In this document: positions 1 to 64,000 of the stretch, piece by piece
Layout of the letters: the number at the start of each line of letters is the position of its first letter
Position numbering within the stretch: the first letter of the stretch is position 1
Assembly: GCA_021790675.1 (NCBI GenBank)
Contig: JAJYGN010000012.1
Coordinates: 1-64,000, forward strand
Direction: 5' to 3'
DNA: 64,000 bases
Source of the DNA: Actinomycetes bacterium
Lineage (GTDB): Bacteria; Actinomycetota; Acidimicrobiia; Acidimicrobiales; RAAP-2
The notes under the pieces: generated by a model
Told to the model about the DNA's origin: nothing
Database searches by the model: none
Seen by the model: the letters and a program-made list of their open reading frames with translations, nothing else
Program-made: the position numbers and the translations under genes

Positions 1-125
1 TCACGTGTTACTCACCCGTTCGCCACTAAATCTTTCGGAGCAAGCTCCTTGGATTCCGTTCGACTTGCATGTATTAAGCACGCCGCCAGCGTTCATTCTG
101 AGCCAGAATCAAACTCTCCATCAAG
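1..125 (-). rRNA. rrs: 16S ribosomal RNA, 5' end (truncated by window edge)
   Basis: Reverse complement reads GAGAGTTTGATTCTGGCTCAGAATGAACGCTGGCGGCGTGCTTAATACATGCAAGTCGAACG, the universal 16S 5' region; exact 5' end approximate. Confidence 0.97.
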
Positions 126-305
126 ATTTTTCCGGAACCGAAATTCCTTAGAAATCAGAGAGCCGGATGGGTGACTCTAACCACCATCCGACAACAGCGA
201 GTTCCACGGGGTGGTCCTCGCTGCCTACTGCATACTTCTTTGACGAACGACGCGTCCGGTTAGGTCCGTTCCCGTCGCCCGTACTGGCTTTTGGCTCTCG
301 TTCTT

Positions 306-319
306 CCGTTTTCAAGGAG
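306..319 (-). promoter_or_regulatory. Candidate boxA-like antitermination element in rrn leader
   Basis: Reverse complement CTCCTTGAAAACGG lies in the 16S leader and resembles actinobacterial boxA (TTTGAGAACT-type). Confidence 0.35.
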
Positions 320-476
320 CGACAACACACACGACCGGAGTCGGAGGTGTGAAGTTACACCACCACAGGATCTCTCCCGTGGCCACACCAGGTTTCCCCG
401 GTGTGGGATGCCTACCTTATCAGCGCACGACAACCCGGTGCAAATTCGCCAGGGCCGTGTTGAGGGCAGGAAGACC

Positions 477-482
477 ACTATA
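477..482 (-). promoter_or_regulatory. Candidate extended -10 (TGCTATAGT) of rrn promoter
   Basis: Minus-strand CACTGCTATAGTGG about 350 nt upstream of 16S; no convincing -35 seen. Confidence 0.3.
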
Positions 483-539
483 GCAGTGGCGATCTGCTGC
501 GGTGATCATTTTACGACATCTTGTCGAATTTTTTGGGCT

Positions 540-3500
540 TCACTCTTCATCGGCAGCCGTGTCGACGAAGGCGCACAGCGTCCCGATCAGGCGCATCTCG
601 TCGATCGTGCGCGCTCGCGCGTTGAGCAACGTGTCGGTACACACGAGGTAGGCCAGACACCGCGCGCGGCTGACCGCCACGTTGAGTCGGTTGCGCGAGA
701 AGAGGAACTCCGGTCCGCGCGGCATATCCTCGTGCGAGGACGTGGTCATCGTGAAGAACACCACGGCCGCCTCGCGGCCCTGGAACTTGTCGACCGTCCC
801 CACCTGCACGGCGCCCAGCCCCGCTTCGTCCAACGCGCGCCGCAGCAGGCGCACCTGGTCGTTGTAGGGCGCGACGACCATGAAGTCCGCCCCCGCTAGC
901 TCGCGCGACTCGCCGTGCTGGTTGACCCAAGGGCTGCCCAGCAGCTCGCGGATCTTAGCGATGACGATGTGGGCCTCCTCGGGCGACTCCGTGGCGCACC
1001 CGACGTGCTCGGCGCGCAGCCAGCGCAGCCCGGTGCCGGCCACGGTCGTCTGCTGGGCGCAGCTGGCGTGACTGGTGAGCCGACCCTCGTAAATCTGCTG
1101 GGAGATGAAGCGGCACACGTCGGGGTGCATTCGACGCGACTCGCTGAGGAACACCCCCTGATTCGCGGGGATCGTCGGATGCTCGCCCAAAACGTGCTCG
1201 AGCACGCTCGCCCCCGAACCGCCGGGGTGTTCGGCCTGGGCCACTTGGGCCAGTTGGAGGGGATCTCCCAGCAGCACGAGGTTGCGCGCACCGTTGGCCG
1301 CGGCGATCGCGTCGGCGAGGGCGAGTTGGCCGGCCTCGTCAATGAGCAAGACGTCGACCGGAAAGGGTCGCACTCCTGGGCGCGACCACAGCCACGTCGT
1401 GCCGGCAACCAGGTTGTAGCCGGTGCCCTCGGCGTCGGCGGGCTTGGACGAATAGCGCACCCCTGCGAGCGGACTCGTCGGCCGTGACGAGGTAATGCGC
1501 AACCCCTTCAACAGGTCGAGTCGACCGCGCGTGGTCACGACCTCGTGCGCGGCGCTCAGCAGATTGTCGATTGCGGCGTGGCTCATTGCGGTGATTCCCA
1601 CGCGCTGACCCTGCTCGAGAAGGTGGGCGATGATGTGCGCGCCGCTGTAGGTCTTTCCCGTGCCGGGCGGACCCTGGATGGCGGCTACGCTCTCGTCGAG
1701 TCCACCCACCCAGGCGAGCGTTTCCTCGAGCGAGTCGCTGAACTCGCTCACCGGCGAGACGTCGCTACGAAAGCGCGGGCGGGCGCGCCGGAGCAGTTCG
1801 AGCGAGACTCGGCTCGGCGGATCGTCGTCGCGCGGATTAACGATCTGCTCGGCCAGGTGCACCAACACGCCAGGCTTATGTCCGGGGCTGACGTAGTCGT
1901 CGAGGGTGATCACTGAGGGCACTCCCCCGGCCTCAGCGTGGCGCTCGCGCCAGGTCATTGCGAGTTCGCGCTTGTTGTGGTCGACGGCGCTGAGATAGCC
2001 GTATCCCCGTTCGACACCTACGCCGGTATAAAGGAAACTCTCGCGCGCCTGAAACTTCTGGTCCACTAGCTGCTCGGGCCACGTGAAATGCGCGTAGGTC
2101 GTCGTGGTCGAGCCCCGGGTCACCTCCTTGACGCCTGTGAAGTGGAGGTTTGCGATGTAGTCGCGATCACCATAGAGGGTGGTGAAGTCAGACTGGGCGC
2201 GCACGAATTTCGGCGTCGTGTTGGCGACTCTCTCGCGCCGCCAGTAGTTCAAGAGATCGCCCAGGAGGTGCTCGGGGCTGTTCTCGCCACTGCGGTGCAG
2301 CGCCTCGACCAGCTGGTCGGTGTCCAGGTCGGGTTCGGGTACCTCGAGCTGGGCCTCGCGCCAAGCGAGATCCACCGGGCGCCGTTCGAGCAGCCAGCGG
2401 TGCAGCGCCCGTGTGGCTTCGACGTCTTGCTCGTTGTAGCTCGCGATGCTCGCGAGGATCACCGGGTCGGCGCTGTGCAGATAGTGCTCGTACTCGACCA
2501 CGGCTCCGGCGCCCTGCTCGATCTCGCCGCTACGCACGAACCCCGCGAGCTTTTCGAGTGACTTGAGCCCGTAGGACTCCGCCCCGACTCGTAGCGCGTT
2601 GCGCACCACCGCGTAGAGGTCGACGAAGAGCCCCGTGTCGACGAGGTGGCGAAGGAGCGACTCGCTCGCCGTCCCCTTAGTCAGGCGCTCCATTGCCGAA
2701 CGCTCAGTGTGGTTGTAGTGGTACACGTGATAGCCCGGGTGAGCCTCGCGGCGACGTGCGAAGAAGTCAGTCAACTCGGCGATCATCGCGTCCTGCTCGT
2801 CGAGGTCGTGCGCCCAGCGCCCGTCGTAGAACCACTCATCATCGCGCCCGTAGTACAGGCCCGCGAGGAAGAACAGGTCGTGGTCGGCGCGCCAGAAGGG
2901 GTGGCCCTCGAAATCGAAGTAAACGTCACCGTCGTCGGCGGCTGGCATCAGTTCGAAGCCGTGACCGTAGACCGGATCGTCCGTCGCTTCGACGATTTCG
3001 AAGGCGGGAATGGCCCCGTGGTCGCTACGCGTCGCCACTTGGAGGTGCGCCTGACGCTGGAGGCGGTGGAAGTTCTCCTCGTGGATCGCCACGACGGGCT
3101 CACGTCGCGTGGCCAGTTCGGCAATCGTCTCGACGCCTCCCTCTTCGAGGGCGGTGCGCTCGCCGGGACGGATGTTCGCGACGTAGACGAGCGAGTCCTC
3201 GGCGCGCCACTGCGCGTCACAGCGCGTGGCGAACTCGCAGATTTCGCAGTGCGAGCACGGCTGGGGCGACGTGTCGGACCCCGCTTCGCGCGAGAGCAGC
3301 TCGCGCAGCTGGCGCTGGAGCCGCCGCCAGTAGGGGCGGAACTGCTCGACCGCGAGCGTCTCGATCCCGCCCGAGCCCAGCCAGAGGTGCATATTGCGCG
3401 CACGCCGACCCGTCGCCGCCTCCAGTGCGTCGACGTAGAAGCAGAGCTGGAGCACGTGACCGGGCTTTCCCTCGAGTCGCGTGAGCTTCGCGTCGACCGG

Positions 3501-3881
3501 TTCGTAGATGGGCCCGTCCCCGTAGTCCATGCGCCAGACGAAGTCCGCGATGCCGCGGATGCCGTCGTGGATGAAGGGCATTTGATAGAGCACGTCGTGT
3601 CCGGCGTCGAGTGCTTCGGACACGCGGGCGACCCAAGCATCAAAGGCTTCGCCCGGATTGCGTCCGGGCACGTGGTAGACCTCGCGGCCCCGGTTGTCCA
3701 GGTCTGCCAGGCAGCTGCGCTCGTGTTCGGTGCCCTTGTCGATCAAGAGCTCGGCCAGCGAGCCCCGACCGGACGGTTCGAGGGTGAGAAGACCCGCGTC
3801 CACCTGGTTGGCGAGTGAGAGCGAGTGCGCGCACTCGAGCCACGCGCTGATCTTTGACGGGGTGAGCAATCGCTCGGCCAC
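540..3881 (-). CDS. TM0106-family RecB-like nuclease fused to DNA2/UPF1-like SF1 helicase
   Basis: Walker A GPPGTGKT, Walker B DEAGQ; N-terminal RecB-like domain with CSHCEICEFATRC cysteine cluster; likely GTG start at 3881 rather than ORF start 4055. Confidence 0.85.
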   Translation of the reverse strand: MAERLLTPSKISAWLECAHSLSLANQVDAGLLTLEPSGRGSLAELLIDKGTEHERSCLADLDNRGREVYHVPGRNPGEAFDAWVARVSEALDAGHDVLYQMPFIHDGIRGIADFVWRMDYGDGPIYEPVDAKLTRLEGKPGHVLQLCFYVDALEAATGRRARNMHLWLGSGGIETLAVEQFRPYWRRLQRQLRELLSREAGSDTSPQPCSHCEICEFATRCDAQWRAEDSLVYVANIRPGERTALEEGGVETIAELATRREPVVAIHEENFHRLQRQAHLQVATRSDHGAIPAFEIVEATDDPVYGHGFELMPAADDGDVYFDFEGHPFWRADHDLFFLAGLYYGRDDEWFYDGRWAHDLDEQDAMIAELTDFFARRREAHPGYHVYHYNHTERSAMERLTKGTASESLLRHLVDTGLFVDLYAVVRNALRVGAESYGLKSLEKLAGFVRSGEIEQGAGAVVEYEHYLHSADPVILASIASYNEQDVEATRALHRWLLERRPVDLAWREAQLEVPEPDLDTDQLVEALHRSGENSPEHLLGDLLNYWRRERVANTTPKFVRAQSDFTTLYGDRDYIANLHFTGVKEVTRGSTTTTYAHFTWPEQLVDQKFQARESFLYTGVGVERGYGYLSAVDHNKRELAMTWRERHAEAGGVPSVITLDDYVSPGHKPGVLVHLAEQIVNPRDDDPPSRVSLELLRRARPRFRSDVSPVSEFSDSLEETLAWVGGLDESVAAIQGPPGTGKTYSGAHIIAHLLEQGQRVGITAMSHAAIDNLLSAAHEVVTTRGRLDLLKGLRITSSRPTSPLAGVRYSSKPADAEGTGYNLVAGTTWLWSRPGVRPFPVDVLLIDEAGQLALADAIAAANGARNLVLLGDPLQLAQVAQAEHPGGSGASVLEHVLGEHPTIPANQGVFLSESRRMHPDVCRFISQQIYEGRLTSHASCAQQTTVAGTGLRWLRAEHVGCATESPEEAHIVIAKIRELLGSPWVNQHGESRELAGADFMVVAPYNDQVRLLRRALDEAGLGAVQVGTVDKFQGREAAVVFFTMTTSSHEDMPRGPEFLFSRNRLNVAVSRARCLAYLVCTDTLLNARARTIDEMRLIGTLCAFVDTAADEE

Positions 3882-3930
3882 GGGTCCTCCAGTTGTCGTC
3901 CCTAGTCTGGCCGAGCCCCGTGACGTGGGA

Positions 3931-5307
3931 CTAGGAAAGCACCCGCCGCTTCGCCGCGGCAAGACGCTTCTCGAGGCGGCGGCGCTGATCGACGAGTGCG
4001 GCGGGCCCGCTCGCCCCCGGCGACCGCCGAGCCGCGAGAGCGTGACCCGGCGCAAAGAGATCTGCGTAGCCGGCGAGATCGTCGCTCTCGGCGACGACGG
4101 TAGCCAGGCTCACCCCACGGCGCACCGCGTCGCCAACGGCGCGGCCCACCCGCTCGTGCGCGTTGCGAAAAGCGATTCCCTCCTCGACGAGGCGCTCAGC
4201 GATGTCAATCGCGACCAGGAGATCGTCGTTGGCCGCGGCCGCGGCCACGTCGCGGTGAAAGCTCATCGAACGGTACGCGCCGGCGAGCGCCACCAGCACG
4301 CGATCCACCTGGGCCAGGGAGTCAAAGAGCGGCTCCTTGTCCTCTTGGAGGTCGCGGTTGTACGTCAGGGGCAGGCCCTTGAGAGTGACGAGCAGGGCGG
4401 TGAGATTACCCACCAGTCGTCCCGCTTTACCCCGGGCGAGTTCGGCGACGTCGCTGTTCTTTTTCTGGGGCAGCATCGACGAGCCGGTCGTGAAGTCGTC
4501 TCCTAGTGACGCGAAGTTGAACTCCGCACTCGTCCACAGCACCAGCTCCTCACCCATGCGCGACAGGTGCACGCCGATGAGGGCCACGTCAAAGAGGGTC
4601 TCGGCGACGAAGTCCCGGTCGCTCACCGCGTCCATCGAGTTCGCGAACGCCTCGTCGAAGCCGAGTAGCGACGCGGTGACGGCCGGGTCGATCGCGAGCG
4701 AGGTACCCGCGATTGCCCCCGCACCCAGGGGCGACACGTTCATGCGCGCACGGTTGTCCAGCAGACGGTCCACGTCGCGCAGCAGTGACCAGGCGTGGGC
4801 GTAGAGGTGGTGCGCGAGGAGAACAGGCTGGGCGCGCTGGAGGTGCGTGTAGCCGGGTAGATAGGCGCCATCGTTACGAGCGGCCACCTCGACCAGGGCG
4901 TCGACGAGCTCGAGCACGCGCGCGCCCAGAGCTCCCAGCGCGTCGCGGGTAAAGAGACGAAGAGTCGTCGCCACCTGGTCGTTACGGCTGCGCGACGTGT
5001 GGATCTTCGCGCCCACGGGACCCGCGAGCTCCGTCGCGCGCCGCTCGATCGCCATGTGGACGTCCTCGTCGCCGGGCGCGGGGGTGAAGGTACCTTCGTC
5101 GAACTCGCGGCGCACCACTTCGAGCGTCTCAACCAGCAGAGCCGCCTCCTCGTCGCTCAGCAGTCCCGCGACGCGAAGTCCCTCGACGTGAGCCTGGGAA
5201 CCTCGGATGTCGTGGGCGTAGAGTGCTCGGTCGAATGAGAAGCTCTCTGAGAGGTCCCAGAGGGCCCGCGACATGGGCGAATCGAAACGCCCGCCCCAGA
5301 GCGTCAT
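3931..5307 (-). CDS. argH: Argininosuccinate lyase
   Basis: LWGGRFD N-terminus and GSSMLPQKKNSD signature. Confidence 0.97.
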   Translation of the reverse strand: MTLWGGRFDSPMSRALWDLSESFSFDRALYAHDIRGSQAHVEGLRVAGLLSDEEAALLVETLEVVRREFDEGTFTPAPGDEDVHMAIERRATELAGPVGAKIHTSRSRNDQVATTLRLFTRDALGALGARVLELVDALVEVAARNDGAYLPGYTHLQRAQPVLLAHHLYAHAWSLLRDVDRLLDNRARMNVSPLGAGAIAGTSLAIDPAVTASLLGFDEAFANSMDAVSDRDFVAETLFDVALIGVHLSRMGEELVLWTSAEFNFASLGDDFTTGSSMLPQKKNSDVAELARGKAGRLVGNLTALLVTLKGLPLTYNRDLQEDKEPLFDSLAQVDRVLVALAGAYRSMSFHRDVAAAAANDDLLVAIDIAERLVEEGIAFRNAHERVGRAVGDAVRRGVSLATVVAESDDLAGYADLFAPGHALAARRSPGASGPAALVDQRRRLEKRLAAAKRRVLS

Positions 5308-6524
5308 GGGGCGGGCGTGGCGTTCTTCGCGCCCTGGCGCGCCGCCCAGGTCTTCACGCCGAGGCCGTAGATCTTCACGAAACCCTCAGAGTCCGCGTGG
5401 TTGAAGCTGTCCTCGGCGTCGTAGGTGGCCAGGTCGTGGTCGTAGAGTGCGCTCGGCGAGCGCCGACCCACGACCCGCGCGAGTCCTGGCGCCTCGAAGC
5501 GAACGCGCACGTCGCCGGTGACGTGGCGCTGGGTCTCGAAGAAGAAGGCGTCGAGGGCCTCCTTGAGCGGCGAGAACCACATGCCGTCATAGACCAGTTC
5601 GGACCAGCGGATCTGCAGACGCGCCTTCTCGTGGTGGATCTCTCGTTCGAGGACCAGGTCCTCTAAGTCGGCGTGTGCGGTGATGAGAGCCAGCGCGGCG
5701 GGGCACTCGTAGACCTCGCGACTCTTGATCCCGACGCGGCGGTTTTCGACCATGTCGAGGCGACCGTATCCGGTGGGACCCACCCGGTCGGTCAGCTCCT
5801 TGATCAGACCCGCGAGAGACATCTCGACGCCGTCGAGCGCGACGGGCACACCCGCGCGAAACGAGATCGTCAGTTCCACGGGCTGGGTTGCCGTCACGCG
5901 CGTGAGCGTGTAGGGCTCTTCGGGCGGGGCGGCCCAGGGGTCCTCGATCTCGCCGCACTCGATGGCGCGGCCCCAGAGGTTCTCGTCGATCGAGTAGATC
6001 TTCTCCTTGGTGGCCTTGATCGGGATGTCCCACTTGGCCGCGTAGTCGACCGAGTCGGCACGCGTCATACCCCACAGTCGCGCCGGCGCGAGGACCTCGA
6101 GGTCGGGCGCCAGGGCGTGGGTCCCCACCTCGAAGCGCACCTGGTCGTTGCCCTTGCCCGTCGAGCCGTGCGCGACCGCGTCGGCGCCGAACTTTCGGGC
6201 CTGGTCCACCAGGTGGCGCACGATCACCGGGCGCGAGAGCGCCGAGACCAGCGGGTACTTGCCCTCGTAGAGGGCGTTGGCGGCGATCGCCGGAGCGCAA
6301 AACTGCGCCGCCATCTCCTCGCGCGCGTCAACGACGACGAAGTCGAGCGCGCCTGCGGCCAGGGCCCGCGCGCGGATGTCATCGAAACTCTCGGAGTAGT
6401 CGGGATCCTGTCCCACGTCAACGAGCACGCAGACGACTTCGACGTTCCACTCCTCGATCATCCAACGGACCGCCACCGACGTGTCGAGTCCTCCGCTGTA
6501 GGCGAGTACCACGCGCTTGGCCAT
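5304..6524 (-). CDS. argG: Argininosuccinate synthase
   Basis: MAKRVVLAYSGGLDTSVAVRW; start at 6524. Confidence 0.97.
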   Translation of the reverse strand: MAKRVVLAYSGGLDTSVAVRWMIEEWNVEVVCVLVDVGQDPDYSESFDDIRARALAAGALDFVVVDAREEMAAQFCAPAIAANALYEGKYPLVSALSRPVIVRHLVDQARKFGADAVAHGSTGKGNDQVRFEVGTHALAPDLEVLAPARLWGMTRADSVDYAAKWDIPIKATKEKIYSIDENLWGRAIECGEIEDPWAAPPEEPYTLTRVTATQPVELTISFRAGVPVALDGVEMSLAGLIKELTDRVGPTGYGRLDMVENRRVGIKSREVYECPAALALITAHADLEDLVLEREIHHEKARLQIRWSELVYDGMWFSPLKEALDAFFFETQRHVTGDVRVRFEAPGLARVVGRRSPSALYDHDLATYDAEDSFNHADSEGFVKIYGLGVKTWAARQGAKNATPAP

Positions 6525-6525
6525 C

Positions 6526-7017
6526 TCAGATCCCCTTTGACGAACCGTTGGTGGCGTCGACGCCGGCCAACTGGCGGAACTCTTCCGCAAGGCGATCGCC
6601 CCCGTACTCTTCGCGAGCGATCACCAAGATTGTGTCATCCCCCGCCACCGAGCCGACTACGCCGCTCAACGCGCTGCGATCGAGCGCCGAGGCGACCACG
6701 TGCGCGCAGCCCGGCGGAGTGCGCACCACGACCAGGTTCCCGGAGTTCTCCACCGAGACCACCCACTCACCCATCATGCGCCGCAGATGATCGATGGGAG
6801 CCGAGCTGATCTTGGGCGTCGCGGCGACGACGATGCGCCGAGAGCCGTGCTCGTCGCGCATCTTGATGGTGCCGAGCTCTTGGAGGTCGCGCGTCACCGT
6901 GGCCTGGGTCGCGGGGATCCCTTCGGACTGCAGGCGCGCGACGATCTGAGCCGCGGTGGAGATCACCTCGCGCTCGATCAGCTCGCTGATACGGTGTTGG
7001 CGTTGGGCCTTGGTCAT
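6526..7017 (-). CDS. argR: Arginine repressor ArgR
   Basis: MTKAQRQHRISELIEREVISTAAQIVARLQSEG...QATVTRDLQELG; start at 7017. Confidence 0.95.
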   Translation of the reverse strand: MTKAQRQHRISELIEREVISTAAQIVARLQSEGIPATQATVTRDLQELGTIKMRDEHGSRRIVVAATPKISSAPIDHLRRMMGEWVVSVENSGNLVVVRTPPGCAHVVASALDRSALSGVVGSVAGDDTILVIAREEYGGDRLAEEFRQLAGVDATNGSSKGI

Positions 7018-7928
7018 CTCGGTTCCTCCTTGATCCAGCGCAACGCGCCACGCATCGCCGAGCGGCGGTGAAAGACTTGGCGCCAGACGACCGACTGCGG
7101 CCCGTCGAGCACCTCGTCGGTGATCTCGTCGCCGCGGTGCGCGGGCAAACAGTGCAAGACCACCGCCCCGGGCGAGGCCGCGGCGAGCAGGGAGTCGTCG
7201 ACGCGAAACGCGTCGAGGTCGATGCGACGCCGCTGGCTCTCGGCCTCGAGTCCCATCGAGACCCACACGTCGGTGTAGACGACGTCGGCGCCCTTGACCG
7301 CGTCGTGGGCCGAATCGGTCAACGTGAGCGAGCCGCCCACGGCCCGTGGGTCCTCGATTCCCCCCTCGCCGAGTTGGTACTCTCCCGGCGCGCCCAAGGT
7401 GACGTTGGCACCCACGTTCAGCAGTGCCACCGCCAGGGAGCGCGCGACGTTCGTCACGTCACCGACGTAGGCGACATTCACGCCGGCTAGTGCGCGCACG
7501 TCGCCACCGGACAGGTAGTCGGCCATCGTGAGAAGGTCAGCCACCGCCTGGGTGGGGTGGGCGACGTCGCTCATCAGATTCACCAGCGCCATCGAGTCGT
7601 TGGTTGCGCGACGGATCCGCTCCAGCGCGCCGTGGCGGCGCACACGTAGCCCCGCCACGGTGAACATCTGGGCCAGTGTGCGTCCGACGTCCTCGGCGCT
7701 CTCGCGAGTGTCGATGCCGATTTCATCGTCGCCGAAGAAAGTGGCGTTGCCGCCTAGGTCGTGCACCGCGGTCGAGGCCGCAGCGCGGGTGCGAAGGCTT
7801 GGGCGCTCGAAGACCAGGGCCACCTCGTCGTGGGTGAGCACAGCCGGCCCCTCGCTCCTTGCGAGTTCGCAGACCTGCAGTAGACCATCGACACCGAGGG
7901 CGTCAATGGTGAGAAAGTGTCGCGTCAC
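7014..7928 (-). CDS. argF: Ornithine carbamoyltransferase
   Basis: FERPSLRTR carbamoyl-phosphate motif, HCLPAHRGDEI C-terminal motif. Confidence 0.96.
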   Translation of the reverse strand: MTRHFLTIDALGVDGLLQVCELARSEGPAVLTHDEVALVFERPSLRTRAAASTAVHDLGGNATFFGDDEIGIDTRESAEDVGRTLAQMFTVAGLRVRRHGALERIRRATNDSMALVNLMSDVAHPTQAVADLLTMADYLSGGDVRALAGVNVAYVGDVTNVARSLAVALLNVGANVTLGAPGEYQLGEGGIEDPRAVGGSLTLTDSAHDAVKGADVVYTDVWVSMGLEAESQRRRIDLDAFRVDDSLLAAASPGAVVLHCLPAHRGDEITDEVLDGPQSVVWRQVFHRRSAMRGALRWIKEEPR

Positions 7929-8713
7929 TGGGTCACCTCCGTGGTCGGGATTTCAGCGCGCAGCGCTCCAGCGAGCGCGTGGGGCCTGGCTCCGTTGGCT
8001 AGGGTCACGACGCGCGCACCACCGTCCAATGCCGCGAGCGCGGCCTGGGCCTTGGGACGCATCCCGTCGCGGGCGGCGCCGGAGTCGACGAGCGCGTGCA
8101 ACTGCTCGTACGTTAGCGACGCCAGCGCGCTCGACGCATCAGCAGCGTCGGCGCGAATCTGGTCGACGTCGCTCAAGAGCACGAGGCGATCGGCGTCGAG
8201 CGCGCGCGCGAGCGCGCCCGCGGCGGAGTCGGCGTTGCAATTAAGCAGGTCGCCTGCCTCGTCAAGGGCGACGGAGGAGACCACGGGCACGAGACCCGCG
8301 GCGAGCAGGGCCGCGACCGACTCGACGTGCACCGAGGGCGCGCCGGCGGCGCGGCCCCACGGCTCTCCCAGGGAACTCGCGCGAAACAGCGACGCGTCGG
8401 CGCCGTTGAGGCCCACTGTCGCAAGGCCCGCCTGGTTGAAGGCGGCCACGATGCGAAGGTTCACCTCGGCCAGTGCCATGGCCACGACGCGCATCGTGGC
8501 GTCATCGGTCACGCGCAGCCCGTCGACGAAACGACTCTCAAGGCCCACGCGAGCGAGCAAGTCAGCGATTTGGGGTCCCCCGCCGTGGACGAGCACCACA
8601 CGCTCACCGGCGTCGTGGAGCCCTCTCACGTCGAGCGCCAGATCGACCAGGACTGTGCTGGAAGCGCGAAGGTCATCGAGGGCGTGCCCGCCTATCTTGA
8701 CGACAATGGTCAC
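7925..8713 (-). CDS. argB: Acetylglutamate kinase
   Basis: VVKIGGHALDD, VHGGGPQI, amino-acid kinase fold. Confidence 0.94.
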   Translation of the reverse strand: MTIVVKIGGHALDDLRASSTVLVDLALDVRGLHDAGERVVLVHGGGPQIADLLARVGLESRFVDGLRVTDDATMRVVAMALAEVNLRIVAAFNQAGLATVGLNGADASLFRASSLGEPWGRAAGAPSVHVESVAALLAAGLVPVVSSVALDEAGDLLNCNADSAAGALARALDADRLVLLSDVDQIRADAADASSALASLTYEQLHALVDSGAARDGMRPKAQAALAALDGGARVVTLANGARPHALAGALRAEIPTTEVTQ

Positions 8714-9723
8714 GGCGTCACCCCGGCACGCGGCAGGCCGCGCGTCTCGTCGAGGCCCGCGGTCACGTTGAATGCCTGCACGGCCTGGCCAGCGGCGCCC
8801 TTAACCAGATTGTCGATCGAACTCATCGCAATCAACCAACCGGTGCGCTCGTCTACCCGCGCGCTGACAAAGCACAGGTTCGAGCCCACGGGATCCTTGA
8901 GAGTCGGCGGGGCCTCTGTCACGACCACGAAGGGCTCGTCACGATAGGCGCTTGCAAGCACCTCGAGGGGGTCGAAACTCGAGAGGCCGATGCGCGCACG
9001 GGCGTAGGCGGTGACGAGCATTCCCCGGCTCGCCGGCACGAGGTGGGGCGTGAAGAGCAACTGGGCACCGAGCTCTTGTTCCATCTCGGGGGTGTGACGG
9101 TGGGTTGAGAGGCTGTACGCCTCCGCGTTGGCGGCGAGGCGCGGATAGTGCAGACGCTCACTCGGCGATCGCCCGGCACCCGAGGCTCCGCTCAGGGCGT
9201 TCACCACGATGCCCTCGCGCTCGATCAGCTCGGCGTCGAGAAACGGTCCGAGCGCGAGCGAGGTCGCGGTCGGATAGCAGCCCGGCACCGCGACGAGCTG
9301 CGCGCCGGCCAGTTCGTGACGATGGCGCTCGACCAGACCGTACACGGCGCGATCGAGCAGTTCGGGAGAGTGGTGCGCTGACTGGTACCACGTCGCGTAG
9401 GCCGCGGGATCCTTCAGCCGGTAGTCCGCGCCAAGGTCGATGACGCGCACTCCCCTCGCGATCAGGTCGGGTACCCAGTTCTGGCTCTGTCCGTGGGGCA
9501 GGGCGAGAAAGACTGCCTCCACGTCGGCGTCCTCGAGGGCTCTCGTGGGCGCGAAGCGCTCGTTCCCGTAGAGCGCGGCCAGCGCCGGGGCGTGCACGCC
9601 AATGAGCGTGCCGGCGGCGCTCTCACCCGTGGCCACCACGACCTCGAGGTCCGGGTGCGTCGCGGCCAGTCGCATCAGCTCCTGGCCCGCGTATCCCGAG
9701 GCTCCGACGATCGCGACTTTCAT
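8710..9723 (-). CDS. argC: N-acetyl-gamma-glutamyl-phosphate reductase
   Basis: VAIVGASGYAGQELMRL, VPGCYPTA active site. Confidence 0.96.
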   Translation of the reverse strand: MKVAIVGASGYAGQELMRLAATHPDLEVVVATGESAAGTLIGVHAPALAALYGNERFAPTRALEDADVEAVFLALPHGQSQNWVPDLIARGVRVIDLGADYRLKDPAAYATWYQSAHHSPELLDRAVYGLVERHRHELAGAQLVAVPGCYPTATSLALGPFLDAELIEREGIVVNALSGASGAGRSPSERLHYPRLAANAEAYSLSTHRHTPEMEQELGAQLLFTPHLVPASRGMLVTAYARARIGLSSFDPLEVLASAYRDEPFVVVTEAPPTLKDPVGSNLCFVSARVDERTGWLIAMSSIDNLVKGAAGQAVQAFNVTAGLDETRGLPRAGVTP

Positions 9724-9724
9724 A

Positions 9725-9761
9725 GTGACATTTTATGCACAAACAACGATAAAAGTGCAAC
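9725..9761. promoter_or_regulatory. Candidate ArgR operator (ARG-box-like) upstream of argC
   Basis: AT-rich TGCAC-N14-GTGCA inverted repeat plus GTGCATAAAATGTCAC immediately 5' of the argC ATG. Confidence 0.35.
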
Positions 9762-9788
9762 TATCGGGTCCCCGGCTAGTCTGGTCGC

Positions 9789-10685
9789 GTGTCGCGGCGC
9801 GGTTGGCTCCTCTTTTCGATCATGAGCGTGCTCTGGGGCATCCCCTATCTGCTGATCCGCGTCGCCGTGCGCCAGCTCGATCCCGGGGTTCTCGTGCTCG
9901 CGCGCACGGGGCCGGTCGCGATCTTGCTGGTGCCCCTCGTAGCTTCACGTCGCCAGTTGGACCTGCTCGTGCGCAACGTCGCCTGGATCATCGCCTTTGG
10001 CGTCGTCGAGTTCGGGATCCCCTGGTATCTGATGGCCACCTCCGAACGCCATATCACGAGTTCCCTGACCAGCTTGCTGATCTGCGCGGTGCCGATGTTC
10101 TCGGTCCTCGCCCAGCGGCTGCGCCGTTCGGGCGAGACGGTGGGGACCACCCGCCTTGCGGGCCTGGGCATCGGCGCGGTCGGCGTGGCCCTATTGGTGG
10201 GCCTGAGCATCCACAGCGGGTCCTTCGAGTGGATCGCCCTGATGCTCGTCGTGGTGCTTGGCTACACCGTGGGCCCGATCATCCTGGCCACGCGACTGAC
10301 CCACGTGCCCGGGCCGGTCGTCGTCGCCGGGGCGACCGCCGTCGTCGCTCTGGCCTGGTTGCCGTGGTCGATCGCCCACTGGCCGACCGCGATCGATGCG
10401 ACGACCTGGTGGTCGATCGGGGTCCTGTCGATCTTCTGCACGGCCGGAGCATTTCTCACCTTCTTCGAACTGATCAAGGAGGTCGGCTCCACGCGCAGTG
10501 TCGTCGTGACCTACGTCAACACGGCTCTGGCGGTGGTCTTGGGTATCGCGCTCCTCAACGAGCCGCTCACCGTCGGCATCGCCATTGGCTTCCCGCTCGT
10601 CCTGCTCGGCAGCGTGCTCGCGACCTCGTCGCGTGGTTCAGCCGTCGAACTCGCCGGCGACGCGCACCGCGCCGTCCACCACTAG
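9789..10685 (+). CDS. EamA/DMT-family transporter
   Basis: Ten hydrophobic helices in two repeats, typical drug/metabolite transporter layout. Confidence 0.85.
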   Translation: MSRRGWLLFSIMSVLWGIPYLLIRVAVRQLDPGVLVLARTGPVAILLVPLVASRRQLDLLVRNVAWIIAFGVVEFGIPWYLMATSERHITSSLTSLLICAVPMFSVLAQRLRRSGETVGTTRLAGLGIGAVGVALLVGLSIHSGSFEWIALMLVVVLGYTVGPIILATRLTHVPGPVVVAGATAVVALAWLPWSIAHWPTAIDATTWWSIGVLSIFCTAGAFLTFFELIKEVGSTRSVVVTYVNTALAVVLGIALLNEPLTVGIAIGFPLVLLGSVLATSSRGSAVELAGDAHRAVHH

Positions 10686-11339
10686 CCACATCCGACCCGC
10701 CGCGACGGCCAGGCGGACGTCCTCACCGGCCTCGAGCGAGCCCACGTGCACAACGCTCGCAGCGCGCAGTGAGGCCCCGGTGACTTCACTGATCGCTTCC
10801 CAGACCGCCGCGTTGTTGACGTGTCCGACAACGTCGAGATCGCTGCGGCGCACCGGCCACGCGCGCGTCGGTGCCATCGGATCGAGCTCGGCCGAGGCCA
10901 CGCGCCCCGACACCTTGCGCGCCGCGTACTCGCCATAGATGCCGACGAAGTCGCGCCACAGCCGACGTGGACGTCCGTCGGGTCCAATCGGCACCCACAG
11001 CGCGGTGGCGTCGAGCATCACCACGCCGTCGATCGCGACGTCGCTGCGCCGCTCGGCCCAGGCTGCGCCCGTACCGGCGCACCAGGTCGACACCGTGACC
11101 ATCTCGCCCAGAGCGGGCCAGCGCCCGCCCTCGGCGCGGCGCACGCTGGTGCGGCGCACCACCCACGTGTCCTCGTCGGGGCCGACCGCGTCATCCCAGT
11201 CGTCGCCCGCGACGTCCTGGAGATAGCGCGCCAGCGCGTCGGGGCGCAACGTGCCCTCGGGACCGACGTCGCCCAGACGAACGCGCCGCGAGTGCGAGAA
11301 GCGTCGCCCACTGCGCGGTACAGGGGCGAAGTCGCTCAC
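10638..11339 (-). CDS. Acyl-ACP thioesterase-like hotdog protein
   Basis: RVRLGDVGPEGTLRPDALARYLQDVAGDD ... DLDVVGHVNNAAVWEA double-hotdog signatures. Confidence 0.75.
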   Translation of the reverse strand: MSDFAPVPRSGRRFSHSRRVRLGDVGPEGTLRPDALARYLQDVAGDDWDDAVGPDEDTWVVRRTSVRRAEGGRWPALGEMVTVSTWCAGTGAAWAERRSDVAIDGVVMLDATALWVPIGPDGRPRRLWRDFVGIYGEYAARKVSGRVASAELDPMAPTRAWPVRRSDLDVVGHVNNAAVWEAISEVTGASLRAASVVHVGSLEAGEDVRLAVAAGRMWLVVDGAVRVAGEFDG

Positions 11340-13801
11340 GCGCGCAGTGTCGCCCCGAGATCGTTCGCGGCCTTCAACAGTGCCGCGCGCGCCGCGCTGA
11401 TGTCCGCATCCACCAGCGTGCGCTCGTTCGATACCAGGGACACCGCGTAGGCCAGGCTACGCCCGCCCTCCACTCCGGCGTAGACGTCAAAGAGCGTCAC
11501 CGACTCGACCAGCTCGCTCGCTCCCGCGAGGGCCGCGGCCAGGTCCGCGGCGTGCACCTGGGGCGGCGCCACGAAGGCGAGGTCCATGGACGCCGTCGGG
11601 TACCGGCTGGGCACTGCGACGTTCGTGCTGCGGCGCGTCGCGCGCGAGGGATCGGCCAGTACGTCCACGTCGAGGTCCATCACGCCCAGACGGCGTCCGA
11701 CGGCCGAGGGTGCGAGCCGTTCCACCAGCGAGGGCTCCACTTCGCCGAGCACGCCGAGCACCGCGCCGCTCGCGCGATCCACCAGGCGAGCGCCGCGCGT
11801 CGGATGCAGACCCGCGGCGACGTTGTCGTTTGAGCGCACCACCACGTCGGCGAGACCCAGTCGGGCGCTGATCACGCTCCACAGCGCCACCGCGCTGGCC
11901 GCGTCGTCATCCTCGCGAGCGAGTAGCACGCAAAGACGCTCGTTCTCCACCGGAAGCTCGAGTTCAACGGTGCCGCCTGCTCCCCCGCGGGTGCGCCGGG
12001 GCGTCTCCGCGAGGTCGGGATGGATGAAGATGGCGCCGAGTTCGCCCAGCAGAACGTCGCCGCGATGTCGCTCGAGGTTGCGCCCCCACGCGCGCACGAG
12101 ACCGGTGAGCAGCGTCGCGCGCATCACTGACTCGTCGGCCGCGAGGGGATTGGTCACGCGCACCCGCGCGAGCCCCGGGTGGGTCAAGTCAAAGTCCTCG
12201 TCCGAGCCCAGTGTCGGCGTCCAGGCCTCCAGGACGCCCAGATCCACCAGCGTGTCGCGCAGGCGACGGCGCAGGTTCTGGCGCGCCGTGATGGCACCGG
12301 GCGCCGCCCAGGTCGGCGTGCGCCGGGCCAGCCGACGATAACCGTGCAGCCGCGCGATCTCCTCGATCACGTCGGCTCGCCCGGCGGCCCCGCGACGCAC
12401 GTCGCCGCGCGAGCTAGGGGCGGTCACCTCGAGAGACTCTTCGCGGCGCTCCACGCGAAAGTTCAGCGCCGTCAGAATCCGTACCACCTCATCCTCGGCA
12501 ATCACCGTGCCCAGGGCGCGCTCGACGTCTCCCGGGCGCAGAGTCACGCGCGAGGGCTCCGGTGCTTGGCCGCGCACGTCAAGGGGATCGGCCAGCCACT
12601 CTAGGTCGCTACAGGTTTCAGAGAGAATCGCCACGAAGCGAGCCACCGCGCGTAGCGCGAGGTTCGGATCGACGCCGCGTTCAAAGCGGTTGGAGGCCTC
12701 TGAGCGCAGTGCGTGTCGCTTGGAGGAGCGCGCGATCGTCATGGGGTCGAACGCCGCGGCCTCGAGGAGCACCTCGGTCGTCGCGTCACTGATCTCGCTG
12801 GCGGCGCCGCCCATGATGCCGGCGAGTCCCAACACCCGGTCCTCGCCGTCGACAATCACGCAGTCGACACCCGTGTCACCCAGGCCCCGTCCGGCTCGGG
12901 CGAGCTCTCGCGTCACACCGTCCAGGGTCACCAGGGTCTCACCGGATCGCGCGGCGCGCGCGCGCAGTGCGCGACCGGCCACGTGAGCCGCGTCGTAGGG
13001 GTGTGTCGGCTGGCCAAGCTCCAGCATGACCAGGTTGGACGCGTCGACGACGTTCGAGATTGGCCGCATACCGGCGCCCACCAGACGCTGGGCAACCCAC
13101 GTCGGCGACGGGCCAACGATCACGTTGCGCAGCACCGACACCGTCAGGCGCTCGCAGAGAGCGGGGTCCTCAATCCCGGCCGCAGCCACTGAGGCGCTCG
13201 GTGTCGCCGTGTTCGTCGTGGCCAGGCGCGGCGCGCGCAACGGCCGTTCGAAGCGGGCGGCCAGGTCGCGCGCGACACCCTCGATGGACCAGGCGTCAGG
13301 ACGGTTTCCCTCGACCGAGAGATCAAAGACGACGTCGGGCGTGATCGCCAGCGCGTCGAGCAAAGCGGTCCCCTCGGGCGCGTCGACGTCATTGAGGATC
13401 ATCAGTCCGGCGTGGTCGTCGCTGAGGCGCAGTTCGCTCGCCGAACACAGCATGCCGTTGCTCGTGACCCCGCGCATCTGGCGACGCCCGATCTCGAACC
13501 CTCCGGGCAAGACGGCACCCACCGGGGCCATTGGCACGCGATCGCCCTCGACAAAGTTGTTCGCCCCGCAGACGATCTCGAGAGGTCCGTCTCCGGCGTC
13601 GACGACAACGAGGCGGATGCGGTCGGCCCCTGGGATGGCACGAATCTCCTGGACGCGCGCGACGACGACGTCCTCGAGCCCCTCACCGACGTGCTCGATA
13701 CCCTCGACCACCAGGCCGAGGTCGTCGAGTGCCTCGCGCAGTTCCTCGAGTGACTCGCCGAGGTCGACGAACTCACGCAGCCAGTTGAGCGAGACCTTCA
13801 T
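11336..13801 (-). CDS. pheT: Phenylalanyl-tRNA synthetase beta subunit
   Basis: MKVSLNWLREFVDL; start at 13801, 4-nt overlap with pheS. Confidence 0.96.
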   Translation of the reverse strand: MKVSLNWLREFVDLGESLEELREALDDLGLVVEGIEHVGEGLEDVVVARVQEIRAIPGADRIRLVVVDAGDGPLEIVCGANNFVEGDRVPMAPVGAVLPGGFEIGRRQMRGVTSNGMLCSASELRLSDDHAGLMILNDVDAPEGTALLDALAITPDVVFDLSVEGNRPDAWSIEGVARDLAARFERPLRAPRLATTNTATPSASVAAAGIEDPALCERLTVSVLRNVIVGPSPTWVAQRLVGAGMRPISNVVDASNLVMLELGQPTHPYDAAHVAGRALRARAARSGETLVTLDGVTRELARAGRGLGDTGVDCVIVDGEDRVLGLAGIMGGAASEISDATTEVLLEAAAFDPMTIARSSKRHALRSEASNRFERGVDPNLALRAVARFVAILSETCSDLEWLADPLDVRGQAPEPSRVTLRPGDVERALGTVIAEDEVVRILTALNFRVERREESLEVTAPSSRGDVRRGAAGRADVIEEIARLHGYRRLARRTPTWAAPGAITARQNLRRRLRDTLVDLGVLEAWTPTLGSDEDFDLTHPGLARVRVTNPLAADESVMRATLLTGLVRAWGRNLERHRGDVLLGELGAIFIHPDLAETPRRTRGGAGGTVELELPVENERLCVLLAREDDDAASAVALWSVISARLGLADVVVRSNDNVAAGLHPTRGARLVDRASGAVLGVLGEVEPSLVERLAPSAVGRRLGVMDLDVDVLADPSRATRRSTNVAVPSRYPTASMDLAFVAPPQVHAADLAAALAGASELVESVTLFDVYAGVEGGRSLAYAVSLVSNERTLVDADISAARAALLKAANDLGATLRA

Positions 13802-14871
13802 GAGAACTGCTCCAAGAAACGCACGTCGTTTTCGATCAGGGCACGCATGTCGGCAATCTGATAGCGCATCTGGGCGCAGCGATCGATGCCGAAGCCGAAG
13901 GCGAACCCGCTCCACTCCTCCGGGTCAATTCCCACCGCATCGAACACCGCGGGATCGAGCATGCCGCAGCCGCCCAACTCAATCCAGCCGGTCTGAGAGC
14001 ACGTGCGACAACCCGCGCCCCGACAGATCGTGCACGTGATCTCGAACTCGGCCGACGGCTCAGTGAAGGGGAAGTACGCCGGGCGCAGTCGCGCGTCGAT
14101 GTCCTCGCCGAAGTAAGCCTTCGTGAAGGTCTCGATGACCCCGGCGAGGTCGGCGAAAGTGATGTCGCGGTCCACAACCAGCCCCTCCACCTGGTGAAAG
14201 GCGGCCAGGTGGCGCGCGTCGGGCGTGTCACGCCGGTAGCAGCGCCCCGGCATGACCGAGTGCACCGGCAGGGTGCCACCCGCGACGGCGGCCTCCATCA
14301 GGTGTATCTGGGTCGGCGAGGTGTGCGTGCGCAGAACCACGGTCTCGGGCTCGCCCAGGTCGACGTAGAACGTGTCCCACATCCCGCGCGCCGGGTGCGC
14401 CGGCGGAATGTTGAGTGCCTCGAAGTTGTACCAGTCGCTCTCGACCTCGGGCCCGTCAGCGACTTTGAAGCCCATCGCCACGAACACGTCCTCGAGTTCT
14501 CGCTGAGTGCTAGCAACGAGGCTCGGATGCCCGAGAGTTAGCCGCCAGGGCACCTGGGCGACCACCACGTCGCCTAGGTCCAACCGGTCGGCGTCGAGAC
14601 GGCGCTGGCGCTCGCGCGACTCGAGCAGTGCACGACGCGCTGCGAAGGCCTCCTCGACCCGGCGACGAGCTTCTTGGAGGGTCGCGCCGGCGGCGCCACG
14701 CTCCTCGGGCGCCAGGGTTCCCAGACTGCGCTGCAGTGCCACGAAGGCCGAGCGGCGTCCGACGAGCGTGGCGTGCGACTCGTCGAGTGCGCCGAGTTCG
14801 TCGGCCGCCTCGATCGCAGCCAGGGCTCGCGCGGTCTCGTCGCCGAGGGTCGAAAGCGGAGAGGACGTCAT
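13798..14871 (-). CDS. pheS: Phenylalanyl-tRNA synthetase alpha subunit
   Basis: HPARGMWDTFYV, GLVVDRDITFADL, GIDRCAQMRYQIADMR. Confidence 0.97.
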   Translation of the reverse strand: MTSSPLSTLGDETARALAAIEAADELGALDESHATLVGRRSAFVALQRSLGTLAPEERGAAGATLQEARRRVEEAFAARRALLESRERQRRLDADRLDLGDVVVAQVPWRLTLGHPSLVASTQRELEDVFVAMGFKVADGPEVESDWYNFEALNIPPAHPARGMWDTFYVDLGEPETVVLRTHTSPTQIHLMEAAVAGGTLPVHSVMPGRCYRRDTPDARHLAAFHQVEGLVVDRDITFADLAGVIETFTKAYFGEDIDARLRPAYFPFTEPSAEFEITCTICRGAGCRTCSQTGWIELGGCGMLDPAVFDAVGIDPEEWSGFAFGFGIDRCAQMRYQIADMRALIENDVRFLEQFS

Positions 14872-15668
14872 GATCCACCAAGGCTAGGACGTGGGGCGGA
14901 GCGTCTCGCGTCTTCGCGTTGCCACATCGCACGAAAGGCGATGAGCGATGCGGCGACGCCGGCGTTGAGGCTCTCGCTGGCTCCGGCCATGTCGATGCGA
15001 AACGTCCCCGCGCACGATCGAATCGCCGCCTCATCGAGGCCGTCGGCCTCGCTGCCGATCACGACCACGTTCGCGCCCGAGAGGTCGACGTCACGCACGT
15101 CGCGCTGACTCGCGAGCACCGTCGCCCACGTGTGCGCGCCGCCATTCTCAAAGTGTGCGAGGACCTCGTCGAGCTCGCCCACCGCCACCGGAATCTGAAA
15201 GATGGCCCCGGCACTTGCGCGTAACGCCTTGGGGTTGCAGGGATCCACCGACTGGCCGGTGAAGATCACGCCGCGTGCGCCCGCCGCTTCGGCCGAACGA
15301 ATGATGGTGCCCGCGTTGCCCGGATCACCCAGGTCGTGGGCGACCAGTACCAGACCATCGCTCGGCACTGCCGCCACGTCGACGATCGGCAAAAAGACGC
15401 TCGCCATGACGCCCTGAGGAGTCGCTGCGTCCGCCACGCGCTCGAACGTCGCGCTCGCCAGGCCGACCACGCGCACGCCCTCGTGGGTCGCGCGCGCGAT
15501 CAGCGCCGCGACGACCGGCCGGGCCAGCGCCGCGACGTCGACGTAGAGCGCCTCGAAGCGCGCGTGCGCCGCGAGGGCCGCCTCCACGAGGTCGGGTCCC
15601 TCAATAACGCACACGCCCTCGCTCCAGCGCAGGGCGCGCTTGTTGACGAGACGGCGTAGTCGTCGCAC
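14868..15668 (-). CDS. TrmH/SpoU-family RNA 2'-O-methyltransferase
   Basis: DLGDPGNAGTIIRSAEAAGARGVIF, VVIGSEADGL, SLNAGVAASLIAF. Confidence 0.93.
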   Translation of the reverse strand: MRRLRRLVNKRALRWSEGVCVIEGPDLVEAALAAHARFEALYVDVAALARPVVAALIARATHEGVRVVGLASATFERVADAATPQGVMASVFLPIVDVAAVPSDGLVLVAHDLGDPGNAGTIIRSAEAAGARGVIFTGQSVDPCNPKALRASAGAIFQIPVAVGELDEVLAHFENGGAHTWATVLASQRDVRDVDLSGANVVVIGSEADGLDEAAIRSCAGTFRIDMAGASESLNAGVAASLIAFRAMWQREDARRSAPRPSLGGS

Positions 15669-15704
15669 CCGCTGGTGCGAGGGCCCGAGCGACTCGATGA
15701 TGGC

Positions 15705-16064
15705 CTACTTCGCGAGGGCCTCGGTGGCCTGGGCCACGAGGGCTGCGAAGGCCGCGCTGTCGTTGACCGCCAGGTCGGCCAGGATGCGGCGATCGACCTC
15801 GATGCCGGCGAGATTGAGCCCGGCGATGAAGCGGCTGTAGCTGAGTCCGTGGGCTCGGGTGCCGGCGTTGATGCGCTGGATCCAGAGCTTGCGAAATTCG
15901 CCCTTGCGTGCTCGGCGGTCGCGGAATGCGTACACGCCAGAGTGTTGGACGGCTTGGTTGGCGGCGCGGAAGGTCCGGCTGCGGTCACCGTAGTAACCCT
16001 TGGCCTCCTCCAGGATCGCCTTGTGGTGCTTCTTGGCGTTGACCGCCCTCTTTACTCGAGCCAT
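15705..16064 (-). CDS. rplT: 50S ribosomal protein L20
   Basis: [30 protein letters not shown]. Confidence 0.98.
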
Positions 16065-16087
16065 AACGATTCCTCTCTATCGATCTT

Positions 16088-16282
16088 CTAGAGTCCCAGG
16101 AGCTTCTTGATGTTCTTTTCGATGCCCGGAGCGATGTCAGTCTCACGACCCAGACGGCGCGCGCGCGTCGAGGACTTCTTCTCCATGATGTGGCCGCGAA
16201 AGGCCTTGCGCCGGCGCAGCTTGCCGCTGCCGGTGATCTTGATGCGCTTCTTCGCGCCGCTGTCTGTCTTCATCTTCGGCAT
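16088..16282 (-). CDS. rpmI: 50S ribosomal protein L35
   Basis: MPKMKTDSGAKKRIKITGSGKLRRRKAF. Confidence 0.97.
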   Translation of the reverse strand: MPKMKTDSGAKKRIKITGSGKLRRRKAFRGHIMEKKSSTRARRLGRETDIAPGIEKNIKKLLGL

Positions 16283-16283
16283 C

Positions 16284-16886
16284 TCAGCCCTCCTGTAGTG
16301 ATTCGCTCGCCGCGGCGTTGGGGCCCTCGGTGATATCGGTCTTCGCCTCGGCGACCTTCGCCTTGGCCTTGCGCTCGGGTCCGAGCACCATGATCATGTT
16401 GCGCCCGTCGAGTTTGGCCGCCGACTCCACCTTGGCGACGTCAGTGAGCTTCTCCACAATGCGATCGAGAATCTTCTTGCCCAACTCGGGGTGCGCGGAT
16501 TCGCGTCCACGGAACATGATCGTGATTTTTACCTTGTGACCTTCGAGAAGGAACTTCTCGACCAGACGGGTCTTGGTGTCGAAGTCGCCGGGACCAATCT
16601 TGGGCCGGTACTTCATCTCCTTGACTCCGACGTTCTGGGACTTGCGGCGCGATTCCTTCGCCTTCTGGGCCTCGTCAAACTTGAACTTGCCGTAGTCCAT
16701 GATCCGACACACCGGCGGAGTGGCCGTCGGGGCGATCTCCACGAGATCCAGATCGAGACTGCGGGCCAACGCCAGCGCCTCACGAGTCGATGTCACGCCA
16801 CGCTGGTTGCCCTCGTGGTCGATGAGTCGAATGGTGTCGACGCGAATGCGTTCGTTGACGCGGTGGTCACCCGGGCCTGTTGCGAT
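16284..16886 (-). CDS. infC: Translation initiation factor IF-3 (probable ATC start)
   Basis: RVNERIRVDTIRLIDHEGNQRGV; in-frame ATC at 16886 preceded by AAGGAGAG (16891-16898); no nearby ATG/GTG fits the conserved N-terminus. Confidence 0.93.
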   Translation of the reverse strand: MATGPGDHRVNERIRVDTIRLIDHEGNQRGVTSTREALALARSLDLDLVEIAPTATPPVCRIMDYGKFKFDEAQKAKESRRKSQNVGVKEMKYRPKIGPGDFDTKTRLVEKFLLEGHKVKITIMFRGRESAHPELGKKILDRIVEKLTDVAKVESAAKLDGRNMIMVLGPERKAKAKVAEAKTDITEGPNAAASESLQEG

Positions 16887-16905
16887 AACTCTCTCCTTGC
16901 ACTCC

Positions 16906-16924
16906 GCGACGTCTGAGACGTCGC
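16906..16924 (-). other. Leader hairpin just upstream of infC SD
   Basis: GCGACGTCTGAGACGTCGC: perfect palindrome (9-bp arms, 1-nt centre). Confidence 0.6.
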
Positions 16925-17130
16925 CACGGCAAGCAGGGCGCAAACTCCTCTAAACCCGGCACGCGCAGCGCACCAAGGTGGACGTTGGACCTGCCAACCT
17001 CACTTGCTGTGAACTGGTGCAAGGCTAGCAGACGGAATCGGCGCCAAACTCTTAGGCGCTCTTTAGACAGCGCGACCGAGATCTTTACACTGGCGGCGTA
17101 CTTTTCTCCTCAGGGCGAAAGCTCTTTAGT

Positions 17131-17176
17131 TTCTGCTCGGCGGTGGTGTACCTCCCAGCGCCACCGCCGAGCGGAA
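17131..17176. repeat. Long inverted repeat in infC/DUF1844-like divergent intergenic region
   Basis: TTCTGCTCGGCGGTGG-N14-CCACCGCCGAGCGGAA; 12 perfect bp, 16 bp with one T/G position. Confidence 0.75.
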
Positions 17177-17196
17177 CTCCCACTACCGTAGGGGCC

Positions 17197-17466
17197 GTGG
17201 ACGAGACCTCTCCCCTCGACGAGATCGCCGAACTGCGCGCCACGCCGGTCACCGACGTGCTCGCGACGCACATCTTTTACCTGATCCAGGTGGCCGCCGT
17301 GCACCTGGCGGCCACTCCGGCCAACCTCGAGGACGCCGCCTTGGTCATCGACGTCGTGGCCGCGATCCTCGCCGCGGGCGGCGAGCGGCTGGGTGAGCAC
17401 GTCGATCTCTATCGCAACGCTCTCGCCGAGGTCCAGCAGGTCTACGTGCGCGCCGCTCGCCTCTAA
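17197..17466 (+). CDS. DUF1844-like small protein
   Basis: GTG start; VLATHIFYLIQVAAVHLAATPANLEDAALVIDVVAAIL resembles the DUF1844 family. Confidence 0.6.
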   Translation: MDETSPLDEIAELRATPVTDVLATHIFYLIQVAAVHLAATPANLEDAALVIDVVAAILAAGGERLGEHVDLYRNALAEVQQVYVRAARL

Positions 17467-17510
17467 CGACACCGCCCCGCCGGTTTCTCGGCGGGGCGGT
17501 GTCGTTAGAG
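17461..17510. terminator. Bidirectional Rho-independent-type terminator between convergent genes
   Basis: Perfect 22-bp inverted repeat CTCTAACGACACCGCCCCGCCG-gtttct-CGGCGGGGCGGTGTCGTTAGAG; overlaps the upstream stop codon, no long U tract. Confidence 0.8.
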
Positions 17511-17516
17511 GTCCGA

Positions 17517-18885
17517 TTACTTCAAATAACCCGGAATCGGCGTGATCTTCTGCTTGGAGACAATGATCGGCGAGTTCGAGTAGTCACCAGTCGTGTACTC
17601 GGCGTTCCCGAGCAGGGCCGCGAAGTGCGGCGGCTGGGTCGGGTCCGAGTTGGGAACGATCCGCGCGATCGCGCCGCCCTGGAGACCCTGGTGGTTCGTG
17701 CGCGAGTAGCTCAGCGGAGTGAGCGACGGCGTCGCGAAGTGCGTGGTCATCATCGCCTTGACGATTCCCGCACGCGTCACGTTCTTGCCCAGGGAGTGCA
17801 GCGCTTCGACGAAGGCCACGCCCTCGCTGGCGCCGTAGACCATGTTCCCGTCGAGCTGACCCTTGAAGGCGCCCGAGTAGAAGTTCGGGAACCACGCGCG
17901 TGAATTCTTGTCCTTCGTGATGATCTTGCGCAGCCAGATGTTCCAGGGGTTCGTCCGGTTGTTCGCGGCCGGGTACGGGTCCAACGTGATCGCGTTGGCG
18001 AGCAGCGGGTTGTTCACCGACGAGGGGTCTGAGCCCACCGAGGAGACAACCCACTGGGGCGAGTAGCTCATCTTGTTCGCGGCGGCCATGATGTAGCTCG
18101 TGAGTGGCGGAATCGAGTCGAGCACGACCACCGTCGCGTTGTCACCCTTGAGCGTGGTGAGGGCCTGGGTGATGTCCGAGAAGTTGCCCGTCACGCCATC
18201 GAGCGGCGAGTACGTCAACTGGTCCTTGCTGGCGATCGAGAGTCCACCAGCGAGCAACCCGGCGAGGCCGTTGGCCCCGAAGTCGTCACCCTGGCCGATG
18301 ACGCCCACCACGGCGCCCTTCTTGTGACCGAGGATCCAGCGCGCGAGAATCTTTCCCTCGGCCTGGTAGCTGGTCTGGTAGCCGAAGAGCAACGGGTATT
18401 GCGCCCGATTCCAGTCAGAGGATCCCGAAGACACGAAGAGGTCCGGCACCTTGTTCTGGTTCAGATACCCGATGACCGAGTCCTGAGCGGCTGTACCCAA
18501 CGAGCCCACCTCGGCGAAGACGTGGTCCTGGGTAACCAGGGTCTGGGTCTGGGTGAGGGTCGGCGTGTTGCCCACCCCGGCGGTACAGCCCAGGGCGTTG
18601 ATGTTGTAGCAGTCGTCCTTGCGCAGGTAGATGATCCGGCGTCCGTTGACACCACCGTGGGCATTCACATAGTCAAAGACGGCCGCAGTGGCGGCGGAGA
18701 CCTCGGCGTAGCCGGCGGCGATACCGCTGAGAGGAACCGTCGCACCGATGGTGACTGTGTGAGCGGTCACACCCGGCGTGGACGCCGCCCCCGCACTCAC
18801 GGCCAGCCCGGCACTCAGCATCCCGAGCGTCAGCGCCGAGGCTGACGCCAGGGTCGCCGCCCGGCGGATTCGAACTCGTGACATA
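17517..18885 (-). CDS. Branched-chain amino acid-type ABC transporter substrate-binding protein
   Basis: MSRVRIRRAATLASASALTLGMLSAGLAVSAGA signal peptide, periplasmic-binding fold, next to liv-type permeases. Confidence 0.87.
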
Positions 18886-18970
18886 TGTTCCTCCCCTTCC
18901 ACCCTCGCGGGTGAACAAATTTTGGTTACTTCTCAGTAACGGATTATCACAGTTTGAGCGTCATTATCGC

Positions 18971-20005
18971 TCAGCGCCTCACAAGACGACGCAGATAGGA
19001 CCCAAGTCCCACCAATCCGCGTGGCGCCAGCATCATCGTGAGAATGAGCAGCACCCCGAACACGATGCCCTTCAAGTTCGCGCCAAAGGTCGAGGTCGGG
19101 TTAACTCCGGTCACTTTGTTGACGACGGAAACGATGTTGTCCGAGTACGAGTAGATCAGTCCACCGATTACGGCGCCGCTTAGCGTGCCGATGCCCCCCA
19201 GGACCATGAGGGTCAAGAGAAGGATCGACAACGTAAGTCCGTAGGTCTGCGGCGTCACGCTACCCGAGAGCAGCGTCATCATCGATCCGCCGAGCCCCGC
19301 ATAGGCCGCCGAGATCACGAAGGCCAGCGTGCGGGTGCGTTGGAGGTTGACGCCCACCAGCTCGGCCGCCACCTCGTTGTCGCGCACCAGGCGCAGCGCG
19401 CGGCCCGTGCGCGAGCGAAAGAGGTTCGCCATGAAGAAGAACGCCACGGCCGCCACGACGATGGCTACGTCGGCGGGCCACTGCGCGTTCGCCTTGACTA
19501 ACGCGTCCGAGCCGGAAAAGAGGTTCGCGAACCACGACGGCGCGTTCAAGAAGTTGATGAAGAGACCACCCGATCCCCCCGTGAGCGAGCGTGAATCGAT
19601 GGCCAAGGGCGCCACCGCGAAGGAGAACGCGAGGGTCATGCCGGCCAGGTAGGGACCGCGCAGTCGCGTCGCCGGCAACGCCAGCACGAGTCCGCTCACG
19701 CCTCCCAATACGGTCGAGAGGAACAGCGACCAGATGATCGGACTGGTCGTGTGGTGGTTCGCCCAGATGGCGGTCGTGTAGGCCCCGATCGCCATGAATC
19801 CCGCGTTGCCCAGCGAGACCTGGCCACTCCAGCCGATCAACCAGCTCAACCCGAGGATCACGATCGACATCGCCGCTCCCCCGGCCAGCTTCGAGTCGTC
19901 AAGGGGCGTCAGCACGAAGGTGACGGCGAGCGCCAGCGCGCACAGCACCACAGACGCGACCAGCCGGAAACTGGTGGGATAGCGCTGAGAGAGCGAGCGG
20001 ACCAT
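18971..20005 (-). CDS. Branched-chain amino acid ABC transporter permease (LivM-type)
   Basis: Polytopic; SGQVSLGNAGFMAIGAYT motif. Confidence 0.9.
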   Translation of the reverse strand: MVRSLSQRYPTSFRLVASVVLCALALAVTFVLTPLDDSKLAGGAAMSIVILGLSWLIGWSGQVSLGNAGFMAIGAYTTAIWANHHTTSPIIWSLFLSTVLGGVSGLVLALPATRLRGPYLAGMTLAFSFAVAPLAIDSRSLTGGSGGLFINFLNAPSWFANLFSGSDALVKANAQWPADVAIVVAAVAFFFMANLFRSRTGRALRLVRDNEVAAELVGVNLQRTRTLAFVISAAYAGLGGSMMTLLSGSVTPQTYGLTLSILLLTLMVLGGIGTLSGAVIGGLIYSYSDNIVSVVNKVTGVNPTSTFGANLKGIVFGVLLILTMMLAPRGLVGLGSYLRRLVRR

Positions 20006-20010
20006 TCTCG

Positions 20011-20904
20011 TCAGACCCTGCGCGACACGTGCTTGGTGAAGAGGCCCTGGGGTCGCAGTGACAGTCCGATCACCAGCACGATGACCCCCGAAAGCGGCGC
20101 GATGCTGGTGGACCAGAAGTCGAGGATGAACTGCTCAGTCAGGCCGATCGCCAGCCCGGCGACGATGGCGCCGAGGGGCGACTCCAAACCGCCCACAGCC
20201 GCCGCGATGAAGGCTGAGACAAAGATCCCGTCCATGTTGGTGGGCGCCAGGACCTGGCCGGTCGAGACGACGACCGCGGCCAACGTGCCCACGCCGGTCG
20301 AGAGGATCCAGCCCAAGGTGAGAAGGCGCCCCACGCGCACGCCGAGCAGCCGTGACACCTCGGGCGCCAGGGCCGCCGCTCGCATCTGCAGTCCGAGGTT
20401 CGTACGACGAAAGAGCAGGGCGATGGCGATCACCACGGCCGCGACCACCGCGACCTCGTAGAAGATGAACGGCGAGACCAAGATGGTGTGGCCCGCCGAC
20501 TGGTAGTAGATCTGTGAGAACGGCGAGGGCAGCATCGTGATGTTGGTCGTCCAGATCGAGGCGATCACGGCCTCGATCACGCCGAGAAATCCGATCATGA
20601 CCACGATGGGATTGATCTCGGGCTTGCCGTAGAGGGGACGGATCAAGACCCTTTCGGTGACGCCGCCCAGGACCATGCCCGTGACGACGGACAGCACGAG
20701 GCAGAGCCAGTAGTTCAATCCGTGAAAGACCAAGTTCATCCCCACGAAGGTCGCGAACATTCCCATCGCGCCCTGGGCGAAGTTCAAGACGTGGGTGGAC
20801 TGCCAGATGATCACCAGACTCAGTGCGATCAGGGCCACGACCGCCCCGGTGGCCAAGCCGCCGAAGATGTCGGTCATCACACGTGAGGCGAGGAACGTTC
20901 CCAT
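20011..20904 (-). CDS. Branched-chain amino acid ABC transporter permease (LivH-type)
   Basis: GLATGAVVALIALSLVIIWQSTHVLNFAQGAMGMF; start at 20904. Confidence 0.9.
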   Translation of the reverse strand: MGTFLASRVMTDIFGGLATGAVVALIALSLVIIWQSTHVLNFAQGAMGMFATFVGMNLVFHGLNYWLCLVLSVVTGMVLGGVTERVLIRPLYGKPEINPIVVMIGFLGVIEAVIASIWTTNITMLPSPFSQIYYQSAGHTILVSPFIFYEVAVVAAVVIAIALLFRRTNLGLQMRAAALAPEVSRLLGVRVGRLLTLGWILSTGVGTLAAVVVSTGQVLAPTNMDGIFVSAFIAAAVGGLESPLGAIVAGLAIGLTEQFILDFWSTSIAPLSGVIVLVIGLSLRPQGLFTKHVSRRV

Positions 20905-21611
20905 CAGGTCACCAGTCCCAGGTAGTAGCGACGCAAGCTCTCGTCGGCGGCGACTTCCCCGGCAGTGCCAAAGGCCGCGACCCGGCCGATGTGTAACACC
21001 ACGGCGTCGTGGGCGATGCGCAGTGCGCTCTTGGCGTTCTGCTCGACCAGGATCACCGTGAGGTCCTCGGAGGTGCACAGTTCACTGATCGTGCGCATCA
21101 TGTCCGCGGTCACCTGAGGGGCCAGACCGAGGGAGGGCTCGTCGAGTAACAAGACGCTGGGGCGTGCGATCAGCGCACGGGCCATGGCGAGCATCTGTCG
21201 CTCGCCCCCCGACAGCGTGGCGGCGTAGTTACGCCGGCGCGACTCGAGCGCGGGAAACTGCGTGAACTGGCGCGCGATGCCCTCAGCGAGGTCCACCTTG
21301 CTCGCCAGAGCTCCCAGGCGCAAGTTCTCCTCGACGGTCAACTCTTCAATCACTCCGCGACCCTCTGGCACGTGTGCCACGCCGCGTCGAGCGATGTCCT
21401 CGGTGGCGGTTCCGACCAAGTCAAACTCACCCAATCGAATCGAGCCCTGCCGGGGCTTCACGAGACCGGAGATCGTGCGCAGCAGCGTCGTCTTGCCCGC
21501 GCCGTTGGCCCCGATGACGGTCGTGATCTTGCCGGTGGGCGCCTCGAAAGTGACGTCTCGCAGCGCAGTCACCGCGCCATAGCTGACGCTCAGGTTCTCG
21601 ACGCGGATCAC
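20904..21611 (-). CDS. ABC transporter ATP-binding protein (LivF-type)
   Basis: GANGAGKTT Walker A, LSGGERQ signature, LLLDEPSLGL Walker B. Confidence 0.93.
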   Translation of the reverse strand: MIRVENLSVSYGAVTALRDVTFEAPTGKITTVIGANGAGKTTLLRTISGLVKPRQGSIRLGEFDLVGTATEDIARRGVAHVPEGRGVIEELTVEENLRLGALASKVDLAEGIARQFTQFPALESRRRNYAATLSGGERQMLAMARALIARPSVLLLDEPSLGLAPQVTADMMRTISELCTSEDLTVILVEQNAKSALRIAHDAVVLHIGRVAAFGTAGEVAADESLRRYYLGLVT

Positions 21612-22384
21612 TCGTCCACCCCGAGGTAGGCGGCCAGAACCGTCTCGTCGTGGCTGATCTCCCCGGGCGAGCCCGCGGCGATCACCTGGCCAAAGTTGAG
21701 TACCACCAAGCGATGCACCAGGGGCATGACGAAGTCCATGTTGTGCTCGACTAGCAGCACGCTCGTCGTGGAGCCGAGTTCGACAATCACGCGGGCAAAC
21801 TCCTCGAGTTCGTTCTCGTCAAGCCCCGACGCGGGCTCGTCAAGCAGCAGCAGGCTCGGCTGGACCATCAGGGCGCGCGCGACGGCGACCTTCTTCGCGA
21901 TGCCGTAGGGGATCTCCCCCGGTAGCGACGCCGCGTAGCCGGCGACGCCCAGACGCTCCAGGTTTGAGAGGGCCTCGGCACGCAACGCGCGCTCGCCTCG
22001 AGAGGAGCGCGGCAGACCCAGCGCTCCCCAGAGCACTCCACCGCCCGGGCGGCTCTGGGCGCCGGCCATCACGTTCTCGAGGACGGTCAACCGCTCGAAG
22101 AGGCCCACCCCCTGGAGTGTGCGGGCGATGCCGGCGTGGGCCAGCTGATGGGGGCGAAGATCACTGCGACCCAAGTGCGGAAAGCGCACGGAGCCACTCT
22201 GGGGACGCAGGAATCCGCAGACCACGTTGAACGCGGTGGTCTTGCCGGCCCCGTTTGGCCCGATGAGTCCCACGATCTCGTTGGCGGCCACGTTGAAGGA
22301 GACGTCGCTGAGCGCGTAGAGCCCACCGAAGTGGACGGAAACGTTCTCCACACTCAAGGTGAGTGCCCCCGTCGGCAACGTCAT
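21608..22384 (-). CDS. ABC transporter ATP-binding protein (LivG-type)
   Basis: GPNGAGKTT, LLLDEPASGL. Confidence 0.92.
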   Translation of the reverse strand: MTLPTGALTLSVENVSVHFGGLYALSDVSFNVAANEIVGLIGPNGAGKTTAFNVVCGFLRPQSGSVRFPHLGRSDLRPHQLAHAGIARTLQGVGLFERLTVLENVMAGAQSRPGGGVLWGALGLPRSSRGERALRAEALSNLERLGVAGYAASLPGEIPYGIAKKVAVARALMVQPSLLLLDEPASGLDENELEEFARVIVELGSTTSVLLVEHNMDFVMPLVHRLVVLNFGQVIAAGSPGEISHDETVLAAYLGVDE

Positions 22385-22426
22385 AAGTGTCCAACATATC
22401 TCCCGGGCCCATCCACCCGGGGATCT

Positions 22427-22633
22427 CTAGGTCTCCAGGAGATGAACGTCGCTCGCCTCGTCGTGTCCGCGCTGGCCGACAGACCGGGTCGCGCCGACGC
22501 GAACGCCCACGTTGATGTGGCGTCCGCCTCCGCGAATGCTCACGCAATGGAAGAAGTATGTCTCACCGTCGTCGGCGGCCAGCAGCCCCCAGCCCGCGTG
22601 CTCGTCGAAGTCGGCGATAACGCCCTCGATCAC
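22427..22633 (-). CDS. Divergent cold-shock-domain protein
   Basis: GVIADFDEHAGWGLLAADDGETYFFHCVSI resembles a CSD fold; 4-nt overlap with ribH stop. Confidence 0.65.
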   Translation of the reverse strand: MIEGVIADFDEHAGWGLLAADDGETYFFHCVSIRGGGRHINVGVRVGATRSVGQRGHDEASDVHLLET

Positions 22634-23169
22634 GAGCGCGACGAGAGTTGGTCGACCAACGAGATCATCTCGAGCGCGGTAAGCGCCGCCTCGCGGCCCT
22701 TGTTGGTGTGGTCCGGCAGCGAGCGCACGAGGGCCTGATCGAGGTTCTCAGTGGTGAGCACGCCAAACACCACAGGCACGCCCGTGGCGAGCTGGACGTC
22801 CTGGATACCGCGCGCGCACTCCCCCGCGACCAGGTCGTAGTGCCCGGTGTCGCCGCGGATCACGGCGCCCAGCGTGATGACCGCATCGACGCGACGCGTC
22901 GCGCCGATCATCGCCTGGGCGAGGAGCGGGATTTCGAACGCGCCCGGCGCCCAGGCGAGAACCACATCGCGGCGCTCCACGCCGGCCTCGGCGAGGGCTC
23001 CGAGCGCTCCCTCGAGAAGGCGAAGGGTGATCGCGCCGTTGAAGCGTCCCGCGGCGACGCCGATGCGCCGGCCGCGACCGTCCTGGCTGGCCGTGAGTGA
23101 GGTACCGACCCGCTGGGCGACCTCGGCGATGGCCTCCGGGTCGATCTCGGTGCTAGCGGTCTTCTTCAT
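22630..23169 (-). CDS. ribH: 6,7-dimethyl-8-ribityllumazine synthase
   Basis: AAGRFNGAI, WAPGAFEIPLLAQ, GAVIRGDTGHYD. Confidence 0.95.
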   Translation of the reverse strand: MKKTASTEIDPEAIAEVAQRVGTSLTASQDGRGRRIGVAAGRFNGAITLRLLEGALGALAEAGVERRDVVLAWAPGAFEIPLLAQAMIGATRRVDAVITLGAVIRGDTGHYDLVAGECARGIQDVQLATGVPVVFGVLTTENLDQALVRSLPDHTNKGREAALTALEMISLVDQLSSRS

Positions 23170-24376
23170 CCAAGCCCTCCAGCAAGTGACCGAGCCGTTC
23201 ACGCTTCGTGCGCAGATAGTCGATGTTGAACTCCGTCGGCTTGCTCTCGATCGGAACGCGCTCGACGATGTTGAGGCCGAATCCTTCCAACCCCCCGTAC
23301 TTGGAGGGGTTGTTGGTCATCAGGCGCATGTTGGTCACCCCGAGGTCCACCAGGATCTGAGAACCGATGCCGTATTCGCGCGAGTCCACCGGCAGCCCAA
23401 GTTCGAGGTTCGCGTCAACGGTGTCCTTGCCCTCCTCTTGGAGGGCGTACGCACGAATCTTGTGGCCCAGGCCAATGCCGCGCCCCTCGTGGCCGCGCAG
23501 GTACACGACGATGCCCGCGCCCTCTGCGGCGATCTTGGCGAGAGCCGTGTGCAGCTGGGGCCCGCAGTCACAGCGCAGTGAGCCCATCACGTCGCCGGTC
23601 AGGCATTCGGAGTGAACGCGAACCAGCACGTCCTTGCCGTCGGTGATATCGCCGTAGACCAGGGCCAGGTGCTGCTCGCCGTCGAGCACGTTCTCAAAGA
23701 CGTAGGCCTGGAAGGGGCCGTGCTCGGTGGGCAGCGTCGCCTCCGCGACGCGGCGCACCAGTTTCTCGTGGTGGCGCCGGTAGCGGATCAGGTCGGCGAT
23801 CGTCACCAGGGGCAAACCGTGCGTCGCCGCGAAGACCTCGAGCTCGGGCAGGCGGGCCATGTCAGACTTGTCGGCCGAGACGATCTCACAGAGCACCCCC
23901 GAGGGGTACTTACCGGCCAGTCGGCACAGATCGACGGTGGCCTCAGTGTGACCAGCGCGCTTCAAGACCCCGCCCTGGCGATAGCGCAGCGGGAAGATGT
24001 GCCCCGGACGACTGAGATCGCTGGGCCGCGTCGCCGGGTCGATGAGGGCGCGTACGGTCGCCGCGCGGTCACCGGCCGAGATCCCCGTCGTCGTTCCGTG
24101 GCGGTAGTCGACGGTCACCGTAAAGGCCGTGCGCTGGGCCTCGGTGTTGGCCACCACCATGAGAGGCAGGTCGAGCTCGTCGGCGCGCGCGGATTCGAGC
24201 GGCACGCAAAAGACTCCCGAGGTGTGCTCGAGGAAGAACGCCATCGACTCCGCCGTCACGTCTTCGGCGGCCATGATCAGGTCGCCCTCGTTCTCGCGGT
24301 CCTCGTCGTCGACGACCACGACCATGCCGCCGGCGCGCAGTGCCGCCACCGCCTCTTCAATGCTTGAGAGCGCCAT
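23153..24376 (-). CDS. ribBA: Bifunctional DHBP synthase / GTP cyclohydrolase II
   Basis: VVDDEDRENEGDLI, HTEATVDL, RVHSECLTGDVMGSLRCDCGPQL. Confidence 0.96.
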   Translation of the reverse strand: MALSSIEEAVAALRAGGMVVVVDDEDRENEGDLIMAAEDVTAESMAFFLEHTSGVFCVPLESARADELDLPLMVVANTEAQRTAFTVTVDYRHGTTTGISAGDRAATVRALIDPATRPSDLSRPGHIFPLRYRQGGVLKRAGHTEATVDLCRLAGKYPSGVLCEIVSADKSDMARLPELEVFAATHGLPLVTIADLIRYRRHHEKLVRRVAEATLPTEHGPFQAYVFENVLDGEQHLALVYGDITDGKDVLVRVHSECLTGDVMGSLRCDCGPQLHTALAKIAAEGAGIVVYLRGHEGRGIGLGHKIRAYALQEEGKDTVDANLELGLPVDSREYGIGSQILVDLGVTNMRLMTNNPSKYGGLEGFGLNIVERVPIESKPTEFNIDYLRTKRERLGHLLEGLDEEDR

Positions 24377-25356
24377 CAGACCTCCACGTCCAGACGTACA
24401 TCTTCGCCGATTCGACGGACCCCCACCACCCGACCGCGCCGCAGCGCACCGATAGTCGGCGTCGACAGGTTCGTCAGCGCCGCTCGCGTACCCCGCGCGC
24501 CGGCCACGGCCGGCGCGACGTACCACGCCAGGCGGTTGACGAGTCCGGCCTCAATGAAGGAGCTCGTGACCGCGGCACCACCCTCGACGAGCACTTGGAG
24601 GACGCCGCGCGCGCCAAGGTCGTCTAAGAGGTCCCCGAGGTCGCCGGTGTACTCCAGGCAGGGGCGCACCCGCGCGCGCGGTGGCGCCTCACCCAGCACG
24701 ACACGCAGCGGCTCGAGCACGCGGTCGTTGACGCGCGCGGTCAGACGTGGGTCGTCGAGGCGCACCGTGGTCGCGCCGACGATGATCGCCTGGCTCTGGG
24801 CTCGCAGCTCGTGTGCGTCGGCTCGGGCGGCCTCGCCGGTGATCCATTGACTGGTGCCGTCGGCCATCGCGGTGACGCCGTCGAGCGTGGCGGCGACCTT
24901 GGCCACCACGTAGGGCCGGCCGGTGCGCCGGTGCCACAGGTAGGGCGCCAGCTGCTCTGTGACGAGTACTGCGCCGACGCCGACACTGACCTCGAGGCCG
25001 GCGTCGCGCAGGTGCGCGATGCCGCGACCGGCGACCTTTTCATCAGGATCGACGATACCCACGACCACGCGAGCGACTCCCGCGGCCAGGATCGCCTCGG
25101 TGCACGCGCCGGTACGCCCCACGTGATCACAGGGTTCCAGGGTGACGACCAGCGTGGCGCCGCGGGCGCGCTCACCGGCGAGCGCCAGCGCCTCCACCTC
25201 GGCGTGAGAGTGTCCGGGAGCCTGTGTGGCCCCTTCGGCGACCACCGTGCCGTTCTCGACGACGAGAGCCCCGACCCAGGGGTTGGGCGGCGCCACGAGG
25301 CGCGCACGCGAGGCGACCACGACGGCACGGGCCATCAGTTCCTCGTCGTGGCTCAT
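24376..25356 (-). CDS. ribD: Riboflavin biosynthesis deaminase/reductase
   Basis: GHSHAEVEAL, TLEPCDHVGRTGACTEAI zinc deaminase motif, reductase domain. Confidence 0.93.
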   Translation of the reverse strand: MSHDEELMARAVVVASRARLVAPPNPWVGALVVENGTVVAEGATQAPGHSHAEVEALALAGERARGATLVVTLEPCDHVGRTGACTEAILAAGVARVVVGIVDPDEKVAGRGIAHLRDAGLEVSVGVGAVLVTEQLAPYLWHRRTGRPYVVAKVAATLDGVTAMADGTSQWITGEAARADAHELRAQSQAIIVGATTVRLDDPRLTARVNDRVLEPLRVVLGEAPPRARVRPCLEYTGDLGDLLDDLGARGVLQVLVEGGAAVTSSFIEAGLVNRLAWYVAPAVAGARGTRAALTNLSTPTIGALRRGRVVGVRRIGEDVRLDVEV

Positions 25357-26036
25357 CTCCCCCCCGCGGCGGCGCGCAGGTCACGCGCCGCGCCGAGCGG
25401 ATCGGTCCGGTTAAAGATCGCCGATCCGGCCACGAGGACGTTGGCCCCGGCGGCCACGGCGATCGGCGCGGTGCGCTCATCGATCCCGCCGTCGACCTCG
25501 ATGTCGAGCGCGAGCGAGCGCTCGGTGACAACGCGGCGCGCCGTGCGTACCTTGTCCATCACGTCGGCGATGAAGGACTGCCCGCCAAAGCCAGGAAAGA
25601 CAGTCATCAGGAGCAACAAGTCGATGTCGGCGAGGAAGGGCTCAACGGCTGCAAAGTCAGTATCGGGATTGGCGGCGAGTCCCACCCGCAGGTCCAACTC
25701 GCGAGCCTGAGCGATCAGGGCCGCGGTGTCGCCCACCTCAACGTGCACGGTGCAGCCGTCAGCGCCCGCGTCGGCGAAGGCGCCTAGGTAGCGGCCGGGC
25801 TCACTGAGCATCAGGTGACAGTCGAAGTACCGGGTGCTGTAGCGACGCAGGGACTTCACGACCGGCGGCCCGATGGAAACGTTGGGCACGAAGTGGCCGT
25901 CCATCACGTCCACGTGGAGCCAGTCGGTCTCCTCGTCGATCTCGGCCACCGCGTTCGCCAGCGAGCCGAAGTCGGCCGCGAGGATCGACGGAGCGATCCT
26001 CAATGCACCCACGGGGCCCGCGTCCAGTGCCGTCAC
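25353..26036 (-). CDS. rpe: Ribulose-phosphate 3-epimerase
   Basis: IAPSILAADFGSL, HVDVMDGHFVPN, MTVFPGFGGQSF. Confidence 0.96.
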   Translation of the reverse strand: MTALDAGPVGALRIAPSILAADFGSLANAVAEIDEETDWLHVDVMDGHFVPNVSIGPPVVKSLRRYSTRYFDCHLMLSEPGRYLGAFADAGADGCTVHVEVGDTAALIAQARELDLRVGLAANPDTDFAAVEPFLADIDLLLLMTVFPGFGGQSFIADVMDKVRTARRVVTERSLALDIEVDGGIDERTAPIAVAAGANVLVAGSAIFNRTDPLGAARDLRAAAGGR

Positions 26037-26944
26037 GCGCCCGAGCCTACCGGGCCATCAGGCGTGATGGGCCCTTCCCAGCGAAGGGGCTCGACCAGGC
26101 GCGCACCCGCCCACCAGGCGGCGCTCGTCATCACGCGCCCCCCGTCGGGTTGAACGACCTCGAGCACGAGGGTCCCGTCGACAAAGCCGAGCGAGACCGC
26201 GCGAGCCACGCCGACCGTACCCGGAGAAAGTGCCGCGTCGACGTCACCGGCGTGCGCGCGAAGGATCCGCAGCCGTCGCCCCCCGATCGTGACGCGGCTC
26301 GCCTCGAGACGAGCCACGCGCGCGGCCTGGGCCACGCCCATCGTGGGCGCGAGGGCGAAGTCGGTCGCGCTGAGTTTGCGCGCGTAGGTGGCCTCGCCGA
26401 CCTGGGGGCGCGGGTGCTCGAGCAGCAACACACTGGACAACACCTCGATCAGCAGGTTCGCCCCCACGTCGGCGAGCTCGAGAGTGAGTTCACTCAGCGT
26501 CTTGTCGGCGATCGGCACGCGCGCCTCGGCGTGGATCGGGCCGGTGTCGAGGCTCGCCTCGAGAGAGATCACGTCGACGCCGGTCTCGTCGTCTCCCGCG
26601 AGGATCGCGCGCGCCACCGGGGCGGCGCCGCGCCAGCGCGGCAGGAGAGAGAAGTGCACGTTAAGCATCGGTACTTCAGCCAACAGGTCGGCCGGGATAA
26701 GGGCCCCGTAGGCGACGACCACGCCTCGCTCGACGTGCGCGTCGCGCACGGCCGCGAGGTCGTCGGTGACGGACAGTCCCAACTCCAGCGCCGCGCGCTT
26801 GACGGGACTGGCGACCAGGGCGCCCCCGCGTCCGCGACGTCGGTCGGCTCTCGTGACCACGAGAGCCACCTCGTGCCCCGCCTCCACGAGCGCGCGCAGC
26901 GAAGCCACCGCAGCCTCGGGCGTGCCGAGGAAGGCGAGGCGCAC
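26033..26944 (-). CDS. fmt: Methionyl-tRNA formyltransferase
   Basis: MRLAFLGTPEAAVASL, LNVHFSLLPRWRGAAPV. Confidence 0.95.
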   Translation of the reverse strand: MRLAFLGTPEAAVASLRALVEAGHEVALVVTRADRRRGRGGALVASPVKRAALELGLSVTDDLAAVRDAHVERGVVVAYGALIPADLLAEVPMLNVHFSLLPRWRGAAPVARAILAGDDETGVDVISLEASLDTGPIHAEARVPIADKTLSELTLELADVGANLLIEVLSSVLLLEHPRPQVGEATYARKLSATDFALAPTMGVAQAARVARLEASRVTIGGRRLRILRAHAGDVDAALSPGTVGVARAVSLGFVDGTLVLEVVQPDGGRVMTSAAWWAGARLVEPLRWEGPITPDGPVGSGA

Positions 26945-27477
26945 TATTCGCCCAGGAGTTGCGCGAGCCCGTCAGGATCGCCGGGGGCCAAGGAGAGTCG
27001 CTGGCGACGCAGCAGCCTCTTCGCGTCACGACGCTGGTCGGGATCGAGGCGTTCGACGAGCAAGATGCCGTTCAGGTGGTCCATCTCGTGCTGGAAGATA
27101 CGACCCTCGAACTCGTCGGTCTCGACGCTGATCTCATTGCCGTCGATGTCGAAGCCTACGAGGTGGATCGCGTTGGGTCGGGTGATCTCCCAGGTGAGTC
27201 CGGGCACCGACAGGCACCCCTCTTCGTAAGTCCACTCACCGTCGGACTCGACGATGACGGGATTGATCACGATGACCGGTCCGTCGCCCTTGTCGTAGAC
27301 GAAAAGGCGCTTTTGCACCCCGATCTGGTTGGCGGCCAGTCCCACGCCCGGCGCCTCGTACATCGTCTCGATCATGGTCTCGGCGAGCGCCGCGATGCGC
27401 CCGTCGATGTTCTCCACCTCGGTCGTGACCTCATTGAGGACGGGGTCGCCGTAGACGCGAATGGGCAATGTCACCAC
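26944..27477 (-). CDS. def: Peptide deformylase
   Basis: GVGLAANQIG, EEGCLSVPG, FQHEMDHLNGIL. Confidence 0.97.
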   Translation of the reverse strand: MVTLPIRVYGDPVLNEVTTEVENIDGRIAALAETMIETMYEAPGVGLAANQIGVQKRLFVYDKGDGPVIVINPVIVESDGEWTYEEGCLSVPGLTWEITRPNAIHLVGFDIDGNEISVETDEFEGRIFQHEMDHLNGILLVERLDPDQRRDAKRLLRRQRLSLAPGDPDGLAQLLGE

Positions 27478-27489
27478 TCCACGCTACCG

Positions 27490-29178
27490 TCACGCAATCG
27501 TGACGCGCACACGCGCGCCGCGCGAGCGCTCCTTGAGAAGTCGGCCCAAGGCCAGCGGATCAACCGCGCGCACCACGAAGCCCGAAGCCGTCTCGCTCAC
27601 TCGCACGACGCCCGCCAGACCTTCGACGACCCGTGCGGCGTCCTCGCCACTGACCGTGGCCGTCGCGGCGAACGGTGCAAGTCCCAGCGTCCGCGCGTCC
27701 TCCACGTCGGACTCGAGGACGCGCGAGAAGTCAAGGGTCTCTAGCGCGTCAAGGACGGCGTCGTCGCCGCGGCGAGTCTGCACGACGACCTCGCCGCGGC
27801 GCTCGCGGCGCCCTCCCACCAGGCGCCCCGCGCGGCCCACCGCATTGATCGCCGCGCGCCGCGCCGACGCGTGCGGCGCCAGCAAGTACTGGTCGAAGTC
27901 AACGTAGACCACGAGTGAGCAGCGCCGCACCCGTGCGAAGACGGCCTCGGTGCCGACGACGACCCGCTCGAGGGCCTCGGGCGACGCCGCGCGGGTTACC
28001 TCGCTCACCGCTCGTGCGAGCTGGTTGGCAACGTCGCGCGCCAAGGTCGTCACCCCCGAACGGACCCGCTTCAATTTCGTCGCCCCACAGACGCGGCAAT
28101 AGGGCTCGCGTACCTCGTGCAACTCGGCGCAGGCAATGCCGCCCTCCACGTCGCCTTCGGCCTGGCGGCACACCGCGCAGCGTGCCAACTCTCCGCAGCG
28201 CGCGCAGGCGAGGAGTCGACCGGTCCCCAGGCGCTGGAGGATGACGACGACGGCCACCGCCTCGGGGCCGGCGAGCGCGCGGTGCGCCGCGGCCAGCGTC
28301 GGAGCCGAGAGCGCGCCCTCACGGGGGTCGCGCGTGCGCCGGTCGACGACGCTCACCGTGGGCCACGCGGCAACGAACTCGGGGTCGGACACGAGCGGGC
28401 CCAGGTCGAGCACCGACGGCGAGGGGGCCAGCGACGTCGCCCACAACTCGGCGCCGTCGCGTCGACATCGCTCGCGCACCACGCTCAGCGCGTCCCAGTT
28501 GGGAAACATTGGGCTCACGTACGACTCATCGTCCGCGTCGATCACTACCGCGCCCGAAAGGAGTGGTGCCGGCGCCAGGGCTCCCCCGCGGGCCGCGACG
28601 ATGACCGGCCAGCCCGCGCGCATCTCGGCCCACTGCTCGACACCGGCCACGGCGAGGCCGCGCTGGGCCAGACGGCCCTGGAGCCGTCGGGCCCACGCCT
28701 CGCTGGGCACTAGCACCAGCAGGGACCCGGGACGAGCCCAGACCTTTTGATACGCCGCGAGCACAACGTCGAGCGGGTCGGTGGTCGGGGCCAGGTGGAG
28801 GGGCCCCGACTCCCAGGCCTGTCGAGGCGCGACGCTGAGCGCGGCGGGCACAGGCGCGACCGGCAGGGTCGCCACGACCACGCCCGGCGTGAGGCTGATG
28901 AGAACGCGAGCCAGCGGCGCGCACCAGCGGTCACTCACCCAGCGCGCCAGGTCGAGCAGCTCGCCTGGTGGGCCGTAGCCGAGAGATTTGGTGAGCGGCA
29001 ACATTCCCTCGATCGGCTCGGCGTCACCGAGCACCCAGCCGCGCACCGAGCGTCCCTGGAGGCTGACGCGCACGCGGTCCCCGGCACGCACCTGCTCGGT
29101 GGCCGCAGTCGTGACGTAGGTGAAGGGTCGATCCAGTGCCGCGACCTCGGTGAGGACCGACACCGCGCGGCTGGACAC
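27490..29178 (-). CDS. priA: PriA-like primosomal protein N', apparently helicase-motif-deficient
   Basis: Position between metK and def; PriA-like N-terminus (LDRPFTYV...GDRVRV) and zinc cysteines (CARCGELARCAVC...CRVCG); no Walker A seen. Confidence 0.8.
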   Translation of the reverse strand: MSSRAVSVLTEVAALDRPFTYVTTAATEQVRAGDRVRVSLQGRSVRGWVLGDAEPIEGMLPLTKSLGYGPPGELLDLARWVSDRWCAPLARVLISLTPGVVVATLPVAPVPAALSVAPRQAWESGPLHLAPTTDPLDVVLAAYQKVWARPGSLLVLVPSEAWARRLQGRLAQRGLAVAGVEQWAEMRAGWPVIVAARGGALAPAPLLSGAVVIDADDESYVSPMFPNWDALSVVRERCRRDGAELWATSLAPSPSVLDLGPLVSDPEFVAAWPTVSVVDRRTRDPREGALSAPTLAAAHRALAGPEAVAVVVILQRLGTGRLLACARCGELARCAVCRQAEGDVEGGIACAELHEVREPYCRVCGATKLKRVRSGVTTLARDVANQLARAVSEVTRAASPEALERVVVGTEAVFARVRRCSLVVYVDFDQYLLAPHASARRAAINAVGRAGRLVGGRRERRGEVVVQTRRGDDAVLDALETLDFSRVLESDVEDARTLGLAPFAATATVSGEDAARVVEGLAGVVRVSETASGFVVRAVDPLALGRLLKERSRGARVRVTIA

Positions 29179-30374
29179 TAGGGCAGCGAGAGTTCCCGGC
29201 GCAGGTCGTCCAGGCGCGGCGTCTGCTCCCACGTGAATCCCTGGTCGGTGCGGCCGAAGTGCCCGTAGGCGGCGGTACGCGCGTAGACGGGTCGGCGCAA
29301 GTCGAGATCGCGGATGATCGCAGCCGGGCGCAGGTCGAAGATGGCGTCGACGGCCTTGGCGATCTTCGCGCGGTCCACGCGCTCGGTGCCAAAGGTCTCC
29401 ACCAGCACCGACACGGGACGCGCCACGCCGATCGCGTAGGCGACCTGGACCTCGCAGCGGCGCGCCGCGCCCGAGGCGACGACGTGCTTGGCGACCCAGC
29501 GCGCGGCGTAGGCCGCCGAGCGGTCGACCTTGGAGGGGTCCTTGCCCGAGAACGCCCCACCGCCGTGGCGCGACATCCCCCCGTAGGTGTCGACGATGAT
29601 CTTGCGCCCGGTGAGACCGGCGTCGGCGTGCGGCCCGCCTAAGACGAACTTGCCCGATGGGTTCACGTAGACGTTCATTGAGGACGTGTCCAGGATCTCG
29701 GGCAGCATGGGTCGAATCACGTGCTCGAGCACGTCGGCCTTGATCTGGGGCTGGGCGTAGCCGTCCTCGTGCTGGGTCGAGACCAGCACCGTGTCAACAG
29801 CCACTGGTCGACCCGTCTCGTAGGCGATGGTCACCTGAGTCTTGCCATCGGGGCGCAGGTAGGGCACCTCGCCGGAGCGGCGCACCTGAGCCAGGCGCAT
29901 GCTGAGCCGGTGCGCCAGCCAAATCGGCAGCGGCATGAAGTCGTCGTTGTCGTCGCACGCGTATCCGAACATCATCCCCTGGTCCCCGGCGCCGAGCGCG
30001 TTGAGCGCGTCTTCACCGCCGATCCCGTTACGCAGTTCGAAAGCCTCGTCGACACCACCGGCGATGTCAGGGCTCTGCTGGTCGAGCGAGACCAGCACAG
30101 CGCAGTTGCGCCCGTCGAAACCCTTGGCGCCGTCGTCATAGCCGATGTCAAGGATCGTCCGACGCGCGATCGACGTGATGTCCACGCTCGCCGAGGTCGT
30201 GATCTCACCGGCCACCACGCACAGTCCCGTGGTCAGGAGCGTCTCGCACGCGACGCGCGCGTAGGGGTCCTGGGCGAGGATCGCGTCCAGAACGCTGTCC
30301 GAGACCTGGTCGGCGATCTTGTCCGGGTGTCCTTCGGTCACCGACTCCGAGGTGAAGAGGGTCCGGTCACTCAT
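29178..30374 (-). CDS. metK: S-adenosylmethionine synthetase
   Basis: [42 protein letters not shown]. Confidence 0.98.
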
Positions 30375-31603
30375 GGGGCTCCTTGGGCTAACAATGAAGC
30401 CACCCTAGCCAAGATCTCGTGAGAAACTGCTTCTTTCGAGCGTCGCGAGATGACGCTCTCGCCACCGTCGGCCCCTAAGAGCACGACCTCGTTCGTGGCG
30501 TGTTCGAAACCGGCGCCCGGGGCGCTGACGTCGTTGACGACCAGGAGGTCGACCCCCTTGGTGGCGAGCTTGGTGCGAGCGTGATCCATTACGTCGGTGG
30601 ACTCGGCGGCGAATCCGACGATGACCTGACCCGGGTGGCGCCGCGCCACGAGCTCGCGCACGATGTCACGAGTGGGCTCGAGCACGAGTTCGAGGGGCGC
30701 GTCGTGCTTCTTGATCTTCTGCGGTGCGGGCGCGAGCGTGTAGTCCGAGACGGCCGCCGCCATGATCACGGCGTCGGCGTCGGCGCTGGCGGCGAGCGTG
30801 ACCTCCAACATCTCGGCCGCACTCTCAACGAATGTCACCTCCACGCCGCGCACGACGTCAAGTGCGAGATCGCGATGGGCGGCGCTGACGAGACTGACGC
30901 GTGCCCCGAGACGGAAGGCCACCTCCGCCAGGGCGTAGCCCTGACGACCCGAGGAGCGATTGCTCACCACGCGCACCGGATCGATCGCCTCGCGCGTGCC
31001 CCCGGCCGTGACGACGACATGGCGCCCACTGAGGACCCCCCGATAGCCCGCCACGATCCTGGTCGCCATCTCGACGATGGCCTCGGGCTCGGCGAGTCGT
31101 CCGGCGCCTTCGTCGCCGCCGGCGAGACGCCCCACGGCTGGCTCGAGTACGAGCACGCCGCGACGGCGCAGCGTGGCCAGGTTCTCCTGGACCGAGGGTT
31201 GCTCCCACATCTCGGTGTGCATCGCAGGGCAGAGCAGGATCGGGGCGCGACTCGCGAGCAGCGTCGCGCTGAGCAGGTCGTCGGCGAGACCCATCGCCAG
31301 GCGTGCGATGAGATGAGCCGTCGCCGGGGCCACCACGATCAATTCGGCGTTCTGGCCGAGGTGCGTGTGAGGAATTGGCGTTATCGCGTCGCCGTAGAGA
31401 CGAACGCGAGCCGGCTCACTCGCCAGTGCGCTGAAGGTGACCTCGCCAACGAAGCGGGTCGCGTCGGGGGTGAGAACGGGCACGACGTGATATCCCGCGT
31501 CCATCAGACGGCGCAGTACTTCGACGGCCTTATAGGCGGCGATGCCGCCGGCCACCCCTAGGACAATGCGCGGATTCGACGAACTAGGCGTCGCGGAGGG
31601 CAT
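30371..31603 (-). CDS. coaBC: Phosphopantothenoylcysteine decarboxylase/synthetase
   Basis: [33 protein letters not shown]. Confidence 0.96.
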
Positions 31604-31937
31604 CGGTGAAGGCGTCCAGGTCGTTCGCGGCGTCCTGGCGGGCCTGCTCCTGAGCGTCCTTCGCGAGCTTCTCCGCCTCGAGCTCCTCGGGAGTCGGGCG
31701 ATGGAACTCGAGCTTGCCCTCGTAGAGCTCCTCGAGGGCGAGCGAGAGAGACTTGTTCGACAGCGACGTGACCTGGGGCGGGATCAGCGCGCCGTGGCCG
31801 ACGCCGAGTCCGTTGTAGTACTCGTTGATCTCACGAGCGCGGATCGCCGAGACCGCGACCAGGGTGAACTTGGAGTCGCCGACCTTGGCTAAGAGGTCTT
31901 CGATGGGCGGGTCAACCAGTGTCGGGCGTTCGGCCAT
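31584..31937 (-). CDS. rpoZ: RNA polymerase omega subunit
   Basis: PPIEDLLAKVGDSKFTLVAVSAIRAREIN; located between gmk and coaBC. Confidence 0.93.
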   Translation of the reverse strand: MAERPTLVDPPIEDLLAKVGDSKFTLVAVSAIRAREINEYYNGLGVGHGALIPPQVTSLSNKSLSLALEELYEGKLEFHRPTPEELEAEKLAKDAQEQARQDAANDLDAFTDALRDA

Positions 31938-31940
31938 GGG

Positions 31941-32522
31941 TCAGTCCTTTGTCGAGGGGTCCCGTCGCTTCGAACGGAGTTCCTCCAGTATAGAGAGGAT
32001 TTCGTTCGCCGCCCGCTCCACGTCGTCGTTCACGACCACGTAGGAGGCCAACTCGTGGCCCTTGGCCAGCTCTTCGGGCGTGCTCGCCAGGCGCCGGCGC
32101 ACGTGGTCGTCACCGTCACCGCGGCGCCGCAGGCGCCCTTCGAGATCATCCATCGACGGCGGCAGAATCAGGATCACGACGGCGTCGGGGTGCTCGCGGC
32201 GCACCTGCTCGGCGCCTTGGACCTCGATCTCGAGCAGGACGTCGGTGCCGGGCGCGGGTGCCGGGCGCGGGGTGCCGTAAAGATTGCCTTGGAACTGGGC
32301 CCATTCGAGGAAAAGACCGTCGTCGATCGCCTCCTCGAAGGACTCGCGATCGACGAAGACGTACTCATGACCGCGCTCGGTCGCCCGCTGGGGCCGCGTC
32401 GTCCAGGACCGGCTGAGTACGAGGCGCTCATCCGCCTCGACCAGGCGAGAAGCGATCGTCCCCTTCCCGACTCCGCCGGGTCCGATCAGGACCACGACGA
32501 GCGGCGACACGTCAGCGCACAA
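31941..32522 (-). CDS. gmk: Guanylate kinase
   Basis: GPGGVGKGT P-loop, SRSWTTRPQR. Confidence 0.95.
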   Translation of the reverse strand: MCADVSPLVVVLIGPGGVGKGTIASRLVEADERLVLSRSWTTRPQRATERGHEYVFVDRESFEEAIDDGLFLEWAQFQGNLYGTPRPAPAPGTDVLLEIEVQGAEQVRREHPDAVVILILPPSMDDLEGRLRRRGDGDDHVRRRLASTPEELAKGHELASYVVVNDDVERAANEILSILEELRSKRRDPSTKD

Positions 32523-32838
32523 GGGCGCGGAACAACTCGGCGCGCTGTTTGGGTCCGAGTCCCCTGATGCGGCGAGTCTTGGCGATGGCGGCCTTGGCCA
32601 TGATGCGCTCAGCCTTGACCTCGCCGATCGCCGGCAGGGCGCTGATGAGGTCGTAGGCGCGCATCTGCGCGACGCACTCCTCCTTCTCGGCGAGCTCGAA
32701 GATCTCTTCGAGCGACATCTTGCCGGACTTCACCAGGCGCTTGACTTCGGCTCGACGGCGACGGTTCGCCACGGCGAGACGCGAGGCCTGCACCCGCTGT
32801 TCTTGCGTCAGTGAGGGCGGGGTGGGGGTCACGCCCAC
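32512..32838 (-). CDS. mihF: Actinobacterial integration host factor (mIHF/sIHF)
   Basis: RRRAEVKRLVKSGKMSLEEIF...ISALPAIGEVKAERIM...RRIRGLGPKQRAEL. Confidence 0.95.
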   Translation of the reverse strand: MGVTPTPPSLTQEQRVQASRLAVANRRRRAEVKRLVKSGKMSLEEIFELAEKEECVAQMRAYDLISALPAIGEVKAERIMAKAAIAKTRRIRGLGPKQRAELFRALVR

Positions 32839-32865
32839 AGAATACCCCTTGGGCCTGACAGGCGT

Positions 32866-33702
32866 TTAGAGCAGGGCGGATGCTGCCGCATCGCGCCATC
32901 GGGCGGCCGCGCCAGCCAGGGCCGCGCGATCCGGGCCCGCGAGGAGCACACCCCGGCTCACACTGGCCAGAACACTCGCGCGCGCGCACCCCGCGGTGGC
33001 GCGCGCAACGTCCTCAGGAACCGCCCCCTGCGCGCCGAGGCCCGGTACCAGGACCGGGCCGCCGAGCTCGCCCAAGGGGAACGCGGGCGCGGCGCGCGTC
33101 GCGCCGATCACCACGCCCACGGCGCCGCGTCCGTCTCGGCGCGCATTGAGAGCGGCCACGCCGGCGAGTATGTCTGTTTCGACGCGCTCCCCAGAGTCAC
33201 TGCGCGCGCCCTGGATTGCCCGGCCCTCGGCGTTGGAGGTGGCCGCAAGGACGAAGAGTCCCCGCGCCGTGCGCCGTGCGGTCTCGACGAAAGGGGCCAG
33301 GGCGCCCAGTCCCACGTACGGGCTCACGGTCAGGGCGTCCACGCACAGGGGCGAGGCGTCCTCGAGCCAGGCCGCGGCGTAGCCCTCGTTGGACGAGACG
33401 ATGTCGCCGCGCTTGGCGTCTCCGATGACGATGAGGCCAGCCGCGCGCGCCTCGGCGATGACGCGCTCGAGCACCGCGAAACCCGCCGCAGCGAAGCGCT
33501 CGAAGAAGGCCACCTGAGGCTTGACCGCGCACGCCGTGCCGGCGACGGCCTCGACGACGCGCAGGCTCGCGTACTCGAGGTCACCGACCGAGTCGGTCCG
33601 ACCCCAGGAGTTCAGGACCGCGGCGCTGGGATCGATGCCCACGCACAGCGGCCCCGTGGCGTCGATCTGGCTCGACAACCGTTCGCCGAACGTCTCAGCC
33701 AT
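32866..33702 (-). CDS. pyrF: Orotidine 5'-phosphate decarboxylase
   Basis: CVGIDPS, IGDAKRGDI; start at 33702. Confidence 0.94.
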   Translation of the reverse strand: MAETFGERLSSQIDATGPLCVGIDPSAAVLNSWGRTDSVGDLEYASLRVVEAVAGTACAVKPQVAFFERFAAAGFAVLERVIAEARAAGLIVIGDAKRGDIVSSNEGYAAAWLEDASPLCVDALTVSPYVGLGALAPFVETARRTARGLFVLAATSNAEGRAIQGARSDSGERVETDILAGVAALNARRDGRGAVGVVIGATRAAPAFPLGELGGPVLVPGLGAQGAVPEDVARATAGCARASVLASVSRGVLLAGPDRAALAGAAARWRDAAASALL

Positions 33703-34599
33703 GGGCCGCCCCCTTGATCTCCTCGAGCGACGCGCACCCGTGGCGCACCAGCCAGTCTCCAAGCTGTCGCTGAACCCGCCACGGCGCGCGCGGATCGGCG
33801 AAGGTGGCCGTTCCCACCTCCACGGCGTCAGCCCCGGCCATGATCATCGCGACCGCGTCCTCGCCCGAGGACACTCCCCCCACGCCCACGATGGGCACCT
33901 TGGGCATCGCGGCGCGGCATTCATAGACCGCGCGCAGCGCCACCGGATGAAGTCCGGGCCCGCTCAAGCCCCCTCCCCCGTTGCCAAGCGCCGGACGGCG
34001 CGTCTCGACGTCGATTATGAGTCCGAGCAACGTGTTGACCAGGACGATCGCGTCCGCACCGGCGTCGAGCGCCGCCCCGGCAATTTCGATGAGGTCGGGC
34101 GTGTTGGGACTGAGCTTCACCCACAGCGGCACGTCGGCCTGGCGGCAGGCCCCCACGACCTCGGCCGTCGCCGTCGCGGAGTGGGCGAACATGCGCGAAC
34201 GATCCTCCAGATTGGGACAGCTGACGTTGACCTCGATCGCGACGACCTCGGCACCGCGCATCTGCTCGATGGCGTCGGCGAAGTCCGCGACGCTGCGGCC
34301 CCACACCGAGGCGACGACCGTCGCGCCGCGCTCGCGCAGACGTGTCAATTCGCGTTCGCGCCACGCGCTAACCCCGGGGCCCGAGAGCCCCACGGCGTTG
34401 AGCATGTGCTCTCCCCAGGCGGCGACCCGGGGAGCGGGATTCCCCTCCCATGAGTAGGCAGCGAGGGACTTGGTCACGACCGCGCCAAGCGTGGCGAGGT
34501 CGCCGTAACCAGCGAGCTCGTCGCCGTATCCCGAGGTGCCCGCTGCGGTCAGTACCGGCGAGGAAAGGGCCACCTCACCCACGCGTGTGCCGAGGTTAC

Positions 34600-34603
<4 letters not shown>
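33695..34603 (-). CDS. pyrD: Dihydroorotate dehydrogenase, class 1B-like catalytic subunit
   Basis: [40 protein letters not shown] start at 34603 overlaps carB stop. Confidence 0.92.
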
Positions 34604-37892
<3,289 letters not shown>

Positions 37893-37893
<1 letters not shown>

Positions 37894-38972
37894 CAGTCAT
37901 TCTCCATCAGGGCGGCAAAGCGGTCGAACAGGTAGCGCGCGTCGTGGGGCCCCGGGCCGGCTTCGGGGTGATACTGCACCGAGAAGCAGCGCGTTGAAGG
38001 TGACGCGATCCCCTCGATCACGCCGTCGTTGAGGTTGACGTGGCTGACGTGCACGCGCTCGAGGGAGTCGGCGGCCAGGGCGTAGTTGTGATTCTGAGCG
38101 GTGATCTCGATGCGTCCCGTTGCGAGGTCCTTTACCGGGTGATTGCCACCGTGATGTCCGAAGGGCAACTTGAACGTGCGCCCGCCCAAGGCGACGCCGA
38201 GCAGCTGATGTCCCAGGCAGATGCCAAAGATCGGCACCACGCCGATGAGCTGGCTAATCTGCTCGACCAGTCCCGAGAGCGCCGCCGGATCACCCGGGCC
38301 GTTGGAGAGCATCACGCCGTCGGGCGCCATTTCAAGCACCTCGGCCGCGGTGGTGGCCGCCGGAACCACGGTCACGCGAAAGCGTGCCGCGAGCTGATCG
38401 ACCATCGTGGTCTTGATCCCGAAGTCGTAGGCCACCACGTGGCGCTGGCCCTCGCCGCGCGAGTAGCGCGTCGACGTCGACACGCTCGAGACGTAGTCCG
38501 TGTTGTCGGTGCCCGTGGCCCGGGCCGCGGCCGCGGCCACGTCGTCGAACGCGCCATGTCCGAAGGCGCCCGGCAGCGCCCCGTGCGCGCGAAGGTGCCG
38601 AGTCAGGCGGCGCGTGTCAAGGCCCACGATTGCCGGCACCTCGTGGGCGATGAGATAGTCCTCGAGTTCACCGACGCTGCGCCAGTTCGAGGCCACCGGC
38701 GAGAGATCTCGCACCACCACGCCGCGACACCAAGGCCGCGCCGCCTCGTCGTCAAGGGGCGTGACGCCGTAGTTGCCGATATGCGGATACGTGAAGGTGA
38801 TGACCTGTCCGGCGTAGCTCGGGTCGGTGATGATCTCCTGATACCCCGCGAGGGAGGTGTTGAAGACGAACTCACCCATGGTCAGCCCACCCTCGGGCAG
38901 GAAGCCCGCGGCGTATCCGTCGAAGGCCGTCCCGTCGGCCAGGACCAGTGTGGCGGGTGGGCGCGTCAGCAC
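37893..38972 (-). CDS. carA: Carbamoyl-phosphate synthase small subunit
   Basis: [16 protein letters not shown] class I amidotransferase; [17 protein letters not shown]. Confidence 0.98.
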
Positions 38973-40276
38973 ATCTCTCCGTTCTCAGCGATCAGGCGAC
39001 CCCTGGCGATCGTCGCTCGGGCACGACCGTGCAGGGTGCGACCGTGGTAGGGGGTGTTGGTCGCGCGGCTCTGAAGTCGGTCGCGATCGACCGTCCACTC
39101 GACGCCGGGGTCGAAGACCACCAGGTTGGCGTCCTCTCCAACCGCCACCTCGCCGCCGTGGGCACTCAGGCCCACGCGCACGTCGCTCGCGCGCAGTTGG
39201 GCGATTCTCGCGGGGCCCCGGCTCAGCAACGCGAAGAACGCGCGCGGGTCGCCGTCTGCGCCCAGGGCCTCGACGGTAAGGGAGGCCGCGTGCTCGAGTC
39301 CCAGCATCCCCGCGGGCGCCTCGTCAAAGGCCAGGTCCTTCGACTCGGGCAGGTGCGGGGCGTGGTCCGTCGCCACCGCGTCGACATCGCCGCGTTGCAG
39401 CGCCGCCACCAGGGCCGCCGCGTCACCGGGCGAGCGTAGCGGCGGGTTCACCTTGTAGTGGGGGTCGTACGTGCGACAGGCCGACTCATCCAGGCTGAAG
39501 TGGTGAGGGGCGACTTCGCAGGTCACGTCGAGGCCCTCACGGCGCGCCGCGACCACCAGGGCGATCGAGCGCGCGGTAGAGAGGTGTAAGAAGTGCACTG
39601 ACGCTCCGCTCGCGCGCACCAGTTCGATGTCGCGCACGACCATGAGTTCCTCGGCCAGAGCGGGCCGACCCACAAGGCCCAGGCGGCCGGCGAGCGCCCC
39701 CTCGTTCATAGAACCGAACTCGACCAGACTCGGCTCTTCGCAGTGTTGGGCCAGACGCACCCCGAGCGGCTTCGCGTAACTCAGAGCCCGCCGCATCACC
39801 TCCGCGCTGGCCACCGCCGCGCCATCGTCAGTAAAGATTCTCACCCCGAGCGCGGCCATCTCGGCGAGTGGCGCCAACTTCTCGCCGCGGCGACCCTGGG
39901 TGATCGCCCCGGCGACCGCGACGTCGATTCCCGTGAGGGCCCCGCGCGCCAGCACGTAGGACACGAGAGCCACCGTGTCGAGCGCCGGTTCAGTGTTGGG
40001 CATCGCGACGACCGCGCAGTACCCGCCGACCGCCGCGGCGCGCGCGCCGGATTCGACGGTCTCGGCCGCCTCGAGTCCCGGCTCGCGCAGGTGTGTGTGC
40101 AGATCCACGAAGCCCGGCCCCACCCAGGCGCCGCTCGCGTCGATCTCGCGCGCACCCGCCGGCGCGTTGACCTTTTCTCCTACCTCGAGAACGCGGCCGT
40201 CGACGACGACCACGTCAGCGCGTACCACCTCGTGTGAGCGGACTATCGAACCGCCTCGAATCACCAGCGACGTCAT
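38966..40276 (-). CDS. pyrC: Dihydroorotase
   Basis: FVDLHTHLREPG, CEVAPHHFSL, ATDHAPH. Confidence 0.97.
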   Translation of the reverse strand: MTSLVIRGGSIVRSHEVVRADVVVVDGRVLEVGEKVNAPAGAREIDASGAWVGPGFVDLHTHLREPGLEAAETVESGARAAAVGGYCAVVAMPNTEPALDTVALVSYVLARGALTGIDVAVAGAITQGRRGEKLAPLAEMAALGVRIFTDDGAAVASAEVMRRALSYAKPLGVRLAQHCEEPSLVEFGSMNEGALAGRLGLVGRPALAEELMVVRDIELVRASGASVHFLHLSTARSIALVVAARREGLDVTCEVAPHHFSLDESACRTYDPHYKVNPPLRSPGDAAALVAALQRGDVDAVATDHAPHLPESKDLAFDEAPAGMLGLEHAASLTVEALGADGDPRAFFALLSRGPARIAQLRASDVRVGLSAHGGEVAVGEDANLVVFDPGVEWTVDRDRLQSRATNTPYHGRTLHGRARATIARGRLIAENGEMC

Positions 40277-41253
40277 CGCGACTCCTCTCGACCCGCCACG
40301 CTGAGATAGAGGACAGCCATGCGGACCGGGACGCCGTTAGCGACCTGGCGCGTGATCACGGCGGCCGACGAATCGGCAACCCTCGCGTCGATCTCCACAC
40401 CGCGGTTCATCGGCCCCGGGTGCATGATGATGGTCGAAGGCGACAAACGGGCCGCTCGCTCGATAGTGAGCCCGTGGGTACGCGTAAATTCCGACAGACT
40501 CGGCACGAAGGCGCCGGTGCCGCGCTCGTGCTGCAGGCGCAACACGCCCACGACGTCGGCGTCGCCCAGCGCGTCGTCGAAGTCGCCGGCCACGCTCACG
40601 GGCCACTCCCGCACTCCGTCGGGCAACAAAGTGCCGGGCGCGGCCAGGGTCACCGTCGCGCCAAGGGCCACGTAGGCCTCGACATCGCTGCGCGCCACGC
40701 GCGAGTGGCGGACGTCGCCCACGATGAGAACGCGCAGTCCATCAAAGAGCTCGGCGCCGGTGTCACGCGCTCGCTCCCCGCGTCGTTCGGCAAGCACCTG
40801 ACGAAGGGTGTAGGCGTCAAGCAGCCCTTGCGTAGGGTGTTGATGAAGTCCGTCGCCCGCGTTGATCACTCGCACGTGCGGCACGTAGCGGGCCACCTGG
40901 ACGGCGGCGCCACTGGAGCGGTGTCTCATGACCACGGCATCGATGCCCAGCGCGTCGATGGTCGCAATGGTGTCACGCAGGCTCTCGCCCTTCTTGACCG
41001 ACGACGAGGCCACCGCAAGAGAGAGAACGTCGGCACTGAGGCGCTTGGCGGCCGTTTCAAAACTGAGGCGCGTGCGCGTGGACTCCTCGAAGAACAGCGA
41101 GGCGACCACGCGGCCCTTGAGCGCGGGCACTTTCTTGACCACCCGCCGGTTCACCTCGACGAAGGAGTCCGCGGTGTCGAGGACCTCGAGAATGGCCTCG
41201 CGACTCAACTCGCCGAGGTCGAGCAGGTTCTTTCCGCGAAGTGTGGTGATCAC
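40273..41253 (-). CDS. pyrB: Aspartate carbamoyltransferase catalytic subunit
   Basis: FFEESTRTRLSFE, HPTQGLLDAYTL, MHPGPMNRGVEI. Confidence 0.97.
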   Translation of the reverse strand: MITTLRGKNLLDLGELSREAILEVLDTADSFVEVNRRVVKKVPALKGRVVASLFFEESTRTRLSFETAAKRLSADVLSLAVASSSVKKGESLRDTIATIDALGIDAVVMRHRSSGAAVQVARYVPHVRVINAGDGLHQHPTQGLLDAYTLRQVLAERRGERARDTGAELFDGLRVLIVGDVRHSRVARSDVEAYVALGATVTLAAPGTLLPDGVREWPVSVAGDFDDALGDADVVGVLRLQHERGTGAFVPSLSEFTRTHGLTIERAARLSPSTIIMHPGPMNRGVEIDARVADSSAAVITRQVANGVPVRMAVLYLSVAGREESR

Positions 41254-41813
41254 GAGGCCGCCTCAACGCCGATCCACACGCCTTCGAGAGTCGCCAGGAC
41301 AGACTCGTTCGGCGAGGTAGGCAGGTTCTTGCCCACGTAATCGGGACGAATGGGCAACTCGCGGTGACCCCGATCCACCATCACCGCGAGCTCGATGACG
41401 CGGGGACGCCCCCACTCCGAAAGGGCGTTGAGGGCCGCGCGGATCGTCCGACCGGTGAAGAGAACGTCGTCGACCAGGACGACCACGCGATCGGTCAGGT
41501 CACCGGGAATTGCCGTCGAGGACGCGTCCACCAGGGGTCGCACGTGAGTGTCGTCGCGCCAGTAGGCCACGTCCAGGGTGCCAGAGCTGACCGCGGGCGC
41601 CCCCAGATCGGTGAGCTGTCGGGCGATCGCGCCGGCGAAGGCAATCCCGCCGGTCTGCAGTCCGATGACGACGATCGACTCGTCGGCGTGGTGCTCGAGA
41701 ATCTCGTGGGACATGCGTCGCAACGAGCGGGCCACCTCGTCGGCTGAAAGAACTTGGGAACGGGGCACGAACCCCGTCGCGGCGGACGGTTGCTCGCTCG
41801 AAGTGCCGGTCAC
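41250..41813 (-). CDS. pyrR: PyrR pyrimidine regulator / uracil phosphoribosyltransferase
   Basis: VVVLVDDVLFTGRTIRAALNAL PRPP motif; first gene of pyr operon. Confidence 0.96.
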   Translation of the reverse strand: MTGTSSEQPSAATGFVPRSQVLSADEVARSLRRMSHEILEHHADESIVVIGLQTGGIAFAGAIARQLTDLGAPAVSSGTLDVAYWRDDTHVRPLVDASSTAIPGDLTDRVVVLVDDVLFTGRTIRAALNALSEWGRPRVIELAVMVDRGHRELPIRPDYVGKNLPTSPNESVLATLEGVWIGVEAAS

Positions 41814-41819
41814 GATTCC

Positions 41820-41843
41820 TCCCGTCGTATGAGCCTCACGGGA
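41820..41843 (-). promoter_or_regulatory. PyrR-binding-loop-like hairpin overlapping pyrR SD
   Basis: Minus-strand TCCCGTGAGGCTCATACGACGGGA followed by GGAATC-GTG; contains UCCnGnGAGGCU and a TCCCGT/ACGGGA stem that includes part of the GGGAGGA SD. Confidence 0.7.
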
Positions 41844-41892
41844 CCCACTTCACGACGTCAAGACACTGTATCAGAACGTCAGTCTCGTTGAC

Positions 41893-42819
41893 TCACTCTG
41901 TGGTCTCGAGGTTGGTCATCGCCGCCTGTCGGGCCAGCACGTCGGGATGGACACGAATCGCGCGGTGAATCAGGCGGTCGAAGACGTCCGACATCGAACC
42001 CTCCTGAGCGATACCACGACGGATCACCATGCCGAGAACCGGGACTGCCCAAAAGTCACCGCAGACCCACAGAATCGCCGCGCCGATCTGCTGGTCAGCG
42101 AAGGGTGACAAGGTGACACCGGGAATGTGGGCGTAGCTCGGGTACCAGCTCGTCGCCGAGAAGATGCTCATCGCCATCGCCATCAGCGTCATGACGACGT
42201 TCGTGCCCAGGATCGCGCCGGACTGCCAGATCGCGCCCTTGGTGGTCTTGACCGGAGCAGACGGCAGGATCTGCAGCCAGAACAGCACTCCGGTGACGAG
42301 GAAGCTGCCGTGCATGAGCCACACGTGAACGAAGCCGTTGGACTCGGAGAGCTCAAACCACTTCGGTAGGTGCCAGAAGATCATCACCGCGTTGAACGAG
42401 ATCAGGGCCACCCAGGGATTTCGTAGCGCGCGTCCGATGCCGCGTAGCCACTTCGCTCCACCGCTCAGGTAGATGAAGCGGCCCACGCGGCGTCGCGCGC
42501 CGACGGGCAGGAAGAACATGAGTGGCAGCCATGGCGCGCCGAGGACGACCATCATCGGTGTGGCGAAGGACAAGATCACGTGCTCGATCATGTGGATGTA
42601 GAAGTAGCTCGACGCCCAGTAGTCGGTCGGCGACATCACCGACAGCACCAGGAGGGCCAGTCCCCCGTAGAACACGTAGGACTTACGTCGTCGCCGGCGG
42701 GTGCGCTCGGGGCGCGAGTGCGCGGCCAGACGTCGCAGTCCCACCTCGTGGGCGAAAATAGTGAAGGCCACGACGAAGATCATCGGGTCGAAGGTCCAGT
42801 GCTCGAGGAACAGGTTCAC
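41893..42819 (-). CDS. Caa3-type oxidase assembly factor CtaG-like membrane protein
   Basis: Polytopic, HMIEHVILSFATPMMVVLGAP, FADQQIGAAILW; GTG start at 42819 overlaps upstream stop. Confidence 0.82.
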   Translation of the reverse strand: MNLFLEHWTFDPMIFVVAFTIFAHEVGLRRLAAHSRPERTRRRRRKSYVFYGGLALLVLSVMSPTDYWASSYFYIHMIEHVILSFATPMMVVLGAPWLPLMFFLPVGARRRVGRFIYLSGGAKWLRGIGRALRNPWVALISFNAVMIFWHLPKWFELSESNGFVHVWLMHGSFLVTGVLFWLQILPSAPVKTTKGAIWQSGAILGTNVVMTLMAMAMSIFSATSWYPSYAHIPGVTLSPFADQQIGAAILWVCGDFWAVPVLGMVIRRGIAQEGSMSDVFDRLIHRAIRVHPDVLARQAAMTNLETTE

Positions 42820-43175
42820 TGGCTGATCCCGTCTTCGCGCTGGCGCTGGGCGGCCAACTCGCTCTGGTGCTGCTCCCAAGCGGCGAGCATGCCCGAGTAC
42901 TCGGGGGCGAGCTCAGCTCTGGGCTTCTTTGGTGGGCGTCCCTCCGCGTCAGGGTGCAGCACCTTCCACCACATGTACACGGCGAATCCACCCAGCAACG
43001 GCCACTCGAAGACGTAGGCCCAACTGAGCGTGTTTCCCCCCAGGGCCCGTCCCACCTCGAACCAGAAGGCGGCCGCGCACACGAGGAGTCCCGCCGCCAA
43101 AGTCAGGTGCGTCTTGACCGCCGCGGCGCCCCGAAGGCGCGTCCGGGTTGGGTTCGCCGTCTTCTCACCCTCCAC
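42816..43175 (-). CDS. Small two-TM membrane protein, 'GNxLSWAYVFEWP' family (copy 1)
   Basis: RALGGNTLSWAYVFEWPLLGGFAVYMWWKVLHP; paralog of 50217-50531. Confidence 0.7.
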   Translation of the reverse strand: MEGEKTANPTRTRLRGAAAVKTHLTLAAGLLVCAAAFWFEVGRALGGNTLSWAYVFEWPLLGGFAVYMWWKVLHPDAEGRPPKKPRAELAPEYSGMLAAWEQHQSELAAQRQREDGISQ

Positions 43176-43258
43176 GAGTTCACCCTACCGGCTCTCCGCT
43201 GCGCAGACCCTGTCATTTAGGGTCATCGAGGCCCCTTCTCGGTAGAGTTGACGTACCC

Positions 43259-44095
43259 GTGAGCGACGACACCAACCAAGAAGCCAGCCCGCAGGGCACC
43301 CTCAGCGAGGCCGATCGCGCCCGCGCCTTCGCCACCAGCCAGTCGACCGGTCGGGCCTCCCTGCCGCCAACGTTCTTCAAGTGGGCGGTGGCGGTATTCG
43401 TGGTTCTCGGCGGCGGCGGCGCCCTGCTCGAACGGGTGATGAGTGGTGCGACGCCAACGACCAGTCCGACGACCCTGCCCGCGCCGTCTCTGACCGCACC
43501 GGTCGCCCAGAATCCCCTCACTTCGAGCCTGTCGGCTCTGCTCGGACTCAAGAGCCTCGGCCCCACACCGGCGCCAGCGCTCGAACTCACCGACCAAAAT
43601 GGTGCGCCCTGGCGCCTGGGCGACCAGCGGGGTCACGTCGTGCTCGTGACCTTCTATGACGCGTCGTGCCACGACATCTGCCCGGTGCTCGGAGCCGAGA
43701 TTCGCGGCGCCCTCGCCGATCTAGGGACGTCGTCGGGCGCGGTGCGCGTCGCGATCGTCAACACCGATCCGCGGGCGACGACCGCGACCAAAAACGTGGC
43801 GGCCCTCAGCGTGCCAGGGCTCTCGGATCGTTCCAACGTCTGGTTCCTCACCGGCAGCCTGAACCAGCTCAACGACGTGTGGAGCAGTTACGGCGTGACG
43901 ATCAACGTGGGCGCGAAGGCCTCGCAGATCGCGCACAACAACGTTCTCTACTTCATCGATCCGCGCGGACGACTCCGCTCGCTTGCGGTCCCCTTTGCCA
44001 ACGAGGACCGCTCCGGCGCGTACTCTCTCAGCGCCGCCGAGGTCGCCCGATTCGCGAAGGGTCTGGCCAACGTGGCCGGTAGTCTGATCCGGTGA
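43259..44095 (+). CDS. SCO1/SenC-type copper chaperone
   Basis: FYDASCHDICPVLGAEI (CxxxCP) and conserved His in IAHNNVLYFIDP; N-terminal TM. Confidence 0.88.
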   Translation: MSDDTNQEASPQGTLSEADRARAFATSQSTGRASLPPTFFKWAVAVFVVLGGGGALLERVMSGATPTTSPTTLPAPSLTAPVAQNPLTSSLSALLGLKSLGPTPAPALELTDQNGAPWRLGDQRGHVVLVTFYDASCHDICPVLGAEIRGALADLGTSSGAVRVAIVNTDPRATTATKNVAALSVPGLSDRSNVWFLTGSLNQLNDVWSSYGVTINVGAKASQIAHNNVLYFIDPRGRLRSLAVPFANEDRSGAYSLSAAEVARFAKGLANVAGSLIR

Positions 44096-44754
44096 CGGAC
44101 CCGGTGGACAGCGGCAACTTCGATCCCGGAGCGATGCCGGCGGCATCACTCTCTTCGGCCAAGGCCGTGTGGTACCGACGGCCGTGGGTCATGGTGTTGA
44201 TCGTGGTGGTCATCGTCGTAGGCGTCTCGGTAGTCACCGATCTTCCCCACCACATCACCGTCAGTGAGGACGCCTCAGCCCAGAACGCCTCGATCAAGCA
44301 GATCAACCTCGACCTGGCACCGTGCAACTACGCGATATCCGAGATCTACCACTACTACGAGACCAAGATCGTTGGTACCGCTCCTCCGATGCGGCCCCAG
44401 AAGTACCCCAAGTGGATGACCGACGACCAGTCCGTCTGCTCTTTCACGAGTGGCGAGATCTATGACCTGACCAACAACTTCCAGGCCCTCGACACCAAAG
44501 CCGGCAAGCACATCGACAACATGCACACGATCGTCGTGACCTGGATCACGTCCGACGCGCTTGGAGCGATCAACGACATCATGTATCTCTACAACCACCC
44601 TGGCGACGCCACGAAGATCGCCTCACTGCGCCGGCGAACGGCGCTGCTCAACCTCGAGCACGCCCAGGCGATGGCTGAGTGGTCAAAGGCCAACGCATTG
44701 CTCGGTGGTCGTCTCTACCCGCTCAAGCTCGTCCAGTTGCCCGCGGTTGCATAG
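44092..44754 (+). CDS. Hypothetical membrane-anchored exported protein coupled to SCO1
   Basis: GTG start overlaps SCO1 stop (GTGA); one TM plus extracytoplasmic domain; no family recognised. Confidence 0.7.
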   Translation: MTDPVDSGNFDPGAMPAASLSSAKAVWYRRPWVMVLIVVVIVVGVSVVTDLPHHITVSEDASAQNASIKQINLDLAPCNYAISEIYHYYETKIVGTAPPMRPQKYPKWMTDDQSVCSFTSGEIYDLTNNFQALDTKAGKHIDNMHTIVVTWITSDALGAINDIMYLYNHPGDATKIASLRRRTALLNLEHAQAMAEWSKANALLGGRLYPLKLVQLPAVA

Positions 44755-44760
44755 CGGCGA

Positions 44761-45579
44761 CTAGGCCGACGCGTCGAAGGTCCCTCGGCTGCGCTGCTCG
44801 CGCACGAGCCTCGTGAGCTCCTCGTTGGGATCCTCCTCGGACTGCAGCCAGTGGATGAGGTTCCAAAAGACCACCGGCATGAACGTCGCGGCCGACAGCA
44901 GCCACATCGAGCCGGCGGCCAGTTGCTGATCGGCGAAGAGCGACAGTCCGTGACCGGGCACGTGCGCAAATGCCCCGTACCACGAGACCTGGGACATGCC
45001 GTTGAGGTAGGCGATGATCCACACCGTCCACATCACAACCGCGGCGACGCCGATGCGAAAGGGCCGCGTGGTCGACGCGCTGACCGGCGGCGACTCCACG
45101 ATCGTCAGCCAGAGCCACACCCCGCTCGCCACCAGGCTCAGAGACTCGACGACGACGAGCCACCCGTGGTGCACGAGGGCGTTGACCACCGGCGCCGTGC
45201 GCCAGCCAATGATGAGGGCGAGGTACAACAAGCCCACAGTGAAGACGTGCACGTGTCCGCTGCGACGTCTAGCGCGCATCGCCATGCGGTCCATGGCGCG
45301 CGGCGCCGTGGGTGAGACAATGGCGCCGTCGTCACCAACGCGAAAGGGCTCGCCCGAGGCGAGCCCTACACGCTTCCACGGTGCACCGGTCACCAACAGT
45401 GCCGGCACCACCATGGCGATCAAACCGAACTGCACCGCCTGGGCGAACTCGTAGTGCCGGGCCCACGACGCCAGGGGCGACACCACGGCAACCAGCCACA
45501 CGGCAACGCCGAGAACGGCGAGCACGTCGCGGAGCCTCTCGACCCCGTCAGCCGTACGGAGATTCTCGCGCCGCGTCAC
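44761..45579 (-). CDS. Second CtaG-like membrane protein
   Basis: Polytopic; LSLFADQQLAAGSMWLLSA parallels FADQQIGAAILW of the first copy; likely GTG start at 45579. Confidence 0.78.
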   Translation of the reverse strand: MTRRENLRTADGVERLRDVLAVLGVAVWLVAVVSPLASWARHYEFAQAVQFGLIAMVVPALLVTGAPWKRVGLASGEPFRVGDDGAIVSPTAPRAMDRMAMRARRRSGHVHVFTVGLLYLALIIGWRTAPVVNALVHHGWLVVVESLSLVASGVWLWLTIVESPPVSASTTRPFRIGVAAVVMWTVWIIAYLNGMSQVSWYGAFAHVPGHGLSLFADQQLAAGSMWLLSAATFMPVVFWNLIHWLQSEEDPNEELTRLVREQRSRGTFDASA

Positions 45580-45689
45580 TTCGAGGGGCGACGCTGGAAG
45601 AATCCCCAAATAATGACGCCGAACAGCACGCCCAGCAGAACCACCATTGTCTGGACCTGTGCGCCGATGTACCCGTCTGCACCTAGCAT
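45576..45689 (-). CDS. 37-aa single-TM small protein in cox operon (absent from ORF track)
   Basis: MLGADGYIGAQVQTMVVLLGVLFGVIIWGFFQRRPSK; upstream TGAGGT SD-like site; GTGA overlap with next gene. Confidence 0.7.
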   Translation of the reverse strand: MLGADGYIGAQVQTMVVLLGVLFGVIIWGFFQRRPSK

Positions 45690-45762
45690 TTTGACCTCAT
45701 TCTCGTTTCACACACCTTTGGCTTACACCTTCTGACCGCGACCATCAGGTCGTCCGTCCCGC

Positions 45763-46416
45763 CTACATCAGGTAGAACAGCACCAAGAACAGCGTCGCGC
45801 CGAGGGCGATAAAGCCCCAGTTGTACGTCATGGAGGCGACGTTGGCTCTGAACGACTGCGCCGAGGGACTCGAAGAGAGCTCCGCGCCCTCGCCCAGCTC
45901 GCGACGCAAGCGCAAGCTGCGTGCCAGGGTCGTCTCCAGCCAATAGGTTCCCACCGCGATCGTTCCGATGTTCATCACGGCGTAACCGATGAAGGTCGAT
46001 GCGTAGCCGCTCGAGCCCGGGTAGAAGGGCACGCGCGTGAACTCCCAGATCTGCAAGAACAGCGCGATCAGACCAGAGGCCACGCCCGTCCAGCCCGCGA
46101 CCTGCCAATCGGCGATCTCACCCTTGCGCAGGCGCCACTGCCCGTAGATCGCGAGAATCGCGGTCAGGACCATGAAGCCGTAGATGAAGAAGCCGTAGTA
46201 CGTCGGCGCCGTGATGTGATTCGGACGCCAGAGCTCGGCGTTGTTGCTCGAACGCAGGTAGAAGTACGCGAAGGCGAGCGACGCCAGCATGAACGTGTAC
46301 ATGCCGATGAACAGTCGACCCCCCGTCCATATCGCGCCGAGGTGCGAGCGTAATTCGAACTCGCGCTCCTCCGGCGTCGCCAGCGCGTACTTGGATCCCT
46401 TGAAGGTGTCAGTCAT
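45763..46416 (-). CDS. coxC: Cytochrome c oxidase subunit III
   Basis: Polytopic; GRLFIGMYTFMLASLAFAYFYLRS; directly after coxA; start at 46416. Confidence 0.88.
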   Translation of the reverse strand: MTDTFKGSKYALATPEEREFELRSHLGAIWTGGRLFIGMYTFMLASLAFAYFYLRSSNNAELWRPNHITAPTYYGFFIYGFMVLTAILAIYGQWRLRKGEIADWQVAGWTGVASGLIALFLQIWEFTRVPFYPGSSGYASTFIGYAVMNIGTIAVGTYWLETTLARSLRLRRELGEGAELSSSPSAQSFRANVASMTYNWGFIALGATLFLVLFYLM

Positions 46417-46429
46417 TTTCCTCTCCCTG

Positions 46430-48388
46430 CTACGCCGGGTTGCTGGTGGACGAAGTGTCGCTGGCGACCGGAGCCGGGCCACCGAAGTCGGCTAGAGCCG
46501 GAGCGTTGACTTCGCTGTAGTGGTACGGGTCGGTCATGATCACGGGGATGCGATCGAAGTTGTGCGCCGGCACGGGGGTCGCGGTCTGCCACTCGAGGCC
46601 GAGCGACTCCCACGGATTGGCCGGTGCCTTCTGCGGGCTGATCCACATCGAGTAGACGAGGTTCCAGGCGAAGACGATGAAGGAAATTCCCAATAGGAAC
46701 GCACTGATCGACGAGAAGTCGTTCAGACCCTGCAGGTTGCTCGCGTAGGTGAAGACTCGACGCGGCTGGCCCAACAAGCCGATGATGAACATCGGGAAGA
46801 AGGTCAGGTTAAAGAAGACGAACATCATCCAGAAGTGGACGAGGCCGATCTTCTTGTTCATCATCATTCCCGTCATCTTCGGCAGCCAGTAGTACAGACC
46901 GGCCATGAAGGCGAAGAGCAGACCACCCATGATCGTGTAGTGGAAGTGCGAGAGGACGAAGAACCCTCCGTGCACCGTCACGTTGACCGGCACGTCCGAC
47001 AAGAACACGCCCGTGACGCCACCGATTAGGAAGTTGAAGAACAGGGCCATCGCGAACAGCATGGGTATCTCAAAGCGGATCTTCGCTCGATAGAGAGTTC
47101 CCATGCCGACCAGGAAGATGAATCCGGTCGGAATCGAGATGAGCTCGGTCGTCAGCATGAACAGTGGCCGCATGTCGGGGTTGATACCGCTCTGGAAGAG
47201 GTGGTGCTGCCACACGAAGAACGACAGCAGGGCCACACCGATCATTCCCGAGGCCGCTACCTTGTAGGCGAAGAGCGGCTTACGAGTGAAAACCGGCAGG
47301 ATCTCGGCGACGATGCCGAATCCGGGCAGCGCCATGATGTACACCTCGGGGTGGCCAAAGAACCAGAACAGGTTCTGCCACAGGTACGAGCTGCCGCCGT
47401 GCTCGTCGACGTAGAAGGCAGTCTGGACTGTCTTGTCGAGAATTCCGAAGAGTCCCGCGGAGAACAGCACCGGCGTGGCCAGGGTGAGCAGTGACGCCGT
47501 GGCCAGGATCGACCACACGAAGATCGGCACACGGCTCCAGGTCATTCCCGGGGCGCGGTAGTTGATGATCGAGACCGCGATGTTAAAGCCCGCGGCCATC
47601 ATTCCCAAACCGATGACCGCGAACCCGAAGAGGTAGGAGATCATGCCGGGGCCGTTCTGGGTTTGCAGCGGGGCGTAGCCCGTCCACCCGGTGTTGAAAC
47701 CGCCGTAGGGCAGAGCCGAGAAGATGACCATGTAGCCGGCCATGAAGATCCAGAAGCTGAACGCCTCGATGCGCGGGAACGCCATCTGGCGCGATCCGAT
47801 CATCAAGGGGACCAAGTAGTTACCCAACGGACCCACGATGATCGACGTCGCCATCATCATCATGATCGTGCCGTGCTCGGAGACAATCTCAATGTAAGTT
47901 CCGGGACCGAACACGTGGGTCGTCGGGTTCAGCAGCTCGGTGCGAATTGCCATGGCGAGCAGTCCACCGGTGAACATGAAGAGGATCACACCGACCACGT
48001 ACTGCAAACCGACCACTTTGTGGTTGGTGCTGTAGCGGAAGTACTTGCTCCACCCCTCGACTTCAACTTCTGCCGGCGGCTCCTTGCCGACGATCTTGGC
48101 CAACGGGTAGTTCAGCGCCCCGATGCCCACCAGCCAGCCCAGCACCATGCCGAGCAGCGCGAGGGTGACGGCAATGGGGTTCTGGCCGCTGTTGGCGATC
48201 CACGGGTAACTGCTCGATATGTAGTTACCGAACCAGTGGCCCAAGATGTAGCCCAGGAATCCCCCCACGATCGCCGTGCCCAGGTGCTGGCTCATCCAGC
48301 CGGGGCGCTGCGTCCAGGGGATTCCGGACGCGGTAGGTGGAGTCGCGCTGGACGCCACTGCTGTCGGTCGTTCGGCGCTAATTGTCAT
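46430..48388 (-). CDS. coxA: Heme-copper oxidase subunit I (noncanonical proton channels)
   Basis: EHGTIMMMM, FWFFGHPEVYIMALPGFGIV, WQHHLF, SHFHYTIMGG. Confidence 0.96.
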   Translation of the reverse strand: MTISAERPTAVASSATPPTASGIPWTQRPGWMSQHLGTAIVGGFLGYILGHWFGNYISSSYPWIANSGQNPIAVTLALLGMVLGWLVGIGALNYPLAKIVGKEPPAEVEVEGWSKYFRYSTNHKVVGLQYVVGVILFMFTGGLLAMAIRTELLNPTTHVFGPGTYIEIVSEHGTIMMMMATSIIVGPLGNYLVPLMIGSRQMAFPRIEAFSFWIFMAGYMVIFSALPYGGFNTGWTGYAPLQTQNGPGMISYLFGFAVIGLGMMAAGFNIAVSIINYRAPGMTWSRVPIFVWSILATASLLTLATPVLFSAGLFGILDKTVQTAFYVDEHGGSSYLWQNLFWFFGHPEVYIMALPGFGIVAEILPVFTRKPLFAYKVAASGMIGVALLSFFVWQHHLFQSGINPDMRPLFMLTTELISIPTGFIFLVGMGTLYRAKIRFEIPMLFAMALFFNFLIGGVTGVFLSDVPVNVTVHGGFFVLSHFHYTIMGGLLFAFMAGLYYWLPKMTGMMMNKKIGLVHFWMMFVFFNLTFFPMFIIGLLGQPRRVFTYASNLQGLNDFSSISAFLLGISFIVFAWNLVYSMWISPQKAPANPWESLGLEWQTATPVPAHNFDRIPVIMTDPYHYSEVNAPALADFGGPAPVASDTSSTSNPA

Positions 48389-48455
48389 CGCCCGATCTCC
48401 GTTTCTTTCGCTACTTCGTTCTGGTCAGTCAAAGTCGTAGTTGTCGTCGACATCA

Positions 48456-49448
48456 TCACGACGCCGGCTGCTTGGCCCCGTAAGTCTCTACGGTGCTGTA
48501 GGGAGTGACAGTGCCATCGGGGTAGTAACCGCCGGCAGCTCCGTTGGCGTCCGGCGTGTAGGTCCACGCGAAGGGCGGCAGGTTCTTGGTGTTGGCCGCG
48601 TTGGCGGCCTCGGTGCTCGTCGCCCACTGCGTGAAGGCCGAAGGAGACACGACCGACCCGTAATTGAACATCGCCCCGTGCCAGAGCCCGCAGAGCTCCG
48701 AACAGCGTACGGTGAAGTTGCCCGTTCCCTTGGTCTCGGTGAAAGCCACGTTGTTCACGCCGGGATTCGCATCAGCCTTGACGCTCAACTGGTAGGCCCA
48801 GAAGCTGTGGATCACGTCAAGTGAGGTCACGTTGAAAGCGATCGTCGTGTTCGCCGGCAGTACCAGTTGCGAGGTCTCAAAGCCCCCAAAGGTCGGATAG
48901 CGGTAGGTGAACTTCCACTGCTGACCGATGACCTGGACGGGCAGCACCTTCTCGCCACCCGGCTCACTCAAGATGCCCGTACCGGTTCCGTTAAGAGCGG
49001 CTGTTTCAGCTTGCGCGGCGCCGGCCGGCATCCACACCGGATTCGGGCCCTCGCCTCCGCCCGAGCCGTGATCCACGATCAGCGCCCAGGTGCCAAATGC
49101 CGCAAGGAAGAGCACCACAAAGCTCGTGATCGAGATCCACAGCACCTGAGCTTTGCGGTTCGAGCGAGCGGCCGCACCGCCCACCGACTCGGGGCCGTTT
49201 CGCTTGGCGCTCCAGTGGGTGATCGAGTAGCCCATGTAGACCCAGACGCCGATTAACACGGGCAGGGCGATGACCATGAGGATGTTGAAGTCCATCTGGT
49301 TGTTCTTGGCCGTCTCGGTCAGGCGTCCCGGCGGCACGTGCGGGCCGACGAGGAACCAGAAGAGCAGGTCGGCGGCAACTGAAAGTACAACCCAGATGCC
49401 GGACATCTTGCGCAGGTCGCGCGGGCTGTTAGAAGAGGTGTTCGCCAT
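48456..49448 (-). CDS. coxB: Cytochrome c oxidase subunit II (complete CuA site)
   Basis: RCSELCGLWHGAMF CuA motif, IHSFWAYQLSVKADANPG; start at 49448. Confidence 0.94.
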   Translation of the reverse strand: MANTSSNSPRDLRKMSGIWVVLSVAADLLFWFLVGPHVPPGRLTETAKNNQMDFNILMVIALPVLIGVWVYMGYSITHWSAKRNGPESVGGAAARSNRKAQVLWISITSFVVLFLAAFGTWALIVDHGSGGGEGPNPVWMPAGAAQAETAALNGTGTGILSEPGGEKVLPVQVIGQQWKFTYRYPTFGGFETSQLVLPANTTIAFNVTSLDVIHSFWAYQLSVKADANPGVNNVAFTETKGTGNFTVRCSELCGLWHGAMFNYGSVVSPSAFTQWATSTEAANAANTKNLPPFAWTYTPDANGAAGGYYPDGTVTPYSTVETYGAKQPAS

Positions 49449-49450
49449 GA

Positions 49451-50134
49451 TTAACGCACCACGTCCAAGAAGCCACCCATGTAATTCTGCGCTGACATTC
49501 CGCCTCCGTTTCCGTACAGGTACCCAAGGCCACACGGAACGAAGCACTGCCAGTTGTAGTTACCGGGTCCCGGGGTCTTGAAACTGAACGTGATCGTGTT
49601 GTGTGGCCACTTCGACGTCAGGCAGGGGCCCGCGCCGCAGATGTTGTTGCCCGCTACCCCCGGCAGCGGGACGACAATGCCCAGCGCCGGTACCGCGAAG
49701 GTGTGGCCGACCCCGGCACCCGAGTAGGAATCGAAGGCCGTATAAGTAGTCCCGTTGAGAGAGGCCGAGCCCCCGGTCGTTCCCTCGACCTGGCCCCACT
49801 GCTGGTTGCGCAGAGGGCTCCCCGAGTCGAACTGTTCGATGGTCATGTTGACCACGGTGTTCGCTGGCAACTTCCAAGTGTTGTCCTGGACCCACTGACC
49901 CGTGTGCGGGTCCTTGGTCAGATAAGACACCCACGAAGGGTGCGGACCGAAGCCAATGGCCCCGACGGTCTCGACCGTAAGATTGACAGGTTGTCCTGCA
50001 GACTGGGTATTCGTGAAGTTCATTTCCCCGCCTGGCGTGCCGGGGGTGAGGTAGACGGCAACCGCCCACACCACGAGTCCGACTACGACCAAGAAGAGTC
50101 CGAGACTTATCGCCAGTCTCCCTCCCTTTGACAT
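49451..50134 (-). CDS. Membrane-anchored subunit II-like cupredoxin with degenerate CuA motif
   Basis: N-terminal TM; GVGHTFAVPALGIVVPLPG and NYNWQCFVPCGLGYLYGNGGGM...MGGFLDVV. Confidence 0.72.
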   Translation of the reverse strand: MSKGGRLAISLGLFLVVVGLVVWAVAVYLTPGTPGGEMNFTNTQSAGQPVNLTVETVGAIGFGPHPSWVSYLTKDPHTGQWVQDNTWKLPANTVVNMTIEQFDSGSPLRNQQWGQVEGTTGGSASLNGTTYTAFDSYSGAGVGHTFAVPALGIVVPLPGVAGNNICGAGPCLTSKWPHNTITFSFKTPGPGNYNWQCFVPCGLGYLYGNGGGMSAQNYMGGFLDVVR

Positions 50135-50216
50135 ACACCACTCCTCGCGACGACGCGTTTCTTGTGAAACTCGAAAGGAACAGTAATGGATCGTGACGAT
50201 ATTGTGTGGATTCGTG

Positions 50217-50531
50217 ATGGCCTTGACTAAGAGAATTCTTGGTATCTATGGGGGCCTCTTAGCCGCCGAAGCCATCTGCGTCTCGGCCTTCGCGATCGAG
50301 ATCCACCGCGCGCTCTCGGGTAACTCGCTCTCGTGGGCCTACGTCTTCGAGTGGCCTATCTTCGCCGGTTACGCGGTGTATTTGGCGCGAAAACTTATAC
50401 GCGAAGTGCGTTTCGGACCCCGGCCATCTGCGTCCGCGACCCCCGAAGACTCCGACGCGCGCCTCGCCGAGTACAACGAATATCTTCGGAAAATGCACGA
50501 TGATGACAACAGCGATCGAGGTGATTCCTAG
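50217..50531 (+). CDS. Small two-TM membrane protein, 'GNxLSWAYVFEWP' family (copy 2)
   Basis: RALSGNSLSWAYVFEWPIFAGYAVYLARKLI; paralog of 42816-43175. Confidence 0.7.
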   Translation: MALTKRILGIYGGLLAAEAICVSAFAIEIHRALSGNSLSWAYVFEWPIFAGYAVYLARKLIREVRFGPRPSASATPEDSDARLAEYNEYLRKMHDDDNSDRGDS

Positions 50532-50631
50532 TGAATGGGTTTACTTAATAACGGAGAATCTTCTCAAGTAACGAGCTCGTCGATATTGGTTCACACTGAG
50601 AACCTTCACAGAGTTCGCGTTGAGGACGTCG

Positions 50632-51030
50632 CTACTGCGCGAGGTGACGCGCGCACGAGGACAGGACCCCGTTGACGAAGGAACCCGAACCTTCCGTCGA
50701 GTACGTCGTCGCTAGCTCGACCGCTTCGTTCAAGACCACGGCGGTAGGTGGTGGGTTCTCGCTCAGCAGCTCCCCGATGGCCAGAACCATGACGAGCCGG
50801 TCAATGACGGCGAGGCGCTCGAGGGGCCAGTCGTGGGAGAACTTCGAAATGAGGGCCTCGGCCCGAGCGCGGTGAGCTTCCGCCGCCTCGACCAGGGTAA
50901 TTGTGTAGTCATCAGGCGCCACCGGCAGGTCGCGCACGATCTCAAGAGCCGAACGTGACTTCATCTCGGCCTCGTAGAACAGTTCGAGGGCCCGTTCCCG
51001 GGCCTGGTGGCGTCGCGAGCCGAGATCCAC
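50632..51030 (-). CDS. nusB: Transcription antitermination factor NusB
   Basis: RRHQARERALELFYEAEMK ... PTAVVLNEAVELATTYSTEGSGSFVNGVLSS. Confidence 0.95.
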   Translation of the reverse strand: MDLGSRRHQARERALELFYEAEMKSRSALEIVRDLPVAPDDYTITLVEAAEAHRARAEALISKFSHDWPLERLAVIDRLVMVLAIGELLSENPPPTAVVLNEAVELATTYSTEGSGSFVNGVLSSCARHLAQ

Positions 51031-51593
51031 TAGGCGCGGGTGATGTACTCGCCGGTACGGGTATCCACCTTGATCACCTCGCCCGGACCGACGAAGAGTG
51101 GTACCTGGACGACAAAGCCGGTCTCCAAGGTGGCCGGTTTGCGGGCGCCCGAGACGCGGTCGCCCTGGATCCCCGGCTCGGTATCGGCGATGGTCAGCTC
51201 GACCGAGGCTGGCAGCTCGATGCCGATGATCTCGTCGTCGTGGATGATGAGCATGGCCTTTCCGGTCTCCTTGAGGAAGTTGGCAGCGTCACCCAAGTTC
51301 TTGGACGGCATCGACACCTGGTCGTAGGTCGACTGGTCCATAAAGACGTAGTCGTCACCGTCGCGGTAGAGGAATTGGGTGTCGCGCTTGTCGAGGATCG
51401 CCTGCTCGAGGGTCTCGCCGGCGCGGTACGTGCGCTCGATGACCGAGCCGGTGCGGGCGTTGCGCAGCTTGGTGCGCACGAAGGCGCCGCCCTTGCCCGG
51501 CTTGACGTGCTGGAACTCAATCACCGTGAAGAGGCCGTCCTCGACCTTCAGCGTGATGCCGTTCTTGATGTCGCTGGTGGAGATGGAGGCCAT
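51030..51593 (-). CDS. efp: Elongation factor P
   Basis: STSDIKNGITLKVEDGLFTVIEFQHVKPGKGGAFVRTKLRN. Confidence 0.98.
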   Translation of the reverse strand: MASISTSDIKNGITLKVEDGLFTVIEFQHVKPGKGGAFVRTKLRNARTGSVIERTYRAGETLEQAILDKRDTQFLYRDGDDYVFMDQSTYDQVSMPSKNLGDAANFLKETGKAMLIIHDDEIIGIELPASVELTIADTEPGIQGDRVSGARKPATLETGFVVQVPLFVGPGEVIKVDTRTGEYITRA

Positions 51594-51643
51594 GAGCCGC
51601 TACCTTTCGAAAAGAGTGCGTCGGCCAGTCTAGGCGACGCGCC

Positions 51644-52090
51644 TCAGCGGCCGTTTGCTGTGAGCAGGCGGTGTGCGGCCTCGAGGGCGAGGTCGTAGCT
51701 CAAGCCGCGGAATCCGGCGATCGTGCCGTCGACTACCGCGGCGAGGGTGCTGGTGTGGCGGAACGGCTCACGCGCGGCAGGATTGGACAGGTGAACCTCG
51801 ATCACCACGCCCGGGTACGAGGCCAGCGCGTCGGCGAGGGCCCAGGACGTGTGGGTCAAGGCTCCGGCGTTGATCACGATCGCCGACGTCTCTGCCGCCT
51901 CATGGATCACTTCGATGAGATCGCCCTCGAAGTTCGACTGACGGTGGAGAACTTCGTAGCCGAGCGCCTCGCCAGCTCGGCGCACGCGCTCGACGTGGTC
52001 GTCGAGGGTCTCGGTCCCGTAGATCTCCGGGCTACGAACCCCAAGCTGATCGAGGTTGGGGCCCGACAACAGCAGGATCGTCGTCATCAC
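51644..52090 (-). CDS. aroQ: 3-dehydroquinate dehydratase type II
   Basis: LLLSGPNLDQLGVRSPEIYG, INAGALTHTSWALADAL. Confidence 0.96.
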   Translation of the reverse strand: MMTTILLLSGPNLDQLGVRSPEIYGTETLDDHVERVRRAGEALGYEVLHRQSNFEGDLIEVIHEAAETSAIVINAGALTHTSWALADALASYPGVVIEVHLSNPAAREPFRHTSTLAAVVDGTIAGFRGLSYDLALEAAHRLLTANGR

Positions 52091-53133
52091 TCTCCTCGGA
52101 ACTTCTCTAGGACCTCGCGCACGAGACCGTCGGGCACGTGGTGGACGACCTCGAAACCCGCCGCCCCGGGTAGGACGAAGGTTAGGTCGTGGTGGGCCTT
52201 CTTATCGTGTGCCATGGCCCGTACGAGGGAGTCAATCGAATCACCACCCCCCAGTCGCCACGACAGTCCGAGGGTGCTCAGCACCTCATCGTGGTTGGCG
52301 ACCTCGAGAGCGCCCACGCGCCCCATCGCGTGGGCCAGGCGCACCGCGAAGCCCAGACCGATTGCCACCGCCTCGCCGTGGCGCAGTTCATCACGTCCGC
52401 GCTCGAGCGCCAGGATCTCGAGGGCGTGTCCCAAGGTGTGTCCGTAGTTGAGCAGCGCCCGCTGGCCGATCTCGGTCTCATCCATCATGACGATGCCCGC
52501 CTTGAGGCGCACCGCGAGCAAGATCAGATCCTCCAGCGAGGCCGACGCGAGATCAGAGGCCCGCCGGTCCTCAAGTAGCCAGCACTTGGCCACTTCGGCC
52601 AGGCCACCGAGCCGGTCACGCTCTGACAGCGTGGCGAGCACCTCGGAATCGCACAGGACCCCGAGCGGCTGATGGATCGCGCCAACGAGGTTCTTGCCCG
52701 CACGCAGATTGACGGCCGTCTTGCCACCGATCGCCGCGTCGACCTGACCAACGAGAGACGTTGGCACGTGGACGACACCAACCCCGCGCAGATAGATGCC
52801 GGCCACGAAGCCCGCGAGGTCGGTGATGGCGCCTCCCCCGACACCCACAATCACGTCATGACGCGAGAGCCGGCACGTGGCCAGCTCTTCGCTGACCCTC
52901 TCCAGGGTCGACCAGCTCTTGGCGGACTCGCCGTCGGGCACCTCGATGACGTGCTGCTCAAGGCCCGTCTCGACGTCGAACCACGGCTGGGCGCGCAACG
53001 ACGCCGAGGTGATGACAACGGCCTCTCGCGCACGCGGCGCACGTTCTTGGATCAGCGCGGCGAGCTCGTGACGCACCCCCGCGCCGAGGGATACGTCATA
53101 AGCGCGTCGCCCCAGGTCAACTGGAACCTTCAT
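52087..53133 (-). CDS. aroB: 3-dehydroquinate synthase
   Basis: VGVGGGAITDLAGFVAGIYLRGV, PTSLVGQVDAAIGGKTAVN, NYGHTLGHALE. Confidence 0.97.
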   Translation of the reverse strand: MKVPVDLGRRAYDVSLGAGVRHELAALIQERAPRAREAVVITSASLRAQPWFDVETGLEQHVIEVPDGESAKSWSTLERVSEELATCRLSRHDVIVGVGGGAITDLAGFVAGIYLRGVGVVHVPTSLVGQVDAAIGGKTAVNLRAGKNLVGAIHQPLGVLCDSEVLATLSERDRLGGLAEVAKCWLLEDRRASDLASASLEDLILLAVRLKAGIVMMDETEIGQRALLNYGHTLGHALEILALERGRDELRHGEAVAIGLGFAVRLAHAMGRVGALEVANHDEVLSTLGLSWRLGGGDSIDSLVRAMAHDKKAHHDLTFVLPGAAGFEVVHHVPDGLVREVLEKFRGE

Positions 53134-53630
53134 GCGGACGTCTCCAGGGTGTCGCGCAGTCGGCCCAGCGCCTCGTCGATCTCCCCCGACGTGTCGACTC
53201 TCAGCACGGACACCTCCCGGTACCACGTCTCGCGCTGGGCGCGCAGTCGCGCGAGCGCGATAGTCGGATCCGCGCCGAGCAGGGGACGCTCTCCTTCACC
53301 TAGGCGCGTGAGCAGCACGGCGTCTTCACAGTCGAGCCACACGGTGCGCTGGGCCGCGAGAAGCGCACGAGCACCCTCGCTGACCACCACCCCCCCTCCG
53401 GTCGCCACCACCGCGTCAGCGCCTAGGGCCACGTCCAGCGCGGCGACCTCTTCGCGTCGAAAAGCCTCCTCGCCCCTCGTGCGCAAGAACTCAGCTGCAG
53501 AACAGCCCACCGAAGCCGAGAGTACATCGTCGGTATCAACGGCGTCACAGCCCCAGTGCGCCGCGAGGGCGCGCGCGAGTGTCGACTTGCCGCTGCCCGG
53601 CAGGCCGATCAACACTGCGCGGGCCACCAC
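53130..53630 (-). CDS. aroK: Shikimate kinase
   Basis: IGLPGSGKSTLARALA, VVATGGGVV. Confidence 0.95.
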   Translation of the reverse strand: MVARAVLIGLPGSGKSTLARALAAHWGCDAVDTDDVLSASVGCSAAEFLRTRGEEAFRREEVAALDVALGADAVVATGGGVVVSEGARALLAAQRTVWLDCEDAVLLTRLGEGERPLLGADPTIALARLRAQRETWYREVSVLRVDTSGEIDEALGRLRDTLETSA

Positions 53631-54817
53631 TAGCTCGGGCGCGCCGACGACGAGGTGCTGTTGAGGTGCTCGAGGTAGGAGTCGTGATTACGCGCGAACT
53701 CCTCGAGGGAGTCGCCGCCGAACTTGCGCAAGGCCTCGGAGGCGAGAACCAGTGCGGTCATGGCCTCGGCCACAACACCCAGCGCGGGCACCGCGGTCAC
53801 GTCGGTGCGCTCCTTGAAGGACACGCCGGACTCTCCGGTCGCGAGGTTCACGGTCTCCAAGACGGGACGGTTCAGCGTCGCCAACGGCTTCATCGCGACC
53901 TTGAGGACGATCGGCGCGCCCGATGAGACGCCGCCCTCGAGTCCACCGGCGTGGTCACTGCGGCGCGCGTAGCCCCCCGCCGTCGTGTTCTGCTCATCGC
54001 GGTAGATCGCGTCGTGGGCCTCGCTGCCGCGCTGGGCTGCCTGCGCCATGCCGTCACCGATCTCGACCGCCTTGACCGCCTGGATGCTCATCAACGCTCC
54101 CGCCAGCAATCCGTCGAGCTTGCGGTCCCAATGGACGTAACTGCCCAGGCCCACCGGCACGCCGTAGGCGATCACTTCGGCGACACCACCGAGGGAATCG
54201 CCCACCTTGGCGGCGGCCTTGATCTCGCGGACCATCTCGGCGGCCGCGTCCGCGTCGAAGCAGCGCACCTCGCTGGCGTCGACGGCGGCGAGGTCCGCTG
54301 GCTGAGGGCGAGGGCCGTCGCTGACGGCGGGTCCGATGCGCACGACGTGGCTCACGATTGACACGCCGATCGACGCGAGAAGGGCCTTGGCGAGGGCGCC
54401 CGCGACGACGCGGGCCGCTGTCTCGCGCGCGCTGGCGCGCTCGAGGACGTCGCGCGCGTCGTCGAAGGCGTACTTCTGCATTCCGGCGAGGTCGGCGTGA
54501 CCCGGGCGGGGCGTGGTCAGCTTCGCGGTCGGCTCTCCGGGGGCGGCGGACATCTCCGTCTCCCACTTGGGCCACTCGGAGTTGAGGATCTCGACCGCAA
54601 CGGGAGATCCCAGGGTCCGACCGTGTCGAATCCCACCGATAAGTCGCACGACGTCGCGCTCGAAGCGCATTCGCGGCCCGCGCCCGTAGCCCAGGCGACG
54701 CCGAGCGAGCTCATCAGCGATGTCCTCAGCGGTGATCGCCAATCCCGAGGGAAGGCCTTCAACAATGACCGACAGTGACGGGCCGTGGCTCTCGCCCGCG
54801 GTTAAGAAGCGCAACAT
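53630..54817 (-). CDS. aroC: Chorismate synthase
   Basis: MLRFLTAGESHGPSL, RRLGYGRGPRMRFERD. Confidence 0.98.
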   Translation of the reverse strand: MLRFLTAGESHGPSLSVIVEGLPSGLAITAEDIADELARRRLGYGRGPRMRFERDVVRLIGGIRHGRTLGSPVAVEILNSEWPKWETEMSAAPGEPTAKLTTPRPGHADLAGMQKYAFDDARDVLERASARETAARVVAGALAKALLASIGVSIVSHVVRIGPAVSDGPRPQPADLAAVDASEVRCFDADAAAEMVREIKAAAKVGDSLGGVAEVIAYGVPVGLGSYVHWDRKLDGLLAGALMSIQAVKAVEIGDGMAQAAQRGSEAHDAIYRDEQNTTAGGYARRSDHAGGLEGGVSSGAPIVLKVAMKPLATLNRPVLETVNLATGESGVSFKERTDVTAVPALGVVAEAMTALVLASEALRKFGGDSLEEFARNHDSYLEHLNSTSSSARPS

Positions 54818-54844
54818 CGCCCAATTCTAGGGCGCATCCGGTGG

Positions 54845-55492
54845 TTACTCGTTCGAGTAGAAGGGGTTCACGCCCGAGGCGTGATCGGTCACGTCGATGA
54901 CGTCCGTGAGTTCGGGAATCGCGTCGCGCAACGTCGCCTCGATTCCCTGGGTCAGGGTCAGTCGACTCATCGCGCATCCCTGGCAGCCGCCGGACATCTT
55001 GATGTAGGCCACCTTCTTGGTCTCGTCGAGCGCGACCAGGTCGGCGCGCCCGCCGTGCGAAGCGATCGAGGGGTTCACGTGCTCATCGAGCACCGTGGTC
55101 GCGAACTGGCCGAGCGGGCCGTCGACTCCCAACTCCAAGATGTCGGCTGGCACACCGGGGTTGACCTCTTCGGGGGTCGGAGAATTCGGGTTCACCAGAA
55201 CGAGTCCGCCGCCACCGTCGGGCGCGAACTCCAGTCGGCTCCCACGAAGGCGCGGCACGCTCGCGGCCGGCACCACGATGGTTACGTCGCCGTCACGACC
55301 GATCGCCGCGTCCAGCGGTGCGTCGGCGCGATCCGAGAAGTACAGGTCGTAGGCGTAGCCCGGCCCTCGCGTGCCGGTCACCTCGACGTACAGGGCCAGC
55401 TCGTCGCTATTGGTTTCGGCCGCCAGGGCGTCGAGCACCACGTTGCGCGCCTCGTCAGTCAGAGTCAGGATCGAGAACGTTTCTACAGTCAC
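54845..55492 (-). CDS. NfuA-like Fe-S biogenesis protein
   Basis: HesB/IscA-like N-terminal half plus NifU C-terminal GGCQGCAMSRLTLTQGIEATLRDAIPE. Confidence 0.82.
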   Translation of the reverse strand: MTVETFSILTLTDEARNVVLDALAAETNSDELALYVEVTGTRGPGYAYDLYFSDRADAPLDAAIGRDGDVTIVVPAASVPRLRGSRLEFAPDGGGGLVLVNPNSPTPEEVNPGVPADILELGVDGPLGQFATTVLDEHVNPSIASHGGRADLVALDETKKVAYIKMSGGCQGCAMSRLTLTQGIEATLRDAIPELTDVIDVTDHASGVNPFYSNE

Positions 55493-55546
55493 CGCGAAAC
55501 AGTGTAGAGGCCCATTTCACGATTACGGCCGCGCTAAGTTCAGCGT

Positions 55547-56284
55547 GTGACTTTGGCCCCTCCCGACGCCCACGAGTGGCTCAGCTTCGATGACGACCAC
55601 GATCAGCGCACTTGGATGTTCGATGTCACGTTTCTCGAGAGCGCGTGGACGTGCATCTTCGGCCACGGCTGCCAGGGCGTGCTAACCGGTCCGACCCCCG
55701 AACTCGTGCAGGGATGCTGCAGCTACGGCGCGCACTTCACTGACGAGAAGGACCGTCGCCGGGTCGAGAAGGCGGCCCTGCGTCTCACCGACGACCAGTG
55801 GCAGTTCCGAGCCCGGGGACGCCAAGGCACGACCCGGGTCAAGAAGAACGGCGAGATCGTCACGCGTCTGGTCAAGGACGCCTGCATCTTTCTCAACCGC
55901 CCCGATTTTCACCGAGGTCCGGGCTGCGCGCTGCACGTGCTGGCCATGGACAACGACGAGAGTTACATTCCCCTCAAGCCCGACGTGTGCTGGCAGCTCC
56001 CCCTACACCGCGACGACGAGACGCTCGAGGGCGGCCATGTGATCACCCGGATCTCCGAGTGGAAGCGTCGAGACTGGGGGGCTGGTGGTGACGAGTTTCA
56101 CTGGTGGTGCACCGAAGCGGCCGAGGCGTTCACGGGCAAGACGCGCGTCGTCGACTCGATGCGCGACGAACTGGTGGCAATGATCGGCCAGGATGTGTAC
56201 GACAAGTTGCTCGCGCACCTTGACGAGCGTGCCCGTCGACCCAAGGCCACGCGCCTCGCCCACCCGGTCCTGCGACGGCGTTAA
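55547..56284 (+). CDS. Conserved hypothetical cysteine-rich protein
   Basis: CIFGHGCQGVLTGPTPELVQGCCSYGAHF ... GPGCALHVLA ... DVCWQLP. Confidence 0.65.
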   Translation: MTLAPPDAHEWLSFDDDHDQRTWMFDVTFLESAWTCIFGHGCQGVLTGPTPELVQGCCSYGAHFTDEKDRRRVEKAALRLTDDQWQFRARGRQGTTRVKKNGEIVTRLVKDACIFLNRPDFHRGPGCALHVLAMDNDESYIPLKPDVCWQLPLHRDDETLEGGHVITRISEWKRRDWGAGGDEFHWWCTEAAEAFTGKTRVVDSMRDELVAMIGQDVYDKLLAHLDERARRPKATRLAHPVLRRR

Positions 56285-56493
56285 CCCTCCGCGGCGAGGG
56301 GATCTTCTTCGTTGAAAACGGGCCGCGGAAGCGACCCGAGGATCTCGTCGTAGCGGTCCTCCTCCGCGAGGCACCATTCCGCGTGAACGTCTTCGGGAGC
56401 GGCGCCGCACTCGGCGCACGTGGTGGCGCGAGGACCCGTCGAGCGCTTGAGTTCGCGGGCTTCGACAAACCGACGGTGGCGACCCTTTTTCAC
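56281..56493 (-). CDS. Small zinc-ribbon-like hypothetical protein
   Basis: TTCAECGAAPEDVHAEWC; convergent 4-nt overlap with previous gene. Confidence 0.55.
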   Translation of the reverse strand: MKKGRHRRFVEARELKRSTGPRATTCAECGAAPEDVHAEWCLAEEDRYDEILGSLPRPVFNEEDPLAAEG

Positions 56494-56604
56494 GTCAACT
56501 CCTCACTGGCTGCGGCCCAGAACCGGGGGCGGCCACGGCGCTGCAGTACCGCGCCGAGACTCCATGTTACTCACCCGGGGCGCGGATGAACCTAACATCG
56601 CACT

Positions 56605-56826
56605 GTGAGCCCGGCCTTTGACCCCCAAGACATGATTCTGCGCTTCCGTGAGCGTGCCGAGGCGGTGAAGCGTCGCGGACTGCCCCCGGTCGAGGGACCC
56701 GATCGGCAGCGCTTCCTCGAGGCCGCCAAGATCGATTTCCAGGATTTCGCAATGCTCGGCGATGCGACGGCGACCCTCGAAGACGGGATCTTGCGCCTCG
56801 AGATCGACCTGCGACCGCCCCAGTAG
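56605..56826 (+). CDS. Small hypothetical protein
   Basis: 73-aa ORF filling the gap between 56493 and 56828. Confidence 0.5.
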   Translation: MSPAFDPQDMILRFRERAEAVKRRGLPPVEGPDRQRFLEAAKIDFQDFAMLGDATATLEDGILRLEIDLRPPQ

Positions 56827-56827
56827 T

Positions 56828-57247
56828 TCACGTCGTCCGTACCCTGGTGCGCGCCTCGACAAGCTCGCCGGCGCCACGTGTGAGGTCGGCCAGGGCCCGC
56901 TCGCGCCGCGACACCGAGTCCGCGACGTAGCAGCGATTCGCTCCGGCGCCGAGGTCGTTATAGGCGTTCGACAGGAGTTTCGAGGTCTGAGAGTCGGGCG
57001 TGGGCAGTGCGGCGTTGGCAGACTGGACGTCGACGAGCAACACGGCACACACCGTGTGCAGGTCGTTGAGCGTGGATGTCGCCCGCAGGGCGCTCGCCGC
57101 GTGGCGTGCGTCGGTGAGCAGAATCGACACCGACTGCTCGAAGTTGCTCTGGTGAGCCCACTGAGCGAGAGCACTCGTCGTGGTCACGCTGCCACACCCG
57201 GCGAGTGTGACACTCGCGACGGCCAGGGCGAGCGCGACGCGGTTCAC
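56828..57247 (-). CDS. Hypothetical lipoprotein
   Basis: MNRVALALAVASVTLAGC lipobox; overlaps tyrS stop by 4 nt. Confidence 0.65.
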   Translation of the reverse strand: MNRVALALAVASVTLAGCGSVTTTSALAQWAHQSNFEQSVSILLTDARHAASALRATSTLNDLHTVCAVLLVDVQSANAALPTPDSQTSKLLSNAYNDLGAGANRCYVADSVSRRERALADLTRGAGELVEARTRVRTT

Positions 57248-58521
57248 GCGAGGATCACGAGATGAGTCTGACGGCGCCCCCGACGCAGCACGAGGTAGCG
57301 GTCGTGCAGAGCGGCCGTCGCATCAATGGGCACCGAACCGTCGATGCGCTCGTTGTTGAGATACACGCCGCCCTGTTCGAGGTATCGGCGAGCTTCGGCC
57401 TTGGAGGTGGCGAGCTCGCAGCGCGCAACGAGCTCCGCCGCGTCGACGCCGGCGGCGAGCTCGGCGCGCGACAATGTGGTCGACGGGGCATCGGCCACGA
57501 TCTCGAGCAGCGTCGCTTCGTCGAGGGAGCGAATCTCGTCACCGAAGAGGGCGCGACCGGCGCGCTCAGCAGACAGGGCCGCCGCCTCGCCGTGGACCAT
57601 CGCCACCACGTGATGAGCGAGCACCCTCTGGGCGCGGCGCTCCTGTGGCGCAGACGCAATCGCGTCGTCGAGTTCGACGATCTCCTCGTGGGACAAGAAC
57701 GTGTAGTAGCGCAGCAGTTGGGGCGTGACAACGTCGTCGCTATTGAGCAGAAACTGGTGCATCGCGAAGGGACTAGTGCGCTCGGGGTCGAGCCAGACGT
57801 TCTCGTTGCCCGACTCGGACTTGCCGAACTTGCGTCCGTCGGCGCGCAGCAAGAGCGGCAGGGTGAGTCCGTAAGCGGTCTCACCGGTAACCTTGCGCAC
57901 GAGCTCGGCGCCCATGGTGATGTTGCCCCACTGATCCGAGCCGCCCACTTGCAGGGTGCAGCCGTAGTCGAGATGAAGACGCAAGAAGTCGTAGGCCTGC
58001 AACAGCGAATACGAGAACTCCGTGAAGGAGATTCCCACGTCGTCGCGGCTCAGGCGGCTCTTGACCGCCTCTTTGGCGATCATCTGGTTCACCGTGAAGT
58101 GCTTTCCCACGTCGCGTAGAAAGTCCGTCAGAGGAATCGTCGTCAGCCACTGCGCGTTATTGAGCAGCAGTGCGGACGACGCGCCGGCGTCGAAATCAAG
58201 GAACGTACCCAATTGGGCGCGGATCGTGACCAGATTGCTCTCAATCTCCTCGGCCGACAGGAGGGGTCGCTCGACATCTTTGAAGCTGGGGTCGCCGATG
58301 AGACCCGTGCCCCCGCCGGCGAGGGAGATCGGACGGTTGCCCACGAGTTGTAACCGGCGCAGCAGCAAGATTGGCACCAGGTGGCCCAGGTGCAGTGACG
58401 GCCCCGTCGGATCGAAGCCCACGTAGACCGTGACGCCGCCCGCCGATAGCTGCTCGAGCGCGACGTCGTCCGTGACCTGGTGGATCAGGCCGCGAAACTG
58501 CAAGTCATCACGGAGTTTCAT
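57244..58521 (-). CDS. tyrS: Tyrosyl-tRNA synthetase
   Basis: VYVGFDPTGPSLHLGHLVPI, KFGKSESGN, C-terminal S4 domain. Confidence 0.97.
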   Translation of the reverse strand: MKLRDDLQFRGLIHQVTDDVALEQLSAGGVTVYVGFDPTGPSLHLGHLVPILLLRRLQLVGNRPISLAGGGTGLIGDPSFKDVERPLLSAEEIESNLVTIRAQLGTFLDFDAGASSALLLNNAQWLTTIPLTDFLRDVGKHFTVNQMIAKEAVKSRLSRDDVGISFTEFSYSLLQAYDFLRLHLDYGCTLQVGGSDQWGNITMGAELVRKVTGETAYGLTLPLLLRADGRKFGKSESGNENVWLDPERTSPFAMHQFLLNSDDVVTPQLLRYYTFLSHEEIVELDDAIASAPQERRAQRVLAHHVVAMVHGEAAALSAERAGRALFGDEIRSLDEATLLEIVADAPSTTLSRAELAAGVDAAELVARCELATSKAEARRYLEQGGVYLNNERIDGSVPIDATAALHDRYLVLRRGRRQTHLVILA

Positions 58522-58546
58522 GGGGCGAGTCTACGCGCGCGCCTTT

Positions 58547-59293
58547 TTAAAGCAGGGTTGTCGACGACGGCAGATGAACCTGGAGCCACAGCACAAAGGC
58601 GTGCCAGGCTCCGCTCACCTCGGCCACGCCGATCAGTATCAGCATCACGCCCCCGATGCGCCCGATGACCTTCGCGTGGCGGCGCAGCCAGCCCGAGGCG
58701 GCCGCCATCCACTCGGTCGCGAGCGCGGCGACGACGAAGGGCAGACCCAAGCCGAGGCAGTAGACGAAGGCGAGTATCGAGCCACGCAGCGCGGTTGCGC
58801 CTGAGCTCGAGGCCGCCAGTCCCAGAATCGCGGCGAGGGTCGGGCCGATGCAGGGGGTCCAGCCCAGAGCGAAGGTGAAGCCGAGCAGCGCCGCCCCCAG
58901 GACCGTCACGCGCGGCAGGTGGTGGATGCGCCGCTCGCGCTGGAGCCAGCCCGACGGCCACCAGCCCGCGAAGAACAGCCCCAGCAGAATCGTGACAGCA
59001 CCGAACACCTCTTCGAGCAGGCGCTGATGGGCCTTGAGTCCGCTGCCGAGCCCGCCGAAGAGGGCGCCGAAGCTCACGAAGACGAGGGCGAAGCCCACGA
59101 CGAAGGCAATCGATCCGGCCAGGGCACGGCCCCGGCCCGTGCGGCCCTCAATCCGCCCGGTGGCGCCACTGAGAAAGGCGAGATAGCCGGGCAGGAGAGG
59201 CAACACGCAAGGCGAGACGAAGGACACGAGTCCCGCCGCGAATGCCAAGGGGAAGGCCGCGATCAGCGAGCCCGGCAGCGCGGCGAACATCAT
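58547..59293 (-). CDS. CcdA-type cytochrome c biogenesis/thiol transporter protein
   Basis: FVSPCVLPLLPGYLAFLSG, ALGWTPCIGPTLAAIL. Confidence 0.9.
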   Translation of the reverse strand: MMFAALPGSLIAAFPLAFAAGLVSFVSPCVLPLLPGYLAFLSGATGRIEGRTGRGRALAGSIAFVVGFALVFVSFGALFGGLGSGLKAHQRLLEEVFGAVTILLGLFFAGWWPSGWLQRERRIHHLPRVTVLGAALLGFTFALGWTPCIGPTLAAILGLAASSSGATALRGSILAFVYCLGLGLPFVVAALATEWMAAASGWLRRHAKVIGRIGGVMLILIGVAEVSGAWHAFVLWLQVHLPSSTTLL

Positions 59294-60948
59294 GGCGTCG
59301 CCAGCAGCGCCGCCACTGCTGAATTGAGGTCCCCGTGACGAGCTACGTTCGCCGCGGGCGCATCGACACGCGCGACGACCACGCTCAACCCCTCATGGGC
59401 GAGGGCCTCGTCGATGGCGCGCTCAAGTGAGGTGATCGACGTCACGAGACTCGCCCGATGCCCGAATGCCACGGCCACGGCCGTTAGGTCGTGGGGCCGC
59501 GGAGTGGCGAAATATCGTCCGAAGGTCGCGGCGGACTCATTCGCCTGAGCAAGGAAGGAGAAGATCCCCCCTCCCCCGTTGTCGATCACCACAATGACCG
59601 CACGCCCTCCCGCGTCGCCCAGGCCGTCGACGAGCGCGGACACGTCATGGAGCAAGGTGAGATCGCCAACCAGTCCGATGGCCGCGCCGCCGGCCGCCAC
59701 GCCGAGAATCGTCGAGATAACCCCATCGATCCCGTTGACGCCCCGATTCGCGTACGTCGGAGTCTGGCGAGCCGGCGCCCACCACTCCACATCACGCACC
59801 GGCATCGACGATCCAACGACCAGACTCACCTCGTGGTGGGCACAGGCCGCAACGACGCTGTGGGCGATGGAAGGCTCGTCGAGCACGTCGCGTCGCCGAT
59901 CCATCTCGAGGAACTGGTCCACTCGCGTCGACGCGTCCGTCCACGTCGCACGATACGCCGCGTTCCCACGGGACGAGGAAGGATCGGGCAAGCCGCCGAG
60001 GATCTCGCTGACGAGGCCCGACGGATCCGCGACAGGGCCAGCACCGTCAAAGGCAACGCAGGGCACTCCCCAAGCGACCAGCCGTTCGGCGAGGACCTTC
60101 GACGCCGGGTTTCCGCCGAGGCGCACCACTACGTCCGGCCGTACGAGCTCGGCGAAGCCGTCATCGCGTAGGAGGGCGTCGTAGTAGGCAAGCGTGCCTT
60201 GGGCGGTGGCGTCGCCGAGGACAACCCAATCGAGCCCCACCATGTCGGCGACCGTCTCGCTCGGCACCCCGGCACCGACGACTCCGAGAATCCGACCCGG
60301 CGCCGTCAGCACGCTGCGCGCGACGTCGAGGCGTCGCGACGTGCGCCACGGCCCGTCGCCGCGTCCCATTGGGATCTCGGCCGGCTCACCGACGAGGGGC
60401 TCAACGAAGGCGAGGTTGAGGTGGACCGGACCCGCACGCCCGGTCGTGCCGGCGGCGTGCTCGTAGACCCGACTCGCCAGCGGCCGCCACGACGAGCGCG
60501 CCTCCCAACGAGCGACGCCGGGCTCCTCGTAGAGACGCACCCTCGCGCCGTAGAGCAGACGCTGGTCCATTGTCTGGGGCGCGCCCACGTGGTGCAACTC
60601 GGGGGGTCGGTCGGCGCTGAGTATCACCAGCGGCACACTGGCCAGGTCGGCCTCAGCCACCGCGGCGTGAACCTCGGCAGCAGCGGTTCCGCTCGTGACG
60701 ACCATCGCCACTGGTCGTCGCGTCGCCAAAGCTCGCCCCAGCGCGAAGAACGCGGCGCTGCGCTCGTCGATACGCACGTGCGTCGTGAGCCGTCCGTCGC
60801 GCGCGAGCGCGAGCACGAGCGGCGTCGAACGCGACCCGGGCGCGACCACGACGTCGCGCAGTCCGTGGCGGAACCACTCGTCAACGAGCGTCGAGGCGAA
60901 GCTCGCCTGGACCGCGCTCGGGCTCGGTACGCTCTGTTGCAATGTCAC
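59290..60948 (-). CDS. menD: SEPHCHC synthase
   Basis: VVAPGSRSTPLVLALA, SADRPPELHHVGAPQTMDQ; GTG start. Confidence 0.94.
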   Translation of the reverse strand: MTLQQSVPSPSAVQASFASTLVDEWFRHGLRDVVVAPGSRSTPLVLALARDGRLTTHVRIDERSAAFFALGRALATRRPVAMVVTSGTAAAEVHAAVAEADLASVPLVILSADRPPELHHVGAPQTMDQRLLYGARVRLYEEPGVARWEARSSWRPLASRVYEHAAGTTGRAGPVHLNLAFVEPLVGEPAEIPMGRGDGPWRTSRRLDVARSVLTAPGRILGVVGAGVPSETVADMVGLDWVVLGDATAQGTLAYYDALLRDDGFAELVRPDVVVRLGGNPASKVLAERLVAWGVPCVAFDGAGPVADPSGLVSEILGGLPDPSSSRGNAAYRATWTDASTRVDQFLEMDRRRDVLDEPSIAHSVVAACAHHEVSLVVGSSMPVRDVEWWAPARQTPTYANRGVNGIDGVISTILGVAAGGAAIGLVGDLTLLHDVSALVDGLGDAGGRAVIVVIDNGGGGIFSFLAQANESAATFGRYFATPRPHDLTAVAVAFGHRASLVTSITSLERAIDEALAHEGLSVVVARVDAPAANVARHGDLNSAVAALLATP

Positions 60949-61685
60949 TCCTCACCGTCCAGCGCGAGGGCGCTGGCGCGCCCTTCGCGTGGCTCCACGG
61001 CTTCACCCAAACCCGAACCTCGGCCCACGAGTACCGATCCATTCTGGCAGGTACGCGCGAGGTCTGGACGCTCGACCTGCCGGGCCACGGTGACGCCCAC
61101 GCGGTGCGAGCGACACTGGGCGAGGCGGCCGACCTCGTCGCGGACGCGCTCGGCCACGGTCCGATCGACCTCGGCGGATACTCTTTCGGCGCCCGGGTGG
61201 CCCTACACGTGGCTCTCGCCCATCCGTCCCGCGTGCGTCGCCTGGTACTGCTGGGCGCCTCGCGCGGAATCGAGGACTCGCTGGCCCGTGCCCAGCGACG
61301 CGAGAACGACGAGCGCCTCGCCCGGCGCGTTGAGGAGATCGGCGCCAAAGCCTTCCTCGCCGAATGGCTCGCCCAGCCGCTGTTCGCGACTCTGCGCGAT
61401 GCCGAGGCGTCCTCGCGCAGCCAAGACGTCGACGGGCTCGCCGCCTCGTTGCGTCTCACGGGAACCGGAACACAGGAATGGCTCGCACCGCGACTGCCTG
61501 AGCTCACGATGCCCGTCCTCGCCCTCGCCGGATCGACCGACGAGAAGTTCACCATTGAGGCGAGAGCCATCGCGGCCGCGGTGTGCGACGGACGAGTCGC
61601 ACTGGTCGAAGGCGCCGGACACGCGGCCCATCTCGAACGGCCCGCGGAGTGCGCGAGTCTGGTCGAGGACTTTCTCGCGCGTTAG
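60942..61685 (+). CDS. menH: MenH-like alpha/beta hydrolase (SHCHC synthase)
   Basis: WLHGFTQ, GGYSFGARVAL, RRENDERLARRVEEIGAKAFLAEWLAQPLF; adjacent to menD. Confidence 0.83.
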   Translation: MSLLTVQREGAGAPFAWLHGFTQTRTSAHEYRSILAGTREVWTLDLPGHGDAHAVRATLGEAADLVADALGHGPIDLGGYSFGARVALHVALAHPSRVRRLVLLGASRGIEDSLARAQRRENDERLARRVEEIGAKAFLAEWLAQPLFATLRDAEASSRSQDVDGLAASLRLTGTGTQEWLAPRLPELTMPVLALAGSTDEKFTIEARAIAAAVCDGRVALVEGAGHAAHLERPAECASLVEDFLAR

Positions 61686-62548
61686 CGCAGCGCGAAGACC
61701 ACGATCGACGCGGCGCCGACGGCAAGTTGGGCGCGCGCGGACAACGCCAGCAAGACGAGCAGCTCACGGCCCCGTCTCTTCGAGAAGGCAACGCGCACTC
61801 CGGGCAAGTAGACGACCGCCGCGACCGCCGCGGCAAGCCAGGCGCGTGCGCCGAGAAGCGCCACCACCACCAGAACCGCGAAGCACGCGTACAGCCAGGC
61901 GCCCCGCTCGCGTCCGAGCCGCGCCGCCAACGTCTTCTTCATCGCCGCCCGGTCGCCGTCGACGTCGCGCAGGTTGTTCGCCTCGAGCAGGGCGCAGGCC
62001 ATGGCGCCTGCTGCCAGTCCCCACCACCATGCGGAACCCTCGATCTGTCGATGCTGAACGTAGCTCGTGCCCACGGTCGCCACAAAGCCGAAGTAGATCA
62101 TTACGAACAACTCACCGAACCCGTAGTACCCGTAGGGCTTGGATCCCCCGGTGTAGAACCATCCGGCGGCCACGGCGCTCGCTCCTACGGGCACCAACCA
62201 CCACGAGGTGCGCGCGGCGAGTACCAGGCCGGCAAGCGCGGCGAGCCCAAAGCACAGCCACGCGGCGCGGCGCACCGACGACGCCGTCACGAGGCGCGAG
62301 GCGGTTAGGCGAAACGGACCCACGCGCTGCTCGTCGGTTCCTCGTTGACCGTCGGAGTAATCGTTGGCGTAGTTGGTACCGATCTGCAGGGCGAGGGCCA
62401 CCACCACGCACAAGGCACTCAGCCCCCAGCAGATCGCCGACGGTCGAACGAGGCCCGCTCCGAGCACGACCGGCACGAGCGCGGCCGGCAACGTGCGCGG
62501 GCGCGCGGCCAGAACCCAGCGGCGCACCCGACCCGGCGCGTCGCTCAC
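61682..62548 (-). CDS. menA: 1,4-dihydroxy-2-naphthoate polyprenyltransferase
   Basis: [15 protein letters not shown] prenyltransferase motif, polytopic. Confidence 0.92.
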
Positions 62549-63438
62549 GGACGCTTAGGGAACTTGGAGAAGTCAGGCGCTCGCCGCTCGACGTAGGCGT
62601 TGCGACCCTCCTGGCCCTCCTCGGACATGTAAAAGAGCATGGTGGCGTCACCGGCCAACTGCTGGACACCGGCGAGACCATCGTCGGCGGCGTTAAAGCC
62701 GGCCTTCAGCATGCGCAGGGCGATCGGTGAGAGCGTCAAGATCTGGCGGCACCACGCGACGGTCTCGCGCTCGAGATCGGCGAGGGGGACGACTGTGTTC
62801 ACGAGGCCCCACTCGAGCGCGGTCTCCGCGTCGTACTGGCGACAGAGAAACCACACCTCCTTGGCGCGCTTGAGGCCGATGGTGCGCGCAAGCAGCGACG
62901 AGCCGTATCCGCCGTCGAAGGAGCCGACCTTGGGTCCGGTCTGACCGAAGCGCGCGTTGTCCGCGGCGATCGACAGATCGCACACCAGATGCAAGATGTG
63001 TCCGCCACCCACTGCGTAGCCGGCGATCGAGGCGATGACCGGCTTGGGCAGGCGACGGATCTGGATCTGAAGGTCGAGAACGTTGAGTCGACCGACGCCG
63101 TGCTGGGCCACCTCGTCGTCGCCCAGGTAGCCGTCGTTGCCGCGAATCGACTGGTCCCCGCCCGAGCAGAAGGCGTCGGGACCCTCTCCGGTCAGGATGA
63201 TCGCTCCCACGCTGATGTCGTCACGGGCCATGTCGAAGGCACGTGCGAGTTCGAAGAGCGTTTGGGGACGAAACGCGTTGCGCTTCTCCGGTCGGTTAAT
63301 AGTGATCCGAGCGATGCCCTCGGCCACCTCGTAACGGATGTCGACCCACTCGCCACGAGCTTCCCAGGCGGGAAGCGCCGTGGAGCGAAACGCCTCGACG
63401 GGGTCGATGGGGGGTCCCTGAATAACAGTGTCAGCCAT
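62545..63438 (-). CDS. menB: 1,4-dihydroxy-2-naphthoyl-CoA synthase
   Basis: [45 protein letters not shown]; start may be 63492 (see findings). Confidence 0.94.
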
Positions 63439-63488
63439 GGGAACCACGCTATCGTCCGTTGCAACTGAGTGATCTCTAGTGAGTCGAC

Positions 63489-64000
63489 TCATGCTGCACT
63501 CCTCACGGAGTTGTTCCGCCCGACTAACGCCGGACTTCCCTTTCGCGTGTCATCGCCAGCCGCTGAGAGAACCCCAGTCTGATGCTCGGCTCCACGCTTT
63601 TCCGGGGCTCCAACTGAGCCCAGGCTCGCCCAACGGGCGAGATTGATGGCGGCGTTGTCGTCGCGCTGGTGTGAAGAGTTGCACTCTTCACAGGTCCAGT
63701 GCTCCAACCAGCCAATGCCTTGGACGTGACCACAGTCGTGGCACGTCTTTGACGAAGGAAAGAACTGATCGGCTTCGATCAAGGTGGACCCGTACCAGGG
63801 GCACTTGTAGCGAAGCTGACGACGGATCTCTCCGAGTGCTGCGTCAGAGAGACCACGACGACGCGAACGCACGCCGGGGAGACCTTTTTGTTGCAGCAGT
63901 GACGCCGCATCCAGACCTTCGACCACAATCACGCCGTGGGTTTTAGCGAGGTTGGTAGTGAAGACGTGGATGGTGTGTTGGCGGACGTGGGCGACCTCGG
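63489..64000 (-). CDS. tnpB: TnpB/OrfB-type transposon-encoded RuvC nuclease, C-terminal part (runs off window)
   Basis: Frame open to window edge ([36 protein letters not shown]...[14 protein letters not shown]...[21 protein letters not shown]): RuvC motifs and zinc ribbon. Confidence 0.88.

Follow-up and report, generated by a model that had tools for sequence, protein, structure and literature searches.

Very small oxidase subunits often escape annotation (PMC3128077, PMC10433244). CcoM, a 36-aa subunit of the Pseudomonas stutzeri cbb3 oxidase, was long overlooked (PMC10433244), and subunit IIa/CbaD of the ba3 oxidases, which measures 34 to 71 aa in bacteria, was repeatedly missed by annotation and found via its operon (PMC3128077). 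Family A oxidases most often possess a small fourth polypeptide (PMC9145763), and the CtaF protein of Mycobacterium smegmatis constitutes the equivalent of helices 1 and 2 of subunit III (PMC8361435). Here, we describe a 37-aa open reading frame (ORF37; positions 45576 to 45689, minus strand) in an oxidase operon of an Acidimicrobiales bacterium; "the window" denotes the whole stretch of 64,000 nucleotides that was analyzed. We assign a probability of about 0.72 to the reading that ORF37 is a genuine gene for a single-helix structural accessory subunit of a second, divergent A-family cytochrome c oxidase. With CcoM, which is a one-helix protein, ORF37 shares the tiny size and the accessory role proposed here, but CcoM serves a C-family oxidase of a gammaproteobacterium, and the PDB profile search gave no sequence match. 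Subunit IIa/CbaD is likewise a tiny one-helix oxidase subunit; however, it provides a helix that its one-helix subunit II lacks, and its gene lies upstream of that for subunit II, whereas ORF37 follows coxC. The conserved glycine-tryptophan spacing runs from G14 to W30 in IIa and from G20 to W28 in ORF37. A subunit IIa identity for ORF37 was rejected, since CoxB of this operon has three hydrophobic segments of its own and ORF37 lies after coxC. CcoQ/FixQ (PF05545) is another small one-helix protein of oxidase operons, and its short aromatic-then-basic motif after the helix resembles that of ORF37; it goes with cbb3 (C-family) oxidases, whereas the operon studied here comprises coxA, a coxB bearing a CuA motif, and a coxC whose predicted product has the fold of subunit III. 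CtaF (PF12270) and the alphaproteobacterial subunit IV are comparable in that their genes follow the core subunit genes and in the proposed place beside subunit III, but CtaF is far longer (132 positions in the PF12270 model) and serves the canonical oxidase, while ORF37, with its single helix, gave a match to neither family. In size (about 37 aa), helix number (one) and location of the gene at the oxidase operon's end, ORF37 agrees with the CydX-type subunits of cytochrome bd, but these belong to an unrelated oxidase.

ORF37 starts with an ATG at position 45689, 73 nt downstream of coxC, and terminates with a TGA at positions 45578 to 45576, its end running into the Caa3_CtaG gene; the encoded protein is MLGADGYIGAQVQTMVVLLGVLFGVIIWGFFQRRPSK. 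A preliminary description of this DNA had placed a 37-aa minus-strand frame between coxC and a ctaG-like gene, and its coordinates and length proved exact. The Shine-Dalgarno-like GAGG that it mentioned is present (45695 to 45698, minus strand) but is separated from the ATG by 5 nt (GAGG-TCAAA-ATG) and not by 6 to 7 nt. The TGA shares the sequence GTGA (45576 to 45579, minus strand) with an in-frame GTG start of the ctaG-like gene, also as described. Predicted terminator-like sites were set aside, being located within coding sequence. ORFs of at least 30 aa that overlap the 12 kb around ORF37 amount to 143, and frames of 37 aa are frequent in the GC-rich DNA of the window, as would be expected if ORF37 were a chance ORF; therefore, the case for the gene rests on comparison. 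A search of the whole genome with ORF37 returned one match, namely, that in the oxidase operon.

Related loci were anchored on the CoxC protein of this operon and searched for in GTDB contigs, which yielded 80 loci, 79 of them readable after coxC. Judged by title, this set consists of MAGs labelled as Acidimicrobiales, Acidimicrobiaceae or unspecified Actinomycetes, a few of them probably in error, together with the isolate Acidithrix ferrooxidans. A homologous ORF of 36 to 41 aa, representing about 70 distinct proteins, was the next gene after coxC in 78 of the 79 loci, all within related Acidimicrobiales; these loci share kinship and thus do not count as 78 independent tests, but the codon model described below accounts for the tree. 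The family pattern is roughly xDxYIGxQVxTxxxPLGxxxxVxxWGFFQRxPS, with T14, F31 and R33 almost invariant. The 78 homologs start with ATG (54), GTG (22) or TTG (2), and in 77 of them the selected start is preceded by a stretch that matches the Shine-Dalgarno consensus over 4 nt or more, the choice of start having itself used the Shine-Dalgarno score. For 76 distinct sequences, the codon model gave an omega of 0.117 (lnL of -4519.7); with omega constrained to 1 and the tree unchanged, the lnL fell to -5042.8, a loss of 523 log units. Compared to a close relative (locus L014), ORF37 showed 10 synonymous and no nonsynonymous codon differences, and the identity was 91% within ORF37 versus 63% in the spacer ahead of it. 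These substitution patterns demonstrate that ORF37 codes for a protein and is subject to purifying selection, and both comparisons that the preliminary description had proposed (conservation at the same position in related oxidase loci and dN/dS across relatives) thus turned out in its favor. The conservation over 78 loci, across which the remaining forward frames are open in just 17 and 49 loci, makes a chance ORF hardly credible; the same holds for the possibility that ORF37 is a portion of a ctaG frame starting at 45609, since the ctaG frame is often a different one and starts past the ORF37 stop. The sole exception among the 79 loci, L085, has no ORF37 at the expected place and carries ctaG immediately after coxC; ORF37 may therefore not be strictly required, or it may be encoded elsewhere. 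At a further locus (L101 of genome G233, around positions 1390 to 1940), the homolog is prolonged at its C terminus by a long stretch of low complexity, within an open frame of 170 aa.

The neighboring ctaG-like gene (44761 to 45579, minus strand) encodes a putative copper assembly factor of the Caa3_CtaG family (PF09678, 82.8 bits), the start of which is, by comparison, the GTG at 45579 and not the TTG at 45609. The TGA of ORF37 can overlap an in-frame ctaG start by the same 4 nt in 53 of 77 loci (GTG in 40, ATG in 11 and TTG in 2), and in the other loci the distance and frame between the two genes vary. In many loci, the ctaG frame is unlike that of the window, and the first ctaG start lies beyond the ORF37 stop. 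Due to this variation, the TTG at 45609, which sits inside ORF37, does not represent a conserved ctaG start. The preliminary description would have been contradicted by an unconserved ORF37 frame alongside a conserved start at 45609; the reverse was found. In many species, the stop-start overlap probably links the translation of ORF37 with that of CtaG, the copper-insertion factor. The claimed coupling is common but dispensable, however, and the small gene is thus to be assigned to the oxidase and not to ctaG. Acidithrix (locus L090) kept ORF37 with no recognisable ctaG after it, and no obvious ctaG was seen downstream of ORF37 in loci L006 and L098, as judged by reading only. In two further genomes (G014, a closed genome of 2.16 Mb containing locus L007, and G269), ORF37 is found about 1 kb downstream of coxC, behind a gene that partial reading, rather than a family search, identified as ctaG-like. 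Retention of ORF37 without ctaG or in a changed gene order indicates that it follows the oxidase and not ctaG. It is also very improbable, for this reason, that ORF37 is a translational leader serving just to couple ctaG translation to coxC by means of an irrelevant peptide: the overlap in most loci is what such a leader would produce, but the codon pattern (omega of 0.117) strongly disfavors it, and the residues T14, F31 and R33, the WGFFQRR end and the topology are conserved.

Hydropathy revealed one hydrophobic segment in each member of the ORF37 family, which agrees with the membrane protein that had been proposed. Over the 78 proteins, the first 12 residues contain no Lys or Arg versus 136 in the last 9 residues; according to the positive-inside rule, this distribution means that the N terminus faces outward and the WGFFQRR end inward. 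The ORF37 product is thus, as predicted from its sequence, a membrane protein with one transmembrane helix and an N-out/C-in orientation. Sequence searches of the family against Pfam, NCBIfam and the PDB returned generic one-helix matches, all of them under the cut-offs, and the PDB profile search found no homology to any solved oxidase subunit. One such match was Phage_holin_10 (PF23987; E of 7.4e-4 and 19.9 bits for the window protein), which, together with weak Pfam matches to MaAIMP_sms/MetS, could point to a phage-type holin or a small transporter subunit. However, 19.9 bits compares with a curated cut-off of 27, only 4 of 39 family members match, and a generic single hydrophobic helix accounts for the match. 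The context is constantly an oxidase operon and not a phage, and a PHROGs search gave no named family above noise; we consider a holin or transporter function exceedingly unlikely. FixQ (PF05545) reached a best E of 0.035 with 2 of 39 members, short of the Pfam cut-off; a search for FixQ gave no match at an E of 0.001 in this genome and just two sub-threshold matches, both in long frames, in 199 genomes of the phylum. CtaF (PF12270) and a subunit IIa/CbaD family were both absent among the Pfam matches of the family up to an E of 10. The preliminary suggestion of a small oxidase subunit with a CcoQ- or subunit IV-like role, or of an assembly peptide, is supported with regard to the role, while the searches returned no homology to CcoQ/FixQ or subunit IV. 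The family likely constitutes a new family of small accessory oxidase subunits that is found in none of the searched libraries. With dozens of sequences and a clear motif, it is well delimited.

The operon has the gene order cupredoxin-coxB-coxA-coxC-ORF37-ctaG. The divergent coxC (45763 to 46416, minus strand) gave no match to the COX3 Pfam model, but its predicted fold is that of subunit III: the AlphaFold model (pLDDT of 89.9) has five helices, and the first 41 PDB matches were oxidase subunit III chains, in one instance a subunit I/III fusion of a caa3 oxidase (e.g., a TM score of 0.69 to 0.78 for chain 7qhm_F of the Corynebacterium glutamicum supercomplex). As this subunit III escapes the Pfam model, parts of the second oxidase may go unnoticed when respiration is surveyed in Acidimicrobiales. 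The coxA gene for subunit I (46430 to 48388, minus strand; PF00115, 418.5 bits) encodes a hydrophobic N-terminal extension by hydropathy (approximately residues 30 to 100, with at least one clear helix ahead of the first canonical helix) that is missing in the canonical CoxA of the same genome. The coxB gene for subunit II (48456 to 49448, minus strand; PF00116; likely start ATG 49448) contains the CuA motif CSELCGLWHGAM, and three helices are predicted by hydropathy. Wherever a locus extends far enough, coxB is adjoined by a gene for a membrane-anchored cupredoxin-like protein (49451 to 50134, minus strand), which matches no Pfam family and for which AlphaFold predicts a helix and a beta-sandwich. 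Its invariant CxxxC...M lies in the motif WQCFVPCGLGYLYGNGGxM, which resembles a CuA loop without its His. A PDB fold search gave no significant match, rusticyanin being among the weak ones; the cupredoxin identity is therefore tentative, and the protein could possibly serve as a second copper site or as the electron entry of the oxidase. A canonical aa3 oxidase is encoded in the same genome, with coxA on contig C5 and coxC on contig C90. CtaF was found just once in the genome, near this coxA on C5, and none is located near the second oxidase.

Co-inheritance with the second oxidase was followed with profiles. Of 296 genomes from the class, 11 were matched by the CoxC profile (E < 1e-40) and the same 11 by the ORF37 profile (E < 1e-3), other matches being weak; where a genome of the same genus had no such CoxC, ORF37 was missing as well. 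Across 397 genomes of the phylum, nothing convincing turned up outside this group. Co-occurrence is expected for linked genes, yet the rearranged cases argue for a functional link. ORF37 has been inherited together with this oxidase, and it also marks the second oxidase in Acidimicrobiales of acid environments. ORF37 shares with the class of small one-helix accessory subunits the conservation within the operon, the co-inheritance with the enzyme and, by hydropathy, the single helix.

As an accessory subunit, ORF37 would form one helix packed against CoxC and/or CoxA, its conserved WGFFQRR end would lie at the cytoplasmic face, and the protein would stabilize the complex. In addition, it may fill the place that CtaF (subunit IV, corresponding to helices 1 and 2 of subunit III) holds in the canonical oxidase: as CoxC has five helices and the locus lacks CtaF, this position could be taken by a peripheral helix such as ORF37 or by the CoxA extension. 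Oxidase operons also encode some assembly factors that are small membrane proteins with one helix, such as CcoS/FixS; the membership of ORF37 in the enzyme at a fixed stoichiometry is therefore putative. The sequence does not by itself decide between a subunit and an assembly factor, although a subunit is most likely. A transient CcoS/FixS-like peptide that works together with CtaG to insert copper or heme and is absent from the finished enzyme would explain why ORF37 adjoins ctaG and overlaps it in 53 of 77 loci, and a Sco gene is also located nearby. FixS/CcoS (PF03597) indeed appears among the sub-threshold Pfam matches for 4 of 39 members, but its best E of 0.11 is far under the cut-off, and in locus L090 the small gene accompanies the oxidase even though it is not followed by a recognisable ctaG. 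We regard such an assembly peptide as a serious but clearly less probable alternative to the accessory subunit. A more far-reaching version of the subunit reading is tentative and, on balance, doubtful: ORF37 would be a required, lineage-specific subunit of a distinct acidophile A-family oxidase from which CtaF was lost and in which CoxA acquired its extension, with a divergent five-helix CoxC, a built-in membrane-bound cupredoxin as electron entry and ORF37 as the replacement of a peripheral helix, and this enzyme could be the terminal oxidase of iron-oxidising or acid-tolerant Acidimicrobiales. The partner enzyme can be tested in cultured acidophiles, namely, Acidithrix ferrooxidans and probably Acidimicrobium ferrooxidans.

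Further genes accompany the oxidase cluster. Two paralogous small membrane proteins with 39% identity and the motif GNxLSWAYVFEWP are encoded on either side of it (42816 to 43175, minus strand, and 50193 to 50531, plus strand); the former matches no Pfam family, and the flanking proteins are kept in most related loci. A Sco-like gene and a gene for a membrane protein of an unknown family (43148 to 44754, plus strand) are convergent to the oxidase operon and are kept beside it in most loci.
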